From Filimonas lacunae (GTDB lineage Bacteria > Bacteroidota > Bacteroidia > Chitinophagales > Chitinophagaceae): DNA of 64,000 nucleotides. Of the stretch, positions 1-64,000 are shown in pieces. The first letter of the stretch is position 1. Each line of letters opens with the position of its first letter. A model generated the notes under the pieces. The model was given only the letters and a program-made list of their open reading frames with translations, was not told the origin of the DNA and ran no database searches. The stretch covers positions 3,348,001-3,412,000 of the forward strand of contig NZ_AP017422.1 in NCBI RefSeq assembly GCF_002355595.1, read 5' to 3'. The position numbers and the translations under genes are program-made.

Positions 1-525
1 AAATGCGGTTATATAGCCACCCAACACCTGATAGAACAAGGTTGCCGCCGGATAGTGCATGTAACTTCCAGTTTAAACAGGAACGTGTATTCACAGCGGT
101 ATAAGGGCTACAGAGATGCGTTATTCGATCACGGCCTGCCCTTTGAGGAAAGTATGTTAATGGTAGAAGATCTTTCTAAAAAAGCCGGCGTCAGTGCCGC
201 CAACAAAATCATGAACAGCAAGCCTATGCCCGACGGCGCATTCATCACCAACGACTTCCTGGCAGCCGTGTGTATTCGCACGCTGAAAGAAAATGGCATT
301 GCGGTGCCAAAGGATATAGCCATAGTAGGCTTTAACAACGATGCCATTGGCGAGCTGATTGACCCTACACTTACCACCATCAACTATCCGGGTGAAGACA
401 TGGGCGAAATTGCCGCCCGTAACTTAATCAATCATATTAATGGCATTGGCAACCTTGAACAAACCAATACCATCATTGTACGTTCCGGTTTGGTAGTACG
501 CAATTCATCCCTCCGAACACCCTAA
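1..525 (+). CDS. LacI/GalR-family transcriptional regulator, C-terminal part (5' end outside window)
   Basis: The reading frame is open from base 1, so the gene starts to the left of the window; only the periplasmic-binding-protein-like effector domain is seen. Family features include the 'SQRYKGYRDAL' stretch, the 'PDGAFITNDFLAAVCIRTLKENG' type block (asparagine/aspartate that contact ligand and activate dimer contacts), and 'IAIVGFNND' followed by 'PTLTTINYPGEDMGEIAA', which is the classic C-terminal subdomain of LacI regulators. The DNA-binding helix-turn-helix is missing only because of the window edge. It lies 29 bp upstream of a GH43 gene on the same strand, so it probably controls the xylan genes nearby; LacI-like half sites are seen at 4402-4417, 20043-20052 and 27155-27166. 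An internal GTG at 55 is not the true start. Confidence 0.9.
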   Translation, partial: KCGYIATQHLIEQGCRRIVHVTSSLNRNVYSQRYKGYRDALFDHGLPFEESMLMVEDLSKKAGVSAANKIMNSKPMPDGAFITNDFLAAVCIRTLKENGIAVPKDIAIVGFNNDAIGELIDPTLTTINYPGEDMGEIAARNLINHINGIGNLEQTNTIIVRSGLVVRNSSLRTP

Positions 526-554
526 CACCCATTATTCATTATAACACAGAAAGT

Positions 555-2147
555 ATGCTTTGCAATATGAAACGTTTTTTATTATCATTACCTGTTTCCT
601 TATTCTTCCTGGTCACCAGCGCAACCGTTATAGCCCAACAAGGCAGCAATCCCATTATTTATGCTGATGTGCCGGATATGTCTATCATCCGCCAGGGCAA
701 CACCTACTATATGAGTAGCACTACCATGCATATGAATCCCGGGTTACCCATTATGAAATCGAACGACCTGGTAAACTGGCAGCTGGTAAATTATGCCTAC
801 GACACTTTAAGCACTATAGATGCCTTCAAGCTTACCAATGGTAAAAGCACCTACGGCCACGGCTCCTGGGCCAGCAGCCTGCGTTATCACAACGGCACTT
901 ATTATGTAAGCACCTTTGCCAATCCTCCCGGTAAAACATATATCTATTCCACCAAAGACATAGAAAAAGGCCCCTGGAAAGCCCAGTCCTTTTCTCCGGC
1001 CCTGCACGATCATTCGCTTTTCTTTGAAGAGGATGGTCGCGTGTATATGGTATATGGCAACGGCCGCATTATGATCACCGAACTGGAAAGCGATCTTTCG
1101 GGCATCAAACCCGGCACCAGCCGTGTACTGATTGAAAACGCCAGCGCTCCAGCAGGCAATAATATTGGTCTGCCAGCAGAAGGATCACAACTATTTAAGA
1201 TCAATAACAAATATTATCTCTTTAATATCACCTGGCCCAAAGGCGGCATGCGAACAGTGGTAATACACAGGGCCGATAGCCTTACCGGCCCTTATGAAGG
1301 AAGACTGGCCTTGCAGGATAAAGGCGTGGCGCAGGGTGGCCTGATAAACACACCGGAAGGCAACTGGTTCGCATACCTGTTCAGAGACTTTGGTGCCGTG
1401 GGACGCATCCCCTACCTGGTTCCCGTAACCTGGGAAAATGACTGGCCCATATTGGGTGTCAACGGCAAGGTTACCGATAGCCTTCCGTTACCAGTATCTA
1501 CCGGCTACCAGCCAGGCATTGTATGCTCTGACGAGTTTGACCGTAGCCCACGCGCTAACACCCTGCCCCTTCCCTGGCAATGGAACCACAACCCGGATAA
1601 TAATAACTGGTCGCTTACAAAACGCAGTGGCTATCTGCGCCTGACTACCAGCCGCATAGATACCTCCCTGGTAATGGTACGCAACATGCTTACCCAACGC
1701 ACCTTTGGCCCGGAATGCGCTGCCGTTACGGCGCTGGATACACGCCACATGAAAGAAGGCGACTGTGCGGGGTTAACGTTGTTTCAGAAAATATATGGCT
1801 GGGTAGGCGTGAAAGCAGGCGCCAAAGGCAATCATCGACTGGTTATGGTGAACACGGCTAATGGCATTCCGGAAGAGGTAGCAAGCATTCCGATACATCA
1901 ACCGGTTGTTTATCTCAAAGCAGCCGCCGATTTCCGTAACAGGGCAGATAAAGGATATTTTTATTACAGCCTGGATGGTAACACCTGGACAGCTATAGGC
2001 ACGCCATTGCCTATGGCGTACACCATTCCGCATTTCATGGGTTACCGGTTGGGATTGTTTAACTACGCCACCCAAACAACCGGTGGCTATGCTGATTTTG
2101 ATTATTACAGACTGGACAATACTATTAGTGGTAATACCGGCAACTAA
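555..2147 (+). CDS. Glycoside hydrolase family 43 enzyme (beta-xylosidase / alpha-L-arabinofuranosidase type), secreted
   Basis: A 530-residue secreted enzyme expected to release xylose or arabinose from xylo-oligosaccharides. It has a Sec signal peptide (best read from the second ATG at 567, 'MKRFLLSLPVSLFFLV', cleaved after 'VIAQQ'), then a five-bladed GH43 catalytic domain (about residues 35-320) with 'YADVPDMSIIRQGNTYYM', 'HDHSLFFEEDGRVYMVYG' and 'PAEGSQLF' supplying the Asp/Asp/Glu set. The C-terminal 200 residues form a beta-sandwich of the GH43_C2 type ('GDCAGLTLFQK...', 'GYFYYSLDGNTW'). The layout is most like subfamily GH43_12. It follows the LacI regulator closely, and its stop overlaps the start of the downstream protease gene (TAATG), which implies translational coupling. 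Exact substrate cannot be set from sequence. Confidence 0.9.
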   Translation: MLCNMKRFLLSLPVSLFFLVTSATVIAQQGSNPIIYADVPDMSIIRQGNTYYMSSTTMHMNPGLPIMKSNDLVNWQLVNYAYDTLSTIDAFKLTNGKSTYGHGSWASSLRYHNGTYYVSTFANPPGKTYIYSTKDIEKGPWKAQSFSPALHDHSLFFEEDGRVYMVYGNGRIMITELESDLSGIKPGTSRVLIENASAPAGNNIGLPAEGSQLFKINNKYYLFNITWPKGGMRTVVIHRADSLTGPYEGRLALQDKGVAQGGLINTPEGNWFAYLFRDFGAVGRIPYLVPVTWENDWPILGVNGKVTDSLPLPVSTGYQPGIVCSDEFDRSPRANTLPLPWQWNHNPDNNNWSLTKRSGYLRLTTSRIDTSLVMVRNMLTQRTFGPECAAVTALDTRHMKEGDCAGLTLFQKIYGWVGVKAGAKGNHRLVMVNTANGIPEEVASIPIHQPVVYLKAAADFRNRADKGYFYYSLDGNTWTAIGTPLPMAYTIPHFMGYRLGLFNYATQTTGGYADFDYYRLDNTISGNTGN

Positions 2148-4252
2148 TGCGCTTATTGTACGCACTTTTCTATTTCCTGTTACTGGCAGGCACAACGGTG
2201 GCACATGCCGCCGAAATGCCTGCCAGCAGGCAATTATCATTGCGTTGGCCTATCACCTATCTGCCCATAGCAAACTGTGCCGTACTTTCCCCCCACGGCC
2301 CCAGCAGCCAGCTGCTTAGCGGTAATGACCATGAAACAGCATGCGTATTTGCCAACAAGTATACCACTGCACTTACTCCTAAAAATTCCGGCACCTGGTA
2401 CACAACCACCAAAGGACGTATCTGGCGTTTGGGCATTCAATCGGCAGGCGCCTATTCATTATATCTTACCCTACAATCACTACACCTGGCCCCCGGTGTG
2501 AAATTGTATGTTTATAACAACCACTACAAACAGGTACAAGGCCCTTTCACCAGGGAAACATTACAGGGCCAGTCCATCTTATCCATTGCCCCACTGGCCG
2601 GCAGCCGGGTAGTAATAGAGCTGAACATTCCTGAGCATATAGATAGCTATGGCAGCTTAATAGTGAAGTATGTATACCACGACCGGCTGAACCTTTTTGG
2701 CAGCAAGCACTCCACACCTGTACCCCCTCTTTCCTGCGAACAAAATATCAACTGCGAAAACGGCACCTATTGGCAAACAGAAAAACGGGCCGTGTGCAAA
2801 ATCATTACCGATGGCGCATTGTGCACCGGTACACTGGTAGGTAATACCAGCCATAGCCAAACACCTTATGTGCTCACTGCCCAACATGTTATATTCACCC
2901 AGCAGCATGCGCAGGAAGCCGTATTTATATTTAACTATGAATACCGCACCTGTACTGATTCCACTATACCTACCATCCAATCCGTGTCAGGTGCCAGCCT
3001 GGTAGTGCAGGCAGAAGGAGCTGATGCGGTACTGCTGAAGCTGAACACCATTCCCCCCACCAGCTTTCATCCATTTTATGCAGGTTGGGATGCCAGCAAT
3101 GTAGCCCCTCAATGGCCTGCCGCCACGCTGCACCATCCCTGGGGAAAGCCGACACAAATTGCACTTACCTATCAAAGTATTCTATCATCCGCATACAATA
3201 GTAACGACACTACTACCACTTTCTGGCGTTGCGCCTGGAATATAGGCATTACACAACCGGGTTCATCCGGTGCCCCATTGTTTAACCAACAACATCGCCT
3301 GGCAGGCACACTCACCGGTGGCAATGCTACCTGTGGGCAGGGCGGTAATGATTACTTTTATAAGATAGCAGCCATTTGGCAAAATACCACTGGTATAAAC
3401 AACGCCTTACAACCCTGGCTGGATGCTGCAGCAACCGGTTTAACAGCGATAGATGGTTACGATCCATATGGTTTTGACAGCACTTTATGTGGTCAGGCCT
3501 GGAACATTTTACCCTATGAAAAGCTGGACAGTTCACTGCTCACTCATCCCTTTACCAGGCAACCCTATCCTGCTTCCACGCCTTTAGCAGAACAATACCT
3601 TAACCCCGGCAGTATAGTAGTTTCCGCAATCTACCTGCACATAGCCAGCCTGTTTTTTGCAGACTCTACCGACTATATTACCGTTACCCTTTGGCAGGGT
3701 GCAAACGCACCTCAACGGGAAATCTATGCTCAGCATATTCGCCTGTACCAGTTACACAAAGGCATCAACACCATCCTACCTGACTCGTTATTAAGCATTC
3801 AGGGCAACTTCTTTGTGGGATATGATCCGCATGTACAAGCCTCCTCGCAACTAAACCTGTACCGGGCTGCCAACAGGGGAAAAAACGGAGCTTCTACTTT
3901 ATTTATTGCAGATGGAAGCTGGCAACCCATTCATCAACTTGATGCCAATATAACTACTGCTGCCGGCATAGGCATCCAGGAATGTTATGGCAAAACGCAT
4001 CGTCCTGTATTGGGCACTATGCGCGTATATCCTAATCCTTCACATAACTATCTTCATTTTACATTACCCGGATGCCCTTCCATAAAAAAGGTACGTTGTA
4101 TAAATACTACAGGCAAAGAAATGCCGGTGCAGTTTCAGCCCTCCGAAATCAGCAATACCGTTTATTTTCAGTTACCTTATGGCGTGTACCGTTTGCAGGT
4201 GTTTACCAGTGACCGGGTATACAACGCTTCCTTTATAGCAGGCCCACAATAA
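2147..4252 (+). CDS. Secreted trypsin-fold (lysyl-endopeptidase-like) serine protease with T9SS C-terminal sorting domain
   Basis: A 701-residue exported protease. After a Sec signal peptide ('MRLLYALFYFLLLAGTTVA') comes a beta-rich N-terminal region and then a chymotrypsin/Achromobacter-protease-I-like domain. The catalytic triad is visible as His247 in 'LTAQHVI', Asp293 in 'GADAVLLKL' and Ser374 in 'QPGSSGAPLF', with cysteines around them as in lysyl endopeptidases. The last 80 residues ('GTMRVYPNPSHNYLHFTLPG' onwards) are a type A T9SS sorting domain, so the protein should cross the outer membrane by type IX secretion and be anchored or released. The start codon shares a base with the stop of the GH43 gene. 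A protease inside a xylan operon is unusual; it might mature the enzymes or open protein-linked plant cell wall. Substrate specificity is inferred only from family resemblance. Confidence 0.85.
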   Translation: MRLLYALFYFLLLAGTTVAHAAEMPASRQLSLRWPITYLPIANCAVLSPHGPSSQLLSGNDHETACVFANKYTTALTPKNSGTWYTTTKGRIWRLGIQSAGAYSLYLTLQSLHLAPGVKLYVYNNHYKQVQGPFTRETLQGQSILSIAPLAGSRVVIELNIPEHIDSYGSLIVKYVYHDRLNLFGSKHSTPVPPLSCEQNINCENGTYWQTEKRAVCKIITDGALCTGTLVGNTSHSQTPYVLTAQHVIFTQQHAQEAVFIFNYEYRTCTDSTIPTIQSVSGASLVVQAEGADAVLLKLNTIPPTSFHPFYAGWDASNVAPQWPAATLHHPWGKPTQIALTYQSILSSAYNSNDTTTTFWRCAWNIGITQPGSSGAPLFNQQHRLAGTLTGGNATCGQGGNDYFYKIAAIWQNTTGINNALQPWLDAAATGLTAIDGYDPYGFDSTLCGQAWNILPYEKLDSSLLTHPFTRQPYPASTPLAEQYLNPGSIVVSAIYLHIASLFFADSTDYITVTLWQGANAPQREIYAQHIRLYQLHKGINTILPDSLLSIQGNFFVGYDPHVQASSQLNLYRAANRGKNGASTLFIADGSWQPIHQLDANITTAAGIGIQECYGKTHRPVLGTMRVYPNPSHNYLHFTLPGCPSIKKVRCINTTGKEMPVQFQPSEISNTVYFQLPYGVYRLQVFTSDRVYNASFIAGPQ

Positions 4253-4401
4253 ACAGGTAACGGAATGTATTAAACATATATGCTAGCTTTTAAAACATCT
4301 GACGCAGTTGTTGAAATCTGCCTGTGTTAATTTCAGATTACGTAACAGCCATAAAAGCCTATTGCCATCTTCATTTTCCTTTCACTGCTTTTATGTAAAA
4401 C

Positions 4402-4417
4402 TGTTGATCGATTGCTA
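4402..4417. promoter_or_regulatory. Possible LacI-type operator half site upstream of the GH30 gene
   Basis: The sequence around 4402-4417 holds 'GATCGATTGCTA', whose right half (CGATTGCTA) is identical to the right half of the perfect palindrome at 27155-27166. The left half is degenerate. The link is inferred from similarity alone. Confidence 0.25.
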
Positions 4418-4500
4418 TAATGAAAAAGCGCGCTCCTACCTGACAGCGCCCTGTACTGCCATGTTCTAACAAAATGAAATCACTTAATTAATTAAATCAC

Positions 4501-5712
4501 ATGACCAAACAACTTTTCACAGTAAAAGCCAGTTCAGCATTATTGGCTTTTAGCCTATTCTTTACGGCCTGTTCAAAAAACAAAGACGTTACCGCTAGCC
4601 AGGAAAACATTCCCAAGGGAACCGCTGCCGTTGATGGCGCAACTGTTCAGCAAACGATCCAGGGTTTTGGTGGAGCCAGCATCCCTATCTGGATTGGCGA
4701 TTTAACCAGCGACCAACGCACCAAAGCTTTCTCTACTACCAATGGCATTGGCATGAGCATATTACGGGTAATGGTACCCACCAGCAGTGGCCAGTTTGCA
4801 GCCGAAAAACCCACCATTGATGCCGCTAAAGGCTTTGGCGCTAAAGTCATTGCTACCGCCTGGAATGCACCTGCCAGTATGATGAATGGCCTTTCTTTAA
4901 AAACAACTTCCTATGCAGATTATGCAGCGCACCTCAGCTCTTATAATTCAGCTGTAGGCGGTGTATACGCCATCAGCCCCTGGAACGAACCTAACTATTC
5001 CGCTTCCGGCTGGATGGGCGCTACCGCAACCGAAGTAGCCAACTTTGTGGCTGCACAGGGCGATAACTGCGGTGCCCCCATTATGGCACCCGAGCCGTTT
5101 AACATGCAGCAGTCGTTTTTCAACACATATTTAAGCAATGCTACTGCCAAAGCCAAAACATCCTTTGTATGCGGCCACATTTATGGAGCTACACCTTATA
5201 ATCTGGGTAGCATTGGCAAATCGGTATGGATGACAGAACATTATACTAATTCATCCATTAGCGGTAATGACTGGGGCAACGCTATGACCGCCGCCAAAGA
5301 AATTCACGATTGCATGAACGCAGGCTGGGCAGCCTATGTATGGTGGTATATCCGCCGCTTCTACGGCCCTATTGATGAAAGCAGCAACATTACCAAACTG
5401 GGTTATGTAATGGCGCAATACGCCCGCTATGTACGTCCTGGCTATACTAAAATAGCCTGCACAGCTAATCCAACATCAGGCGTATATGTTACAGCCTATA
5501 AAAGCGGATCAAAAGTAGTGCTGGTAATTGTAAACCAAAACAGCGCTACCACCTATCAGCCCTTTACACTCAGCGGTGTAACTGTAACTGGCTTTAATCG
5601 TTATTACACTACCAGCACCACCAACCTGGCCGCGAACTCGTTCAGCGTTTCGGGCGGCAGCTTTGGCATTAACCTCGAACCATCCAGTGTAACTACGCTG
5701 GTTTCTCAGTAA
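4501..5712 (+). CDS. GH30-family endo-xylanase (glucuronoxylanase-like), lipoprotein
   Basis: A 403-residue lipoprotein: the signal 'LLAFSLFFTACS' has a lipobox, placing the enzyme at the cell surface or periplasm. The (beta/alpha)8 domain begins with 'TIQGFGGASIPIWIG', a GH30 signature, and carries the acid/base Glu163 in 'SPWNEPNYS' and the nucleophile Glu246 in 'VWMTEHYTNSS'; 'WMTEHY' is typical of the bacterial glucuronoxylanase branch (XynC type, subfamily 8). The C-terminal beta-sandwich side domain closes the protein ('GVYVTAYKSGSKVVLVIVNQN'). The family cuts glucuronoxylan at sites directed by methylglucuronic acid. It is separated from the protease gene by 248 bp, so may have its own promoter, and is followed by a strong hairpin terminator. 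Confidence 0.9.
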   Translation: MTKQLFTVKASSALLAFSLFFTACSKNKDVTASQENIPKGTAAVDGATVQQTIQGFGGASIPIWIGDLTSDQRTKAFSTTNGIGMSILRVMVPTSSGQFAAEKPTIDAAKGFGAKVIATAWNAPASMMNGLSLKTTSYADYAAHLSSYNSAVGGVYAISPWNEPNYSASGWMGATATEVANFVAAQGDNCGAPIMAPEPFNMQQSFFNTYLSNATAKAKTSFVCGHIYGATPYNLGSIGKSVWMTEHYTNSSISGNDWGNAMTAAKEIHDCMNAGWAAYVWWYIRRFYGPIDESSNITKLGYVMAQYARYVRPGYTKIACTANPTSGVYVTAYKSGSKVVLVIVNQNSATTYQPFTLSGVTVTGFNRYYTTSTTNLAANSFSVSGGSFGINLEPSSVTTLVSQ

Positions 5713-5790
5713 GGAAGGAGGAATCAAAAGAAAAAGTGAGTACCTGAGAATCGTGTGACGAGATTCGACTCTATCAGGTTACCAAAATAG

Positions 5791-5826
5791 AAACAGGGTG
5801 TATCACACTTATTATACACCCTGTTT
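5791..5826. terminator. Bidirectional hairpin terminator between GH30 gene and the convergent cassette
   Basis: Perfect 13-bp arms (5791-5803 and 5814-5826, AAACAGGGTGTAT and its complement) flank a 10-nt loop. A-rich bases on one side and T-rich bases on the other let it serve both the GH30 gene (+) and the gene ending at 5883 (-). Confidence 0.8.
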
Positions 5827-5882
5827 GCTTTTTATATACTTATTTTCACTACCAGGCATATACGCAATAAAGCAATTACAAT

Positions 5883-6707
5883 TTAAAAAAGGCTTTGCTG
5901 CAATTCTTTTTTAGGATGAAAAGTACCTATAATGATAAATGGATTATGCGAGGTATAATGGTGTAGCTGTGTGGTACCCAGGTAAAAGAACAAGTCCTTG
6001 GTTTTGGCAAAATCATCCATATACTTCGCCCGTACATCAGCAATGGCCTTAGTTTCATCTTTATGTTTATCCAAACAATTCCAGTATAACTGACCTATTT
6101 CCCAATCTTCTATCATCAGGCAGCTTTGCTTCCCTTCCACATCTTCAAACAGATACGAAAACTTGTAGGGCAACTTACGTACTACCTGGAACATATCTTC
6201 TTCTACTTCCTGTTTAAACAAGTCCATCTGACTTCTCAAATGAACCAGCTTTTTCATTTTATCCTTATCCCAGTCTCTATCTACTTCCTCTATTTTAAAA
6301 TCCAACACCCGTGTAGGTTTAAACACCGCAAAAGAAGTGGATATACTCTTATCTTTTGCTTCTGCAATTAATTCTGAAAGATTATAGTGAACCTTACCCA
6401 ATACAGCTTGCTTACGAATAGCCCAGTTGCTGGCAGTGTCTACTTTATCAATAATCTTAATAGGTGTATCGTGAGAGAAGGGCCGGTAGCTTTCAGGTCT
6501 GAAATCACTTTCGTTTTTCACTAAGTCCATTTCAATCCAATCGTACTTACTGTATTTTTCTGCGAAAGTCTTCTTCCGAAAAGCAATAGGATAAATTCTT
6601 ATCCATGAACCATCTTCTCTAAAACCGGCAGTACAAACAAGTTCATCATATTTAGCAGAAATGCTGGGGTACGTTTTTACGGTGATTAACACTTTGGTTA
6701 ATGGCAT
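5883..6707 (-). CDS. Conserved protein of unknown function, partner of the DUF488 gene
   Basis: A 274-residue soluble protein with no signal peptide or membrane segment. It starts 'MPLTKVLITVKTYPSISAKY' and has 'AGFREDGSWIRIYPIAFRK', a pattern that looks like a small beta-domain, followed by a charged helical part and a C-terminal 'FFYLGTTQLHHYTSHNPFII' block. I do not recognise an enzymatic motif with certainty. Its ATG directly abuts the TAG of the Panacea/DUF488 gene (zero spacing), so the two are surely co-translated and probably act together. Base composition is AT-richer than the flanking glycan genes. A role in DNA/RNA handling or defence is a guess from the partner only. Confidence 0.8.
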   Translation of the reverse strand: MPLTKVLITVKTYPSISAKYDELVCTAGFREDGSWIRIYPIAFRKKTFAEKYSKYDWIEMDLVKNESDFRPESYRPFSHDTPIKIIDKVDTASNWAIRKQAVLGKVHYNLSELIAEAKDKSISTSFAVFKPTRVLDFKIEEVDRDWDKDKMKKLVHLRSQMDLFKQEVEEDMFQVVRKLPYKFSYLFEDVEGKQSCLMIEDWEIGQLYWNCLDKHKDETKAIADVRAKYMDDFAKTKDLFFYLGTTQLHHYTSHNPFIIIGTFHPKKELQQSLF

Positions 6708-7592
6708 CTATATATGTTTTACTTCATATGTGAAGCCCGGCAATTTTTCAATTGCCTCTGCCAGGTGTTTTCTATGACACTGACAAATATTGGCTTCAAA
6801 GCACGTTAATGCAATACGTTGGTATTGCTGAAGTAATTTAAATATATTATTCTGAGTAGAGGAAGTTTTTGTGAGATTATTTCTACGATAAGTGTCAAAA
6901 AGAACATCGTAGTCAGACTGTGTAACCAGCTCCTGCCGCTGATCTGACTGGATACCTACCTCTGGAAAATGCATATATTCAATCTGTAAGCTTTCGCAAT
7001 AACGCTTGAGTTGGTTCTTATTAAAACCAAACTTCATACTTAAAGGATTGCAACGCACGTCTACTAATACACGAACATCATTTTTTAGTAATCTGTTCAA
7101 ATATTCTTCCAGAGAAATACCTTCATAACCTATAGTAAACAACACTGTATCGTTTCGCTCAGGCCTGGTGGCTTTTACCTTATCCATTTCTTCCATTGAA
7201 AGAATTTTGGCTGCCTTAATACTATTGGTAGCCCAATAAGGATAATTAACATAGGTATGCTTCATCAGCGCATCGGCATTCATTTTACCGTAGAGCCGGT
7301 GAACATCTGACAGTATTTTTTTATCTGTTTCTTTCAGCAGCTTTAGATAATCAGTATTATCCAAACGGGAAAAATGTGTTTCAGTTTCGGCCAGTTGCCC
7401 CTTTCCTACCATAGCAGTCATATCTGCATTGGCCGAATAGGAAAAACAGCCAAACTTGTAAGGAACAAAATCATATTCGGTTTTCTGCTGCTTACTGGTA
7501 AATAAGAACAACAGCTTTTGCAGCCTGATCTTTTCCAGCTCACCATCGAATAACTGAATTAATGCTAATATAACTTTGCGCCTGTAGAACAT
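6708..7592 (-). CDS. Panacea/SocA-like domain fused to DUF488 domain
   Basis: A 294-residue protein with two parts. Residues 1-130 resemble the Panacea/SocA-like (DUF4065-type) fold: 'KIRLQKLLFLFTSKQ', 'YDFVPYKFGCFSYSANAD' and a following 'MVGKGQLAE' match the helix-and-'Y.fGPfS' layout of that family, known from toxin-antitoxin antitoxins. Residues 145-294 are DUF488: 'LFTIGYEGISLEEYLNRL', 'VRVLVDVRCNPLSMKFGF' and the C-terminal 'ALTCFEANICQCHRKHLA', which holds the family cysteine/histidine cluster. The gene leads a two-gene unit inserted between the two convergent xylan gene sets. Biochemical function is not known for either half; a stress or phage-defence role is inference. Confidence 0.8.
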   Translation of the reverse strand: MFYRRKVILALIQLFDGELEKIRLQKLLFLFTSKQQKTEYDFVPYKFGCFSYSANADMTAMVGKGQLAETETHFSRLDNTDYLKLLKETDKKILSDVHRLYGKMNADALMKHTYVNYPYWATNSIKAAKILSMEEMDKVKATRPERNDTVLFTIGYEGISLEEYLNRLLKNDVRVLVDVRCNPLSMKFGFNKNQLKRYCESLQIEYMHFPEVGIQSDQRQELVTQSDYDVLFDTYRRNNLTKTSSTQNNIFKLLQQYQRIALTCFEANICQCHRKHLAEAIEKLPGFTYEVKHI

Positions 7593-7664
7593 CCGGCAAA
7601 ACTAACCCATTTCACCCGGTTGGCAATAACGCGACAGAACGCATGCCGGCACTTACTTTATGTA

Positions 7665-7698
7665 CAAATGCCTGTATACATTTATATACAGGCATTTG
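7665..7698. terminator. Hairpin terminator at end of the SusCD-GH43 operon
   Basis: Perfect 14-bp arms (7665-7678 and 7685-7698; CAAATGCCTGTATA and complement) with a 6-nt loop, 55 bp downstream of the GH43 stop at 7753. The T-run is weak on the - strand, so termination strength is uncertain. Confidence 0.6.
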
Positions 7699-7752
7699 CT
7701 AATACAACCAGGAACCTGGATTTACCCTCTTTCCTGTAACAAAGACTCCGCG

Positions 7753-9129
7753 TTACTGCTCAAACTTCCAGTAATCAAAATTATACAGCTTACGCCCCGC
7801 TGTAATATTCTGCCCTTTAAAAGCAAAGAATACATCATGCACACCGGTAACAGGTACCACCACTTTTTCAGTAAAGGCTTGCCAGTTTTGCCAGCCGCCG
7901 GTGCGGGACACGATGATGCTGGCGAGTTTGGTGCCCCCTACACTATCTGCATATACTTCCAGTATACCGCCGGCCAGGCCTGCGGCTATAGAAGCAGTAA
8001 AACTTTTGGGTGGTGTTTTGCCAAAATCAACATTACGTACACGCAGATAACCGCCGGTGCGGATGTCAGATACATATACGCCCGTATGCTCATCCTGGTC
8101 GGTGCTACAGTTTTCGGCCTTGGCACTGGTTTCTGCTTCTACCCGTTTGTAGGGGTTGATAACGCCCACTGGGGCCGGGCCATCGGCGGAAATGCTGATA
8201 GCGGGAATGGTGCCGTCTGCATGGTAGGTAAAAGATTCTATAGCGGTGGAGCGGCCGAAGCTACCACCCCCTTTGAGCAGGGCGTTATGGTAGAACAAGT
8301 ATGATTTTCCTTTAAAGTCAATGATGCCTCCGTGGTTGGTAAAGCTGTTGGTGGGCTGCTTGCTCATTATTTTGCCCTTGTACTCCCAGGGGCCGGTGGG
8401 ATTCGCGCTGGTGGCGTAGGATAAGCATTCGGTGCGGTTTTCCATGCCGGCGTACATCATATAGTACTGCTGCTTGCGTTTGTAAAACCAGGGGCCTTCT
8501 ACAAACATATCCTGGGGAGCATCGCCACTACCCCTTACGCCACCAAAGGCGGCTGCGGTTTGAGGCACTTCTGTTATATCGCCGGTGTAGGATATCATAT
8601 CCTTGTTTAGCTTTACATAAAACAGGTGGCCGTTGCCCCAATATAGATAAGCTTGTCCATCGCTATCTATATGCACGGTGGGGTCAATGTTACTCCAATT
8701 AGGAGTAGCGATAAGCGGTTTGCCCAGCGCATCTTTAAAAGGGCCGGTGGGCGAATCACCTACAGCCACACCAATGGCCATATTGTTATCCTTCGATTGT
8801 GCACAGATGTACCAGTAAAACTTACCGTTGCGCTCAATACACTGTGCAGCCCAGGCGCGGTCTACCGCCCAGGAGAACGACTCCAGGGATATAGGCGAGC
8901 CGTGATCTGTCCAGTTCACCATATCGGCGGTGGAATATACACGCCATTTGGTCATGTAATAAAAAGGATAACCCGGTATGTCATCACCGGTGTACAGGTA
9001 TACACTGTCTTTCCGTACCATCGGTGCGGGGTCGGGCGTGTAATGGGTTTGAATAACCGGGTTGTTTTGCGCCTGTGCGCTCCCTACGGAGCAACACAGG
9101 GCAACTGTCAAAGGAAATAGTTTTTTCAT
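7753..9129 (-). CDS. GH43 enzyme with C-terminal CBM6-like module (arabinoxylan arabinofuranohydrolase type)
   Basis: A 458-residue secreted enzyme: Sec signal 'MKKLFPLTVALCCSVGSAQAQ', catalytic domain about residues 25-320, and a C-terminal carbohydrate-binding module 6-like beta-sandwich starting at 'YKRVEAETSAKAENCS' and ending 'GRKLYNFDYWKFEQ'. The GH43 catalytic residues sit in 'YTPDPAPM' (base Asp), 'NIDPTVHIDSDG' (Asp) and 'MFVEGPWFYK' (acid Glu). The GH43 plus CBM6 layout is that of arabinoxylan debranching enzymes such as B. subtilis XynD (subfamily GH43_29). It is the last gene of the tandem SusC/SusD operon, 4 bp after the DUF1735 lipoprotein gene, the place taken by a GH10 xylanase in classic xus loci. 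Confidence 0.9.
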   Translation of the reverse strand: MKKLFPLTVALCCSVGSAQAQNNPVIQTHYTPDPAPMVRKDSVYLYTGDDIPGYPFYYMTKWRVYSTADMVNWTDHGSPISLESFSWAVDRAWAAQCIERNGKFYWYICAQSKDNNMAIGVAVGDSPTGPFKDALGKPLIATPNWSNIDPTVHIDSDGQAYLYWGNGHLFYVKLNKDMISYTGDITEVPQTAAAFGGVRGSGDAPQDMFVEGPWFYKRKQQYYMMYAGMENRTECLSYATSANPTGPWEYKGKIMSKQPTNSFTNHGGIIDFKGKSYLFYHNALLKGGGSFGRSTAIESFTYHADGTIPAISISADGPAPVGVINPYKRVEAETSAKAENCSTDQDEHTGVYVSDIRTGGYLRVRNVDFGKTPPKSFTASIAAGLAGGILEVYADSVGGTKLASIIVSRTGGWQNWQAFTEKVVVPVTGVHDVFFAFKGQNITAGRKLYNFDYWKFEQ

Positions 9130-9133
9130 ATTA

Positions 9134-10180
9134 TTATTGCTTCACTACAGGTGTAAGGTATTCCGGTACAATGCCCCGGTCGCGCATTACAAGGGTATCT
9201 TTAGATACAATCTGCATCAGTGGGTGATCGATGGTGTATTCCAGGTACAAAGCATCGCGGTCTTTCGCGCCCCAGCTGTTCTTCTCTCCTTTCTTCACAA
9301 ACTTACCGGTGCCGGTGGCGGTATAGCCACTGCCGGAGGCAGATATGATGCAGTTTTCGTTTTTGGCATCAAAGCTCAGCAGTACGTTCATGTTTACGTT
9401 CTGGCCGGCGGTGTTTTTAAATACCAGCGGCAGTTCCACACTGCTTAATGATTTGGTGGTGGTAGATTTTACTTCATCCTGCTCTACATACTGCTTTCTG
9501 CGGCTAAAGGTGCCATCCAGTGCACTGTTGCCGGGTTTGCCGGTAATTACGTCTACCCCTCTGCGAAGGTAGTTGCCATGCCAGGGATTTACAAACTTTA
9601 CGGTATAGATAACAAAGTCGCGTGGTTTCACCACCCAGTTGCCATCAATACAACGGTTGGGGTTGGCTACCGATGCGGTGCCGCGCAGGATGGAATCTGC
9701 TCCCTGCACATCCTTCATCAACAGCGGTATGGCGTAGGTATTGGTAAGCGACAGCGGATCAGCAAAAAACGCATCTGTCAGCTGCACCTCCACACCCCCG
9801 AGTATGTTTCCGGGGGTGATGTTTATTTTGTTAGATGCCAGAGTATAGTAGTTAGCAGGCATGGCCTGTACTTTAGCGCCGGCAGCACTGTAATACAGGT
9901 TGTTCAGCAGCGATGCATCCACATCAAAATCTATGGTCACATTCTTCTGGTTATCCCTGGTGCCGCCCAACGTAGCTTTAATGCTCACTTTATGCTCATT
10001 ATCCAGCGAGTTATCTACAATCAGGTCTTCGCCCAGCACCACCGTTCTGGCGGGGAACTGCGTGGAAAAATAAACGGTCTGGTACACAAAATCCGGCTGG
10101 GTAACATCCTGGTTCTTGTTGCAACCGGCCAGTGCCCCTGCGGCAACCGCCAGCCATGCAAAAGTTTTATACATATTCAT
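9134..10180 (-). CDS. DUF1735/DUF5627-type surface glycan-binding lipoprotein (XusE-like position)
   Basis: A 348-residue lipoprotein with signal 'FAWLAVAAGALAGCNKNQD'. The N-terminal region ('VYFSTQFPARTVVLGED', 'VTIDFDVDASLLNN', 'NYYTLASNKINITPGN') is a DUF1735 (BT_3987-like) beta-sandwich common in surface glycan-binding proteins of PULs. The C-terminal part ('RCIDGNWVVKPRDFVIYTVKFVNPWHG' in segments, then 'LEYTIDHPLMQIVSKDTLVMRD') fits DUF5627. Likely an outer-surface binding protein that helps the SusC/SusD pairs capture xylan fragments. It sits between SusD2 and the GH43 gene exactly where the xusE-type hypothetical protein lies in xylan loci of other Bacteroidota. Another ATG lies two codons downstream. 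Confidence 0.85.
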   Translation of the reverse strand: MNMYKTFAWLAVAAGALAGCNKNQDVTQPDFVYQTVYFSTQFPARTVVLGEDLIVDNSLDNEHKVSIKATLGGTRDNQKNVTIDFDVDASLLNNLYYSAAGAKVQAMPANYYTLASNKINITPGNILGGVEVQLTDAFFADPLSLTNTYAIPLLMKDVQGADSILRGTASVANPNRCIDGNWVVKPRDFVIYTVKFVNPWHGNYLRRGVDVITGKPGNSALDGTFSRRKQYVEQDEVKSTTTKSLSSVELPLVFKNTAGQNVNMNVLLSFDAKNENCIISASGSGYTATGTGKFVKKGEKNSWGAKDRDALYLEYTIDHPLMQIVSKDTLVMRDRGIVPEYLTPVVKQ

Positions 10181-10212
10181 ATTTAATTACAATTAGTGAT
10201 GATTGAAAGCGT

Positions 10213-11985
10213 TTACTGCCATCCTTTGTTCTGCACCAGGTTGTTATACTTCAGCACCTCTGAAAAAGGTATAGGGCCGTAATACATGAAATCCTGGTAT
10301 GTGCGAAGTTCCACGTTTAAGGGGGTGTAGCTGGTACCATTCACGTTCATGCCACGTGCGGTCTCATTCAGAGGCGCTTTCCAGCGGCGCAGATCCCAGA
10401 AACGGAAGCTTTCAAAGCTCAGCTCCAGGCGGCGTTCGTTGCGTATCAGTTCCCGCATTTTAACAACATCCCCCTTGCACTCTTCCAGGTAAGCATCCCC
10501 ATTACCTGCCCCTACACCTGCGCGGCTGCGTATTCTTTTAATGATGTCGTACGCAGAATAACTGTGGCTGCCGGTACCGGTTGGCCCCCAGGCTTCATTA
10601 GCCGCTTCGGCATAGGCCAGGTATATTTCTGTATAGCGGATGCGTGGGTTGTAACGGTTTTTACCACTGATAGAAGCCGGGTTACGGTTTACATCCATCC
10701 GCAGGCGTTTCTTCATATAGTAACCGGTGCGGGTAGAAGTTTCCCTTACGTTGATGCCGTTATCAGTGCCGGAATTGCTGCCGGTAAGGATCACAGAATT
10801 ACTTACCCCGGCTGTTGCACCGTTGTAGATGATATAGGCCGTTAAACGCGGATCTCTTGATTTATAGGGATTCGCCGCATCGTACTGGCTGCTGTTATGA
10901 CTGATGGGATACCCATTGGCCATAGGAAAAGCATCTACCAGGTTTTGCGTAGGGTTCATAGCGCCGTTGCCAAACAGTGTAGGCGGAAAGTTGGCTGCTT
11001 CCTGGTCGCCGTTGCCGGTTTGTATGTTTTCGCGCCAGATAATTTCAGAGGGGTTGTTGCCACCGCTGAGGCCGTCAATATCCGCCGCATTGGCATAGTA
11101 GGTATAACCGTTGGCAGGCAGGGAACTTACACCGCCTTTGTAATCAATGATTGCGCTGGCTAAGTCTGCTGCGTTGGCCCAGGTAACAGAATTAGAGGCG
11201 TGCTGAAAACCGGGACTCGCCGCCAGCAGCGCCGTTCTGGCACGGAAGGCTTTGGCAATAAGTCCGTTGAACAACTGGCGGGAGTACTGTCCCATCACAC
11301 GGTTGTACACGGCTGTTTTTTGCGTAGCCACTTTAAATTTGTCCGGTATCTGGTTTACGTTACTCAGGTCGGAGTACTCTATAGGCAGATTGGCTTCGGC
11401 ACTATCCAGGTCTTTATAAATCTGCTGCACACAGGCGGCAAAAGTAGCGCGCGGCATATTGTAGTTACCGGATGCAGCCGTTTGCATTTCGGTAATGATA
11501 GGTACACCCATCAGCTGACCATCGGCAGAAAAACCACCGTGGTTGCGCAGCAGAAAGTACATATACAACGCACGCAGGCCATAGGCCTCGCCTTTCATAC
11601 GCATTTTAAACAACACCGCTGCTTCCGGATCGGCCGCCCAGTTTACCTTGTCGGCGTTGGCCAGAAACAGGTTTACATATTGCATGGCGCCGTAGGATGG
11701 GTTCCATACCGATACAGGGCTGTTCGCTGCCGTCCACGATCCCGTAGCCATTTGCAGGTAACCATCGTTGCGTTGGTTGGTTACCGCATCATCGGTAGCA
11801 TATTCACTGTTATCATAATAAGCAGGAATGGAGCGGTACGCATTCATCAGGAAGCCTTGTGCGTAGTTGGGATCAGTATACATCTGCTCCACAGATTTGA
11901 GGTTTTCCTCATCCGGGGTCAGCATTTTTTTACAGGCGGTGCCGGTAAGTACCGCTGCCCCCAGTATAGCCAAATAAAGTTTCAT
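10213..11985 (-). CDS. SusD/RagB-family starch-binding-like lipoprotein (second pair)
   Basis: A 590-residue outer-membrane lipoprotein: signal 'MKLYLAILGAAVLTGTACKK' with lipobox Cys. I chose the ATG at 11985 because a longer frame would place a non-signal stretch before the lipobox and overlap the upstream SusC stop. The TPR-rich SusD fold shows in 'YGLRALYMYFLLRNHGG' and the C-terminal block 'IRNERRLELSFESFRFWDLRRW', a hallmark of the family. With its SusC partner (22 bp upstream) it forms a lid-and-barrel complex that takes up glycan oligomers. In the locus layout it corresponds to XusD. Substrate (xylan or arabinoxylan oligomers) is inferred from the neighbours. Confidence 0.92.
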   Translation of the reverse strand: MKLYLAILGAAVLTGTACKKMLTPDEENLKSVEQMYTDPNYAQGFLMNAYRSIPAYYDNSEYATDDAVTNQRNDGYLQMATGSWTAANSPVSVWNPSYGAMQYVNLFLANADKVNWAADPEAAVLFKMRMKGEAYGLRALYMYFLLRNHGGFSADGQLMGVPIITEMQTAASGNYNMPRATFAACVQQIYKDLDSAEANLPIEYSDLSNVNQIPDKFKVATQKTAVYNRVMGQYSRQLFNGLIAKAFRARTALLAASPGFQHASNSVTWANAADLASAIIDYKGGVSSLPANGYTYYANAADIDGLSGGNNPSEIIWRENIQTGNGDQEAANFPPTLFGNGAMNPTQNLVDAFPMANGYPISHNSSQYDAANPYKSRDPRLTAYIIYNGATAGVSNSVILTGSNSGTDNGINVRETSTRTGYYMKKRLRMDVNRNPASISGKNRYNPRIRYTEIYLAYAEAANEAWGPTGTGSHSYSAYDIIKRIRSRAGVGAGNGDAYLEECKGDVVKMRELIRNERRLELSFESFRFWDLRRWKAPLNETARGMNVNGTSYTPLNVELRTYQDFMYYGPIPFSEVLKYNNLVQNKGWQ

Positions 11986-12007
11986 ATAGCCGTGCTTTAT
12001 TAGTTCG

Positions 12008-14863
12008 TTAAAAAGAAGCCCTGATACCCAGGTTATAAAAGCGGTATTGCGGGGCGGTTCCAATATTCGTTTCCATCAGCTTGCGTTCTTTCGATAGTAC
12101 CAGCAGGTTATCGCCCAGCACGTATACACTCAGGCCATGGATAACAGAATTTTTAAACAGATCGTTATTGAAGTCGTAGGTAAGCTGTACCCGACTCAGG
12201 TTAAAACGATTGGTTTTATACATCCAGAAGGTAGAGTTTTGGTAGTTGTTGTTACCGGCAGTAGTGGTCAGGCGCGGATAGTCAGCCGTGTTTTTGGTGG
12301 CTTCTGTCCAGCGACCCCATACGGCATCCGAAAATTTGCTGGTACCTCTTACCCAGTAGTACGAACTGTTTTTAAAACCAATAGCGCCGGTTTGTCCGCT
12401 GGCCAGTGCAAACAATGTAAAATGTCTCCACTTAACAGTAAGGTTTATACCGTAGTTGAAAGGGTTGGCAGCCCAGCCGTTGCGGCCCAGGTTTACCTGG
12501 TCTTTACCATCTACCACGCCATCGTTGTTTACATCACGGTATTTAATATCACCAGGCTTTAACGTACCACCAAAGGTTTGGCGGGCATGACCATCAATAT
12601 CTGCCTGATCCTGGAAGAAGCCATCGCTGATATAACCCCAGTACGCATCCAGGGCTTTGCCTGCACGGTTCTGGTAAGCATCCAGGTAAATTTCATCACG
12701 GCGTACCGCTGTTGAATTAAACACCATACCGGTTACGCCTATAGAGTACTGTACCTCTCCTAACTTACGGTTCAGGTTTACCGCAAAGTCAACACCGGTA
12801 CGTCTGTCGTTATTGTAATTCAACCACGGGCGGAAATCACCGTTACCACTAAACCAGGAAGGATACGTAAGCACGCCCCTGGTAAGTAGGCCATTGGTGT
12901 TCTGGCGGAAATAGTTTACATCCATAGTAATAGCGCCTTTTAATAAAGAAGCTTCTAAACCTACCCGGAATTCGTTCCTGCGCACAAAGGTGAAATCAGG
13001 ATTGGTACCCTGACCAGAGATAGAAGTAAAGCCGCCGGAAGCACCATCGCGCCATGGATACCAGCCACCGAGCTGACCGTTATTGCCATAATAACCCTGG
13101 TACAGGTAGTAATCGGTAGGTGTAGTGCCATCCGGCCGGAAACCGGTAATATCCAGATCCTGCTTAATATTGGCATAAGAAGCGTTCAGCTTCAGATTGT
13201 CCACAAAGGTCACCTTGTTCTTGAAGAAAGCCTCATCGCTGATGCGCCAGCCCACCGTAACAGTAGGTGACAGTGCATTGCGTTTACCCGGCGGCATTTT
13301 GGCAGAGTGCACCACCGCTGCTGAGAAGTCAACGTAATAGCGCTTTTTAAAGTTATAGCCTGCCTGAAAGCCCAGGTTGGTATTGCGTATAGGGTGATAG
13401 GTACTACCGCCATTGTTATCAGCATCGCTGGAAAACTGCGTAAGGTACCACCAGCCCAGCAAGGTTCCGGTAATATTATGGTTAGAAGCAAAAGTGCGGT
13501 CGTAATTAAACTGCGAGCGTAAGCTCATGGTTTGCGTATACGCCGTTTGCCCTACATATTCGTTGGTAGAACTGAGGTCGTTATTGTATTTGCGCAGGGA
13601 AGTAATTACATCCTTACCATCTACGGTAGCCCAGGTAGGTTCGTAGGTAGCATAACTTACCTGGTAAGCTTCGGAATATAACGAGGTATAATCCATGCTG
13701 TACACGGTTTTAAACTTCAGCCCTTTTACAGCACTGCCCAAATCCGCCGTAGCGCCTACATTATACATCAGCGTTCTGTTACGGGTTTTGATATACCCCG
13801 CAGCCAGGTTATCTGCAAACGCATTGGTCTGGTCGGTGGATATACCACCCAGCAGGTATTGCCCGTCAATCAGGTGGTTACTGTTATCGGCAATGGTTTT
13901 TAAGCCTGCATTACCCGCACTGAACATGCTGATGGGGATAAAGGGTGAAAACCAGTTGGGACGCATAGTAGCCGAAGCCCCCCAGAAGTTGCCCCTGCCT
14001 GTATAATTGTTATTGAAAATAGCTACCGCATCGGTGCTGGCAGTAAGCCAGCTGGTGAGGTTCATATCCACATTGGCGCGGATATTAAAATTGAAATCAT
14101 TATTCTTTTTCTGCTCACCAAAATTCATGATACTGTTGTTGTACGATGCACCAAAGTTGGTGTAGTAGCGTGCAAACTCATTACCGCCCGATATTTCGGT
14201 GGTAACATCCTGCCGCGTATACGCCTTTTTAAGGTAAGCGGAGTTGAAGAAATCCACATCCGGATAGCGGTACGGGTTGGTTCCCGCAGCTGTGGCATTG
14301 ATCTGATCCTGCGTGTAACGTTCGGCAACGCCATCATTACGGCTGGCCTCGTTATACAACGTCATATAATCAGCTGCCTTCAGGTAGGAAGGATAGGCTT
14401 TGGGAAAGAACCAGCCGGAGTTGGCACGCACATCAATACTTAAAGGCTTTACTGTACCGCGCTTGGTGGTAATCAGCACTACCCCTTTGGAGGCATTGCT
14501 GCCATACAGTACCACCGAGCTGGCCCCTTTGAGTATGGTAATGGTTTCAATTTCTACCGGGCGCACATCTGTAGCGCGGCGGGGTATACCATCTACCAGT
14601 ATCAGCGGCGCCTGGCCCCATATATTGCCGGTATAGCCACCCACCAGGCTTTGCAGGTTGTCCAGGCTATACGTTGCATAATTTTTCTTTAATAGTTCGG
14701 TAACGTTAATGGAGGTTACAGCGCCCGGTAAGTCTTCCCGCGCCACTGTTTTAAAAGCCACGTTTACGAGGCTGTCTTTATTTGTCTGCGCCTTTATTGC
14801 CGCTGAATGCAGCATTGAAGCAGCAAACAGCAGGCAGCAGGCCCTTATATTTTTGATGTTCAT
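12008..14863 (-). CDS. SusC/RagA-family TonB-dependent outer-membrane transporter (second pair, lacks the usual N-terminal extension)
   Basis: A 951-residue TonB-dependent barrel. After the Sec signal ('MNIKNIRACCLLFAASMLHS') the chain goes almost directly into the plug domain ('LPGAVTSINVTELLKKNYAT', 'PLILVDGIPRRATDVRPVEI', 'ITILKGASSVVLYGSNASKG', 'VVLITTKRG'). The CarboxypepD_reg-like domain that precedes the plug in most SusC proteins, including the other two here, is absent, as is the usual canonical TonB-box region in that domain. The rest is a 22-strand barrel ending 'APQYRFYNLGIRASF'. It pairs with the SusD at 10213-11985 and corresponds to XusC in xylan loci. Glycan import across the outer membrane, powered by TonB. 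Confidence 0.92.
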   Translation of the reverse strand: MNIKNIRACCLLFAASMLHSAAIKAQTNKDSLVNVAFKTVAREDLPGAVTSINVTELLKKNYATYSLDNLQSLVGGYTGNIWGQAPLILVDGIPRRATDVRPVEIETITILKGASSVVLYGSNASKGVVLITTKRGTVKPLSIDVRANSGWFFPKAYPSYLKAADYMTLYNEASRNDGVAERYTQDQINATAAGTNPYRYPDVDFFNSAYLKKAYTRQDVTTEISGGNEFARYYTNFGASYNNSIMNFGEQKKNNDFNFNIRANVDMNLTSWLTASTDAVAIFNNNYTGRGNFWGASATMRPNWFSPFIPISMFSAGNAGLKTIADNSNHLIDGQYLLGGISTDQTNAFADNLAAGYIKTRNRTLMYNVGATADLGSAVKGLKFKTVYSMDYTSLYSEAYQVSYATYEPTWATVDGKDVITSLRKYNNDLSSTNEYVGQTAYTQTMSLRSQFNYDRTFASNHNITGTLLGWWYLTQFSSDADNNGGSTYHPIRNTNLGFQAGYNFKKRYYVDFSAAVVHSAKMPPGKRNALSPTVTVGWRISDEAFFKNKVTFVDNLKLNASYANIKQDLDITGFRPDGTTPTDYYLYQGYYGNNGQLGGWYPWRDGASGGFTSISGQGTNPDFTFVRRNEFRVGLEASLLKGAITMDVNYFRQNTNGLLTRGVLTYPSWFSGNGDFRPWLNYNNDRRTGVDFAVNLNRKLGEVQYSIGVTGMVFNSTAVRRDEIYLDAYQNRAGKALDAYWGYISDGFFQDQADIDGHARQTFGGTLKPGDIKYRDVNNDGVVDGKDQVNLGRNGWAANPFNYGINLTVKWRHFTLFALASGQTGAIGFKNSSYYWVRGTSKFSDAVWGRWTEATKNTADYPRLTTTAGNNNYQNSTFWMYKTNRFNLSRVQLTYDFNNDLFKNSVIHGLSVYVLGDNLLVLSKERKLMETNIGTAPQYRFYNLGIRASF

Positions 14864-14884
14864 TGTTACTGTTCGTTTTGAAGT

Positions 14885-16780
14885 TTACCAACCTGGATTC
14901 TGCTTAAATTCCGGATACATGTTCACATCGCTTATCAGGAACGGAAACCAGTAATGTCTTTGTCCCAGTTGTCTTTCAAACAGCACTTTTTCGCGGAAGT
15001 TGTTCACTTTTGCGGTTCTGGGGCTCTCGTATATTTCTGCATTAGGCGTGGCGCGGTCAAAATCAATACCCTTTTTTAGTGTATAAGGGCGCTCGGTTAA
15101 CAGCAGCCAGCGGCGCAGATCGTTAAAGCGGTGGCCTTCAAATGCCAGCTCTACCGCACGTTCGCGGCGGTATTCACTGCGGAAGGCATCCTGTGAACCT
15201 AAAAACTTAGCAGCTACATGGCCTACGCCCAGCCCCGGACGGTCTCTTACAAAGTTCACCGCATCTACCGCGGTTTTGCTGTAGTTGGTGGCCTGGCCGG
15301 TAGGTGAATTATTGCCTTCAGAAGCCGCTTCTGCATACAGCAGGTACACATCCGACAAGCGTAGCAGGCTTAATACAAACGTGTTGTTTTCGCGATAACC
15401 ATCCCAGTCGTTCGTGAGCTTAGAGCACAGCTTGGAGTTCATATAACCCGTAAACACCGCTTTGGTGGAGTAGTCGGTACGGAAAAAACCTCCTGTATAC
15501 AAACTCGCATACTGGCGAAACTGGTTGTTTCCCACGTTGGCGGCGTTGTTTACACATTTTTCTCCGTCAATCATAATGTCGTTATAAAAGCGGGGATCTC
15601 TGTTTCTCCAGGGATATTCCGGGGTGTAACCGCTTTCAGCATCAGCAACAGCAGGGTCGGTAATAGGCAGCCCGTTGGCCATGCCGTAATAATCCACATA
15701 GTTGGCAGTGGGATATACTTTAATACCGGAAGCGTTAATGGTCATAGGGCGGTAATCGTTCACCTGGTTCCAGCGGAAGCGGCCAGCAGCTTCTGCCAGG
15801 TTTTCCATAAAAATGGCTTCTTTTAAACCGGGTATCTTACCGTTCTGATTAAAGGTGTAGAAGAGTTGGGGGTAGTTGGCAAAATTAGCCAGTTCGTACC
15901 TCTTGGTACTCTCTATCAGTGTAAGGGCCTGGCCAAATACTTCCGCTGCTTTTTTACAGTAGTCTGCATTATAGTTGCTGTTGCCGGTAGATTCGCGGTT
16001 CATTAACGGGCTACCTGCATACAACAGGTTTTTACCCAGGAAACACAGCGCCATAATTTTATTGATGCGGAAGTTGTTGTTACCCGTAGTTTGTGCACCG
16101 GCAGTGGTTTGATCCCAATCTATTGGCAGCAGATCCGCTGCCTTCTGTAAATCGGCCGCTACTTTTTCCGCGGTAGCCTGGTAGCTTAAGCGGGGCAGTT
16201 TAGGCGTCTGATCGGTAGGCAATACCAGGTCTATATAAGGCAGGCCACCCCAATACTGCATTAACATAAAATGATACCAGCCACGGAAGAAATACAGCTG
16301 ACCGGCAATCAGGTTCTTTTCTTCATCGGTAGCCTCGTTCAGCAGCCCCAGGTTGGCAATACCTATGTTAGCTTTACGGATGGCATACCAGGATAAGCCC
16401 CACAGGTTACCCTTATCGCCACGTACCTGGCTGCTGGGAACACCACCGTTTTTAAACCACGAGCCAAAGATGGCCGTGTTCCAGCCCCAGTAATCGCCCT
16501 GGTCTATATTATACGCCAGCACCCTGGTTTCGGTAGGCTCCCACATGTCTTCATCGCCAAAGTTCCAGTTGTTGTGCGAGCCAATGCCGGTAAGCAGGGG
16601 AATAGCACTGTACAGCTCTTCGGTAAAACCCTGGAAGTTGCGAAAATCTTTAAAAGCCTGCTTATCGCTGATGTCGGTAAGGGGCGATTTATCTAAATAT
16701 TTATTACAGGAACCCAGGCCCACTGCTACGGCAAGCAATAGTGTGCAGGGCAAACATATCGTTGTAAAAAACTTTTTCAT
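14885..16780 (-). CDS. SusD/RagB-family nutrient-binding lipoprotein (first pair)
   Basis: A 631-residue lipoprotein with signal 'CTLLLAVAVGLGSCNKYLDK' and the standard 'YLDKSPLTDISDKQAF' start of mature SusD proteins. TPR helices ('GQLYFFRGWYHFMLMQYWGG') and the C-terminal signature 'YRRERAVELAFEGHRFNDLR' are clear. The C-terminus 'PEFKQNPGW' is a typical SusD ending. It lies 12 bp after the SusC stop and 21 bp before the next SusC gene, so it belongs to one operon. It corresponds to XusB, the surface xylan-binding partner of the first SusC. Ligand choice cannot be read from sequence. Confidence 0.93.
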   Translation of the reverse strand: MKKFFTTICLPCTLLLAVAVGLGSCNKYLDKSPLTDISDKQAFKDFRNFQGFTEELYSAIPLLTGIGSHNNWNFGDEDMWEPTETRVLAYNIDQGDYWGWNTAIFGSWFKNGGVPSSQVRGDKGNLWGLSWYAIRKANIGIANLGLLNEATDEEKNLIAGQLYFFRGWYHFMLMQYWGGLPYIDLVLPTDQTPKLPRLSYQATAEKVAADLQKAADLLPIDWDQTTAGAQTTGNNNFRINKIMALCFLGKNLLYAGSPLMNRESTGNSNYNADYCKKAAEVFGQALTLIESTKRYELANFANYPQLFYTFNQNGKIPGLKEAIFMENLAEAAGRFRWNQVNDYRPMTINASGIKVYPTANYVDYYGMANGLPITDPAVADAESGYTPEYPWRNRDPRFYNDIMIDGEKCVNNAANVGNNQFRQYASLYTGGFFRTDYSTKAVFTGYMNSKLCSKLTNDWDGYRENNTFVLSLLRLSDVYLLYAEAASEGNNSPTGQATNYSKTAVDAVNFVRDRPGLGVGHVAAKFLGSQDAFRSEYRRERAVELAFEGHRFNDLRRWLLLTERPYTLKKGIDFDRATPNAEIYESPRTAKVNNFREKVLFERQLGQRHYWFPFLISDVNMYPEFKQNPGW

Positions 16781-16792
16781 TGTACTTATAGT

Positions 16793-19700
16793 TTATAAGT
16801 TAATGTCAATACCCACGTTATAGCGTTTCATGGTAGGGTAAGCGCCAAAGGCGGCACTGCCGGAGAAGTTGCTTTCCCGGTCATCTGGCATTTTCGTCCA
16901 CAAGGCCAGGTTGTTACCGTTCACATACAGTCTGCATGTTTTCACACCCAGGCGGTTAATAGCTTTACCACTGAAGGTGTAGCCTATCTCCGCATTCTTT
17001 AAACGCAGGTAAGAGCCATCAAACAGGTAACGGGTACCATTGCCACCGGCAGGCATAAGTGTGCTGTAACGGGGTAGCGGAATCTGTCCACCTGCATCCT
17101 TTGTCCAGTAAGTACCTTCCACAAAAGCAACGTTAGAGCCCGAGTAGGTGTTAAAGGTGGGAAAGTCTACATAGCGGGTTACATTGTTTACACCATACAG
17201 TTGCACAAACACGCTAAAGCCTTTCCACTCCGCTCCTATGCTCATGCTGTAAGTGTTTTGTGGCGAGCTGCTGTATTGATAAGGAGCCTGATCGTAGTTA
17301 TCAATAATACCATCACCGTTATAGTCTACGATATTATAGTCGCCTGCAAACTTGGCGTTGTTGTTGGCATTGCGTTGGGTGCTGCCATAAATATCATCCC
17401 AGCTTTGAATGTAGCCATTGTTCAGGAAAGAGCGGTTCTGGCCCAGCGCCCATCCGGCCTGCTGTTGATAAGCGGGTAATAATTCCGGATCATCGCGAAA
17501 GATCACTTTATTTACCGCGTGGGTAAAGTTGGTATTGGCCCATATATGAAAGCCACCGCGGAAAGTATGACTTAAACGCAGTTCTGCTTCATACCCTTTA
17601 CCGGAAACGCGGCCCAGGTTGGCTTTGGGTGCAGCCACCCCAAAATAGGTAGGGATTGCGCGTGAGCCACCATCTATAATAACATCGCGTCTTTCATCTT
17701 TAAACACATCCACACTACCCGCAATCTCTCCATCCAGTAAACTGTACTCTACGCCCAGGTTACGCTTTTCCACGGTTTCCCAGCTAATGTTGGGGTTGCC
17801 TAACTGGGTAATATTGTAAAAGGTATACGGAGTGTTTACAATGGGGCTACCCATTTGCGCGTTGCCACCAAACGACCACTGATCTTTGTACAGCCAGCGG
17901 CCACTTACGTTATCATCCCCCACCTTACCCCAGGAAGCGCGCAGCTTCAACTGATCTATAAAAGGCAGGTGATCTTTTACAAAAGATTCGTTGCTTATCA
18001 TCCAGCCGCCCGAAAAGGAAGGGAAGAAAGCAAAACGATACGCAGGCCCGAATTTTTCCGAACCGTTATAAGCGCCGTTGGTTTCTAAAAAGTATTTGTT
18101 ATTGTAGTTATAGGTAAGACGGAAAACCCAGTCTTCTCTAAAGCGGTAGAACTCGCTGCCGGTAGCATATTTCTCCCGTTGCAACAAGGCAAGTGCCGAT
18201 ACATCATGCTTGCCAAAGCGGCGGGCATAGTTCAATTGCAGCATGTAGTTCAGGCGACGGTACGTAGCTCCTTTATCCACCGAACCGGCGGCAATAGACC
18301 AGCGCACCATATCGGTATAATCCAGCTGGGTACCACTGTTAATGGGCTGCTCGTATACCACCAAACCAGATCCAGGATCAATCCATTTACGTTGCGGGCC
18401 GTTGTATAAATCGTTAATGCCACGGCCTGTTTCAGAGAAAGTATTATCCAGTGAGATACTGCCTCTCGCGCTCAGCCCTTTGGTAATCATATTCAGCTCC
18501 TGCTGCAATACAAAATCGGTAGTCAGCTGCGTGCTGGTTCTTTTTTCCAGGCCGGATACCGCCAGGTTGTAAACAGAGTTAGGCACATCGGCATTACGGG
18601 GGGAATAGAAACCAAACGTACCATCGGAATACACCGGGCGCATCGCTTCCGGTGAAGTACGGTAGGCACTTGCCCAGTAAGAGGCATCGCCATCCGCCGC
18701 ACCCCAGGGCACTTTACGTACGCCATTGGAACCAAATATGCGCGTAGTGAATTTGGTGCTTTTGGTAAGATTGAAATCGAGGTTACTGCGTACGTTGGTA
18801 CGGCTGTAACCGTAACCACTCTGGTAGCCCCTGTTGTTCTGGAAGGTTCTGAACAAATCGCCCTCATACGTATAGTCCACCCCGGCAAAGTAAGTCACGA
18901 ACTTAGAGCCGCCTGATACACTGGCGCTGGTGTTGTACGATTTGGTGTTGCTTTTAAACAACTCTTTCTGCCAGTCTACGTTAGGGTACCTGTCCCACTC
19001 CTCCGCATTGGCCGGGTGGCGGTATTTATCAATAATGGCCAGTGGCATATAAGCCGTCCACGCGCTGGGCGTACTGGGCAGCTCGCGTTCAATTACCTGG
19101 TTTTTGAGTAACAATGCATCATACGCATCTAATTTAGCGGGTAATTTGGAAACAGTTTTCACCGTAACGTTACTACGAATACGAATGGTAGCCTTGCCTT
19201 CCTTGCCTTTTTTGGTGGTGATTAATATAACGCCGTTTGCGCCTTTTACCCCATACACTGCGGTAGCGGAGGCATCTTTTAAAATAGAAATGCTTTCTAC
19301 CGAAGCAATATCAATAGCCCCCAACGCACCGGGACGTTCTACCCCATCTACCAGAATCAGCGGCGAGCTGTTGTTCCAGGTAGTTTGCGCGCGAATCAGT
19401 ATCTGCGGTGTTTCTGCACCAGGCATACCGGTAGAGGCAGTAGTTACCAGGCCGGGCAGGTTACCGGTTAAGGCCATACCCAGGTTGCTTACGCCCCCCG
19501 TGCGTTCCAGCACCTTGCCGGTAGTTTGGCTAATGGCGCCTACTACACTGGCTTTTTTCTGCTGGCCATAGCCTACCACAATAATATCTTCCAGGTTGGC
19601 AGCCGCATCTTTTAAAGATAATACCAGGTCTTCCTGGTTATCGGCGGTCATTTCCAGGGTGGATTTGCCTACATGGCTTATTTCCAGCACCTGTTTCCCG

Positions 19701-19924
19701 ACAGGTACTGATATCGTAAATTTTCCATCCTTATTGGTTTTGGTGATAGTGCCCTTTCCCTTCACCCTTACGGTGGCATCTGCCAGGGGTTGGTTCTGGG
19801 CATCGTAAACAGTTCCTTTAATAGTTCGGGCATTTTGTGCAAACCCGGCGCAACAGCATAGCAAGGCTGACAGCACCAGTAAGCACATAGGTAGTCCCTT
19901 CAGCAGCGGCAATCTGAAAGTCAT
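16793..19924 (-). CDS. SusC/RagA-family TonB-dependent outer-membrane transporter (first pair)
   Basis: A 1043-residue transporter from the ATG at 19924; a 22-codon longer frame adds no signal-like sequence. Order: Sec signal ('LLVLSALLCCCAGFAQ'), CarboxypepD_reg-like domain ('IKGTVYDAQNQPLADATVRV' to 'LSLKDAAANLEDIIVVGYG'), plug ('PLILVDGVERPGALGAIDIA', 'VESISILKDASATAVYGVKG', 'ANGVILITTKKG'), then the beta-barrel ending 'AAFGAYPTMKRYNVGIDINL'. First gene of the six-gene operon reaching the GH43 at 7753; a Bacteroidota -7 element is seen upstream at 20090-20097. Corresponds to XusA in xylan loci; imports oligomers handed over by the SusD protein. Confidence 0.93.
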   Translation of the reverse strand: MTFRLPLLKGLPMCLLVLSALLCCCAGFAQNARTIKGTVYDAQNQPLADATVRVKGKGTITKTNKDGKFTISVPVGKQVLEISHVGKSTLEMTADNQEDLVLSLKDAAANLEDIIVVGYGQQKKASVVGAISQTTGKVLERTGGVSNLGMALTGNLPGLVTTASTGMPGAETPQILIRAQTTWNNSSPLILVDGVERPGALGAIDIASVESISILKDASATAVYGVKGANGVILITTKKGKEGKATIRIRSNVTVKTVSKLPAKLDAYDALLLKNQVIERELPSTPSAWTAYMPLAIIDKYRHPANAEEWDRYPNVDWQKELFKSNTKSYNTSASVSGGSKFVTYFAGVDYTYEGDLFRTFQNNRGYQSGYGYSRTNVRSNLDFNLTKSTKFTTRIFGSNGVRKVPWGAADGDASYWASAYRTSPEAMRPVYSDGTFGFYSPRNADVPNSVYNLAVSGLEKRTSTQLTTDFVLQQELNMITKGLSARGSISLDNTFSETGRGINDLYNGPQRKWIDPGSGLVVYEQPINSGTQLDYTDMVRWSIAAGSVDKGATYRRLNYMLQLNYARRFGKHDVSALALLQREKYATGSEFYRFREDWVFRLTYNYNNKYFLETNGAYNGSEKFGPAYRFAFFPSFSGGWMISNESFVKDHLPFIDQLKLRASWGKVGDDNVSGRWLYKDQWSFGGNAQMGSPIVNTPYTFYNITQLGNPNISWETVEKRNLGVEYSLLDGEIAGSVDVFKDERRDVIIDGGSRAIPTYFGVAAPKANLGRVSGKGYEAELRLSHTFRGGFHIWANTNFTHAVNKVIFRDDPELLPAYQQQAGWALGQNRSFLNNGYIQSWDDIYGSTQRNANNNAKFAGDYNIVDYNGDGIIDNYDQAPYQYSSSPQNTYSMSIGAEWKGFSVFVQLYGVNNVTRYVDFPTFNTYSGSNVAFVEGTYWTKDAGGQIPLPRYSTLMPAGGNGTRYLFDGSYLRLKNAEIGYTFSGKAINRLGVKTCRLYVNGNNLALWTKMPDDRESNFSGSAAFGAYPTMKRYNVGIDINL

Positions 19925-20042
19925 AATGAGCTTTTTAAAGTTCGGAATGTGGTTTAAGAAAGAGAATCCGGTAATGATCACCGGTGGCAAAAATGGGCAA
20001 AGGACATGGCAAGTCCTTGCATAAGCATTGTTTCGGTTTCAT

Positions 20043-20052
20043 ACTGCAATCG
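20043..20052. promoter_or_regulatory. Possible LacI-type operator half site upstream of the SusC operon
   Basis: The bases 'ACTGCAATCG' match the left half of the palindrome at 27155-27166 (TTGCAATCG). It lies between the candidate -7 box (20090-20097) and the SusC start, that is, downstream of the likely start site. Inference by similarity only. Confidence 0.25.
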
Positions 20053-20089
20053 TTTAATCAATACATGAGGCTGTGTTATACAGCATAAA

Positions 20090-20097
20090 CAAAAGTA
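20090..20097 (-). promoter_or_regulatory. Candidate Bacteroidota -7 promoter element of the SusC operon
   Basis: On the - strand the bases read TACTTTTG, an exact match to TAnnTTTG. A TTTG on the same strand (20124-20127) is 26 bp further upstream, longer than the usual 19-21 bp spacing to the -33 box, so only the -7 is well supported. It would leave a leader of about 160 nt before the SusC start. Confidence 0.35.
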
Positions 20098-20166
20098 GAG
20101 TGAGCACCGGGTGCTGTATGTTCCAAATCGCTAAAAAAATAGCACGTATGTCTATGAATACATGCA

Positions 20167-20205
20167 AAACGGCTATGTTTTGTGGAAACAAAAGCATAGC
20201 CGTTT
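20167..20205 (-). terminator. Hairpin terminator after the esterase-GH43 unit
   Basis: Perfect 11-bp arms (20167-20177 and 20195-20205; AAACGGCTATG and complement), extended inwards by about 4 more pairs, lying 39 bp after the GH43 stop and followed on the - strand by TTTTGCATG. The 319-bp gap 19925-20243 holds this hairpin and the promoter elements of the SusC operon and nothing else I can identify. Confidence 0.65.
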
Positions 20206-20243
20206 GAGTAATGTACCAGGCCCTCCGGCACTGGTAACAGGTA

Positions 20244-21989
20244 TTAAGGAATCAGTACATCATTGGCCGAGGTGGCATATAAACCTATCAGCGCGCCGGT
20301 AAACCCTCCAGCCACATCGGTAGATAATATATCGCCGGAAACAGTACCGCCTACGGAGGTAAACTGCTCATTATCCATAGCATAGCTAAAGGTATAGGCA
20401 TCACCTTTGGCAGCTACTTTTAAACGGATATCGCCCTGGGCGGCTATTTTAACGCTGCCCAGTAGGGTAGATTCACCGTTCGCCGTTTTTTCCAGCACCA
20501 GGTACCGGTCGCTGCCTTTGGTGGTAACGCCAAAAACAAAGTTGTATGTCTCTTTCTGGTAACAGACAATACCCGCCAGTTCCTTTTCGCTGCGTGGCGC
20601 ATAGCTCAGCTTTACCGTAGCATCAAAGCTGGCGTGTTGCTGGCGGTAAAATAGTGTGGAGGTGGGTCCGGTAGCTTTAATGGTTACCGGAAATGGCTGA
20701 ATGGTTACCCCGTTTTTGCCGGTAGTGATAAAGTTTTCGCGCGCACCTCTTACACCTATCCAACGAAAGTCGGGCTTGGCTGCTGTTAAATCATCTTTGA
20801 AAGTGAAATTACCATTGGCCAGGAAACCATTCTGTCCCTGCTGGTTCACCACACCGGCTGGCATTTTAATAGCGGGTTTCAAAGGCACCAGGCCGTTTTC
20901 AAACACCGGAAACTCGCCGCTCCAATCTACAGGCAGCATAAAAGTTTCCCTGCCGGTATTCACCCGGTTTTTATCATTGGGGCGAACAGCCAGGAACACC
21001 GCATAGTACTTGCCACCAGGGCCTTCTACCAAATCCGCATGTCCTGCCCAGTCTACTTTGTTGGCCCTGTCCTTCGGAAAATAACGCTGGGTAAGTATGG
21101 GGTTATTATTGGCAGGCACAAAAGGGCCTTTAGCATCATTGCTTACAAAAATCACTTCACTGTGCCAGCCACCGGTGCCCCCTTCGGCACACATCAGGTA
21201 ATAACGGCCGTTCTTCTTATACAAATGCGGGCCTTCAATCCAGATAGGCTTCTGTGTAATGTCTACACCACCATCTACAATCACTTTATCGGTACCGGGA
21301 ATGATGGCATCCTTTTCCAGGTCGTACTCCCATATCTTAATACAACGGTGCCCATTGTACAGCGCTTTGGGCGGTGCATCGTTATGTACAATATAAGCCT
21401 TGCCGTTGTCATCAAAAAACAGCGATGGATCTATGCCGTCAAATTGCAGCTTGATAGGATCGCTCCATCCTTTGGCAGGGTCTTGCGTTTTCACCACCAT
21501 ATTCCCTATGCCTCCTGCAATTTGAGTGGTGATCATGTAAAATGTATTGTTATACTTGTTGTACTTGATATCAGGAGCATAGATACCGGCGGAGATACCC
21601 GCCTTTTCCACCTTCAGCTGCGAAGGCCTGTCCAGCACATGCCCCAGCTGTTTCCAGTTCACCAGGTCGTTGGAATGAAAGATAGGCACACCGGGCACCA
21701 TAGAAAAAGAAGAGTTAACCAGGTAGTAATCATCTCCCTTGCGGGTAATGCTGGGATCCGGGTAACAACCCTGTAAAACGGGACTGTAAAACTCACCTTC
21801 TTTTAACGGATGATCTTTATAGATCTGATCATCGCCCTGGTATACAAACTGGGTAAATACAGGCTGGTTGTTAACGGGTGCCTGCTTTTTCTTCTGTGCC
21901 TGCGCGCCCGAACCCAGTAGCATGGCCAATGCCAGCATATACGCAGAAGTTTTTTTTCCGCTAAGGGTAGTAACTGAAAATTGCATCAT
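20244..21989 (-). CDS. GH43 enzyme (beta-xylosidase / arabinofuranosidase type) with C-terminal beta-sandwich
   Basis: A 581-residue secreted enzyme: signal 'SAYMLALAMLLGSGAQAQ' preceded by a longer basic n-region (ATG at 21989; a later Met at codon 18 is possible). GH43 catalytic residues: base Asp in 'GCYPDPSITRKGDDYYLV', second Asp in 'FDGIDPSLFFDDNGKAYIVH', acid Glu in 'PIWIEGPHLYKKNGRYYL'. The region 'SSFSMVPGVPIFHSNDLVNW' is characteristic of xylosidase-like GH43 members. The C-terminal part ('KATGPTSTLFYRQQHASFD', 'ELAGIVCYQKETYNFVFGV') is a GH43_C2 concanavalin-like domain that usually closes the active site. The esterase gene lies 11 bp upstream, so deacetylation and side-chain or end-chain cleavage are co-expressed. 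Confidence 0.92.
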   Translation of the reverse strand: MMQFSVTTLSGKKTSAYMLALAMLLGSGAQAQKKKQAPVNNQPVFTQFVYQGDDQIYKDHPLKEGEFYSPVLQGCYPDPSITRKGDDYYLVNSSFSMVPGVPIFHSNDLVNWKQLGHVLDRPSQLKVEKAGISAGIYAPDIKYNKYNNTFYMITTQIAGGIGNMVVKTQDPAKGWSDPIKLQFDGIDPSLFFDDNGKAYIVHNDAPPKALYNGHRCIKIWEYDLEKDAIIPGTDKVIVDGGVDITQKPIWIEGPHLYKKNGRYYLMCAEGGTGGWHSEVIFVSNDAKGPFVPANNNPILTQRYFPKDRANKVDWAGHADLVEGPGGKYYAVFLAVRPNDKNRVNTGRETFMLPVDWSGEFPVFENGLVPLKPAIKMPAGVVNQQGQNGFLANGNFTFKDDLTAAKPDFRWIGVRGARENFITTGKNGVTIQPFPVTIKATGPTSTLFYRQQHASFDATVKLSYAPRSEKELAGIVCYQKETYNFVFGVTTKGSDRYLVLEKTANGESTLLGSVKIAAQGDIRLKVAAKGDAYTFSYAMDNEQFTSVGGTVSGDILSTDVAGGFTGALIGLYATSANDVLIP

Positions 21990-22000
21990 TATAATTATTC

Positions 22001-27101
<5,101 letters not shown>

Positions 27102-27154
27102 TCCTATAAGTATTTCATAAAACAGGCAAAGGGCATCCAAACCCACCCTTTATT

Positions 27155-27166
27155 GCAATCGATTGC
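27155..27166. promoter_or_regulatory. Perfect CG-centred palindrome between HTCS and sigma-factor genes
   Basis: GCAATCGATTGC is a perfect 12-bp palindrome with a central CG, the shape typical of LacI/GalR operators. It lies in the 176-bp divergent region 27102-27277. Half sites similar to it occur before the GH30 gene and the SusC operon. That the LacI-type protein at the left edge binds it is inference. Confidence 0.4.
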
Positions 27167-27277
27167 TAATTTAAGTATTTATCTGTAAAATGCGGCATAA
27201 TACCTATAAATTAGAAATAAAGACAACCGGATGTAACCGATTACATAAAACTCCTATCTTTAACGGGAGATGCTGCC

Positions 27278-27850
27278 ATGACCACTGACTTTGCTTATAT
27301 CAAAACTATTCAGCAACGCATTGCCAATAACAACGATATGAAAGCCTATGAGGCTTTGTATAAGTTATTGTTTCCTTCTTTGTTCCGTTTCAGTTTTTCC
27401 TTTGTAAAAAGCCATGAGGCTGCAGAAGAGATTGTATCCGATACTTTTATAAAAGTATGGCAGCAGGCAGCCCAACTTAACCACATCCATAATTTAAAAG
27501 CGTACCTGTTTACACTCACTAAAAATCTTTCTATTAATTATGTAACACGCTGCGATAAGCATATACTCTATACCATTGACGATTTTACCTATGACCACAG
27601 TATCACCTGGCAGCACCCGGAAGATATTTTTATATCCGGCGAAGCGATCAGAAAAATCAACCAGGCCATCCATAGTCTCCCATCCCAATGCCGTATTATC
27701 TTTCAGCTGGTAAAGCTGGAAGGCCTCACTTACCAGGAAGCTGCTGATGTACTGGGGCTTTCGCTGCCTACCGTACGCAACCAGGTTACCATAGGCATGA
27801 AAAAATTACTGCAATCGTTACCAGCATTTCAGTTCACGGTACCCGTTTGA
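27278..27850 (+). CDS. ECF RNA polymerase sigma-70 factor, Bacteroidetes FecI-like
   Basis: A 190-residue ECF sigma factor. Region 2 is seen in 'YKLLFPSLFRFSFSFVKSHE' and 'AAEEIVSDTFIKVWQQA' with the core-binding and -10-binding helices; region 4 helix-turn-helix in 'LEGLTYQEAADVLGLSLPTV' followed by 'RNQVTIGMKKL'. Proteins of this type normally sit beside a FecR-like anti-sigma gene, but none is found; a SusC/SusD pair follows 135 bp downstream on the same strand. It may drive that pair or a distant target. Divergent to the HTCS gene. Confidence 0.93.
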   Translation: MTTDFAYIKTIQQRIANNNDMKAYEALYKLLFPSLFRFSFSFVKSHEAAEEIVSDTFIKVWQQAAQLNHIHNLKAYLFTLTKNLSINYVTRCDKHILYTIDDFTYDHSITWQHPEDIFISGEAIRKINQAIHSLPSQCRIIFQLVKLEGLTYQEAADVLGLSLPTVRNQVTIGMKKLLQSLPAFQFTVPV

Positions 27851-27887
27851 GGCGAAGAAGGGTAATACAATTTGTACAGAATCTTAC

Positions 27888-27933
27888 AGTGGTTATTATT
27901 GGAAGTTTCCGCGGGTTAAAGCGGTTATTATTG
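27888..27933. promoter_or_regulatory. Pair of 14-bp direct repeats upstream of the third SusC gene
   Basis: AG(T/C)GGTTATTATTG occurs at 27888-27901 and 27920-27933, 32 bp apart (about three helical turns), within the 135-bp gap before the SusC start. Such spacing suits a regulator that binds one face of the DNA. The binding factor is unknown. Confidence 0.35.
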
Positions 27934-27985
27934 TACTCTCTACACTTTCTGTATAAAGTGCATTTAACTACCAAAGGCTTGCGAT

Positions 27986-30900
27986 ATGAACAAAAAAGAC
28001 TTACTCACTCTCCTGCTATCTGTGCTGTTTTGTACAGTGGCAGTAGCCCAAAACGTCACGGGCAAAGTAACAGATTCCTCGGGAAAAGCTGTTGCAGCCG
28101 CAACAGTAGCCGTTAAAGGTTCCAACAAAAAAGTGACTACCAACGAAGAAGGCCGGTTTACGATTGCTGCATCCGGCAAAGATGTTTTACAGATTTCTTT
28201 TGTAGGCTTTGCCACGCAGGAAGTGGCATTGAATGGCCGCACCACCCTGAGCGTAAGCTTGCAGCAAGAGGTGGCCGACAACCTGGACAATGTAATTGTT
28301 GTAGCCCTGGGCATGAAACGGCAGGCCAAAAAGCTGGGCTACTCTGCTGAAACCGTTAAGGTGGATGAAATGAAGCAAAACCGTACTACCAATGTGATGG
28401 GTGCGCTGGAAGGCAAGGTGGCCGGGCTGGATATATCGCCGCCAACAGCGGGTACCGGCGCCAGCACTAAAATACGTTTGCGGGGCCAGAGTGCTTTTGC
28501 AGGTGCTACCAACTCACCGCTCATTGTCATCAACGGTTTACCGATGGATCAGGGTGCCCGCGGTGCAGACGGCAACAACTCTATTGACCTGGGCGATAAC
28601 ATGCAGCAGATTAACCCGGATGATATTGAAAGCATGACCGTATTAAAAGGAGCTACGGCTGCTGCCCTGTATGGCTCCCGCGCGGCAAACGGCGCTATCA
28701 TTATCACCACCAAAAACGGCAGCAAGGCAAAAGGACTGGGGGTGGAATATAACCTGAACTACTCGGCAGACCAGGTGCTGGACTTTACCGACTTTCAGTA
28801 TGAGTATGGCCAGGGCCAGGGCGGTAAAAAGCCCACTACACAGGGGGAAGCCATTACCACAGGCCAGTTTGGCTGGGGCGCAAAATACGATGGTGTGCCT
28901 ACCGTGCAGTTTGATGGTGTGGCCAGGCCCTATGTAGCCCACCGCAACCGTATTAAAGAATTTTACAGAACCGGCCGCTCTGTCATCAATACGGTGGCCC
29001 TTTCCGGCGGCAACGGGCAAAGCAGTTTCCGGGCTTCTTATTCTAACCAGAACGTGCAGGGCATCTCCCCTAACAACGATTATAAGAAGCGCATTTTTAA
29101 CCTGGGCGTAAACCATAAACTCAGCAACCAGTTATCATTGCAGGTAAACATCAACTATACCAACGAGGTCAACAATAATCCGCCACAGGTAGGTGCCCAG
29201 GGCGATGGCGCTCCCAACTTTTTATACCGCATGTCTAATTCCATAGGGCTGGATGTGCTGAAGGAGAAGGCGGTAACACCAACGGGTACAGAAACACAGA
29301 CCTCCGGTTTTCAAACCACACTCATCAATCCGTACTTCCTGATGCCCCGCCAGTTTATCATTAACAAGCGGGACAGGATACTGGGTACGGCCACTCTCCG
29401 TTATGATATTACCAAGTGGTTGTATGCACAGGGCCGTGTAAATATGGACTATGGTGTAAACCTGCTGGAGCGCAACCGTCCTACCGGCACCGGCAGCTCA
29501 ACCCCGCTTAACTCGGCAGGCACGGGCTTTAACGGTACTTACAGCATTGCCCAGGGCACAGCACGGCAAATGAACTCCGACTTCCTCATCGGCGCCAACC
29601 ATGCGTTTAAAGACTTTACGGTCGATCTCAGTGCCGGCGGCAACATTTACACCGTGCTCAACCGCAACTCTGTACTCAGCGTGGTAGACTTTATCGTACG
29701 CGATCTCTATTCTTTTGAAAACGGGTTAACCAAATCAGACCCGGATAACCTTACCCGTCACGATTATTACCGCGAGCAGGTAAACTCACTCTACGCTTTT
29801 GCAGAGCTGGGTTATAAAAACATGCTGTTTTTAAACATCACGGGCCGTAACGATTGGTTTACCGTGCTTAACCCCAAAAACAACAGCTACTTCTACCCCA
29901 GTTTCAGCGGTAGTTTTGTGTTTTCTGAGCTTACCAAAAACCTGCCCTGGCTTAACTATGGTAAACTACGCGCTTCTTACGCCAGCGTAGGTAGTGCCAA
30001 TGGTATCGGCGCTTTTACCGGTTTACTTACCTACGGCATATTGCCTAATACCTTCAATGGCCTTAGTTTGGGTAATATACCCGGTGCCAATAGTCCTAAC
30101 CCGCTGCTCAAGCCCTTTAGTGTAAGAGAAAAGGAAATAGGCCTGGAACTGAAAATGTTTAACAACCGGGTAAACCTGGATGTGGCTGCTTACGATAAGC
30201 AAACCCGCGATCAGATCATTACCGTAGCCATTTCCAATGCTTCCGGCTATGATGGCACGCCGCTGAACCTGGGCTCGTTGCAAAACCGGGGCCTGGAATT
30301 CATGCTGGAACTGGTGCCTATACGTCATAAAAACTTTAGCTGGAGCAGTTCGTTCAACACCGCCATCAACAGCACCAAAGTGCTGGCGCTTGCCCCCGGT
30401 CAGCAGCGGCAGGTGGTTACCACTTTCTCCGGTAACGAGTTTATAGGCTCGCTGGTGTACGAGGTGGGTAAACCCCTGAACCAGCTGGCCGCCAAAACCT
30501 ATTTAAGAAACGACAAGGGCCAGATTGTATTAAACTCCACAGGCGGCCTACAGGCCAACACCGGCGCTGATGTATTGTTTGGCAGCGCATTGCCCAAAGC
30601 CACCGGTGGCTGGAACAACACGTTCCGTTATAAAAACCTGAGTCTGTTGGTACATATCGATTATAAGGCCGGTGGTAAAATACTCTCATCCACCGCGCTT
30701 AACGGGCTGCGCCAGGGCCATACCAAAGCTTCGCTGGTGGGCCGCGAGGGCGGCGTAGTGTTTAATGGTGTGCAGGCAGATGGCACCAACAACAACAAAG
30801 CAGTAGACCCGCAAACATTCTATACACAATACCGTAACCAGCAGATTGCCGATCCGTTTGTATTCAAAAGCGATTTTATCAAACTGCGGAACATTACACT

Positions 30901-31117
30901 GAGCTACGACCTTACCCGCGTAGTAGGCGACAAGGTGAAGTTTGTAAAAGGGCTGATTCTTTCTGCTACCTGCCGCAATGTGGCCATTATTAAAAAATAC
31001 CTGCCCGATCTGGATCCGGAAGCCTTTGCTTCCTCCGGCGATAACCGTGTAGGGTACGAACAAACCACGCTGCCTACCACACGCAACTATGGTATTAACC
31101 TGAATGTGAAATTCTAA
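27986..31117 (+). CDS. SusC/RagA-family TonB-dependent outer-membrane transporter (third pair)
   Basis: A 1043-residue transporter: Sec signal 'MNKKDLLTLLLSVLFCTVA', CarboxypepD_reg-like domain ('VTGKVTDSSGKAVAAATVAV'), plug ('SPLIVINGLPMDQGARGAD', 'DDIESMTVLKGATAAALYGS', 'ANGAIIITTKNG') and a barrel ending 'TTRNYGINLNVKF'. There is no secretin/TonB short (STN) domain at the N-terminus, so it is not built to signal through an anti-sigma factor even though an ECF sigma gene is just upstream. Its ending and plug differ from the two xylan SusC proteins, and the partner SusD is of another subfamily, so the substrate is probably different; it could be a glycan or a peptide-like nutrient. Confidence 0.92.
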   Translation: MNKKDLLTLLLSVLFCTVAVAQNVTGKVTDSSGKAVAAATVAVKGSNKKVTTNEEGRFTIAASGKDVLQISFVGFATQEVALNGRTTLSVSLQQEVADNLDNVIVVALGMKRQAKKLGYSAETVKVDEMKQNRTTNVMGALEGKVAGLDISPPTAGTGASTKIRLRGQSAFAGATNSPLIVINGLPMDQGARGADGNNSIDLGDNMQQINPDDIESMTVLKGATAAALYGSRAANGAIIITTKNGSKAKGLGVEYNLNYSADQVLDFTDFQYEYGQGQGGKKPTTQGEAITTGQFGWGAKYDGVPTVQFDGVARPYVAHRNRIKEFYRTGRSVINTVALSGGNGQSSFRASYSNQNVQGISPNNDYKKRIFNLGVNHKLSNQLSLQVNINYTNEVNNNPPQVGAQGDGAPNFLYRMSNSIGLDVLKEKAVTPTGTETQTSGFQTTLINPYFLMPRQFIINKRDRILGTATLRYDITKWLYAQGRVNMDYGVNLLERNRPTGTGSSTPLNSAGTGFNGTYSIAQGTARQMNSDFLIGANHAFKDFTVDLSAGGNIYTVLNRNSVLSVVDFIVRDLYSFENGLTKSDPDNLTRHDYYREQVNSLYAFAELGYKNMLFLNITGRNDWFTVLNPKNNSYFYPSFSGSFVFSELTKNLPWLNYGKLRASYASVGSANGIGAFTGLLTYGILPNTFNGLSLGNIPGANSPNPLLKPFSVREKEIGLELKMFNNRVNLDVAAYDKQTRDQIITVAISNASGYDGTPLNLGSLQNRGLEFMLELVPIRHKNFSWSSSFNTAINSTKVLALAPGQQRQVVTTFSGNEFIGSLVYEVGKPLNQLAAKTYLRNDKGQIVLNSTGGLQANTGADVLFGSALPKATGGWNNTFRYKNLSLLVHIDYKAGGKILSSTALNGLRQGHTKASLVGREGGVVFNGVQADGTNNNKAVDPQTFYTQYRNQQIADPFVFKSDFIKLRNITLSYDLTRVVGDKVKFVKGLILSATCRNVAIIKKYLPDLDPEAFASSGDNRVGYEQTTLPTTRNYGINLNVKF

Positions 31118-31129
31118 AATTGTGTATGC

Positions 31130-32692
31130 ATGAAAAAATTGAATCGATTAATAGCGCTACTGCCAGCCATTTGTTTGCTGCACACAGGCTGCGATAAAGA
31201 CTTTGGCCAAATCAATACCAATCCCTACGGCTTAACCAGCACCAACCCCGCGCTGCTTTTCACCAATGCGCAGCGGCTTACCAGTCCGGGTTCGTGGGAA
31301 GGTGATCAAACCATTGTGCAGCAGTTTGTAAATGCCTATAATACCGGGGCCACCTCGGGCTTTAACCTGAATGATGATAACAACACGTTCAATGTTACCC
31401 GCTGGAATGATAACTATCCCAACCCCATTAAGATGCTGGAGCAGGTAACTGCACTGGTAAAAGGGGATGCCGCCCGTACCAACCTGGCTAATATGACGGT
31501 AATATGGAAAAACTATGTGTATATGACCCTGGTAGATACCTATGGGGATATACCCTATAGCCAGGCAGGTAAAGCCTACCTGGAAGCCAACTTTTATCCG
31601 GCATATGACAAGGATGAAGACATCTATGCCGGGCTGTATACGAATATAAAAGCGGCGATAGCAGCGCTTAATCCCAGCGGCGACCTGGTAATAGAAGACC
31701 TGCTGTATGGCAAAGCCGGCAGTGCCGCTGCACAGGTAGATAAGTGGAAAAGGCTGGGCAATAGTTTATTGCTGCGCATAGGCATGCGTTATTCCAAAAT
31801 AGACCAGAACAAAGCCAAAATCATTGTACAGGAAGCGTTTAATGCAGGTGTAATGCAAAGCAACAGTGATAATGCGTTCATTACCTACACCTCGGTGTAT
31901 GTAAACCCCATTAACACCAACCCACGTACGCTGAATCCTTATTTCTATTACCTGGCAGAGCCGTTTATCAATCAGTTGAAAACCACGCACGATCCCCGTT
32001 TAAAATACATATCCGGTAAATACACCGATCCTAACCAGGTACTGGCTTTAACACCGGATACCACTACTGCCAACCAGTTTGGTTTTCCTGTAGGGTACGA
32101 TCAGTTAACGGTGGGAAACTATCCTGGCTACAGAGGCGCGGCAGGCACCGGACAAAACTATTCGCAACTCAACTTCCTGGTGCTGGGCAGCGCTACTGCA
32201 CCTAACTTCTTTGTAAGCTATGCACAAACCCAGTTGCTGCTGGCCGAAGCCGCTTATCGTGGCTGGCTTACGGGGCTGTCGGGCGCGCTTACCGCACAAC
32301 AGTATTACGAAGCAGGTGTAAGGGCGCATATGAACGATTTTGAACGCTACCCTAACACACCGGTACCAGCCGTACCTACTGCTATGCAGGATAGTTACCT
32401 GGCGCAACCGGGCGTAGCGTATACCGATGCCAATGCGTTGCAGCAGATCAATACCCAATACTGGATCGCTTCCATCAGTAACGGAGCAGAAGGGTTTGCC
32501 AATTTCAGAAGAAGCGGTTACCCGGCGCTGAGTCCTAACAAATACAACAACAACCTGCAAGGTGGCTTTGTAAGGCGCTATCCTTACCCCAACGAGGAAT
32601 CATCCAAAAACGCCGCCAACTACATTGAAGCGGTTAAAAGCATAGGAGGTCAGGATAATCTTACTACACGTATATTCTGGGATCAGAATTAA
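31130..32692 (+). CDS. SusD-like lipoprotein of the SusD_2 subfamily
   Basis: A 520-residue lipoprotein with signal 'LIALLPAICLLHTGCDKDFG'. The mature start 'GQINTNPYGLTSTNPALLFT' is the signature of the SusD_2 (PF12771-type) branch, distinct from the RagB/SusD branch seen at 10-17 kb. Helical TPR-like parts 'YMTLVDTYGDIPYSQAG' and 'NFFVSYAQTQLLLAEAAYRG' follow. It lies 12 bp after the SusC stop and ends with 'LTTRIFWDQN', typical of the branch. Works as the lid of the SusC transporter. A wobble-paired hairpin terminator follows. Confidence 0.9.
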   Translation: MKKLNRLIALLPAICLLHTGCDKDFGQINTNPYGLTSTNPALLFTNAQRLTSPGSWEGDQTIVQQFVNAYNTGATSGFNLNDDNNTFNVTRWNDNYPNPIKMLEQVTALVKGDAARTNLANMTVIWKNYVYMTLVDTYGDIPYSQAGKAYLEANFYPAYDKDEDIYAGLYTNIKAAIAALNPSGDLVIEDLLYGKAGSAAAQVDKWKRLGNSLLLRIGMRYSKIDQNKAKIIVQEAFNAGVMQSNSDNAFITYTSVYVNPINTNPRTLNPYFYYLAEPFINQLKTTHDPRLKYISGKYTDPNQVLALTPDTTTANQFGFPVGYDQLTVGNYPGYRGAAGTGQNYSQLNFLVLGSATAPNFFVSYAQTQLLLAEAAYRGWLTGLSGALTAQQYYEAGVRAHMNDFERYPNTPVPAVPTAMQDSYLAQPGVAYTDANALQQINTQYWIASISNGAEGFANFRRSGYPALSPNKYNNNLQGGFVRRYPYPNEESSKNAANYIEAVKSIGGQDNLTTRIFWDQN

Positions 32693-32744
32693 TAAAGTTG
32701 TGTGAAAGAAAAACCCTGGCAGAGGTGCCGGGGTGTGGATTGTC

Positions 32745-32780
32745 AGAAGCTGGCTCAAAAATAATGAGTCGGCTTCTTTT
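32745..32780 (+). terminator. Rho-independent terminator after the third SusCD pair
   Basis: Arms 32745-32757 and 32765-32777 (AGAAGCTGGCTCA with TGAGTCGGCTTCT) pair fully if two G-U pairs are allowed, with a 7-nt loop and a TTTT tail. Confidence 0.75.
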
Positions 32781-32855
32781 GGTTTCAGGGGCGATATGCT
32801 TTCATCTTCCGAAGCCAGATAACGGGAAAAAAAGGAAAAAGAATACATTTGCTGC

Positions 32856-33452
32856 ATGTCAGATAACATAGATGAAATCGAATTATTAAAGTCGGCACTT
32901 GGCGCATCGGGAATGAAGCCGGAAGCATTTGATTTATCAATACCATACTGGAGTATAAAACAATATAAAAAGGGAGAGTTCTACAACGAATACAAAAATG
33001 TTTGCAAGCACCTTGGCTTTGTTATTAACGGGGTGTTCAGGATTTACCGGGTAAACAGTGAAACGGGAGAAGAGAAGAATATGCTCTTTTTTACCAATCA
33101 TCAGTTTGTAGCCTCCTATAAAAGCTTTTTAGCTCAAACGGCATGCGACTATTACACAGAAGCGGTGGTTGATTCTACTATATTATATATCCATATAGAC
33201 CATCTTAATACGCTGTATGAGCAATCGCATCAGTGGGAAAGATTCGGCCGGCTGGTAGCAGAAAAGGCTTTTCATGAAGTAATGGTGAACACGGAAGGCT
33301 TTTTATTTAAAACACCGGAAGATCGTTACCGTGAAATGCTGGAAAAGCATCCGGATATTTTCAATGCGGTGCCACTTTATCATATTGCCTCTTATTTAGG
33401 TATACAGGGCCCATCGCTAAGCCGTATCCGCAAACGTATGGTTGGCAAATAA
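32856..33452 (+). CDS. Crp/Fnr-family transcriptional regulator
   Basis: A 198-residue regulator. The N-terminal cyclic-nucleotide-binding-like jelly roll is recognised by 'SIKQYKKGEFYNEYKNVCKH', 'LGFVINGVFRIYRVN' and 'FFTNHQFVASYKSFLAQ'; the effector-contact residues of true CRP are not conserved, as is usual for this Bacteroidota group. The C-terminal winged helix is short ('IASYLGIQGPSLSRIRKRM'). An alpha/beta hydrolase gene follows 88 bp downstream, with a TTTAACC-CA-GGTTAAA palindrome in the gap, so local control of the hydrolase is likely. Ligand unknown. Confidence 0.88.
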   Translation: MSDNIDEIELLKSALGASGMKPEAFDLSIPYWSIKQYKKGEFYNEYKNVCKHLGFVINGVFRIYRVNSETGEEKNMLFFTNHQFVASYKSFLAQTACDYYTEAVVDSTILYIHIDHLNTLYEQSHQWERFGRLVAEKAFHEVMVNTEGFLFKTPEDRYREMLEKHPDIFNAVPLYHIASYLGIQGPSLSRIRKRMVGK

Positions 33453-33462
33453 CGTTTTTGAT

Positions 33463-33478
33463 TTTAACCCAGGTTAAA
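33463..33478. promoter_or_regulatory. Palindrome between Crp-like regulator and hydrolase genes
   Basis: TTTAACC, two bases, GGTTAAA: a perfect 7-bp inverted repeat 63 bp before the hydrolase start. It could be the operator of the adjacent Crp-type regulator; its form differs from the E. coli CRP site, so this is inference. Confidence 0.35.
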
Positions 33479-33540
33479 TTTATCCCCATGGCATAGTGCG
33501 AGGTTTGTGATGTCCTAAAAAACAATAGGCAACCAACATC

Positions 33541-34335
33541 ATGAAAAAAGTAATATTCATTCTGGCCATGACCGTATCCGCTTTTACTACCCAGGCTCAG
33601 AAAGTAGTCAGCAAACACTCCAAAACCATTGTACTTGTTCACGGAGCATGGTCAGATTCTTCTTCCTGGAATGCCGTAACCCCCATCTTAAGGGCGCAGG
33701 GTGAAGAGGTAATTAATATTAACCTGGCAGGTCACGGAAAAGATACCACTGCATTTGCCGGTATTTCCTTTCAAACCTATGTTAACCAGGTAAAGGCAGC
33801 CATCGGCAACCGCACAGCCGTTGTTCTGGCAGGCCACAGTTTTGCGGGGCTGGTAATAAGCCAGGTAGCTGAAGAAATACCTTCCCAGGTAAAAGAACTG
33901 GTTTTTCTGGCAGCAGCGCTTCCCAACGACGGAGCCAGTCTTTTATCCCTTGCCAAACAGGATCCTGCCTCTCATATAGGCAAGGCGCTTACCATTGACA
34001 AGGAGCATGGTGCAGCCATTGTTACCAAAGAGGCCGCCGCAGACATCTTTGCTGCCGATGCGCCACAGCAGGTACAGGAATACATCGCAGCCAACCTGAA
34101 ACCAGAGCCGCTGGCCCCTCTTGCCACACCGGTTCACCTCACCGATAAAAATTTCGGCAGCATCAGAAAAGTGTATATACACACTGTGAATGACAATGCC
34201 ATCAGTTATGCAGCACAACAGTACATGGCAAAAGCAGGTAAAGTGGCTAAAGTATACAGCCTGCCATCCAGCCATACGCCCTTTATTTCTATGCCGGATA
34301 AACTGGCTGCTATTCTGATTACAGAAAGCAAATAA
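33541..34335 (+). CDS. Secreted alpha/beta hydrolase (EstC / salicylate-esterase-like)
   Basis: A 264-residue serine hydrolase with an N-terminal signal peptide ('MKKVIFILAMTVSAFTTQA'). The fold is clear from 'KTIVLVHGAWSDSSSWNAV' (oxyanion region), the nucleophile elbow 'VLAGHSFAGLVISQ', and the catalytic His in 'SLPSSHTPFISMPDKLA'. The sequence is close in layout to the plant hydroxynitrile-lyase/methylsalicylate-esterase-like group often annotated as alpha/beta hydrolase in soil bacteria. Acts in the periplasm on a small ester or amide that cannot be named from sequence. The upstream Crp-like gene probably regulates it; a hairpin terminator lies after the stop. Confidence 0.88.
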   Translation: MKKVIFILAMTVSAFTTQAQKVVSKHSKTIVLVHGAWSDSSSWNAVTPILRAQGEEVININLAGHGKDTTAFAGISFQTYVNQVKAAIGNRTAVVLAGHSFAGLVISQVAEEIPSQVKELVFLAAALPNDGASLLSLAKQDPASHIGKALTIDKEHGAAIVTKEAAADIFAADAPQQVQEYIAANLKPEPLAPLATPVHLTDKNFGSIRKVYIHTVNDNAISYAAQQYMAKAGKVAKVYSLPSSHTPFISMPDKLAAILITESK

Positions 34336-34365
34336 CCAAGCGTCTCCTGAAAGAGCTTTTAAAGT

Positions 34366-34434
34366 AAGTTGCCTCAAAAAGAAGTGGTCTCAGGTTTTGG
34401 GTTCACTTCAAAATGAGGCAGCTTCTTCTTTTTC
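34366..34434 (+). terminator. Hairpin terminator after the hydrolase gene
   Basis: Arms 34366-34376 and 34414-34424 (AAGTTGCCTCA with TGAGGCAGCTT, one wobble) and an inner AAGTG/CACTT helix, followed by CTTCTTTTTC. The rest of the 219-bp gap shows no gene. Confidence 0.6.
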
Positions 34435-34554
34435 ATAAAGGCTTAATTTTTACAAAGGAATAGCGAATAAGTCCGGATACAAAAGATGGCCACCTATGAG
34501 TAATAATGAATATGGAAGGCAGTATTATTTAGATATTTCAGACTGCCTCCTCCA

Positions 34555-34950
34555 TCATTTCTTGTTAAATGATCCTTTACCTCTACCCCACACAACGAAT
34601 ACGGCAAGAAGCAGTATGAAAATATTAACACCAATGTCATGTCCTTCACCGCGTGAAATATGAAATACAATTGCAGCTGTCATTAATGCAATAATTCCAT
34701 AAGCGGCAAAAATTGTCAGTTTAGGCCGGATGTTAAGTGCAGCTGGCAATAGAATGCCAACTCCGGCCAACACATCAATAATGCCTGTTAGTAAAACGAG
34801 GGCGGGGTTGTCTTTTACCCAGGGAAATGGCAGACTTTCGGGTTTAAATATTTTCGTTGCCCCCGCCCACATAAAAGTTACAGCTAATAATCCTTGCGCT
34901 ACCCAAATCATCAGATTTATCGCTTTTGACGATCCTTGTTGTGTACTCAT
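34555..34950 (-). CDS. DoxX-family membrane protein
   Basis: A 131-residue inner-membrane protein. I use the ATG at 34950 ('MSTQQGSSKAINLMIW'); the frame stays open upstream but that part covers the regulator palindrome. Four hydrophobic helices are seen: 'MIWVAQGLLAVTFMWAGATK', 'PALVLLTGIIDVLAGVGILL', 'LTIFAAYGIIALMTAAIVF' and 'IGVNIFILLLAVFVVWG'. This is the DoxX fold, found in respiratory or redox-stress membrane proteins; the detailed role here is unknown. Divergently transcribed from an HxlR regulator 105 bp away, a common pairing in which HxlR controls a redox or quinone response gene. Confidence 0.85.
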   Translation of the reverse strand: MSTQQGSSKAINLMIWVAQGLLAVTFMWAGATKIFKPESLPFPWVKDNPALVLLTGIIDVLAGVGILLPAALNIRPKLTIFAAYGIIALMTAAIVFHISRGEGHDIGVNIFILLLAVFVVWGRGKGSFNKK

Positions 34951-34995
34951 CACTTCGTGTTTATAGCGCAAAGTATTTATATTCGCTATCCGATT

Positions 34996-35025
34996 GATAG
35001 TACTTTCCATCCGGAAAGCACTATC
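34996..35025. promoter_or_regulatory. 30-bp palindrome between divergent HxlR and DoxX genes (candidate HxlR operator)
   Basis: Arms 34996-35008 (GATAGTACTTTCC) and 35013-35025 (GGAAAGCACTATC) match at 12 of 13 positions around a 4-nt centre. A further CTATC-CGATT-GATAG repeat overlaps its left end (34986-35000). Its place in the 105-bp divergent gap suits an HxlR dimer-dimer site controlling both genes. Confidence 0.65.
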
Positions 35026-35055
35026 CAAAATGGAAGTGACGTAAAAAAGAAAGAG

Positions 35056-35394
35056 ATGCTGTCAAATGCCGGGTGTCCAAAAACAATGCTTTCCATCAAA
35101 GATGCGCTTGATGCTGTAGAAGGAAGATGGAAGCTGCTTATTTTATTTGCCCTGGCCGAAAAGCCGAAAAGATTCAGTCAGATCGCAAAAGAAGTCCATG
35201 GAATCACAGATAAAACCCTGTCAAAAGAGCTGAAAAGTCTTGAAGTAAATAAACTTATCCGCAGAACTGTTCTCGATACTTTCCCTTCAACAATTGAGTA
35301 TGCAATAACGCCACACGGATTGTCTCTTGAAAAAGTACTGGATGAACTCCATTTCTGGGGTTTGGCTCATCGCAAAGAAGTGATCGGTAAATGA
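35056..35394 (+). CDS. HxlR-family transcriptional regulator
   Basis: A 112-residue winged helix-turn-helix protein starting at the ATG at 35056; a longer in-frame extension would run through the operator palindrome and is rejected. Family blocks are plain: 'CPKTMLSIKDALDAVEGRWK', 'LLILFALAEKPKRFSQIAKE' and 'GITDKTLSKELKSLEVNKLI' with the DNA-recognition helix, then the wing 'IEYAITPHGLSLEKVLDEL'. A cysteine near the N-terminus ('NAGCPKT') is at the place used for redox or electrophile sensing in HxlR/HypR-like regulators. Divergent to doxX-like gene and convergent with the VOC gene. Confidence 0.92.
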   Translation: MLSNAGCPKTMLSIKDALDAVEGRWKLLILFALAEKPKRFSQIAKEVHGITDKTLSKELKSLEVNKLIRRTVLDTFPSTIEYAITPHGLSLEKVLDELHFWGLAHRKEVIGK

Positions 35395-35428
35395 CCTAAC
35401 CCATCACTCAGCAAATGAATCTGTTTCA

Positions 35429-35806
35429 TTACTCCGCAGGCTCCCACAATTGAATCTTATTACCTTCAACATCCAGGATATGTACAAATTTGCCATAGTC
35501 AAAGGATGATATCTCGTCCACAATCACCACATTTTCCTTCCTGAGTTCAGCCACCAGCGCCTCAAGGTTCTGCACCCGGTAGTTGATCATGAAATCTTTT
35601 CCGGATGGTGCAAAATATTTCGTGTCTTCGGGAAAAGGGTTCCACTGGGTTAATCCTTTCTTCGTAACATCTTCAGCGTCTGTCCATGAAAAGGTGGTGC
35701 CGTAGGGGGTGGTATCGAAACCCAGGTGCGCTTTATACCATTCATTTACAGCTTTCGGGTCTTTACACTTAAAGAAAATGCCGCCAATTCCAGTTACTTT
35801 TTTCAT
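35429..35806 (-). CDS. VOC-superfamily (glyoxalase/bleomycin-resistance-like) protein
   Basis: A 125-residue protein made of two beta-alpha-beta-beta-beta modules: 'GIGGIFFKCKDPKAVNEWYK' begins the first and 'MINYRVQNLEALVAELRKEN' begins the second; it ends with 'HILDVEGNKIQLWEPAE', whose Glu is the usual metal-ligand position. Small VOC proteins bind metals and act as isomerases, dioxygenases or antibiotic-sequestering proteins; which one applies is not visible. The gene lies 71 bp after the AraC-GyrI regulator on the same strand and may be its target. Confidence 0.88.
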   Translation of the reverse strand: MKKVTGIGGIFFKCKDPKAVNEWYKAHLGFDTTPYGTTFSWTDAEDVTKKGLTQWNPFPEDTKYFAPSGKDFMINYRVQNLEALVAELRKENVVIVDEISSFDYGKFVHILDVEGNKIQLWEPAE

Positions 35807-35877
35807 TTTATATCATTTTTATTTTCACCAATTGTACTGCAGGCATCGACCGATAAATGCAATGCGGTCACAAACAT

Positions 35878-36762
35878 TTAATTGGTTAAAGCTTTGATGG
35901 GTATCATAATGTCCAGGTCAAAGTGTTCCCAGTTACAAATGTTTTCCTTATCCAGATACACTTCCATCCCTGGCTGCGCCTCACACTCATAATCACTATT
36001 GATCAGCCATTTATCAAACAGATAATGAAAAGCCTCACCTACCAGTTGTAAATCACCGGACAACCGGGTTACGGCATATCTGCATGGTGGTAAAAGGGTG
36101 GTACTGACTGGTTCCTCCTCCTGTATTTTCAAATCCGGCGGAAGCGTAATACACACATCATACCTGTATTTCTCTTTGGGCGTTACTTCCGGATCATCTA
36201 TGGACATGCCGAAGATGGTCTGGGTATCAAATAGGTTCTTTTCTTTCGCCCAAACAACCAAACTTTCAAAGGCCCGCAACACCAGGCCCTGCCTGAACGC
36301 ATCCGTAACCCTGATATAAGCGATCCTCCTTTCCGGATACCGTCTGATCTCCACCTCAAACTCACGGTCACAATGGTAGGATTGTACCGGGAAAAATTCT
36401 TTGCCAATCTTGCCATTTTTAATTTCACCCCCTTTGCGGTAGGCACCCGGAGCAATCTGAAAGTAACCCGTAAAAGCCCGGGTGAGCGTAGCCGCTGAGG
36501 AAAAACCACATTCAACAGCAATTGCTGCAATCGGCTTTTTAGAAAAACGTAACAGGCGTGCCGCTTTTTCGCAGCGGGCGCGCCCCACATATTCATTCAC
36601 TGCTTCACCGGTAACCGCCTTAAAAACCCGGTGAAAATGGAATGGGGAATAACAGGCCACATTCGCCAGATTGTCCAGGGAAACAGGCTCATGCACATGA
36701 GCCTGGATGTAATCGATCACTTTATTAATCCGGGCTCTGTAAATGTCATTGGATGTATTCAT
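35878..36762 (-). CDS. AraC-family regulator with C-terminal GyrI-like effector domain
   Basis: A 294-residue protein starting at the ATG at 36762 ('MNTSNDIYRARINKVIDYIQ'). The two helix-turn-helix units of AraC/XylS are at the N-terminus ('HEPVSLDNLANVACYSPFHF', 'HRVFKAVTGEAVNEYVGRAR', 'IAVECGFSSAATLTRAFTGY'), and residues about 135-294 form a GyrI-like domain ('RRIAYIRVTDAFRQGLVLRA' to 'NWEHFDLDIMIPIKAL') that binds small lipophilic ligands in the Rob/BmrR style. Likely senses a toxic small molecule. The VOC gene is next on the same strand. Confidence 0.92.
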   Translation of the reverse strand: MNTSNDIYRARINKVIDYIQAHVHEPVSLDNLANVACYSPFHFHRVFKAVTGEAVNEYVGRARCEKAARLLRFSKKPIAAIAVECGFSSAATLTRAFTGYFQIAPGAYRKGGEIKNGKIGKEFFPVQSYHCDREFEVEIRRYPERRIAYIRVTDAFRQGLVLRAFESLVVWAKEKNLFDTQTIFGMSIDDPEVTPKEKYRYDVCITLPPDLKIQEEEPVSTTLLPPCRYAVTRLSGDLQLVGEAFHYLFDKWLINSDYECEAQPGMEVYLDKENICNWEHFDLDIMIPIKALTN

Positions 36763-36866
36763 GTTTATAGGGTAATGAGGTAGCAGAAAGATAAACGAAA
36801 ATAGAGTAGTAAAACAGGAGCCACTCATTTTCGGGATAGCCGAAGCGTTTCAGGAGAGACATAAAA

Positions 36867-36911
36867 GAAAATATCCTCTGCCTGCCTCTTCAGGTGACAA
36901 AGGATATTTTC
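36867..36911 (-). terminator. Weak hairpin after the sugar-acid operon
   Basis: GAAAATATCCT (36867-36877) and AGGATATTTTC (36901-36911) form an 11-bp stem with a 23-nt loop, 64 bp after the dehydratase stop; the - strand continues with TTTCTTTTAT. AT-rich stem, so only moderate support. Confidence 0.45.
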
Positions 36912-36974
36912 AGCAGTCAGGCGGATGAAAAGCCGCCCCATTTATGTATGATTGGTTTCTTTCTGTTTCCTGGA

Positions 36975-38255
36975 CTATTCAAAAAAAGGCACACCGGGCA
37001 CCGCGTACTTCTTCATCGCAGCTTCATTGATCTCTACGCCTATCCCCGGCTTTTCGCTCACGGTAATAAAGCTGTCTTTCACCCATTCCCCATCGTACTG
37101 CACAATCTCTTTAAACATAGGGTCTGTATGAAAATAGCTCTGCCATTCCAGTATCAGAAAATTGGGTACTGAAGCACATACATGGCAGGAGGCCATACAG
37201 CCCAGGAAGGAAGCCACCATGTGCGGTGCAAACGGTGTATAGTAGAGGTTGGCCAGGTTGGCAATACGCTGCCCCTCTCCCAGCCCCCCGCACTTCTGCA
37301 AATCGGGCATTACAATATCCACCCCGCCTATTTCCAGCAAACGGCGGAAGCCGTAGGCCAGGTACAGGTTTTCACCGGCGGCAATGGGTGTGCTGGTGGC
37401 TTCGGTAATGAGTTTATAGGCTTCTATGTTTTCGGCGGGTATGGGCTCTTCCAGCCATAGCAGGTTTAAGGGTTCCAGCCGTTTACTGATGGCCTGGCCG
37501 GTTACGGCATCGTACCGGCCATGCATATCTACCAGTATATCTGTTTTGGGGCCTACGGCTTCGCGCACGGCAGCTATCTGCTCGTACATACGCTGCAGCT
37601 CGCCGGGGCTGGCCGTCCAGTTATACATATCGTATTTATTGGGGTCGTTAAACTGATCCAGATCAAACTTAATGGCGTTAAAGCCCATGCCCTTTGCTTT
37701 CATCGCCGCCTCCGCAAAATCCTTTGGCTGGGGCAGGTTGCGCTGGTACAGGGCCGTATCGCAGTACACCCGTATTTTATCGCGAAACTTACCACCCAGT
37801 AACTGATACACCGGCACGTGCAGCGCCTTGCCCGCCAGATCCCACAGCGCGGTTTCTATGGCAGAAAGTACGGCTACATACATTCCCGCCTGTGCGCCCT
37901 GGAAAAAGCCTGATTTGCGGATGTTTTCAAACAGGCGGTATACGTTCAGCGGGTTCTGGTTCTTTAACCGCTGGCCAAAGTTCTTTACCAGGTGATAGGT
38001 ACCGGGCACGGCATCTACGCCTTCGCCACATCCCCATATATCCTGGTTGGTGTAAATTTTTACAAACAGGCTGCCTTTGATATAACCGCATTTTACATCG
38101 GTGATCTTTAAATCGGATGGTGCGGAGTTTTTGGGTGTTTCGCCCACTGCTTTTTCATAGCTGCTGCCAAAGCTGCTGAACGATGCCAGCGGCGCCATAG
38201 CGGTGGCCAGCGCGGCTTTGGAAAGAAAAGATCTTCGTGAATGACTGTTGCTCAT
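36975..38255 (-). CDS. Tat-exported enolase-superfamily sugar-acid dehydratase (galactonate/gluconate dehydratase-like)
   Basis: A 426-residue protein from the ATG at 38255. The N-terminus 'SHSRRSFLSKAALATAMA' is a twin-arginine signal, so the folded enzyme should be exported. The mature chain is a mandelate-racemase/enolase-superfamily member: capping domain, then barrel with Lys in 'FNAIKFDLDQF', metal ligands in 'ILVDMHGRYD' (Asp), 'LLWLEEPIPAEN' (Glu) and 'TPIAAGENLYLAYG' (Glu), and His in 'FAPHMVAS'. The 'DMHGRY..' and 'PHMVASFLG' pattern is that of galactonate/gluconate-type dehydratases. It ends an operon with RraA-like, BASS and FGGY kinase genes. A periplasmic sugar-acid dehydratase is unusual; exact substrate unknown. 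Confidence 0.88.
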   Translation of the reverse strand: MSNSHSRRSFLSKAALATAMAPLASFSSFGSSYEKAVGETPKNSAPSDLKITDVKCGYIKGSLFVKIYTNQDIWGCGEGVDAVPGTYHLVKNFGQRLKNQNPLNVYRLFENIRKSGFFQGAQAGMYVAVLSAIETALWDLAGKALHVPVYQLLGGKFRDKIRVYCDTALYQRNLPQPKDFAEAAMKAKGMGFNAIKFDLDQFNDPNKYDMYNWTASPGELQRMYEQIAAVREAVGPKTDILVDMHGRYDAVTGQAISKRLEPLNLLWLEEPIPAENIEAYKLITEATSTPIAAGENLYLAYGFRRLLEIGGVDIVMPDLQKCGGLGEGQRIANLANLYYTPFAPHMVASFLGCMASCHVCASVPNFLILEWQSYFHTDPMFKEIVQYDGEWVKDSFITVSEKPGIGVEINEAAMKKYAVPGVPFFE

Positions 38256-38293
38256 ATGGAAGTTTTTAAATGTAGAAGTATAACGGGTGGTGT

Positions 38294-39238
38294 TTACCAG
38301 GTGCGGTCTTTCAGAAACTGCTGTATGGTAGCTTTCGGCACAGGCAGTTCGCTGATATGGTCGTTGATCCAGCGGGAGAAATCTTTTTCTATCTCCTCTG
38401 TCCACCGCGTATCAATTTGCCCGGCGGTGTACTTGCCTTCGCGCAGGCGCTGGTGGCCAAACATATCGCGCAGACGTACTATTTCAGAGGTGGTGCATAC
38501 CTTCTCAGCCAGGTGCGGTGGTATAAACACCACTACGCCCAGTTTACCCAGCACTACATCACCCGGCATTACGGTTACGGTGCGTATGCGCGTGGGGCGG
38601 TTAATAGCCGTGATCATGGTGTTGAGATCGCCGGGGGGATTGTGATACGAGGGGTCGTAACTGGTGTAAAAAGCGGTAAAGCCGGGTATCTCTTTCAGTC
38701 CTTCTATATCGCGCAGCGCACCATCGTATACAATGCCGTTGCCACTACGTGCGTAAATGGCATTGCCTACGTTATCGCCAATGGTAGGCCCGTTGCGGTG
38801 CGCGCCAAACTGGTCGGCTACATACACATCGCCCTTTACCAGCAGGTCTACCGGCCAGGTGTTCTGCCCGCGTTTGCCCTGTTGTTTGCCCAGGCTGTCT
38901 ATGGCCTTCCATACATCGGGGCGTGCAGGCATAAAGGTGGCGGTAACAGCACGGCCCACCAACACACTATCCGGCTGCAGCACCTGCCAGCTTTCGGCTA
39001 CCTGGTAGCCATACCCGGCATTCTTGAGCACCGCCCAGGCTTCTTCCACACTTACCTGCTTCATGCGTTGCAGCAGCGTGTCCGATACGCGGGGTCGTCC
39101 ATCGGCAAAGCGGGTGCCTTTCCATTCGGGAGTTAAGGCTACTAATTCACTGCGGGTAATCTGCACTTCCTGTGCAGCCGCTTGGCAACAGCTAACCGTT
39201 ATAGCCACCAGGGTTAGCCGCAGAAGGTTCCTGTTCAT
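38294..39238 (-). CDS. Exported RraA-like family protein
   Basis: A 314-residue protein of the RraA/dimethylmenaquinone-methyltransferase-like fold, start at 39238 giving signal peptide 'LLRLTLVAITVSCCQAAAQ'. RraA-fold blocks include 'SVEEAWAVLKNAGYGYQV', 'LVGRAVTATFMPARP', 'VKGDVYVADQFG', 'GNGIVYDGALRDIEGLKEIP' and 'TVMPGDVVLGKLGVVVF'. In the related HMG/CHA aldolases the 'GD..GVV' region binds metal and pyruvate, so aldolase or decarboxylase chemistry on keto acids is possible. The start overlaps the 3' end of the BASS transporter gene by 47 bp. It lies 38 bp before the Tat dehydratase and both products are exported. Confidence 0.85.
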   Translation of the reverse strand: MNRNLLRLTLVAITVSCCQAAAQEVQITRSELVALTPEWKGTRFADGRPRVSDTLLQRMKQVSVEEAWAVLKNAGYGYQVAESWQVLQPDSVLVGRAVTATFMPARPDVWKAIDSLGKQQGKRGQNTWPVDLLVKGDVYVADQFGAHRNGPTIGDNVGNAIYARSGNGIVYDGALRDIEGLKEIPGFTAFYTSYDPSYHNPPGDLNTMITAINRPTRIRTVTVMPGDVVLGKLGVVVFIPPHLAEKVCTTSEIVRLRDMFGHQRLREGKYTAGQIDTRWTEEIEKDFSRWINDHISELPVPKATIQQFLKDRTW

Positions 39239-40355
39239 GGTTGTTATTATTGGATGGTGAATGATCGTGTTCTTCAGGCAGGTGGTGATGCCACCAGCTG
39301 GCCAGTGCCGAGCCGGTGACATTCATCATAGAGCTGAATATGGCGGGTGCCAGGCCTACGGTAGCCATCTTGCCCATGTTCAGGGCCAGACCCGAAGCCA
39401 GTCCGCCGTTTTGCATACCTATTTCAATAGAAATGGTACGGCAATCTTTTTCTGCAAAGCCCAGCAACCGCGATAGCCAGTAGCCTATAAAAAAGCCGCC
39501 TGCATTGTGCATCAACACAGCCAGCAACAGCAGCGCTCCTACCTGTAGCAGATGATCGCGCCCGGCAGCAATGAATATGATAATGATGAACATAATGCCC
39601 GCCATAGACACAAAAGGCATAGCTTTATCCAGCCACGGAAAGCGGCCGTACAGAAAGTAGTTAAACAGCAGGCCGGCAGCAATAGGCAACAGCACTATCT
39701 TCGCTATATCCCACAGCATGGCCCAGAAATGCACTTCAATGTAAGTGCCACCCAGCAGCTTCATTAACAGCGGCGTTAACACCGGTGCCAGTAAGGTGGA
39801 TAAGGCGGTAATACATACCGACAGTGCCAGGTTGGCTTTGGCCAGGTAGGCCATTACGTTGGATGCCAGCCCGCTGGGCGAACAGCCGATAAGGATAATA
39901 CCCGCCGCTACTTCGCCCGGGAAATGGAACAGGTGCGCAATACCAAAACCCAGGAAAGGCATAATGGTAAAATGCCCTACCATACCCACCACTACTTTTT
40001 TGGGCGATTGCAATACCTCGGAAAAATCGTTAAGGCTTAATTCCGTTCCCATACCAAACATAATCAGCTGCAACAGCGGAATGGTAAGGCTGGATAAGCG
40101 AAAGCTGCCCACATGCACAAAATACCGGGGATAATACAACGCCATGCACACGGCAGCCAGTATGGTAATGGTATAGGAAAAGCCCCGCAGCAAAGGGTGG
40201 CCCCGCACGGCCAATGCAGTACACAATAAAGCCAGCACCAGGCACCAGCCTGCCATAACATGTAACTGGCGCAGGGTAAGAAACAGGTACAGGCAGGCGC
40301 AGGCAATAGCCGCCACCAACCCGCCCGTGTAAAGCGGTTTGTGGTTCAATGACAT
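39192..40355 (-). CDS. BASS-family (bile acid:sodium symporter-like) transporter
   Basis: A 387-residue inner-membrane protein with about ten hydrophobic helices. The BASS family is recognised by 'QLIMFGMGTELSLNDFSEVL', 'HFTIMPFLGFGIAHLFHF', 'IILIGCSPSGLASNVMAYLA' (the GCSPSGxxSN sodium-site motif) and 'SIEIGMQNGGLASGLAL'. Such transporters move organic anions, for example pantoate, pyruvate or keto acids, with sodium; here uptake of a sugar acid or keto acid is a fair inference from the operon. The last 30 residues are hydrophilic and His/Asn-rich and overlap the RraA-like gene start. Confidence 0.9.
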   Translation of the reverse strand: MSLNHKPLYTGGLVAAIACACLYLFLTLRQLHVMAGWCLVLALLCTALAVRGHPLLRGFSYTITILAAVCMALYYPRYFVHVGSFRLSSLTIPLLQLIMFGMGTELSLNDFSEVLQSPKKVVVGMVGHFTIMPFLGFGIAHLFHFPGEVAAGIILIGCSPSGLASNVMAYLAKANLALSVCITALSTLLAPVLTPLLMKLLGGTYIEVHFWAMLWDIAKIVLLPIAAGLLFNYFLYGRFPWLDKAMPFVSMAGIMFIIIIFIAAGRDHLLQVGALLLLAVLMHNAGGFFIGYWLSRLLGFAEKDCRTISIEIGMQNGGLASGLALNMGKMATVGLAPAIFSSMMNVTGSALASWWHHHLPEEHDHSPSNNNNHEQEPSAANPGGYNG

Positions 40356-40398
40356 AGCAATCCATTTATAAGAGGAAGAAAAAGGCAGCTATTACCGG

Positions 40399-41925
40399 CT
40401 ATTGCGTTCGGTGGGCCTGCAATTCTGCAATGCGCGCAAATTCATCGCTGAGTTTATAGCTGAGCCTTTCAAAAATATCATAATACTTCATATAGGTTTG
40501 GTGGTGTAATTCCTGTGGCCAGTAGGTTTTATCTATCTCTACCTGTGCTGCTGCTTCATCCAGTGTGCGATAGATGCCCATTTCGGTAGCCGCCAGCAAA
40601 AACGCGCCTACACTTACGCTGTTGTTGTGTTTGGTAACATACACAGGCACGTTGTACATATCGGCAATCATCTGCGAGCAAAACGGGATGGTAGCAAAGC
40701 TGCCGTTAACAGACAGGCCTTTAATATCCCGGTGTTCCATCAGCAGGCGGCCAATGCTGTATATCTCATATAAAATACCTTCAATGGTAGCGCGTATAAA
40801 ATGTTGTTTTTCGTGTTGAATGTTGATGCCAAAGAAACAGCCCCGCGCATCGGGATTCCAGATAGGCGCACGCTCGCCCAGCAGGTAAGGCAAAAACAAC
40901 AGGCCTTCCGATCCGGGTGGCACTTTGGTGGCTTCTTCCAGCAAAGTGGTCAGGCAGGTTTCCATATCATAGGCACCGGTGCTATCACCAAACTGTTTCA
41001 CAAACCATTCAAATATGCCGCTGCCGCTATTGCTGGGGCCGCCGCTGATAAAACAGTTATCGGTAAGCAGGTAGTTAAACACACGTTTTTTTTCATCCTG
41101 TAATATGTGGTTGCCTGCGATGCGCACGGCGCTGCTGTCTTCAATGGTAATGGTAGCTTTATCACTGTTCCAGATGCCTGCACCCAGTGTGGCCATGCAA
41201 CCATCGCTGCTACCTACCAGTATGCGGGTATCATCTGTTATTCCCAGTGAATTCTGATAGGCTTTTTTCAGGTTGCCCGCACCGGCAAACACGCTCACCA
41301 GCTGCGGCAGTTGGTCACGGCTAATGCCGGCATATTGCAGCGCCTCTTCGGCCCAGTCTGCCGTGCGAATGTCCATCATACCCGTGGCGCAGGCAAGGCT
41401 GTAATCGATCAGGTAAGCGCCGGTAAGCTGGTAAATGACGTACGATTTTACCGATAGAAATTTGCCGGCCCGTTGAAACTTATCCGGCTCGTTATGCCGC
41501 AGCCAGGCTATCTTCAGCAAAGGCGACATCGGATGCAAAGGGGTACCCGTGCTGGCATACAGGGTATCGGCCAGCGGCGAAGCATTGATTTCCCGGGCCT
41601 CTTTTTTAGCACGGTTATCTGCCCAGGTTAGCGCATTACCCAGCGGCACTCCGTTTTTATCCACCACCAGCAGGCTGTGCATCGATGAGCTGAAACAAAT
41701 AGAAGCCACGGTATATTTCCGGGCATGTATCACCTCATTCAGCAGGTTCTTCAGCACATACAGCATGGTAATAAATATCTGTTCCGGATCCTGCTCGCTG
41801 TAATCCGTTTGCGAGTAAAAGGTGGGGTAAAAACCTTTCATACTCCCTATTACGGAACCGTTCAGGTCAAAGGCAAAAATCCGTACCGCATTGGTGCCCA
41901 GTTCTATGGTAATAATGCACTTCAT
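40399..41925 (-). CDS. FGGY-family carbohydrate kinase (gluconokinase-like)
   Basis: A 508-residue two-domain sugar kinase. The first phosphate loop 'IELGTNAVRIFAFDLNG' has Glu where most family members have Asp. 'SICFSSSMHSLLVVDKNGVP' and 'ALTWADNRAKKEAREI' are FGGY N-domain signatures resembling gluconokinase; the catalytic Asp is expected in 'LVGSSDGCMATLGAG'. The C-domain motif 'GLLFLPYLLGERAPIWNPDA' is typical of gluconate/xylulose kinases. It is first after the AraC regulator in the - strand operon and faces a GntP permease gene cluster, so phosphorylation of gluconate or a related aldonate or ketose is the best reading. Confidence 0.88.
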   Translation of the reverse strand: MKCIITIELGTNAVRIFAFDLNGSVIGSMKGFYPTFYSQTDYSEQDPEQIFITMLYVLKNLLNEVIHARKYTVASICFSSSMHSLLVVDKNGVPLGNALTWADNRAKKEAREINASPLADTLYASTGTPLHPMSPLLKIAWLRHNEPDKFQRAGKFLSVKSYVIYQLTGAYLIDYSLACATGMMDIRTADWAEEALQYAGISRDQLPQLVSVFAGAGNLKKAYQNSLGITDDTRILVGSSDGCMATLGAGIWNSDKATITIEDSSAVRIAGNHILQDEKKRVFNYLLTDNCFISGGPSNSGSGIFEWFVKQFGDSTGAYDMETCLTTLLEEATKVPPGSEGLLFLPYLLGERAPIWNPDARGCFFGINIQHEKQHFIRATIEGILYEIYSIGRLLMEHRDIKGLSVNGSFATIPFCSQMIADMYNVPVYVTKHNNSVSVGAFLLAATEMGIYRTLDEAAAQVEIDKTYWPQELHHQTYMKYYDIFERLSYKLSDEFARIAELQAHRTQ

Positions 41926-41934
41926 ATTCTACAT

Positions 41935-42822
41935 TTACTCGGTATACGTATTGTTTTTTCTAAACTCGCCGGGAGTGTAACCGGTAAGCTTTTTAAAAGT
42001 GGTAGAGAAATGCTGGGAAGAGTAGAAACCCGTGTCCAGCGCAATATCCGTAATACTGATATCCCTGCGCTTTAGCAGCCGGGTAGCTTCCGATATGCGG
42101 ATATTGATGAGGTAGTTAATGGGTGTAAAACCCGTAAACCCTTTTACTTTTTCGGTAAACAGCGTGGTGCCCATACCGGCTATAGCGGCCATTTCTTCCA
42201 CCGTCCACTGGTGCGACAAATCTTTACGCAACGCATCTTCCAGTTTCATAAATATGCTGCTGAAATCGCGGGCGGGCAGGCATTGCCGTGTCAGCTGCCG
42301 GGTAATGGCAATGATCAGTTCATCTATCAGCTGGTTCACGCGTGTTACATACGCCAGTTCCAGGTGGTGTATTTCGTAAAACAGGCTGGTCAATATACGC
42401 CCTGCATCGCTCATGCGCGATAGCACGGAAGTACTCTTCAGGTGCAGCAGCTTGCCAATAGCCGCACATTCTGCCTGGCCCAGGCCACTCCATACCCCTG
42501 GCACCAGCTCGCCCTGTTTCAGCGGTTTTATATTCAGTTCCAGGCAATAAATGCTGCCCAGTTCCAGTAATCCTTTCTCATTGCCAATGGTTTCGCCGGG
42601 CAATACCAAAACGGTATCGCCGGGGAACAGGAAATAATGCACCCCGTTCACCCACCATTCAAACTTTCCCTCTTGTATAAAATAAATACACAGGCCTTTG
42701 GCTACCTGTTGCGGAAAGGACTGCAGTTGTATGGCGGTGTTCTTTTTTGCATATATCTCCAGGATGTGCGGAAATGCGTCCAACTTGCCGGCAGCGCCCT
42801 GCTGGTAGTGAAACTGATACAT
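41935..42822 (-). CDS. AraC-family regulator with cupin-like ligand domain (local sugar-acid regulator)
   Basis: A 295-residue regulator from the ATG at 42822 ('MYQFHYQQGAAGKLDAFPHI'); a GTG at 42846 would add eight residues. The N-terminal AraC-binding cupin ('KGLCIYFIQEGKFEWWVNGV', 'LFPGDTVLVLPGETIGNEKG') senses a ligand; the C-terminal double helix-turn-helix includes 'WTVEEMAAIAGMGTTLFTEK' and 'ITDIALDTGFYSSQHFSTTF'. It is divergent from the aldehyde dehydrogenase operon and leads the kinase operon (9-bp gap), so it is the probable activator of both sugar-acid gene sets. The 143-bp divergent gap 42823-42965 shows no clear palindrome. Confidence 0.9.
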   Translation of the reverse strand: MYQFHYQQGAAGKLDAFPHILEIYAKKNTAIQLQSFPQQVAKGLCIYFIQEGKFEWWVNGVHYFLFPGDTVLVLPGETIGNEKGLLELGSIYCLELNIKPLKQGELVPGVWSGLGQAECAAIGKLLHLKSTSVLSRMSDAGRILTSLFYEIHHLELAYVTRVNQLIDELIIAITRQLTRQCLPARDFSSIFMKLEDALRKDLSHQWTVEEMAAIAGMGTTLFTEKVKGFTGFTPINYLINIRISEATRLLKRRDISITDIALDTGFYSSQHFSTTFKKLTGYTPGEFRKNNTYTE

Positions 42823-42965
42823 CTGGCAGGCAATTTTTATTACCACCTAAAGAAAGGCAAAAATTATTAACTCACTGTATAAAATGCTACACCGGTTTTT
42901 TTTGGTAGTTTCAGGGAGGGGATGTTAATACCTTGCTCCGGGTAACAGTTAAACTACCTTACATA

Positions 42966-44549
42966 ATGCGGGAAGAAAAACACATTATCGGCTACGGAGA
43001 ATCAGGAAACAGTAAAGAAGTATTTTATTCTATTAACCCTTCGGGAAAAGAAAACAGCGCCGTTTACTTTCACCAGGCAACAGCCGAAGAAGTAAACCAG
43101 GCGGTGCAGCAGGCCAGTTCTTCTTTTGCACTGTACCGCAAAATACCTGCGGCCCGTAAAGCCGCTTTTTTAAACGCCATAGCAGCAGAACTGGAAAACT
43201 GCGGCGATGCACTCATTACCACCTGCATGCAGGAAACCGCCCTGCCCCGCGCAAGGCTGGAAGGGGAACGCGCACGCACCACCGGGCAGCTGCGTATGTT
43301 TGCCACACTGGTGGCAGAAGGCTCGTGGGTAGATGCGCGTATTGAAACGGCACTGCCCGACAGGAAGCCATTGCCCAAACCCGACATGCGTTATATGAAT
43401 ATACCACTCGGCCCCGTGGCTGTATTTGGAGCCAGCAATTTCCCCCTCGCATTTTCGGTGGCCGGTGGCGATACCGCATCGGCACTGGCTGCCGGGTGTA
43501 CCGTAGTAGTAAAGGCACACCCCGCACACCCCGCAACCTCTGCCCTTGCCGGCAAAGCCATACAGCGCGCTGCGCAAAGCACAGGCATGCCGGATGGCGT
43601 GTTCTCCCTGTTGTTTGATAGTGGCACGCAAACCGGCGCACAGCTGGTTACGCACCCGCTGATAAAAGCAGTAGCTTTTACCGGATCGTACCGAGGCGGT
43701 AAAGCCCTGTATGATATGGCCGTGCGCCGGCCGGAGCCTATACCCGTGTTTGCAGAAATGGGCAGCACCAACCCCGTGTTTGTATTGCCCGAAGCCGCAC
43801 AGCAAAAAGGGGCCACTATTGCAGAAGCCTATAGCGCTTCGGTAGCTATGGGTGTAGGGCAGTTTTGTACCAGTCCCGGTATGTTGTTCTACCCCCAGCA
43901 GGCGGCTGACTTTAACGGGCAGTTAAGTAATGTTTTTTCCAATATTACCGGCGGCGTTATGCTGGCTGCCTATATGTATCATGCCTACCAGGCAGGTGTG
44001 GAAGAAAGGCTGGCGCTGCCTGCCGTTGCCACCCTGGCCAGTGGTAAAGCACCCGATACCACCGATACCCATGTAGTTACACCGGTGCTGATGACCACCC
44101 ATAGCGATGAACTGATCACACAACCCTTACTGCGGGAAGAAATATTTGGCCCGGCTTCTATAGCCGTACCTGTAACCACCCGCGAAGCCATGCTGGCACT
44201 GGCCCATAGCCTGCCCGGTCAGCTGACCGCTACTGTACACGGCACCGCAGAAGAACTGCCTGCGTGGCAGGAGCTGCTGGATATACTGGAACAGAAAGCA
44301 GGCCGTGTGGTCATCAACGGTTTTCCCACAGGTGTAGAACCTGTAAGCGCCATGGTGCATGGCGGCCCCTTCCCCGCAACAACCAACAGCAGCAGCACCT
44401 CAGTAGGTACCGCCGCCATATACCGTTTTGTACGGCCTGTATGTTACCAGAACATGCCCGATGCCCTGCTGCCTGCCGAATTGCAGGAAAGCAACCCCAT
44501 GGGCATTTACAGAATGGTCAACGGCGGCAGAGCCTTTACCCAATTATAA
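42966..44549 (+). CDS. Alpha-ketoglutaric semialdehyde dehydrogenase-like NADP-dependent aldehyde dehydrogenase
   Basis: A 527-residue aldehyde dehydrogenase from the ATG at 42966. Motifs: 'GPVAVFGASNFPLAFSVAGG' (coenzyme and Asn site), 'VAFTGSYRGGKAL', general-base Glu264 in 'PVFAEMGSTNPVFV', and nucleophile Cys301 in 'GVGQFCTSPGML'. 'FGASNFPLAFS' and the 'FCTSPG' form mark the 2,5-dioxovalerate/alpha-ketoglutarate semialdehyde dehydrogenase branch (XylA-type of the Weimberg pathway), which oxidises the semialdehyde to alpha-ketoglutarate. It opens a four-gene + strand operon with an IlvD/Edd dehydratase, an FAH-fold enzyme and a permease. Confidence 0.9.
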   Translation: MREEKHIIGYGESGNSKEVFYSINPSGKENSAVYFHQATAEEVNQAVQQASSSFALYRKIPAARKAAFLNAIAAELENCGDALITTCMQETALPRARLEGERARTTGQLRMFATLVAEGSWVDARIETALPDRKPLPKPDMRYMNIPLGPVAVFGASNFPLAFSVAGGDTASALAAGCTVVVKAHPAHPATSALAGKAIQRAAQSTGMPDGVFSLLFDSGTQTGAQLVTHPLIKAVAFTGSYRGGKALYDMAVRRPEPIPVFAEMGSTNPVFVLPEAAQQKGATIAEAYSASVAMGVGQFCTSPGMLFYPQQAADFNGQLSNVFSNITGGVMLAAYMYHAYQAGVEERLALPAVATLASGKAPDTTDTHVVTPVLMTTHSDELITQPLLREEIFGPASIAVPVTTREAMLALAHSLPGQLTATVHGTAEELPAWQELLDILEQKAGRVVINGFPTGVEPVSAMVHGGPFPATTNSSSTSVGTAAIYRFVRPVCYQNMPDALLPAELQESNPMGIYRMVNGGRAFTQL

Positions 44550-44560
44550 TTGTAAACAAG

Positions 44561-46279
44561 ATGAGCAGCAGATTTAGAAGCCAGGACTGGTTTGGACGCA
44601 AAGACAAAGACGGTATCATTTACCGCAGCTGGATGAAGAACCAGGGCATGCCTACGGATATGTTCGATGGCAGGCCTGTGATAGGTATATGCAATACTTT
44701 CAGCGAGCTTACTCCGTGTAACGCCCACTTCCGCGATCATGCAGAAGCCGTGAAGAAAGGCGTGCTGGAAGCAGGCGGCTTTCCGGTAGAGTTTCCCATC
44801 ATGAGCCTGGGCGAAACCCTGCTCAAACCCACTGCCATGCTATTTCGCAACCTGGCCAGCATGGACGCAGAGGAAAGCATACGTGGTAACCCGATAGATG
44901 GTGTGGTACTGCTGACCGGCTGTGATAAAACCACCCCCTCTACCGTTATGGGCGCTGCCAGTGTGGGACTGCCCACCATTGTAGTACCCGGCGGGCCTAT
45001 GTTGAACGGCCGTTATAAAGGTCAGCAGATAGGCAGCGGTACGCACGTGTGGAAATTTGATGAGGATATGAAAACCGGCGTCATGACGCAGGAAGAATGT
45101 GAATATGCCGAAAGCTGTATGAGCCGCAGCATAGGACATTGTATGACGATGGGCACCGCCAGCACCATGGCCTGCATGGTAGAATCGCTGGGCTTAACCC
45201 TCAGCGGCGCGGCTGCCATACCCGCTGCGGACTCCCGCAAAAAAGTAATGGCGCAGCTCAGCGGCAGGCGCATTGTGCAAATGGTAAAGGATAACCTTAC
45301 CATTGATAAAATACTCACCCGCGAGGCGTTTGAAAACGCGATTATGGTCAACTCCGCCGTAGGTGGTTCTTCCAACTTTGTAATACACCTGATGGCTATT
45401 GCCGGTCGTATTGGGGTTGACCTGCACCTGGATGATTTTGACAAACTCGGCAGTAAAATCCCGCTGCTGCTGAACCTCATGCCTTCCGGCAAGTTTTTAA
45501 TGGAAGACTTCTTTTACGCAGGCGGCCTGCCCGTAATACTGAACGAACTGAAGGAGCTGCTGCACCGCAACATCGTTACCGTAACCGGCCACAACCACCA
45601 CGATAATATCAAAGGCAGCAGCGAATGTTATAATGCAGACGTGATTGCTTCTATACAACAACCCCTGCAACCCGAAGCCGGTATAGTAGTGGTAAAAGGC
45701 AACCTGGCACAGAACGGTGCCGTAATAAAGCCCAGCGCCGCCACTCCTGCCCTGATGCAGCATACCGGCCGCGCCGTGGTGTTTGAAAGCATTGAAGACT
45801 ATCACGCCCGTATTGACGATCCCCACCTGGATATAGATGAAACCTGCGTGATGGTACTGAAATACGTAGGCCCCGTGGGCTACCCCGGCATGCCCGAAGT
45901 AGGCAACATGGCCCTGCCCAAAAAGATACTGGAAAAAGGTATACGCGATATGGTACGCATATCGGATGGCAGAATGAGCGGCACCGCTTATGGTACCGCT
46001 GTATTGCATGTATCTCCCGAAAGTGCCATTGGCGGCAACCTGGCGCTGGTGCAAAACGGTGATATGATAGAGCTGAACGTAGAAAAACGTTTGCTGCACC
46101 TGCACGTAAGCGAAGCCGAGCTGGAACAAAGAAGACAGGCCTGGACAGCGCCACCACCCGCTTCGCGCCGTGGGTATGTAAGTTTATATATCCAGCACGT
46201 AATGGGTGCTGATAAAGGGGCCGACCTGGATTTTCTGCAAGGCAGCTCCGGATCGGAAGTCACCCGCGATTCTCATTAA
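44561..46279 (+). CDS. IlvD/Edd-family sugar-acid dehydratase (D-xylonate / L-arabinonate dehydratase type)
   Basis: A 572-residue iron-sulfur dehydratase from the ATG at 44561, 11 bp after the aldehyde dehydrogenase stop; the open frame further upstream is a shadow. Cluster cysteines lie in 'GICNTFSELTPCNAHF', 'VVLLTGCDKTTPSTVMGAAS' and 'RSIGHCMTMGTASTMACM'. 'GSGTHVWKFDEDMKTGVM' and the C-terminal 'RISDGRMSGTAYGTAVLHVS' fit the sugar-acid branch rather than the branched-chain amino-acid IlvD branch. Expected reaction: pentonate to 2-keto-3-deoxypentonate. No ilv genes are near; the neighbours complete a pentonate pathway. Substrate choice between xylonate and arabinonate is open. Confidence 0.9.
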   Translation: MSSRFRSQDWFGRKDKDGIIYRSWMKNQGMPTDMFDGRPVIGICNTFSELTPCNAHFRDHAEAVKKGVLEAGGFPVEFPIMSLGETLLKPTAMLFRNLASMDAEESIRGNPIDGVVLLTGCDKTTPSTVMGAASVGLPTIVVPGGPMLNGRYKGQQIGSGTHVWKFDEDMKTGVMTQEECEYAESCMSRSIGHCMTMGTASTMACMVESLGLTLSGAAAIPAADSRKKVMAQLSGRRIVQMVKDNLTIDKILTREAFENAIMVNSAVGGSSNFVIHLMAIAGRIGVDLHLDDFDKLGSKIPLLLNLMPSGKFLMEDFFYAGGLPVILNELKELLHRNIVTVTGHNHHDNIKGSSECYNADVIASIQQPLQPEAGIVVVKGNLAQNGAVIKPSAATPALMQHTGRAVVFESIEDYHARIDDPHLDIDETCVMVLKYVGPVGYPGMPEVGNMALPKKILEKGIRDMVRISDGRMSGTAYGTAVLHVSPESAIGGNLALVQNGDMIELNVEKRLLHLHVSEAELEQRRQAWTAPPPASRRGYVSLYIQHVMGADKGADLDFLQGSSGSEVTRDSH

Positions 46280-46313
46280 CAATAACTGCTAAAACAAAAC
46301 ACACGATTGCCAT

Positions 46314-47150
46314 ATGAAGGTTTACAAAACACAGTCCGGCGCACTGCTGGAAGCCGAAGGAAACACATATACCCTACCCGTTACCGACTGGGAAGCTTTT
46401 ATTAACAACGATGATTTATATAACACCCTTACCAGCCTGCTCGCCAGCGGTAAGGCCACTGCCACACCCCACCCATCCGCATCGGAAACACTGCCCCCCA
46501 TCGGCCCCCGGCAGGAACTATGGGCCTGCGGTGTTACCTACTGGCGCAGCAAAGTAGGCCGCCAGGAAGAAAGCAAAGCCAGCGGCGGTGGCGACTTTTA
46601 CGAAAAGGTATACCACGCCGAAAGACCCGAAGTATTTTTTAAAAGCACTCCCTCCCGTGTAGTCGGCCCCGGCCAGCCCGTGCGCATACGTAAAGACAGC
46701 ACCTGGGATGTACCCGAACCCGAACTGACACTGGTGGTAACCAGCTCCGGCAAAATCATCGGCTACACCATCGGCAACGACATGAGCAGCCGCAGCATAG
46801 AAGGCGAAAACCCGCTATACCTGCCCCAGGCCAAAACCTACGATGGCTGCGCCGCGTTAGGTCCCTGCATTTACGTTACCAACCAGCCCCTGCCTGCCCA
46901 GGCGTTGATACGCCTTACCATATCCCGCAACGGCGAACAAGCTTTTACCGGCGATGTAGAACTATCGCAAATGAAACGCACCCCGGAAGAGCTGGTTAGC
47001 TTTGTATACCGCGAAAGCAGCTTCCCCCACGGCTGCCTGATTATGACAGGCACCGGCATAGTACCCGGCCATGATTTCACCCTGCAAAGCGGCGATGAAA
47101 TCAGCATTGGCATTGACGGTATCGGAACGCTTACCAACACTGTTGCATAA
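46314..47150 (+). CDS. FAH-fold 2-keto-3-deoxypentonate dehydratase-like protein
   Basis: A 278-residue fumarylacetoacetate-hydrolase superfamily enzyme. Metal ligands are in 'TWDVPEPELTLVVTSSGKII' (Glu, Glu) and 'IIGYTIGNDMSSRSIEGENP' (Asp). 'LWACGVTYWRSKVGRQEES' and 'ENPLYLPQAKTYDGCAALGP' are the form seen in XylX/2-keto-3-deoxy-xylonate (arabonate) dehydratases, which make alpha-ketoglutarate semialdehyde. It lies 34 bp after the IlvD/Edd gene and 15 bp before the permease. The preceding gene makes its substrate and the first gene of the operon uses its product, so all three fit one short pathway to alpha-ketoglutarate. Confidence 0.88.
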   Translation: MKVYKTQSGALLEAEGNTYTLPVTDWEAFINNDDLYNTLTSLLASGKATATPHPSASETLPPIGPRQELWACGVTYWRSKVGRQEESKASGGGDFYEKVYHAERPEVFFKSTPSRVVGPGQPVRIRKDSTWDVPEPELTLVVTSSGKIIGYTIGNDMSSRSIEGENPLYLPQAKTYDGCAALGPCIYVTNQPLPAQALIRLTISRNGEQAFTGDVELSQMKRTPEELVSFVYRESSFPHGCLIMTGTGIVPGHDFTLQSGDEISIGIDGIGTLTNTVA

Positions 47151-47165
47151 CCTAAACACCACCAT

Positions 47166-48482
47166 ATGGAATGGCTTGTTATACTGGCCGCAGTAGCCTT
47201 GCAGGTATACCTTACCTGGAAAAAACTCGGCCCCTTTTTATCCTTGCTTATCGTGGCCCTACTTTCCGGCCTATGCCTGGGCATGCACCCGGAGCAACTG
47301 ATCCGCTCCATAGAAAGAGGTGTAGGCAACACCCTCAGCGGCCTGGCCCTGGTTATTTGCCTGGGCGCCGCCCTGGGTAAAATACTGGAAGCAGGCGGGG
47401 CTGTAACACGCATTACCACTACCCTTATCGGCGCTTTTGGTGAGCGTAATATTCAGTGGGTGCTGTTGCTTACCGGCTTTCTTATCGGCATACCACTGTA
47501 TTATAACGCCGGGTTTATGATATTGGTGCCGCTGGTGTTTTCCGTGGCCTACCGCGCTAAGCTGCCGCTGCTGTATGTGGCTATGCCCATGGCCGCTGCA
47601 CTTTCTACCACCCATTGCTTTTTGCCGCCCCACCCCAGCCCGGTGTTTCTGATAAACGCCTTCCATGCGAACATGGGTAAAACACTGGTGTATGGGTTGA
47701 TGATTACCGTACCGGTGGTAATTGTTGCAGGGCCATTGCTGGGGCGATTGTTGAAGAACGTGCAGGTGAAAACGGAATCTGTTTTTTTGTCGAAGGATGA
47801 TGATCCGGAAAAGCCATTGCCGGGTACTTTGCCTAGTTTTTTGATTGGGTTGTTGCCTGTAGGGTTGATTACCGCGAAACTGCTGGCGGATCATCTTCTA
47901 GGTGATTATCTTTTGAGGACGATATTGGACTTTACTGGGGATGCTACTATTGCTTTGTTGATCTCTGTACTGCTGGCTATTGCTTACTTTGGTAAAGCTG
48001 CCGGCCAGCCTTTGGCTGCTACCGTGAAATGGGTAAATGAAGCCATTGGGGGCATTGCTGTGATATTGTTTATTATCTGCGCCGGTGGAGTGTTTAAGCA
48101 GGTGTTGCAGGATAGTGGTACGGATAAGCATATTGCTGCGCTGTGTGCCCAGTGGCAAATGCCGCCGTTGTTGTTTGGGTGGTTGATTACTGCCATACTG
48201 CGGGTGGCTATTGGGTCGGCTACCGTGGCGGGGATTACTGCTGCGGGTGTGGTGGCGCCGTTAGTAGCTTCCGGGGTGGCTTCTCCAGAGTTGATGGTGT
48301 TGGCGGTGGGTACGGGTAGTGTGTTTGGGTCGCATGTGAATGATTCGGGGTTTTGGATGTTTAAGGAGTTTTTTAATTTGAGTTTGAAGCAGACGTTTTT
48401 ATCGTGGACGGTGATGGAGACAGCGATTTCGGTGTTGGGGTTGATTGGGGTGCTGGTGTTGGAGGTGGTGGTGGGTGTTTAG
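47166..48482 (+). CDS. GntP-family gluconate/sugar-acid permease
   Basis: A 438-residue inner-membrane symporter of normal family length with about 12 hydrophobic segments. GntP features: 'LALVICLGAALGKILEAGGA', 'IGIPLYYNAGFMILVPLVFS', 'PMAAALSTTHCFLPPHPSPV' and 'GSVFGSHVNDSGFWMFKEFF', the last two being diagnostic. It imports gluconate-like acids with protons and would feed the adjacent dehydratase and kinase. From about 47,760 to the stop the coding strand turns strongly G/T-rich and C-poor, unlike the C-rich 5' part and the genes before it, although the protein stays intact. Confidence 0.93.
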   Translation: MEWLVILAAVALQVYLTWKKLGPFLSLLIVALLSGLCLGMHPEQLIRSIERGVGNTLSGLALVICLGAALGKILEAGGAVTRITTTLIGAFGERNIQWVLLLTGFLIGIPLYYNAGFMILVPLVFSVAYRAKLPLLYVAMPMAAALSTTHCFLPPHPSPVFLINAFHANMGKTLVYGLMITVPVVIVAGPLLGRLLKNVQVKTESVFLSKDDDPEKPLPGTLPSFLIGLLPVGLITAKLLADHLLGDYLLRTILDFTGDATIALLISVLLAIAYFGKAAGQPLAATVKWVNEAIGGIAVILFIICAGGVFKQVLQDSGTDKHIAALCAQWQMPPLLFGWLITAILRVAIGSATVAGITAAGVVAPLVASGVASPELMVLAVGTGSVFGSHVNDSGFWMFKEFFNLSLKQTFLSWTVMETAISVLGLIGVLVLEVVVGV

Positions 48483-48644
48483 GTGTAATACCCTATAGAT
48501 ACTAACCATACATTCAAGTGATTTTGTTCTCAATCTTTTAAATAGTATCTACGGCCGACACCAACTTATATACCAGCCCTAATTTTTTGGATAATATCAA
48601 CACTTTGCCTACCAAACCAAATAACTTTGCCTGCAAATTATTTT

Positions 48645-51600
48645 ATGAATGTAACTACTGCTGGTGTTAAAGGATACGAATATCAATACAAGGCAATTAT
48701 TGCCCTAGGTTTGCTGAATCTGCGTCAAAGTAGATCAATCTTTATTGAAAAAGATGGAGGTGAAGATGGACAGATCACCATCACACATAACGGGCAAGAC
48801 CATATTGTTGAGGTACAAATGAAAGATACAATAGCCGACATTTCGCTTTCAACTTTTGTGAAATGGCTATGTCATTTTCCGGCAAATTTAGCACAAGACA
48901 ACTTGCTTGATCGGGTTATAAATAAAAAACATACAGCCCTTATTATTACCTCTGGACGCTGTCTAGATGACGTACATCTTTTCAGCCAGAGGTTTAAAGA
49001 TTTGTCAAGCCATAATAGTTTAAAACTTACAAAAACATGGCAAAAAGATTTCTGTAAAGAGCTAGATAAAAATGGCTTTACAGGCTCTACTACATTACAG
49101 ACAAAACGCAACTCTTTCTGTAAGGCACAAGCTACAGACCTTCAAAACTCACTTACTCTAGAGCATGATCTTTCAAAGATACTTATCTGGGATGGATTGA
49201 CAGCTGATTCACTAGATAACGAAATTCTTCAGTTACTTAACAGGCTTTATCTTGTTCCACAGTCCGCAAGTGAAACCTTGTATTTTAAATTACTAGAAGC
49301 AGTCAAAGAATCTAGAGATCAAAAAACAGATCTTACTCCTATATTTAAAAAATTGATTAATGAATATGAAGGCGAAGCTCCAATAATCGACCCCAACTAC
49401 AAATCAAGGAGCGAAGAATCAACACTAACTCAACAACTAGAGATTCAGGGAGTCTTATTATTAAAGGGGGTAACACAAGCCGGCAAAAGCGAATTAGCAA
49501 AGAAAATTGCTGACTACTTCCACAAAAAAGGTTTTACTTATAAAATATGTACAGAGATTGAACACGCAGAACAATTCTTAAATCTAAATATTAAAGAAGA
49601 TAAAATATTAGTTATTGAAGATCCGTGGGGACACGTAGCAGTGGTAGATAATGGCCTGAACAAATGGAAAAAATTAGAAAATCTTATTAAAAACAAACAA
49701 CCTCAACATAAGATCATCGTCACCTCCCGCAACGAAATTCTTCAGGAGCTAAGCGCCGGGGGCTTTGTGACACAAAATCAGATAGCAGGCTATAATTGGG
49801 CTAACACTACTATTATAGAAAATAAAACATTAGATAGCTTTTGGCGAATATTTGCAGATGAAGCCAAGCTGAATAATAAAATAGTGAAGTTGATCGAAGA
49901 TCATATTTCTATCTGCCCTCCTGATCATCTTTTACAAATCGGCGAACTTCAATACCTGGCAAGGTATGATCAGGAAGATTTGGTAAACCAACCATTGGAA
50001 GGATTACTCCATATCGCTCGGCATAACTCCTCTCAAATAGCTTCAGACATTCAATCCAAAGATGAAGAAACAGCTACAATACTAGCGACATTGGCAATCT
50101 CCGTTGATACAATTACCGGCATTTCCCCCCAGGACTTAGGGTACCTGCTATCAGAGGACAACGTTGAATACGGAACCTTGCCTGAAATTAATTGGTCGAA
50201 TCAACGCTCGAAAAAGAAAGCATCCTATCCAGAATATAAACACTCATTTTCATTTACCACAGGAAATCAAAAAGCTCTTGAATATTTAGAAAGAAGGGGG
50301 ATTATAATTTTCAATGGTGTGCAATTTTTTTTTACACATCCTAATTTTTATGAAGCTGGTAAACAACTTATTACAACCGGAGGTACATTTCGTCAAACGA
50401 GGATCTTTAATTTCTATCGCAAAGCACTCAGTTTGCTTACTCCAAGAAACGTTATTTTGGCAGCCAAACACTTTGATTTCTTATCCAATGACACCAATAT
50501 TAAAGATAAATCAAAAGTATTTGAACTGGCAGTGCACGGCAAAAAATCTATTTTCCCAGCTGCTAGAGATATATGTCTAGTATTTCTCATTAAGCATATT
50601 TCCGATGTTGGAAATGAAATTGAAACCAGCATTATTAACACCCTTGAATATTATGATATAGACCCAATTGAAATTGCGTGGCATGAAGGTTTCCCATTTA
50701 TATCAAACGAAAATGAAGGCATATTACCTCATAGATATTACACTATTACAGATGAAGATTTTAAGGCAATAGAAGATAAGTTTAACACTGATCAAAAGGT
50801 TAGTCCCTTGGATGCGTGGCATTTTATCTTAGGCGCATCCAGCAGAAATAAATACATTTTAAACGACAAAATATTTAAATACCTCATTCAATATGACGAA
50901 GTATTTATTAGGAAAGAAGTTTGTCGCTCAATATTCATGCAAGGAAATTCAGCTAAAATCCAGCACTTATCTACTTTATACACTGATAATCATCCTTCAG
51001 TAGTATTCACTGCTATCAGGTATTCATTGAATAACTGGAATTTATTTGACCAGGAAAAGAAAAGCTTTCTATTGCCATTGATTAAAAAGGTAATAAAAAC
51101 ACAAGCGGTTTCCGTACGTACGAATCGTCTATTCAGTACGTTTAGTAAAGAACATACGCATGAAGCTATTAACTGGTCTTCATTAAATCCAGCAGAGACA
51201 AGAGAACTTTGGAACATATGGGGAGAGCTTTATCCCATTTACTTAGAACATCTACCATCCTCAGCCTTTTTAAACCCTGGAAGATTTGGAAACACAATTG
51301 ATGAAGCATTTAAATATTTAAGCAAACCCATAGGTATGGCGGTTTTAGACGCTTGGTATAACCGCATTGATTTCAAAATAACCAACAATGAAGTCTTAGA
51401 TGAATTCGAATTATGTATAGCTGATATTCTTTTGAATTTCACAGAGGATGACGCAGCTATTCGCTCGAAACTATTCAATAAACTTTTATCTTACAACGAT
51501 ACAAGTTTTATGGTATCTACCTTAAAGTGGACAGTAAGATATTGGGACAACCTGGCAGAATATGAGAAAAAACAAATACTCGACCTTGTTAAAGATGATA

Positions 51601-52493
51601 GAAATGATTCCAGGTGGATTAAAGCTGTTTTATTAACCTGCGAGCGCCCACCGGAAGAAATACAGAATGCTTTGTTCGGAGAATCTGTCTTTTTATTACC
51701 ACCAGAGGAATTTATCAAAAAACTTGACACTCAAATTTTATCAGATTCATTAGCATTTTATTTCGGAAAACCACAACCACTTTGGTGGCTTGCGACACAA
51801 AGAAAAAATATCAAATTCTGGCAATCAGTTATTACTTACATACTTGAAAATAATATAGCGCCTTTCTTTAAAAATTGTATGTCAGAATTAGTATTTGCTG
51901 GCTTGAACGGGTTTGGAGGAACATGGCCAGGTGGCATGGGTACTTGGAAGTTGGTCTGCAATAACACAACGGATAAAAAACTAGTTACAGAGGAACTCAT
52001 TTATGGAATGACAGAATGTTCTTATGTTTTGCACGACACAGCTGAGATGATTAAATTATTGCATGGACGTTATATCAAAGACGGCTCGGAAGAAGATTTC
52101 ATAAAACTACTTGAACAAAATATTGAAGCATTGCATTATTATGGGACATCCGAACTTTACGAAGTGCTTGGCAATGAAATTTTTGGAACACTATTAGCAA
52201 CAATTCAACCTGATGCAACGATAATTCAATCACTTGAAATTCTTGTTAAAGAAAACAACCAAACCCAATTAAAGGATGTTCTAAACGATTTAACAGAAAG
52301 AAAAAAAAGTGTAAGAATGAAAGCCACTATTCTCATATTACAAAAAAACTTGAAGAAATATGCAGACTATAGTTCCTTTGAAGAGCTGGTAATTAACCTA
52401 CCCGACAACATTCGTTGGATAGGAGAAAAAGAGAAAGAAAAATTTGAAAACTCACGCAAAGAAAAACTCCCAAATTGGATAGGAATTAACTAA
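48645..52493 (+). CDS. Nuclease-nSTAND NTPase, Avs/AVAST-like candidate anti-phage effector
   Basis: A 1282-residue protein from the ATG at 48645. Residues 8-165 look like a Cap4/dsDNA-endonuclease-type PD-(D/E)xK domain: 'GVKGYEYQYKAIIALGLLNL', then 'FIEKDGGEDGQITI' and 'DHIVEVQMKD' with the active-site E-x-K-like strand. Residues about 255-480 are an nSTAND3-like NTPase: Walker A 'GVTQAGKSE' (275-283), Walker B 'ILVIEDPWG' (321-329), sensor-like 'KIIVTSRNEI'. The C-terminal 750 residues are helical, repeat-like and presumably the recognition part. The gene is AT-rich compared with flanking genes and starts a defence-like island. Nuclease-STAND-sensor order matches Avs-type proteins; the trigger is unknown. 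Confidence 0.85.
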   Translation: MNVTTAGVKGYEYQYKAIIALGLLNLRQSRSIFIEKDGGEDGQITITHNGQDHIVEVQMKDTIADISLSTFVKWLCHFPANLAQDNLLDRVINKKHTALIITSGRCLDDVHLFSQRFKDLSSHNSLKLTKTWQKDFCKELDKNGFTGSTTLQTKRNSFCKAQATDLQNSLTLEHDLSKILIWDGLTADSLDNEILQLLNRLYLVPQSASETLYFKLLEAVKESRDQKTDLTPIFKKLINEYEGEAPIIDPNYKSRSEESTLTQQLEIQGVLLLKGVTQAGKSELAKKIADYFHKKGFTYKICTEIEHAEQFLNLNIKEDKILVIEDPWGHVAVVDNGLNKWKKLENLIKNKQPQHKIIVTSRNEILQELSAGGFVTQNQIAGYNWANTTIIENKTLDSFWRIFADEAKLNNKIVKLIEDHISICPPDHLLQIGELQYLARYDQEDLVNQPLEGLLHIARHNSSQIASDIQSKDEETATILATLAISVDTITGISPQDLGYLLSEDNVEYGTLPEINWSNQRSKKKASYPEYKHSFSFTTGNQKALEYLERRGIIIFNGVQFFFTHPNFYEAGKQLITTGGTFRQTRIFNFYRKALSLLTPRNVILAAKHFDFLSNDTNIKDKSKVFELAVHGKKSIFPAARDICLVFLIKHISDVGNEIETSIINTLEYYDIDPIEIAWHEGFPFISNENEGILPHRYYTITDEDFKAIEDKFNTDQKVSPLDAWHFILGASSRNKYILNDKIFKYLIQYDEVFIRKEVCRSIFMQGNSAKIQHLSTLYTDNHPSVVFTAIRYSLNNWNLFDQEKKSFLLPLIKKVIKTQAVSVRTNRLFSTFSKEHTHEAINWSSLNPAETRELWNIWGELYPIYLEHLPSSAFLNPGRFGNTIDEAFKYLSKPIGMAVLDAWYNRIDFKITNNEVLDEFELCIADILLNFTEDDAAIRSKLFNKLLSYNDTSFMVSTLKWTVRYWDNLAEYEKKQILDLVKDDRNDSRWIKAVLLTCERPPEEIQNALFGESVFLLPPEEFIKKLDTQILSDSLAFYFGKPQPLWWLATQRKNIKFWQSVITYILENNIAPFFKNCMSELVFAGLNGFGGTWPGGMGTWKLVCNNTTDKKLVTEELIYGMTECSYVLHDTAEMIKLLHGRYIKDGSEEDFIKLLEQNIEALHYYGTSELYEVLGNEIFGTLLATIQPDATIIQSLEILVKENNQTQLKDVLNDLTERKKSVRMKATILILQKNLKKYADYSSFEELVINLPDNIRWIGEKEKEKFENSRKEKLPNWIGIN

Positions 52494-52517
52494 ACCAACG
52501 TTCTAATTAAATAAATA

Positions 52518-52564
52518 ACAGCAGCTGTCTATTAAATAGCATTTTAATACTAGATAGCTGCTGT
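52518..52564. terminator. Bidirectional terminator between nSTAND and membrane-protein genes
   Basis: ACAGCAGCTGTCT (52518-52530) pairs with AGATAGCTGCTGT (52552-52564) with a single G-U, 21-nt loop, between two convergent genes. Confidence 0.7.
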
Positions 52565-52610
52565 ATTTCAATCAGAAAGATTATACTACTATCTTAAATT
52601 TTATTACAAG

Positions 52611-53105
52611 CTATTTATTACACCACCAAGGGCCAAAAGTGACAATTATAAACATGTATAATACATAGAAAATTCCCAGCAAAAAATACACAGCCCTCTT
52701 GTTTCTTAAAATACAAGCAAAATGCCCAATCCTAATCCCTTTATTATTTACGACAACTCTATTACCTTCTGCAAACAACTCGCCTCTATTTCTTAATAAC
52801 TGATATTCTTCCGGCTCTGCTTCCTTAGCTTGCTCCATTCTAAAATGGTAGTAATCTGAATTGCGAAGAAATGTACCAGTCCAAGGAATCATTAGAAGAA
52901 ATCCTAATATCCCAGCGATAAAGCAAGGCCAATTTGACAAAAATGTTAGCGGCTTTAAATTTGACACCATCTGACCTACAAAACCAAGAAGCAGAGTATT
53001 TGTAACGAGAAATGCAGAAAGAATTGTCCATAACATTTGGCCTTCATAAATCAGTAATTGCGTAGCCATTTCATATTTTTTAATTCGCCTATCGTAATCT
53101 TTCAT
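52611..53105 (-). CDS. Small three-TM membrane protein of the defence-like island
   Basis: A 164-residue protein. A cytosolic charged start ('MKDYDRRIKKYEMATQLLIY') is followed by three hydrophobic helices near residues 24-47 ('LSAFLVTNTLLLGFVGQMV'), 59-80 ('FIAGILGFLLMIPWTG') and 138-161 ('YFLLGIFYVLYMFIIVTFG'), with a soluble loop between the second and third. The 'YEGQMLWTILSAFLVTNTLL' stretch recalls RipA/SLATT-like small membrane proteins often found with nucleotide or nuclease defence genes. It lies 89 bp downstream of the SMEK gene on the same strand. It could be a pore-forming or anchoring partner; that is inference. Confidence 0.75.
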   Translation of the reverse strand: MKDYDRRIKKYEMATQLLIYEGQMLWTILSAFLVTNTLLLGFVGQMVSNLKPLTFLSNWPCFIAGILGFLLMIPWTGTFLRNSDYYHFRMEQAKEAEPEEYQLLRNRGELFAEGNRVVVNNKGIRIGHFACILRNKRAVYFLLGIFYVLYMFIIVTFGPWWCNK

Positions 53106-53194
53106 AAAGCATTCAATTAAGTTTATTTATTTTTACAATTATATTTGCCCCATCCAAGCAAATGGGGTATAATATTAAATTATTTCAAGCACCA

Positions 53195-54172
53195 TCATTC
53201 ATCTGCATCAAGAAGTGTAAAATCTAAAGCTACAAGAACCTTTTTTAGGCAGTCATTCTTTATCGCAAAATCAACAACACCTATCATCTCATCTTCAAAA
53301 TTTGTCGAAAAAGAGGTATCCCCTTCCTCAGGCTCACTAATAAGGCGTCTTTTAATCAAAATACTTAATTCTTCCTTAATTTCTTTTTCTGGAGATTTAA
53401 GCTTTCTCTTTAATTCATTATAATCTACAGTAAAATTGCCGTTATCGTTTTCGCCTAAGCTAATAAATATTTCAAGAAAGTCCCTCGTTATTCTAGGCAA
53501 TTGTTTAAGTTGCTTAAAAACATTCTTTACTTCATCAAATGAAGCATCCTCATAATCTAATAAATATTTAGTAGCATTATTGGGAACTGTATTAGGCGAC
53601 ACTTCAAGTTTATCAGCGAATGTTGTCGGAAATTCCCCCTTACCATTAGGCACTTCTATTTCCGTCAACACAACATTTAAATCTTTTTCAAATAGCTTTT
53701 TTAATTCATACAGTTCATCAAATTTCAATGAAATGATTTTTTTGGACAAATCACTAAAGTCCCATATATTATCGTTACTAAAGGAACACTTCTCTTTCAA
53801 GGCTTCATTGATAGCAGTGTAGGACGACTGTTTTTCTCCTAATATAAAAACAATTACTTTTTTGTATCGTTCTAGTTGTTCCCTAGTAATAGCATCTAAC
53901 GTCCTATTAATTTTATCAGATGTACTAGTAGAAGTTATTTGAAATGCTACACTTTTTTTAACATCTCCTAAATCAAGACCAGGTTCATTAGAGCGGTCTT
54001 GATTTAAATTTTTAACGTTATAATCCCAACATATATTTATTACATCTTTGATAAAATCTTCGCAAAACTTATTCAGATCCGTTAATCCCAACTGACAGCG
54101 AAAGCTAATTTTCCCCTGGAGAACACTTAGGTCATCCACAATCTTTCCAATGATAAATCCTCTTGTTAACAT
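53195..54172 (-). CDS. SMEK-domain protein
   Basis: A 325-residue soluble protein. The first 150 residues match the SMEK domain as I know it from prokaryotic defence proteins: 'LTRGFIIGKIVDDLSVLQGK', 'GLTDLNKFCEDFIKDVINI', 'RSNEPGLDLGD' and 'AFQITSTSTSDKINRTLD', the pattern of a degenerate restriction-endonuclease-like core with 'GLDLGD...AFQIT'. The remaining part is helical and ends in an acidic winged-helix-like stretch ('NELKRKLKSPEKEIKEELS', 'ILIKRRLISEPEEGDTS'). There is no STAND or NTPase domain, unlike most SMEK proteins. It lies between the HNH-TonB_C gene (174 bp upstream) and the three-TM gene, all on one strand. Confidence 0.78.
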   Translation of the reverse strand: MLTRGFIIGKIVDDLSVLQGKISFRCQLGLTDLNKFCEDFIKDVINICWDYNVKNLNQDRSNEPGLDLGDVKKSVAFQITSTSTSDKINRTLDAITREQLERYKKVIVFILGEKQSSYTAINEALKEKCSFSNDNIWDFSDLSKKIISLKFDELYELKKLFEKDLNVVLTEIEVPNGKGEFPTTFADKLEVSPNTVPNNATKYLLDYEDASFDEVKNVFKQLKQLPRITRDFLEIFISLGENDNGNFTVDYNELKRKLKSPEKEIKEELSILIKRRLISEPEEGDTSFSTNFEDEMIGVVDFAIKNDCLKKVLVALDFTLLDADE

Positions 54173-54346
54173 ATTTACTTCAATTTAATTCAACAATTAT
54201 CAAACCTACATTATTCCTAGTTTACAGCTCCAGAACTCCACATCTACTTAAGTGTATTTATCAAATTCAACCACATACAATAAAACATTTAAACAATTAC
54301 ATAATGCACAGTATATTTTAATAATGAGATTATTTACTTAGGTACG

Positions 54347-55555
54347 TTATTTTTCCCTTACTTGAAATGTAATCATCTGTTTCTGCCTATAATTGACGGC
54401 CTCTCCATTTTGAACTGCAGGAAACCATTTGGGAGAGTTAGATATGACACGGATAGCTTCTTGAGCAGAGCCGTATCCGGGATTATTTAGTGCAGTTACA
54501 TTTATAACAGAACCGTCTTGGGCTATTGAAAAGAGAAGCGTTACTGTATAATTTCCGGGAGGGGCACCATTTTCTATGGGAATTTCAGTATTTATATTAC
54601 TAGCAATAAATCTCCTCCACGCTTCATCTCCCCCCGGAAACTTAGCGGGTATTTTTCCTTTTTCTAAATCGGCACCATCCCTTTCTGCTACATTATCTAA
54701 AACGCTTATATCTTCTGAATATACTCTTCCATCCCATGCAGCTTCCCACTTATTTATATCTCCACCCGAATAATACAAAAGTGCCTTTATTAAATCAACC
54801 ACCATTAACTCAGCTTTTTGCATCGCTCCATATCTAACGAACCCGCCTTCTATTGACCCCATATTTTCAACGCCGGAGCGAGTCATTAATTTATAATGCC
54901 ATTTTTCAAATGCCGCAACACATTCACTGAAATATTGCCGTGGTTCATGACCGGAAAAATGTTCATCGGGATAAAATTTGCATAAAACAACATACACACC
55001 TTCATAAAAGTGCAATATGGAAGCTATGCCATCTGAATTTTCTGATAAAATTCCACTATCGATCTTTTCTTTAGCATACTTTAAAATTATTTGTCTGATC
55101 TCTGCTATTTTAAACACATAAGTAGTTAATTCTTTTGCTTGATCATCATTTAAAAATGGATTACAACTTATAGACTCTCTATCTAGATCAATAGTAGCTA
55201 TATCTTCCATTGGATTTAAGAGACTTACATTAGATGTTACACTTTGCAAAGAAGCTATACGATCTGTTTCATCCCTTCGATATTGTACTCGTTTTAGCCA
55301 GTTTGATTTATATTCCTTGATCGTTTGTTCACTATACCCTCTAGCGAAACCGCCCTTTTGATGGACCAGCGAATGACAGTTCAGACATAATACAACTAGA
55401 TTTTCGATGCTATTGTCTGCCTTGTTTTCATTAATATGATGAACCTGTGCCGGCTTGGCTGCTTCATTACAAATGCTGCAAGTATTAGACGAGTGGTAAA
55501 GTAGTTTAGCTGCTACCTCTTCATCAATAGGTATTCGTTCTATTTTTTTACTCAT
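54347..55555 (-). CDS. HNH endonuclease fused to a TonB C-terminal domain
   Basis: A 402-residue protein from the ATG at 55555. Residues 25-70 are an HNH nuclease with a zinc ribbon: 'TCSICNEAAKPAQVHHINEN', then 'ENLVVLCLNCHSLVHQ'. Residues 100-300 are helical with no known motif. The last 97 residues are a clear TonB C-terminal domain: 'FPGGDEAWRRFIASNINTEI', 'YTVTLLFSIAQDGSVINVTA', 'GSAQEAIRVISNSPKWFPAV', 'QNGEAVNYRQKQMITFQV'. No signal peptide or membrane helix is present, so this TonB_C would be in the cytosol, away from its usual periplasmic place. First of three - strand genes with SMEK and three-TM partners; divergent from a DUF3883 gene. I know of no described protein with this pairing. 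Confidence 0.85.
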   Translation of the reverse strand: MSKKIERIPIDEEVAAKLLYHSSNTCSICNEAAKPAQVHHINENKADNSIENLVVLCLNCHSLVHQKGGFARGYSEQTIKEYKSNWLKRVQYRRDETDRIASLQSVTSNVSLLNPMEDIATIDLDRESISCNPFLNDDQAKELTTYVFKIAEIRQIILKYAKEKIDSGILSENSDGIASILHFYEGVYVVLCKFYPDEHFSGHEPRQYFSECVAAFEKWHYKLMTRSGVENMGSIEGGFVRYGAMQKAELMVVDLIKALLYYSGGDINKWEAAWDGRVYSEDISVLDNVAERDGADLEKGKIPAKFPGGDEAWRRFIASNINTEIPIENGAPPGNYTVTLLFSIAQDGSVINVTALNNPGYGSAQEAIRVISNSPKWFPAVQNGEAVNYRQKQMITFQVREK

Positions 55556-55633
55556 TTTCAGCTTTTTTAGACTATACACTGCAACCGACTAAAGCAACTA
55601 ATTTCTCTTATTACAGTTACCATCTTTTGCAAG

Positions 55634-55653
55634 ACTATCCAAATTGTGATAGT
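55634..55653. promoter_or_regulatory. Inverted repeat in the divergent promoter region of the island
   Basis: ACTATC, eight bases, GATAGT, in the 177-bp gap between the HNH-TonB_C and DUF3883 genes. Position fits an operator for both; no regulator gene is in the island. A TAAATTTG (TAnnTTTG) box lies 13 bp before the DUF3883 start. Confidence 0.3.
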
Positions 55654-55732
55654 TAAGTTACTGATTTAGAAATATTCTCCCAACTCAAATAAAAGTATTG
55701 ACATTGAAACTTTAAATTTGAGAAAAACCCTT

Positions 55733-56923
55733 ATGAATTACCAAGCGCTGCATGAATTGATTAAACTTTACAAAGACAATTTCACCCGAATTAACCATCT
55801 GGAAATATATAAATGGGAGGCAGTTAAGCACTTCCAGGACCACTGGCATATAGATTCAGATGATTTTACCGGCATGCTTAAAAATGCGCTTTCTAAAGCA
55901 GGCAACCTTATGGATTCCGGCAAGTATTTTCCTAGAAGAATGATATTCCAATTTGCCGAGTCAGATCCGGAAACAGTGCGAACCTGCTTCAAAAATTTAT
56001 ATGACGAATCTAAAGATCTTTATGACCGATTGAATCAATTTAATACCGCTATTCGAGAAGTGTGGCAAACACATTATTCTAATCTTGATAATTATTATCA
56101 AGATCCACGCGCTCGTCTGGTTTACTTGAATTTCAGATACCCTGACACTTATTTCTTTTATAAGTTCAGAATGTTCCAAAAAGTAGCTAAGCGTATTGAA
56201 TACCCCTGTGTGCCAAAAAAGAGTAAGGTTCAAGACGTATTTCATTATACAAACATGTGCTATCAGATACTACATGAAATAAAAAAGGATAATGAACTTC
56301 TAATTATGCACCAAGAGCGCCTGAATGAACATTGTTATGCGGATCCTAAATTTCATATCCTTACTCAAGATATAATATATGCAGCAGATAAGCATTTAGA
56401 TAACTTTTCGGCTGTTCCGATTGAAAACTTTCACTTTGACTTAATCGACACTGATTATACAATTTTCGATTCACAACCATCTTTTACAGGTCGATTTGTA
56501 GATTATCAAGGCAGACAAGCAGAAATGAGCCGGATTGGTCTATTAGGAGAACAATATGTCTTTGAGAGAGAATGCAATTTAATAGCAAGCTACAACATAA
56601 GAAAAAAGCCAAGACACGTCTCTGTGGAGGATGGTGATGGATTAGGGTTTGACATATTATCTTACAACAGCGATGGTAGCGAGAAATACATTGAAGTAAA
56701 GACTACCACCGGTCATTTTCATACTCCATTCTATATCACAAGGACAGAGTTAAACAAAAGCAGGGAACACCCCAATAAATATTGGCTTTATAGGGTATGC
56801 AACTTTAATGAAAGCGAAAAAAAAGCGAGCTTAATGCAGATTCCAGGTGATCTATCTCCATTTTGCGAAAATCCCAGTCAATACCTTGTAAAACTATCCC
56901 CTCAGCATTCATCCATCACTTAG
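55733..56923 (+). CDS. DUF3883 (NOV-C-like) PD-(D/E)xK-type protein
   Basis: A 396-residue protein from the ATG at 55733. The first 260 residues are mainly helical with no recognised domain. Residues about 265-375 are a DUF3883/NO VEIN C-terminal-like domain with a restriction-endonuclease core: Glu in 'IGLLGEQYVFEREC', Asp in 'HVSVEDGDGLGFDILSYN' and the E-x-K strand 'EKYIEVKTTTG', followed by 'FYITRTELNKSREHPNKYW', the family's conserved C-terminal block. DUF3883 is common in phage-defence and DNA-handling proteins. AT-rich like its neighbours; closes the island on the right. Confidence 0.85.
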   Translation: MNYQALHELIKLYKDNFTRINHLEIYKWEAVKHFQDHWHIDSDDFTGMLKNALSKAGNLMDSGKYFPRRMIFQFAESDPETVRTCFKNLYDESKDLYDRLNQFNTAIREVWQTHYSNLDNYYQDPRARLVYLNFRYPDTYFFYKFRMFQKVAKRIEYPCVPKKSKVQDVFHYTNMCYQILHEIKKDNELLIMHQERLNEHCYADPKFHILTQDIIYAADKHLDNFSAVPIENFHFDLIDTDYTIFDSQPSFTGRFVDYQGRQAEMSRIGLLGEQYVFERECNLIASYNIRKKPRHVSVEDGDGLGFDILSYNSDGSEKYIEVKTTTGHFHTPFYITRTELNKSREHPNKYWLYRVCNFNESEKKASLMQIPGDLSPFCENPSQYLVKLSPQHSSIT

Positions 56924-56994
56924 ATAAGTAAAGGAAAATATAAGCTACGAACAATTCAATGCAGAGGCTACCTTATGTAAGTACACTCGTTCAC

Positions 56995-57468
56995 CTATTC
57001 CCCATTCAAATAAGGCCCGCCCGTCTCCCCCCACCCCCAACGCGGCATAGGCTCCGTTACAGCAACACCCGTATGCTCCCCCTGCGAATTAATAACCGCA
57101 ATCCGCGTCCCCCATTCTATATAACCAACAAAAGCCGACCGGAACTCAGGATCGTCCGGCAATTCAATTTCATCAGCCGTTTCCAGCAACAGAAACACCC
57201 ACCGTTTCCGTTGCGCCTCTGTAAGATGTTTGGAAAAGTGTTTCTGAATCATAGTAAAATGGCAGCCACCTTCGGCGGTGTATGCCTCAGGCCCACCAAA
57301 CACTTCCGCAATAAAATGGGCTACATGCAGCTGATGATGTGGAGACATATGCTTGAATATAGGTTCCAGCAATTCATCTTTCAACACCTTTTTGTAAAAG
57401 GCGGCGGTAAGCTTTTCAAAGGCAGGCATGCCACCCGCCCACTCATACAAGGTTGGTATTTGTTTCAT
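56995..57468 (-). CDS. Group II truncated haemoglobin
   Basis: A 157-residue small globin. 'TLYEWAGGMPAFEKLTAAFY', 'LLEPIFKHMSPHHQLHVAHF' and 'VFGGPEAYTAEGGCHFTMIQ' follow the helices of 2-over-2 globins; the proximal His is in 'QKHFSKHLTEAQRKRWVFLL', and the Trp after it ('RKRW') marks group II. The C-terminus ends with 'PRWGWGETGGPYL'. Truncated haemoglobins handle O2, NO or peroxide, or supply oxygen to an oxygenase. It lies 12 bp after an ABM-like gene, with a divergent HxlR regulator next, so it may serve an oxidative small-molecule reaction. Confidence 0.92.
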   Translation of the reverse strand: MKQIPTLYEWAGGMPAFEKLTAAFYKKVLKDELLEPIFKHMSPHHQLHVAHFIAEVFGGPEAYTAEGGCHFTMIQKHFSKHLTEAQRKRWVFLLLETADEIELPDDPEFRSAFVGYIEWGTRIAVINSQGEHTGVAVTEPMPRWGWGETGGPYLNGE

Positions 57469-57480
57469 ACTATAATATCG

Positions 57481-57891
57481 CTAATTATTTCCAGATCCTG
57501 ACCAGGCGGCAATTTCAGTATAATGTTTCATCTCCTGTATCTGATTATAAAAAGGTTTTACCAGCGTTAAAAAGGGTGCAAAATCAGCGCTTTTCCTAAA
57601 GCCGTTCAAATGATCCTCTTCCGAAGTCCAATGAATAATCACCACATAATTATTGGGTTCTTCACTCCCTTTGTTAATGGTATAATACAGGCAATACTTA
57701 CTCTTACTCAACAACTTGCCTGCCTGTGCGTAGGCATTTTCAAATGGTGTCCATTGGTTTTCAGGAATGGTATACCGGATAAGCTCAACGGAGTATTTAC
57801 TTTTTTCCATTACTTTTAATTTAGGCTGTGCACTGGTGTTTGAAAGGAGGATAATGGTGGCTAATACGATGTAAATAAGTAACTGTTTCAT
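57481..57891 (-). CDS. Secreted antibiotic-biosynthesis-monooxygenase-like (ABM) protein
   Basis: A 136-residue protein starting at the ATG at 57891 with signal peptide 'QLLIYIVLATIILLSNTSA'. The mature part is a ferredoxin-like ABM fold: 'YSVELIRYTIPENQWTPFEN', 'AYAQAGKLLSKSKYCLYYTI', 'NYVVIIHWTSEEDHLNGFRK'. ABM proteins are small dimeric monooxygenases or haem/quinone-binding proteins; export is common in Bacteroidota members. In an operon with a truncated globin. Confidence 0.82.
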   Translation of the reverse strand: MKQLLIYIVLATIILLSNTSAQPKLKVMEKSKYSVELIRYTIPENQWTPFENAYAQAGKLLSKSKYCLYYTINKGSEEPNNYVVIIHWTSEEDHLNGFRKSADFAPFLTLVKPFYNQIQEMKHYTEIAAWSGSGNN

Positions 57892-57983
57892 ATTAACTAT
57901 TATTGAATCCATTCAAAAGTAACGGAGTCGCTATTCGCAAAAAATAGCTTACCAAAAAGTAGGTCAGTCACTAATTCAATACG

Positions 57984-58349
57984 ATGATAACATTACACGG
58001 TAAAAAATATACATGTCCGATAGATTTCTCATTAAGCTTTATTGACGGGAAATGGAAAATATTGATCCTATCCCACCTCTACTATCAGGCAAACAGGAGC
58101 TACAGCGATTTTATAGACAACCTGCCTGGTGTTTCCGAAAAAATGCTGAGCCAGCAGCTGAAAGAGCTGGAACGCGATAAGCTGATTGCAAAAACCATTG
58201 TATCGCAAAAGCCTTACCGGGTAACCTATGCACTTACCGAACATGGCAAAACGCTATCCCCCTTATTCCAATTTTTGAGTGAATGGGGTATCGATTACCT
58301 GAAACACAACGGCATTGACTACCTAAAAGACCAGCATTTATATAAATAA
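57984..58349 (+). CDS. HxlR-family transcriptional regulator
   Basis: A 121-residue winged helix-turn-helix protein: 'YTCPIDFSLSFIDGKWKILI', 'YSDFIDNLPGVSEKMLSQQL', 'KELERDKLIAKTIVSQKPYR' and 'VTYALTEHGKTLSPLFQFLS'. The Cys in 'YTCPIDF' is at the sensing position of HypR/HxlR proteins. The gene is divergent to the ABM-globin operon across a 92-bp gap and is its likely regulator; a second HxlR paralogue with a similar divergent layout lies at 35 kb. Confidence 0.92.
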   Translation: MITLHGKKYTCPIDFSLSFIDGKWKILILSHLYYQANRSYSDFIDNLPGVSEKMLSQQLKELERDKLIAKTIVSQKPYRVTYALTEHGKTLSPLFQFLSEWGIDYLKHNGIDYLKDQHLYK

Positions 58350-58408
58350 AGCGCTATCCTCCGTACCTTGCCAAAAATCCAGCATTCTATCCAGACCAAT
58401 TTTTGCGC

Positions 58409-60643
58409 ATGACATACCCTCCTAAAATCAGCTCTCTTATTATCCTATGGGGCTGCCTGCTTCTATCCGCATTCAGTTGTACCCAAAATAACAGCAAGCA
58501 GCAACGGGCAAACACTGCCAATACGCATCAAATAAACGATAGCATTTCCCTATTGCAAGGCCAGAGCGATTCGCTGATTATGAAAAAGGGGGAATACCTG
58601 CCAGATTTGGAGTATGCGGTGGTGTTGGCTACAAAAGCAGAGCAATTATGCCGCCGCATTAATTACAACCCGGGCATTGGCAAGTCATTACTGTTGAAGG
58701 CAAAAGCCTGTATGGAAATGAAAAAAACGGTGGAAGGGGCGGAATACAGCCGCAAGGCTTTAGCTATACTTAGTGAATCAGATAATTCCGAAGATCATGC
58801 GGCCTGTTTAACGCTTACCGGTAGCACTATCGGAGATACACACCAGGAATTTCCGGAAAAGATCGCTTATTATGAAAAGGCGGCAGCTGTGTACCGTAAA
58901 AGCGGCAATAAATTAAAGGAGGCAGAAACTACACAACTGGTAGCGGATTTATACATCAATGACGGGCAACCGAAACGCGCACTGGAAATAATGAACGAAG
59001 CGTTTAAGATTTATCATGAAATCGGGTATAAACAATTACAGTCGGCCTATACCGTATTGGGTACTATCTATACAGAACTGGACAACCATGTAGAAGCCCG
59101 CCGCTACTTGCTGCTGGCCGCAAGAACCGCCGAGGAAAATAAGGACACTACCCCATTCATGTCCACCTTATACAACAGGCTGGGCTATGAATACGCTATG
59201 ATAAAAGACTATCCCCAGGCGGTGAATAATTTTGAAAAGGCATATGCCATAGCACAGGCCGCAAAGGACACTCCCAACATCCTGGTGCTGATTAACAATA
59301 TCAGCGATATGAAATATAGAATGGGGAGCTATGCAGCATCGAATGAATTTCTGTCGAAGGCAGTAGCGATATATCCCATTTACAATGACGATGCGCGGGA
59401 AGCCATCGTTTCTATCATCTTTCTCAATAATCACCTGGCACTGAAGGAATATGCAAAAGCGAAGGTGTATTACGAACGCGTACTCAAAGTACGCAAGGCC
59501 CATGACGATGAAGATCCCCAATACCAATTTACCAAGCCCATGCTGGCTATCTATCTGCAGGCTGCCAAACAATATCAGGACACATATAAATACCTGGATT
59601 CTTATAAAAAAGGAATCATGTACGGTACAGATTTCAGAAGATCATCCTGGATTGAGAAACTGTACTTTATTTCCGATTCTGCTCTGGGCAAACACACTTC
59701 GGCCATCAACCATTACCAGTTATACAAAGCTTTTTCCGACTCTGTTACAGCAGTTGATAAAAGCAGGCAAATGGATGAATTGCAATTACAGTACGAAACT
59801 GAAAAGAAGAATAAGAACATCATTGTTTTGGAGAGTAAACAACAGGCGCAGGAAACACGCTTAAAAATAGTAATAGGCGGCTCCATTGTATTGCTGCTAT
59901 TCCTGGTGCTATTGTATAACCGTTACCGTTTAAAGCAGCAAAACAATAGAAGACTGGAACGCCAGCAGCAGGAGATCAATGCCCAGAATGAACTATTAAA
60001 AAAGCTGGTAAATGACAAAGAATGGCTGCTGAAAGAAATTCACCACCGCGTGAAAAACAACTTACAGGTGGCCATTAGCTTGCTGAACATGCAATCGCAA
60101 CACCTGGAAAATGAAGATGCCCTTACAGCCATCCGCAACAGCCAACGGCGCATGTACGCCATGTCATTGATTCACCAGCGCCTGTACCAAACCGACAACC
60201 TGGGTAACATTGATATGAAATGGTATATATCGGAACTCATGTCTTTTCTGAAAGACAGTTTTGAAGCCAGGGATCGTATTCAGTTCCTGGTGGACAGTGA
60301 AGCCATTCTACTGGATGTGGTGCAGGCAATTCCTATTGGATTGATCCTGAATGAAGCAGTTACCAACTCCATCAAATACGCCTTTACAGATGGACGCAAA
60401 GGACAAATTCGTGTTACCCTTCATACAACAAACGCACAGCATTGCCTGCTTTCCATAGCAGATAATGGCATTGGATTTAAAACAGAAAGCACCGGACTAA
60501 CTTCTCTGGGCATGAGCCTGATGGAAGGCTTAGCCGGACAGATAGATGGCCAGTTTAACCTGAGTAGCGATCAAAATGGCGTAACTATTAGTATTATCTT
60601 CGTACCAAAGCGCCTGGATGGTCAATTATCCAATGAACACTAA
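58409..60643 (+). CDS. TPR-containing sensor histidine kinase (HisKA_2/HWE-like)
   Basis: A 744-residue kinase from the ATG at 58409. The start 'LIILWGCLLLSAFSCTQNN' is lipoprotein-like. Residues 50-430 are tetratricopeptide repeats ('LKEAETTQLVADLYINDGQP', 'YPQAVNNFEKAYAIAQAAKD') expected in the periplasm, then a coiled-coil, a transmembrane helix ('GGSIVLLLFLVLLYNRYRL'), and a HisKA_2 dimerisation domain with His545/His546 in 'KEIHHRVKNNLQVAISLLNM', and an HATPase ('PIGLILNEAVTNSIKYAFTD', 'ADNGIGF', 'SLGMSLMEGLAGQIDG'). No response regulator follows; an intact IS element and a repeat array lie next. Confidence 0.92.
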   Translation: MTYPPKISSLIILWGCLLLSAFSCTQNNSKQQRANTANTHQINDSISLLQGQSDSLIMKKGEYLPDLEYAVVLATKAEQLCRRINYNPGIGKSLLLKAKACMEMKKTVEGAEYSRKALAILSESDNSEDHAACLTLTGSTIGDTHQEFPEKIAYYEKAAAVYRKSGNKLKEAETTQLVADLYINDGQPKRALEIMNEAFKIYHEIGYKQLQSAYTVLGTIYTELDNHVEARRYLLLAARTAEENKDTTPFMSTLYNRLGYEYAMIKDYPQAVNNFEKAYAIAQAAKDTPNILVLINNISDMKYRMGSYAASNEFLSKAVAIYPIYNDDAREAIVSIIFLNNHLALKEYAKAKVYYERVLKVRKAHDDEDPQYQFTKPMLAIYLQAAKQYQDTYKYLDSYKKGIMYGTDFRRSSWIEKLYFISDSALGKHTSAINHYQLYKAFSDSVTAVDKSRQMDELQLQYETEKKNKNIIVLESKQQAQETRLKIVIGGSIVLLLFLVLLYNRYRLKQQNNRRLERQQQEINAQNELLKKLVNDKEWLLKEIHHRVKNNLQVAISLLNMQSQHLENEDALTAIRNSQRRMYAMSLIHQRLYQTDNLGNIDMKWYISELMSFLKDSFEARDRIQFLVDSEAILLDVVQAIPIGLILNEAVTNSIKYAFTDGRKGQIRVTLHTTNAQHCLLSIADNGIGFKTESTGLTSLGMSLMEGLAGQIDGQFNLSSDQNGVTISIIFVPKRLDGQLSNEH

Positions 60644-60688
60644 ATAACCATCCGCATTTTACCCCAAAAACTTCGATCAGTCCGGCTA

Positions 60689-60730
60689 CTGCTAAACTCA
60701 TCCCCATGTATGTAGCGAAGAGTTTAGCAG
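60689..60730 (+). terminator. Hairpin after the histidine kinase gene
   Basis: Perfect 10-bp arms CTGCTAAACT (60689-60698) and AGTTTAGCAG (60721-60730) with a 22-nt loop, 46 bp after the stop. No strong T-run. Confidence 0.4.
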
Positions 60731-60773
60731 CTATAGATTTCCTCCCCACATATATGGGCTCATCCCCACTACT

Positions 60774-60777
60774 ATGG
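60774..60777. repeat. Left target-site duplication of the IS element
   Basis: ATGG directly before the left IS end; the same four bases follow the right end (62425-62428). Confidence 0.85.
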
Positions 60778-60828
60778 TGTCTCGTCCTGAAATAGCTTGA
60801 CAGTTAAGAGCCTAAATCTGAAAAGAAG

Positions 60829-61227
60829 ATGGCTAAAAACAGTCAGATCAAGAGTTTTAAAAACGTAATTGGGGTGAAGCTGAGTGATGATCCCCGTATC
60901 AATCATTACGAAGTAAGTTTTCGGCGCTGGCTGGCGCGTGAGATTCATTATGGACGCGTTAGCGTAGCTCAGGCAACGGTTGAATTGAGTATAAGCGACA
61001 CACAGATTCGTTTGATTTGTAAGCAATATCCTCCTGAGGTAGTAACTTTACCTGCAATGACTGAAGCGGAAAAAAAGAAGCTGGAAGAATTAGAGAAGCA
61101 GGTAAAACTGCTTCAAAAGCAGCTTGAACACGCTGAGATCAAGAATATTGCCCTCGAAACGCTCATTGATGTAGCGGAAAATGATCTCAAAATTCCCATC
61201 CGAAAAAAGCCTGGTGCCAAACAGTGA
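60829..61227 (+). CDS. IS3-family transposase OrfA
   Basis: A 132-residue helix-turn-helix protein: 'INHYEVSFRRWLAREIHYGR', 'VSVAQATVELSISDTQIRLI' and the leucine-zipper-like 'EKKKLEELEKQVKLLQKQLE' used for dimerisation. Its stop codon overlaps the orfB GTG start by 4 nt. The full OrfAB transposase arises by a -1 frameshift at 61203-61209. Confidence 0.93.
   Translation: MAKNSQIKSFKNVIGVKLSDDPRINHYEVSFRRWLAREIHYGRVSVAQATVELSISDTQIRLICKQYPPEVVTLPAMTEAEKKKLEELEKQVKLLQKQLEHAEIKNIALETLIDVAENDLKIPIRKKPGAKQ
61203..61209 (+). other. Programmed -1 frameshift slippery site (orfA to orfB)
   Basis: A_AAA_AAG lies in the correct phase of orfA (CGA-AAA-AAG). A -1 slip enters the orfB frame without meeting a stop, five codons before the orfB GTG. 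This is the standard IS3-family recoding signal; stimulating structure downstream was not modelled. Confidence 0.75.
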
Positions 61228-62183
61228 ACCTGCTTACAGAACTGCACCCTCATATTGGGGTAGGTCAGTTTTGTACAGTGTTTGGCAAGACCCGTCAAGC
61301 CTGGTATTATGCTACACGCACCCAGGCTGAGCAGGAAATGACAGATTCTATTGTAGTAAAAATGGTGAAAGAAATACGGGAGGAACAACCTCGCTTGGGT
61401 ACCCGTAAGCTCTACTATCTGTTGGAACCTCAGCTACAGGCGCATGGAATTAAAATGGGCCGTGATGCTCTATTTGATATGCTGGAACGCTATGACCTGC
61501 TTATCCGTCATCGCAGACGGCGTGCTATTACCACCGATAGCAACCATCCTTACCGTAAATATGATAACTTAATACAGCACTTGATATTAACAGGTAAAAA
61601 TCAACTTTGGGTTAGTGATATTACCTATCTGCGAGTATCAGAAGGCTTTTGCTACCTGAGTCTTGTAACTGATGCTTTTAGTCGTAAAATAGTTGGCTAC
61701 CGCCTGTGGCCTAATCTGGCAGCGCGTGGAAGCATAGAAGCGCTAAACATGGCTTTAAATGAACAGCAGCCTGGGCGGAACATGCTCATACACCATTCTG
61801 ATCGCGGTGTACAATACTGCTGTTCTGATTATGTTGGACAGTTGCAAAACTATCAGATCAATATTAGTATGAGTCATAAAGGAGATCCCTATCAGAATGC
61901 AATAGCAGAGCGGGTTAACGGTATTCTAAAGCATGAATATAGTCTTAATAAAGAGTTTGAAGATCTAGTTCAGGCCACCAAAGCTGTACAGGCTGCCGTA
62001 AACTTATACAACAGCCGCAGACCCCATGATAGTTTAAGTTATCTGACGCCGGACCAGGCACATGAACTAACCGGAATAATCAAAAGGAACTGGCGGACTT
62101 ACAGTAAGCATATTATTAAGAATCAGGACTTAGAAGTAAGCAACGTAGGATTAGGGAAGCTCTGTAACGCCAAACAGGATTAA
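61224..62183 (+). CDS. IS3-family transposase OrfB (DDE integrase domain)
   Basis: A 319-residue protein with GTG start. N-terminal HTH_21-like part ('EEQPRLGTRKLYYLLEPQL') and an rve integrase core with the catalytic triad: Asp in 'LWVSDITYLRVSEGF', Asp in 'MLIHHSDRGVQYCCSDYVGQ' and Glu in 'NAIAERVNGILKHEYSLN'. 'YNSRRPHDSLSYLTPDQAHE' is the family's closing motif. Made mainly as the OrfAB fusion. All residues are present, so the element looks active. Confidence 0.94.
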   Translation: MNLLTELHPHIGVGQFCTVFGKTRQAWYYATRTQAEQEMTDSIVVKMVKEIREEQPRLGTRKLYYLLEPQLQAHGIKMGRDALFDMLERYDLLIRHRRRRAITTDSNHPYRKYDNLIQHLILTGKNQLWVSDITYLRVSEGFCYLSLVTDAFSRKIVGYRLWPNLAARGSIEALNMALNEQQPGRNMLIHHSDRGVQYCCSDYVGQLQNYQINISMSHKGDPYQNAIAERVNGILKHEYSLNKEFEDLVQATKAVQAAVNLYNSRRPHDSLSYLTPDQAHELTGIIKRNWRTYSKHIIKNQDLEVSNVGLGKLCNAKQD

Positions 62184-62251
62184 GTTTATCATAAACAGGA
62201 CTAAGCGCAAGCCTGTTAAGGAAGCCCGGATGAGCTGGCTGGAACGTAACA

Positions 62252-62280
62252 AAAAACAGGATTTTGAGAATCCTGTTTTT
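62252..62280 (+). terminator. Terminator inside the IS right end
   Basis: AAAAACAGGATT (62252-62263), 5-nt loop, AATCCTGTTTTT (62269-62280): perfect 12-bp stem ending in a T-run. The 240 bp between orfB and the IS end hold this and no gene. Confidence 0.8.
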
Positions 62281-62424
62281 GACAGCAGGTTTATGCGCTC
62301 ATCCTGACAGATCAGGATAGGATCACTGAGACCCCTGTAAACTGATGTTAGAATTAAATTTTATCTTGCAACAACTACTTATTATTAACTGCTCTCTACT
62401 GTCAAGTTTTTTTAGGACGGGTCA

Positions 62425-62722
62425 ATGGTGATGAGTCTGGCTACAGTGGGAATCATCCCCACTACAGTGGCGATCAGTCTGGCTACTGTGGCGATCATCC
62501 CCACTACTGTGGCGATCAGTCTGGCTACTGTGGGGATCATCCCCACTACTATGGCGATCAGTCTGGCTACTGTGGGGATCATCCCCACTACTATGGCGAT
62601 CAGTCTGGCTACTGTGGGGATCATCCCCACTACTATGGCGATCAGTCTGGCTACTGTGGGGATCATCCCCACTACTGTGGCGATCAGTCTGGCTACTGTG
62701 GGGATGATCCCCACACATTCCC
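62425..62722. repeat. 42-bp tandem repeat array (minisatellite), right part
   Basis: Seven units start at 62429, 62471, 62513, 62555, 62597, 62639 and 62681, exactly 42 bp apart. Each contains GATCAGTCTGGCTACTGTGG followed by ATCATCCCCACTACTATG or a close variant; the GTGGGGAT-C-ATCCCCAC part is a hairpin-forming palindrome repeated in most units. Since 42 is a multiple of three and no stop occurs, several frames on both strands stay open, but no protein is likely. It lies between convergent genes. Confidence 0.92.
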
Positions 62723-62871
62723 CGCCAGCCGGGGAAGTTATCCCGATCATCCGTACAGCTATTGCATTCATCGTCCCAGATATACATATCAACCGTATAG
62801 CACAACCACTCCACGGGATAGCTAAGTGAGCAATTCGTCTGTTCGGATGGCTTAACAGCGTTGCTATGCCG

Positions 62872-62918
62872 GTTAGCGATAGTGCTGTACCACCCATCGG
62901 CATAGCACTACCGCTAAC
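62872..62918. repeat. Large imperfect hairpin downstream of the receptor gene
   Basis: GTTAGCGATAGTGCT (62872-62886) pairs with AGCACTACCGCTAAC (62904-62918), 14 of 15 positions, with a 17-nt loop. A second inverted repeat (CCGGCA...TGCCGG, 62939-62957) is close by. The 322-bp stretch 62723-63044 has only such structures and no supported gene; it may end transcription of the receptor gene. Confidence 0.6.
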
Positions 62919-63044
62919 TCATACTGTTGTGCCGCCTGCCGGCAAACATATGCCGGTAAACAATATTTTTATAGCACTCACCGGCACAGCACCGGGGAGC
63001 GCCGGGATAGCTGTACAATTCTTCGAGAGTGTTCATTCTACCTA

Positions 63045-64000
63045 TCAAAACTCTTTTTCTCCAAATTCACTGCCTGGCAGTTTTGACTTGCTGGTGTTTT
63101 TATTCAGATGAAAGCTAAGATTTACCAGAAACACATCTGTTTCATAAATATAATTCGTGGTGGTGTAAAAATCTGCACCCCAGGTACTGATCCGTTGGCG
63201 GTTAGATATTTTCATACCCATATCCATGTTCTGCCATTGCAGGGTGGCAGCCAGCCGCCCGTTCATAAATGTTTTTTTGAGAGAAGTATTGGGTGTAAGA
63301 AAATAGGAATCTTCCCCCTGTGCGGTTGCGCGGCGCGAAAGATAATTCACAGTCGCCTGCAATGTCCAGGTGTTGCCGAGTTTGAAACTGTTATTGGTGT
63401 TGAAGGAATAGATCCAGTTACTATTGGATACGGTGGAGTGAACGCCCAATATAGCCAGTTGCCCTTTTATCCGGTAGTTGTACACGTTGCCGCCCAGATA
63501 AATATTCCACCATTTATTTAACTGCCAGCTGGCGCCAGCTTCTATACCTAAAGAGCGGGCCTGCCCTGCATTGGTAAATACACGGTTTAAAATGGTATCG
63601 GCATATACGCTGTTTACCCGCTGTATAGGGTTTTTAATGTGCTGGTAATAGATATTTGAAAAGAAATTGCCGCTTGTAAACTGGTGTACGATACCCAGCT
63701 CAGCCAGATCTATAAACTCCGGCAGCAAATTAGGATCGCCCTGTTCCAGCGTTTCAGAATGTTCGCGCTCGGGTATAGGATTGAGTTCGAAGTTGGTGGT
63801 ACGTTGTATACGCTTGCTGTAGCCTGCTTTGGCCTGCCACCCTTTACGGAATGGATAAAGCAGTGCTGCAGACGGAAACAAATTAGATAAATGGAGCTGG
63901 TAGGGGTTGGCTTCATACGAAACAAGCACAGACCGCGTGGCATATTCATACCGTAAGCCTGCATTGTATTCCAGCTGATGAAACCTGCCGGCGTATTGAC
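63045..64000 (-). CDS. Outer-membrane beta-barrel receptor (TonB-dependent receptor-like), C-terminal part; 5' end outside window
   Basis: The reading frame has no start within the window and runs off the right edge, giving about 318 residues of the C-terminal half of a beta-barrel. Alternating aromatic strands are clear: 'LSNLFPSAALLYPFRKGWQA', 'YSKRIQRTTNFELNPIPERE', 'LGIEAGASWQLNKWWNIYLG', 'ATLQWQNMDMGMKISNRQRI'. The layout fits the outer-membrane beta-barrel family (PF14905-type) common in Bacteroidota, related to TonB-dependent receptors but outside the SusC branch. The chain ends 'KLPGSEFGEKEF', a hydrophilic tail after the last strand. Ligand unknown. Confidence 0.85.
   Translation of the reverse strand, partial: QYAGRFHQLEYNAGLRYEYATRSVLVSYEANPYQLHLSNLFPSAALLYPFRKGWQAKAGYSKRIQRTTNFELNPIPEREHSETLEQGDPNLLPEFIDLAELGIVHQFTSGNFFSNIYYQHIKNPIQRVNSVYADTILNRVFTNAGQARSLGIEAGASWQLNKWWNIYLGGNVYNYRIKGQLAILGVHSTVSNSNWIYSFNTNNSFKLGNTWTLQATVNYLSRRATAQGEDSYFLTPNTSLKKTFMNGRLAATLQWQNMDMGMKISNRQRISTWGADFYTTTNYIYETDVFLVNLSFHLNKNTSKSKLPGSEFGEKEF

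Follow-up and report, generated by a model that had tools for sequence, protein, structure and literature searches.

An open reading frame in the window (the 64,000-nucleotide stretch of the Filimonas lacunae genome analyzed here) encodes a predicted cytosolic protein, P0001, composed of a zinc-ribbon HNH nuclease module, an orphan helical middle domain and a genuine TonB C-terminal domain (TonB_C). The HNH+TonB_C fusion is recurrent, with two examples found, P0001 and a shorter protein (P0006), each in one genome. What is new here is an N-terminal HNH effector, a known plan, with a captured TonB_C as its C-terminal domain. The reading that we favor, tentatively and at somewhat less than an even chance, is that P0001 is a Cap5-like nuclease effector of the cytosol in which TonB_C would act as the C-terminal sensor (bait or switch) behind a 275-residue HNH+helical protein. 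The gene, the domains of its product and the neighboring genes are listed below (L043 and L044 are loci in two other genomes).

54347-55555, minus strand: hnh-tonB_C gene encoding P0001 (ATG start, 402 amino acids)
55262-55555, minus strand: HNH nuclease module of P0001, residues 1-98 (Pfam HNH, AlphaFold2 model and Foldseek)
54710-55261, minus strand: middle helical domain of P0001, residues 99-282 (in other genomes, found only at L043 and L044)
54347-54664, minus strand: TonB C-terminal domain of P0001, residues 298-402 plus the stop codon (captured, from a canonical-type TonB source)
53195-54172, minus strand: SMEK-domain protein (SMEK_N 8e-41, over cut-off)
52611-53105, minus strand: 3-TM protein (8xMP match below cut-off, 24.4 of 30 bits)
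48645-52493, plus strand: nSTAND3 NTPase of 1282 amino acids, in the same AT-rich island
55718-56923, plus strand: NOV_C/DUF3883 protein, the divergent neighbor (NOV_C 7.5e-20, over cut-off)

The HNH region of P0001 extends over residues ~20-66, of which residues 26-66 match Pfam HNH with 23.5 bits (cut-off 21.4); the protein also reached 24.9 bits against HNH_3 (cut-off 24.8). Eight residues (C26, C29, H39, H40, N52, C57, C60 and H61) were invariant across the three sequences of P0001, L043 and L044. We take the CxxC pairs to be zinc binding and the His/Asn/His set to be catalytic. The first-pass annotation had described a zinc-ribbon HNH nuclease domain here, and the Pfam scores and the intact Cys/His/Asn set agree with it; the module appears intact and P0001 is a predicted DNA cutter. 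Foldseek matched the N-terminal half to Cap5 HNH-SAVED structures (E about 1e-2). Among defense profiles, the HNH region matched a PADLOC ZorE profile (1.4e-8) and the HNH half also matched endonuclease-effector profiles; the matches to PADLOC SAVED_HNH profiles (residues 31-95 and 43-92) were confined to the HNH part. In L062 an HNH module of the same kind is followed by TPR repeats, with both domains over cut-off, and in L045 and L046 by sequence that no Pfam model matches. Judged by these sequences, the HNH module is combinatorial, its C-terminal part changing among relatives.

At the other end of the protein, residues 337-398 match Pfam TonB_C (35.9 bits, E 1.1e-8, cut-off 24.6), and the NCBIfam tonB_Cterm model gave 15.3 bits, under its own cut-off of 27.1. 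Foldseek aligned the C-terminus with the TonB C-terminal domain 6i97_D (E 2e-4), the sole match below 0.001. The TonB C-terminal domain proposed from the sequence at first pass was therefore recovered by Pfam and, in a check by structure prediction, by AlphaFold2 and Foldseek, which do give TonB_C. The closest TonB_C domains are found in frames of ordinary TonB type, ~280 residues long, with the best matches headed by the host's own genus (59-60% identity) and the TonB of the own genome at 58%. An ExbD gene lies beside tonB both in the own genome (L003; 71.5 bits) and in L010 (76.1 bits). TonB homology in the fusions begins 8 (P0001) and 11 (P0006) residues ahead of the PGG motif, and the last strand region, YRQKQ-ITFQV, is retained in P0001.

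P0001 contains no hydrophobic segment. Its 19-residue mean hydropathy peaks at 1.34 (0.97 in the first 90 residues), whereas 12 close canonical TonBs (one frame each from L003, L068-L072 and L074-L079; L073 was masked) have their peak near residues ~36-39, with values of 2.43-3.23. This is in line with the earlier observation that a membrane segment is missing. Second TonB frames in L068, L071 and L072 peaked at 1.58-2.03, and there were a few further TonB frames without a hydrophobic segment, for example in L035 and, as cut frames, in L081 and L087. The L035 frame (L035:841-1812, G383), of up to 324 residues, carries TonB_C and as called lacks a clear hydrophobic segment; its start may be misplaced. 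For P0001, a GTG start upstream would add only 8 residues, with no hydrophobic stretch among them, and the proteins of L043 and L044 likewise begin with the HNH and have no hydrophobic segment, which speaks against a misassigned start. The AlphaFold2 model of P0001 (11 aligned sequences) had a mean pLDDT of 58.8 overall and a pTM of 0.32; by block, the HNH was mostly at about 70-84, TonB_C mostly at 78-92 and the middle mostly below 50. A sequencing or frame artefact was judged unlikely, given that the upstream DNA lacks the N-terminal half of a TonB and that a second fusion is known.

Homologs of residues 2-275 of P0001 were found in two genomes besides its own among the 394 genomes of the family searched, at L043 (35% identity) and L044 (32%). 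These proteins, of 276 and 275 residues, stop where the TonB part of P0001 starts; TonB_C is thus a C-terminal addition to a pre-existing HNH+helical protein. In a search of 395 genomes of the phylum the middle domain was recovered only as its own copy, and it had no sequence match in the PDB and no relative in IMG/VR; a hit in G603 (E 0.01) was dropped, as the 274-amino-acid frame looks unrelated. Its single-sequence model was poor (mean pLDDT 43.8). The neighbors of L043 include an HD-CE/NACHT gene and one whose NERD match falls below cut-off; near L044 lie a gene matching DUF2971 below cut-off and one for a small protein, membrane-bound by appearance.

Full-length homologs of P0001 besides its own copy were absent among the matches listed from 395 genomes of the class, a search in which about 4 candidates were scored per genome. 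In the plasmid and phage collections no match spanned 80% of P0001, a pattern search of IMG/VR gave no match, and a search of genome contigs with P0001 returned a single locus, TonB only. The flanks of the locus were compared with the other two genomes of the genus to look for an empty site; only one of them gave a match, limited to 128 bp on the right. The Bacteroidota-type promoter pattern occurred 3 times in the window, where 2.7 matches would be expected by chance, and none of these precedes the hnh-tonB_C gene.

The gene lies in an island (48627-56923) with 34.7% GC, compared to 48.5% in the left flank and 44.3% in the right. The earlier description of an AT-rich island with defense-type genes holds, with SMEK_N and NOV_C (presumably the former DUF3883) over cut-off and the 3-TM gene present. 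ExbB and ExbD genes were absent from the four island neighbors scanned (nSTAND3, 3-TM, SMEK and NOV_C), and repeats flanking the island were, among the matches listed, weak and of chance type only. The proposed partnership with SMEK, 3-TM and DUF3883 genes fared less well: L043, L044 and P0006 have other neighborhoods, and these three genes are thus not obligatory partners. The ~180-residue middle domain of P0001 and the large nSTAND3 gene of the island had gone unmentioned at first pass. SMEK and HNH domains also occur in short-Argonaute-associated proteins, according to a published study (PMC10810196). The window's nSTAND3 NTPase (48645-52493) has an uncharacterized N-terminal part and is likely a defense NTPase. 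A separate locus, L050:1339-3207 (G1091), encodes a fusion of HNH with an nSTAND NTPase, both over cut-off, the NTPase being of the same family as that of the window neighbor gene.

The second fusion, P0006 (L053 / L124:9502-10107, G879:C17), was found while examining HNH relatives, and comes from genus g401, in the same family as the window's host. In its 201 residues an HNH of another subfamily (22.3 bits) is followed directly by TonB_C (68.4 bits), both over cut-off, with no middle domain and no hydrophobic segment (peak mean 1.06). TraJ-/TraM-type genes lie on one side of it and ORF6N and tyrosine integrase genes on the other, and P0006 is probably carried as cargo by a conjugative element. 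The seven best matches of its TonB_C, at 59-62% identity, form a canonical TonB group distinct from that of P0001, and this group includes its own genus (g329 first, then g401). No third HNH+TonB_C protein appeared among 26 matches in 24 genomes when the P0006 HNH was searched against 394 genomes of the family (counts that include its own genome and P0006 itself). Among 51 distinct HNH-matching frames at the fetched loci, only P0001 and P0006 carried TonB_C; the HNH model behind this count was built from 18 sequences including both fusions, and accepts loose matches. Two phage hits (H42 and H43) whose alignments reach the HNH part of P0006 were rejected, being TonB-like frames in which no HNH was matched. 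That HNH+TonB_C recurs in a second protein makes it more plausible that the pairing is useful.

Comparison of the two TonB_C domains pointed to separate origins. With TonB profile A, P0001 scored 137.2 and P0006 71.9; with profile B, the scores were 63.2 and 136.4, and the two domains share 38% identity. In a 58-row tree of canonical TonBs and the two fusions, a joint P0001/P0006 clade was rejected (p-AU 0.0083) and P0006 formed a branch with the B TonBs at full support (100). A broader tree of 108 rows, with few columns, did not reject a joint clade (p-AU 0.397) and is thus compatible with a common capture; the tree rows exclude TonB_C frames that had fewer than 85 residues, scored less than 40 bits or contained masked letters. 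P0001 has no settled exact position among TonBs in these trees. Because of the HMM scores, the identities and the 58-row tree, we consider that TonB_C was probably captured separately in P0001 and P0006. A TonB of the P0001 type (E 1e-30 or better) was counted by eye in 64 of 195 genomes and one of the P0006 type (E 1e-34 or better) in 20 of 195, the respective own host included in each, at E cut-offs that were picked post hoc with the tables already seen. Given these counts, the match of each fusion to the TonB type of its own host, at the level of the TonB clade only, is suggestive and not compelling.

Both captured domains depart from canonical TonBs mainly at variable positions. The TonB_C of P0001 departs at 5 of 36 conserved versus 34 of 61 variable columns (p 3.4e-5), and that of P0006 at 9 of 49 versus 25 of 45 (p 1.8e-4), as measured against 32 and 24 hand-chosen canonical rows, respectively. 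Four of the five conserved-column departures in P0001 are Ile/Leu/Val exchanges. Canonical TonBs left out singly showed on average 0.97 and 0.83 such departures (maxima 5 and 6), so that P0001 ties the worst canonical row and P0006 lies above it. The fusion domains also have long branches, of 0.79 and 0.78, where the median end branch is 0.19. The alignments thus show constraint on the captured domains, though below that of typical TonBs; some of it may be older than the fusion, and the long branches together with the nine departures of P0006 could reflect relaxed constraint. Base composition was uninformative as a clock for the fusion, since GC3 was 0.29 in the TonB part of P0001 and 0.26 in the remainder of the gene, while two TonB_C controls from the own genome gave 0.37 and 0.30.

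The nearest known plan is that of Cap5, a CBASS effector with an N-terminal HNH nuclease and a C-terminal part that senses the signal. The N-terminal HNH is common to both (fold match E about 1e-2); Cap5, however, carries SAVED C-terminally, where P0001 has TonB_C and no SAVED match in Pfam, and no CBASS CD-NTase cyclase gene was recognized among the four island neighbors scanned beside P0001. The likeness to ZorE of type II Zorya is confined to the HNH region, with ~30-65 matching residues in the second half of the profiles, and no Zorya match was found among the scanned neighbors. Proteins combining HNH with TPR (L062), nSTAND (L050) or helical parts (L043/L044) share the N-terminal HNH with P0001, and none has TonB_C. 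With the TonB energy transducer P0001 shares the C-terminal domain, at 58-60% identity to the TonBs of its own genus; the transducer has an N-terminal membrane anchor where P0001 has the HNH, and ExbD adjoins tonB in L003 and L010, whereas P0001 has no ExbD neighbor. Nuclease bacteriocins have the nuclease at the C-terminus, receptor and translocation parts before it and an immunity gene beside them. The HNH of P0001 is instead N-terminal, and the gene is followed by the SMEK gene in the same direction, with no frame of at least 30 amino acids between them on that strand.

The earlier statement that no described system pairs HNH with TonB_C agrees with our literature searches, where none of the papers listed dealt with the two domains together. 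Only one of them (PMC5536347) contains both 'TonB_C' and 'HNH' as words, and TonB_C serves there to define Ton operons. A 2025 paper (PMC12419801) describes two proteins with TonB-C, one of them with 2 TM segments and the other secreted and bearing an outer-membrane barrel.

If TonB_C is the sensor of P0001, it would bind a cytosolic partner, either a TonB-targeting protein of an intruder or a TonB-box-like peptide, and binding would bring the HNH domains together, or release them, to cut DNA. The phage protein or receptor fragment proposed as trigger at first pass is a candidate only. In the simplest reading, a TonB_C in the C-terminal position of an HNH effector would give the nuclease a new binding specificity. 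An integrated bait, or decoy, is the version of the switch that we favor, because both fusions carry their own host's TonB type. The idea resembles the integrated decoys of plant NLRs, in which a host target is copied into an immune protein to serve as bait; there is no evolutionary relation between them and P0001, and a bait role in the bacterium is an inference. Plant NLR receptors with integrated decoys are the subject of PMC12856790 and PMC8813719. Stated in full, at least two separate captures of the own-lineage TonB domain would have produced integrated decoys, with DNA cutting triggered by a TonB-seizing protein of an intruder in the cytosol, and we regard this complete scenario as unlikely. 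A narrow literature search found no cytosolic protein that attacks TonB.

The main rival to the sensor reading is pairing without sensing, which we consider somewhat unlikely. TonB_C would then be a mere compact pairing or oligomerization domain for the HNH, and sensing would fall to the middle domain or to partner proteins. TonB C-terminal domains can dimerize, and PDB matches of the TonB domain include 1ihr/1qxx and 1u07, some of which are presumably dimers. The sparing of conserved TonB_C columns is consistent with pairing, and the middle domain occurs without TonB_C in L043 and L044, so it is able to serve alone. P0006, however, has no middle domain, leaving TonB_C as the only candidate sensor there, and generic pairing would leave unexplained the use of the host's own TonB type each time. 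A neutral or decaying fusion, in which recombination set the 3' end of a tonB in frame after an HNH gene and left an idle tail, is improbable. It would accommodate the occurrence of each fusion in one genome only, the unfused L043 and L044, the long branches and the departures of P0006 at 9 of 49 conserved columns; yet the same domain pair was fused in frame twice, with TonB homology from 8 and 11 residues ahead of PGG onward, conserved columns were spared in both proteins, and a divergence of ~40% from host TonBs argues against a fresh accident with the present host tonB. An idle tail is therefore less likely in view of recurrence and constraint. Highly improbable is a nuclease aimed at precursors of TonB-dependent receptors or at an incoming protein with a TonB box (e.g., a bacteriocin) and not at phage: the nearest fold match, 6i97, is a TonB bound to the receptor FoxA and P0001 keeps the YRQKQ-ITFQV strand region, but nascent TonB-dependent receptors are abundant in Bacteroidota and would trigger the nuclease constantly and harmfully, and no bacteriocin part was evident beside either fusion among the frames listed.

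Should TonB_C indeed be the sensor, the C-terminal position of an HNH effector can hold a captured copy of a host target, and intruder proteins, so far unknown, that attack TonB from inside the cell would be implied. A direct test is possible, since the binding target of the trigger can be predicted from the bait, and host surface-machinery domains fused to nucleases without export signals provide a search rule for more systems. If the decoy reading is true, P0001 would be a bacterial counterpart to the integrated-decoy receptors of plants.

Related domains were also observed in viral records. An IMG/VR contig classed as viral (L127:3001-4005) encodes an HNH module 44% identical to that of P0001, followed by a part that by eye is helical and repeat-like; its only Pfam match is HNH_3. 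A canonical-looking TonB (TonB_C 78.4 bits, with an N-terminus hydrophobic by eye) is encoded at L159:1446-2249 in a 735-kb record labelled as uncultured phage (LR756501.1), and LR756503.1 has the same TonB match at the same position. On four further IMG/VR contigs classed as viral (L153-L156) there are genes for TonB-type proteins whose N-terminus, judged by eye, includes a hydrophobic stretch; these are either phage-borne TonBs or host contamination. Elsewhere in the window, positions 60829-62183 hold a transposase gene pair, the second frame with rve integrase-core matches, that is probably an IS3-type element, and positions 62425-62752 hold a tandem array, best described as 42-bp units (6.9 copies, 95% matches), in which several frames are open.
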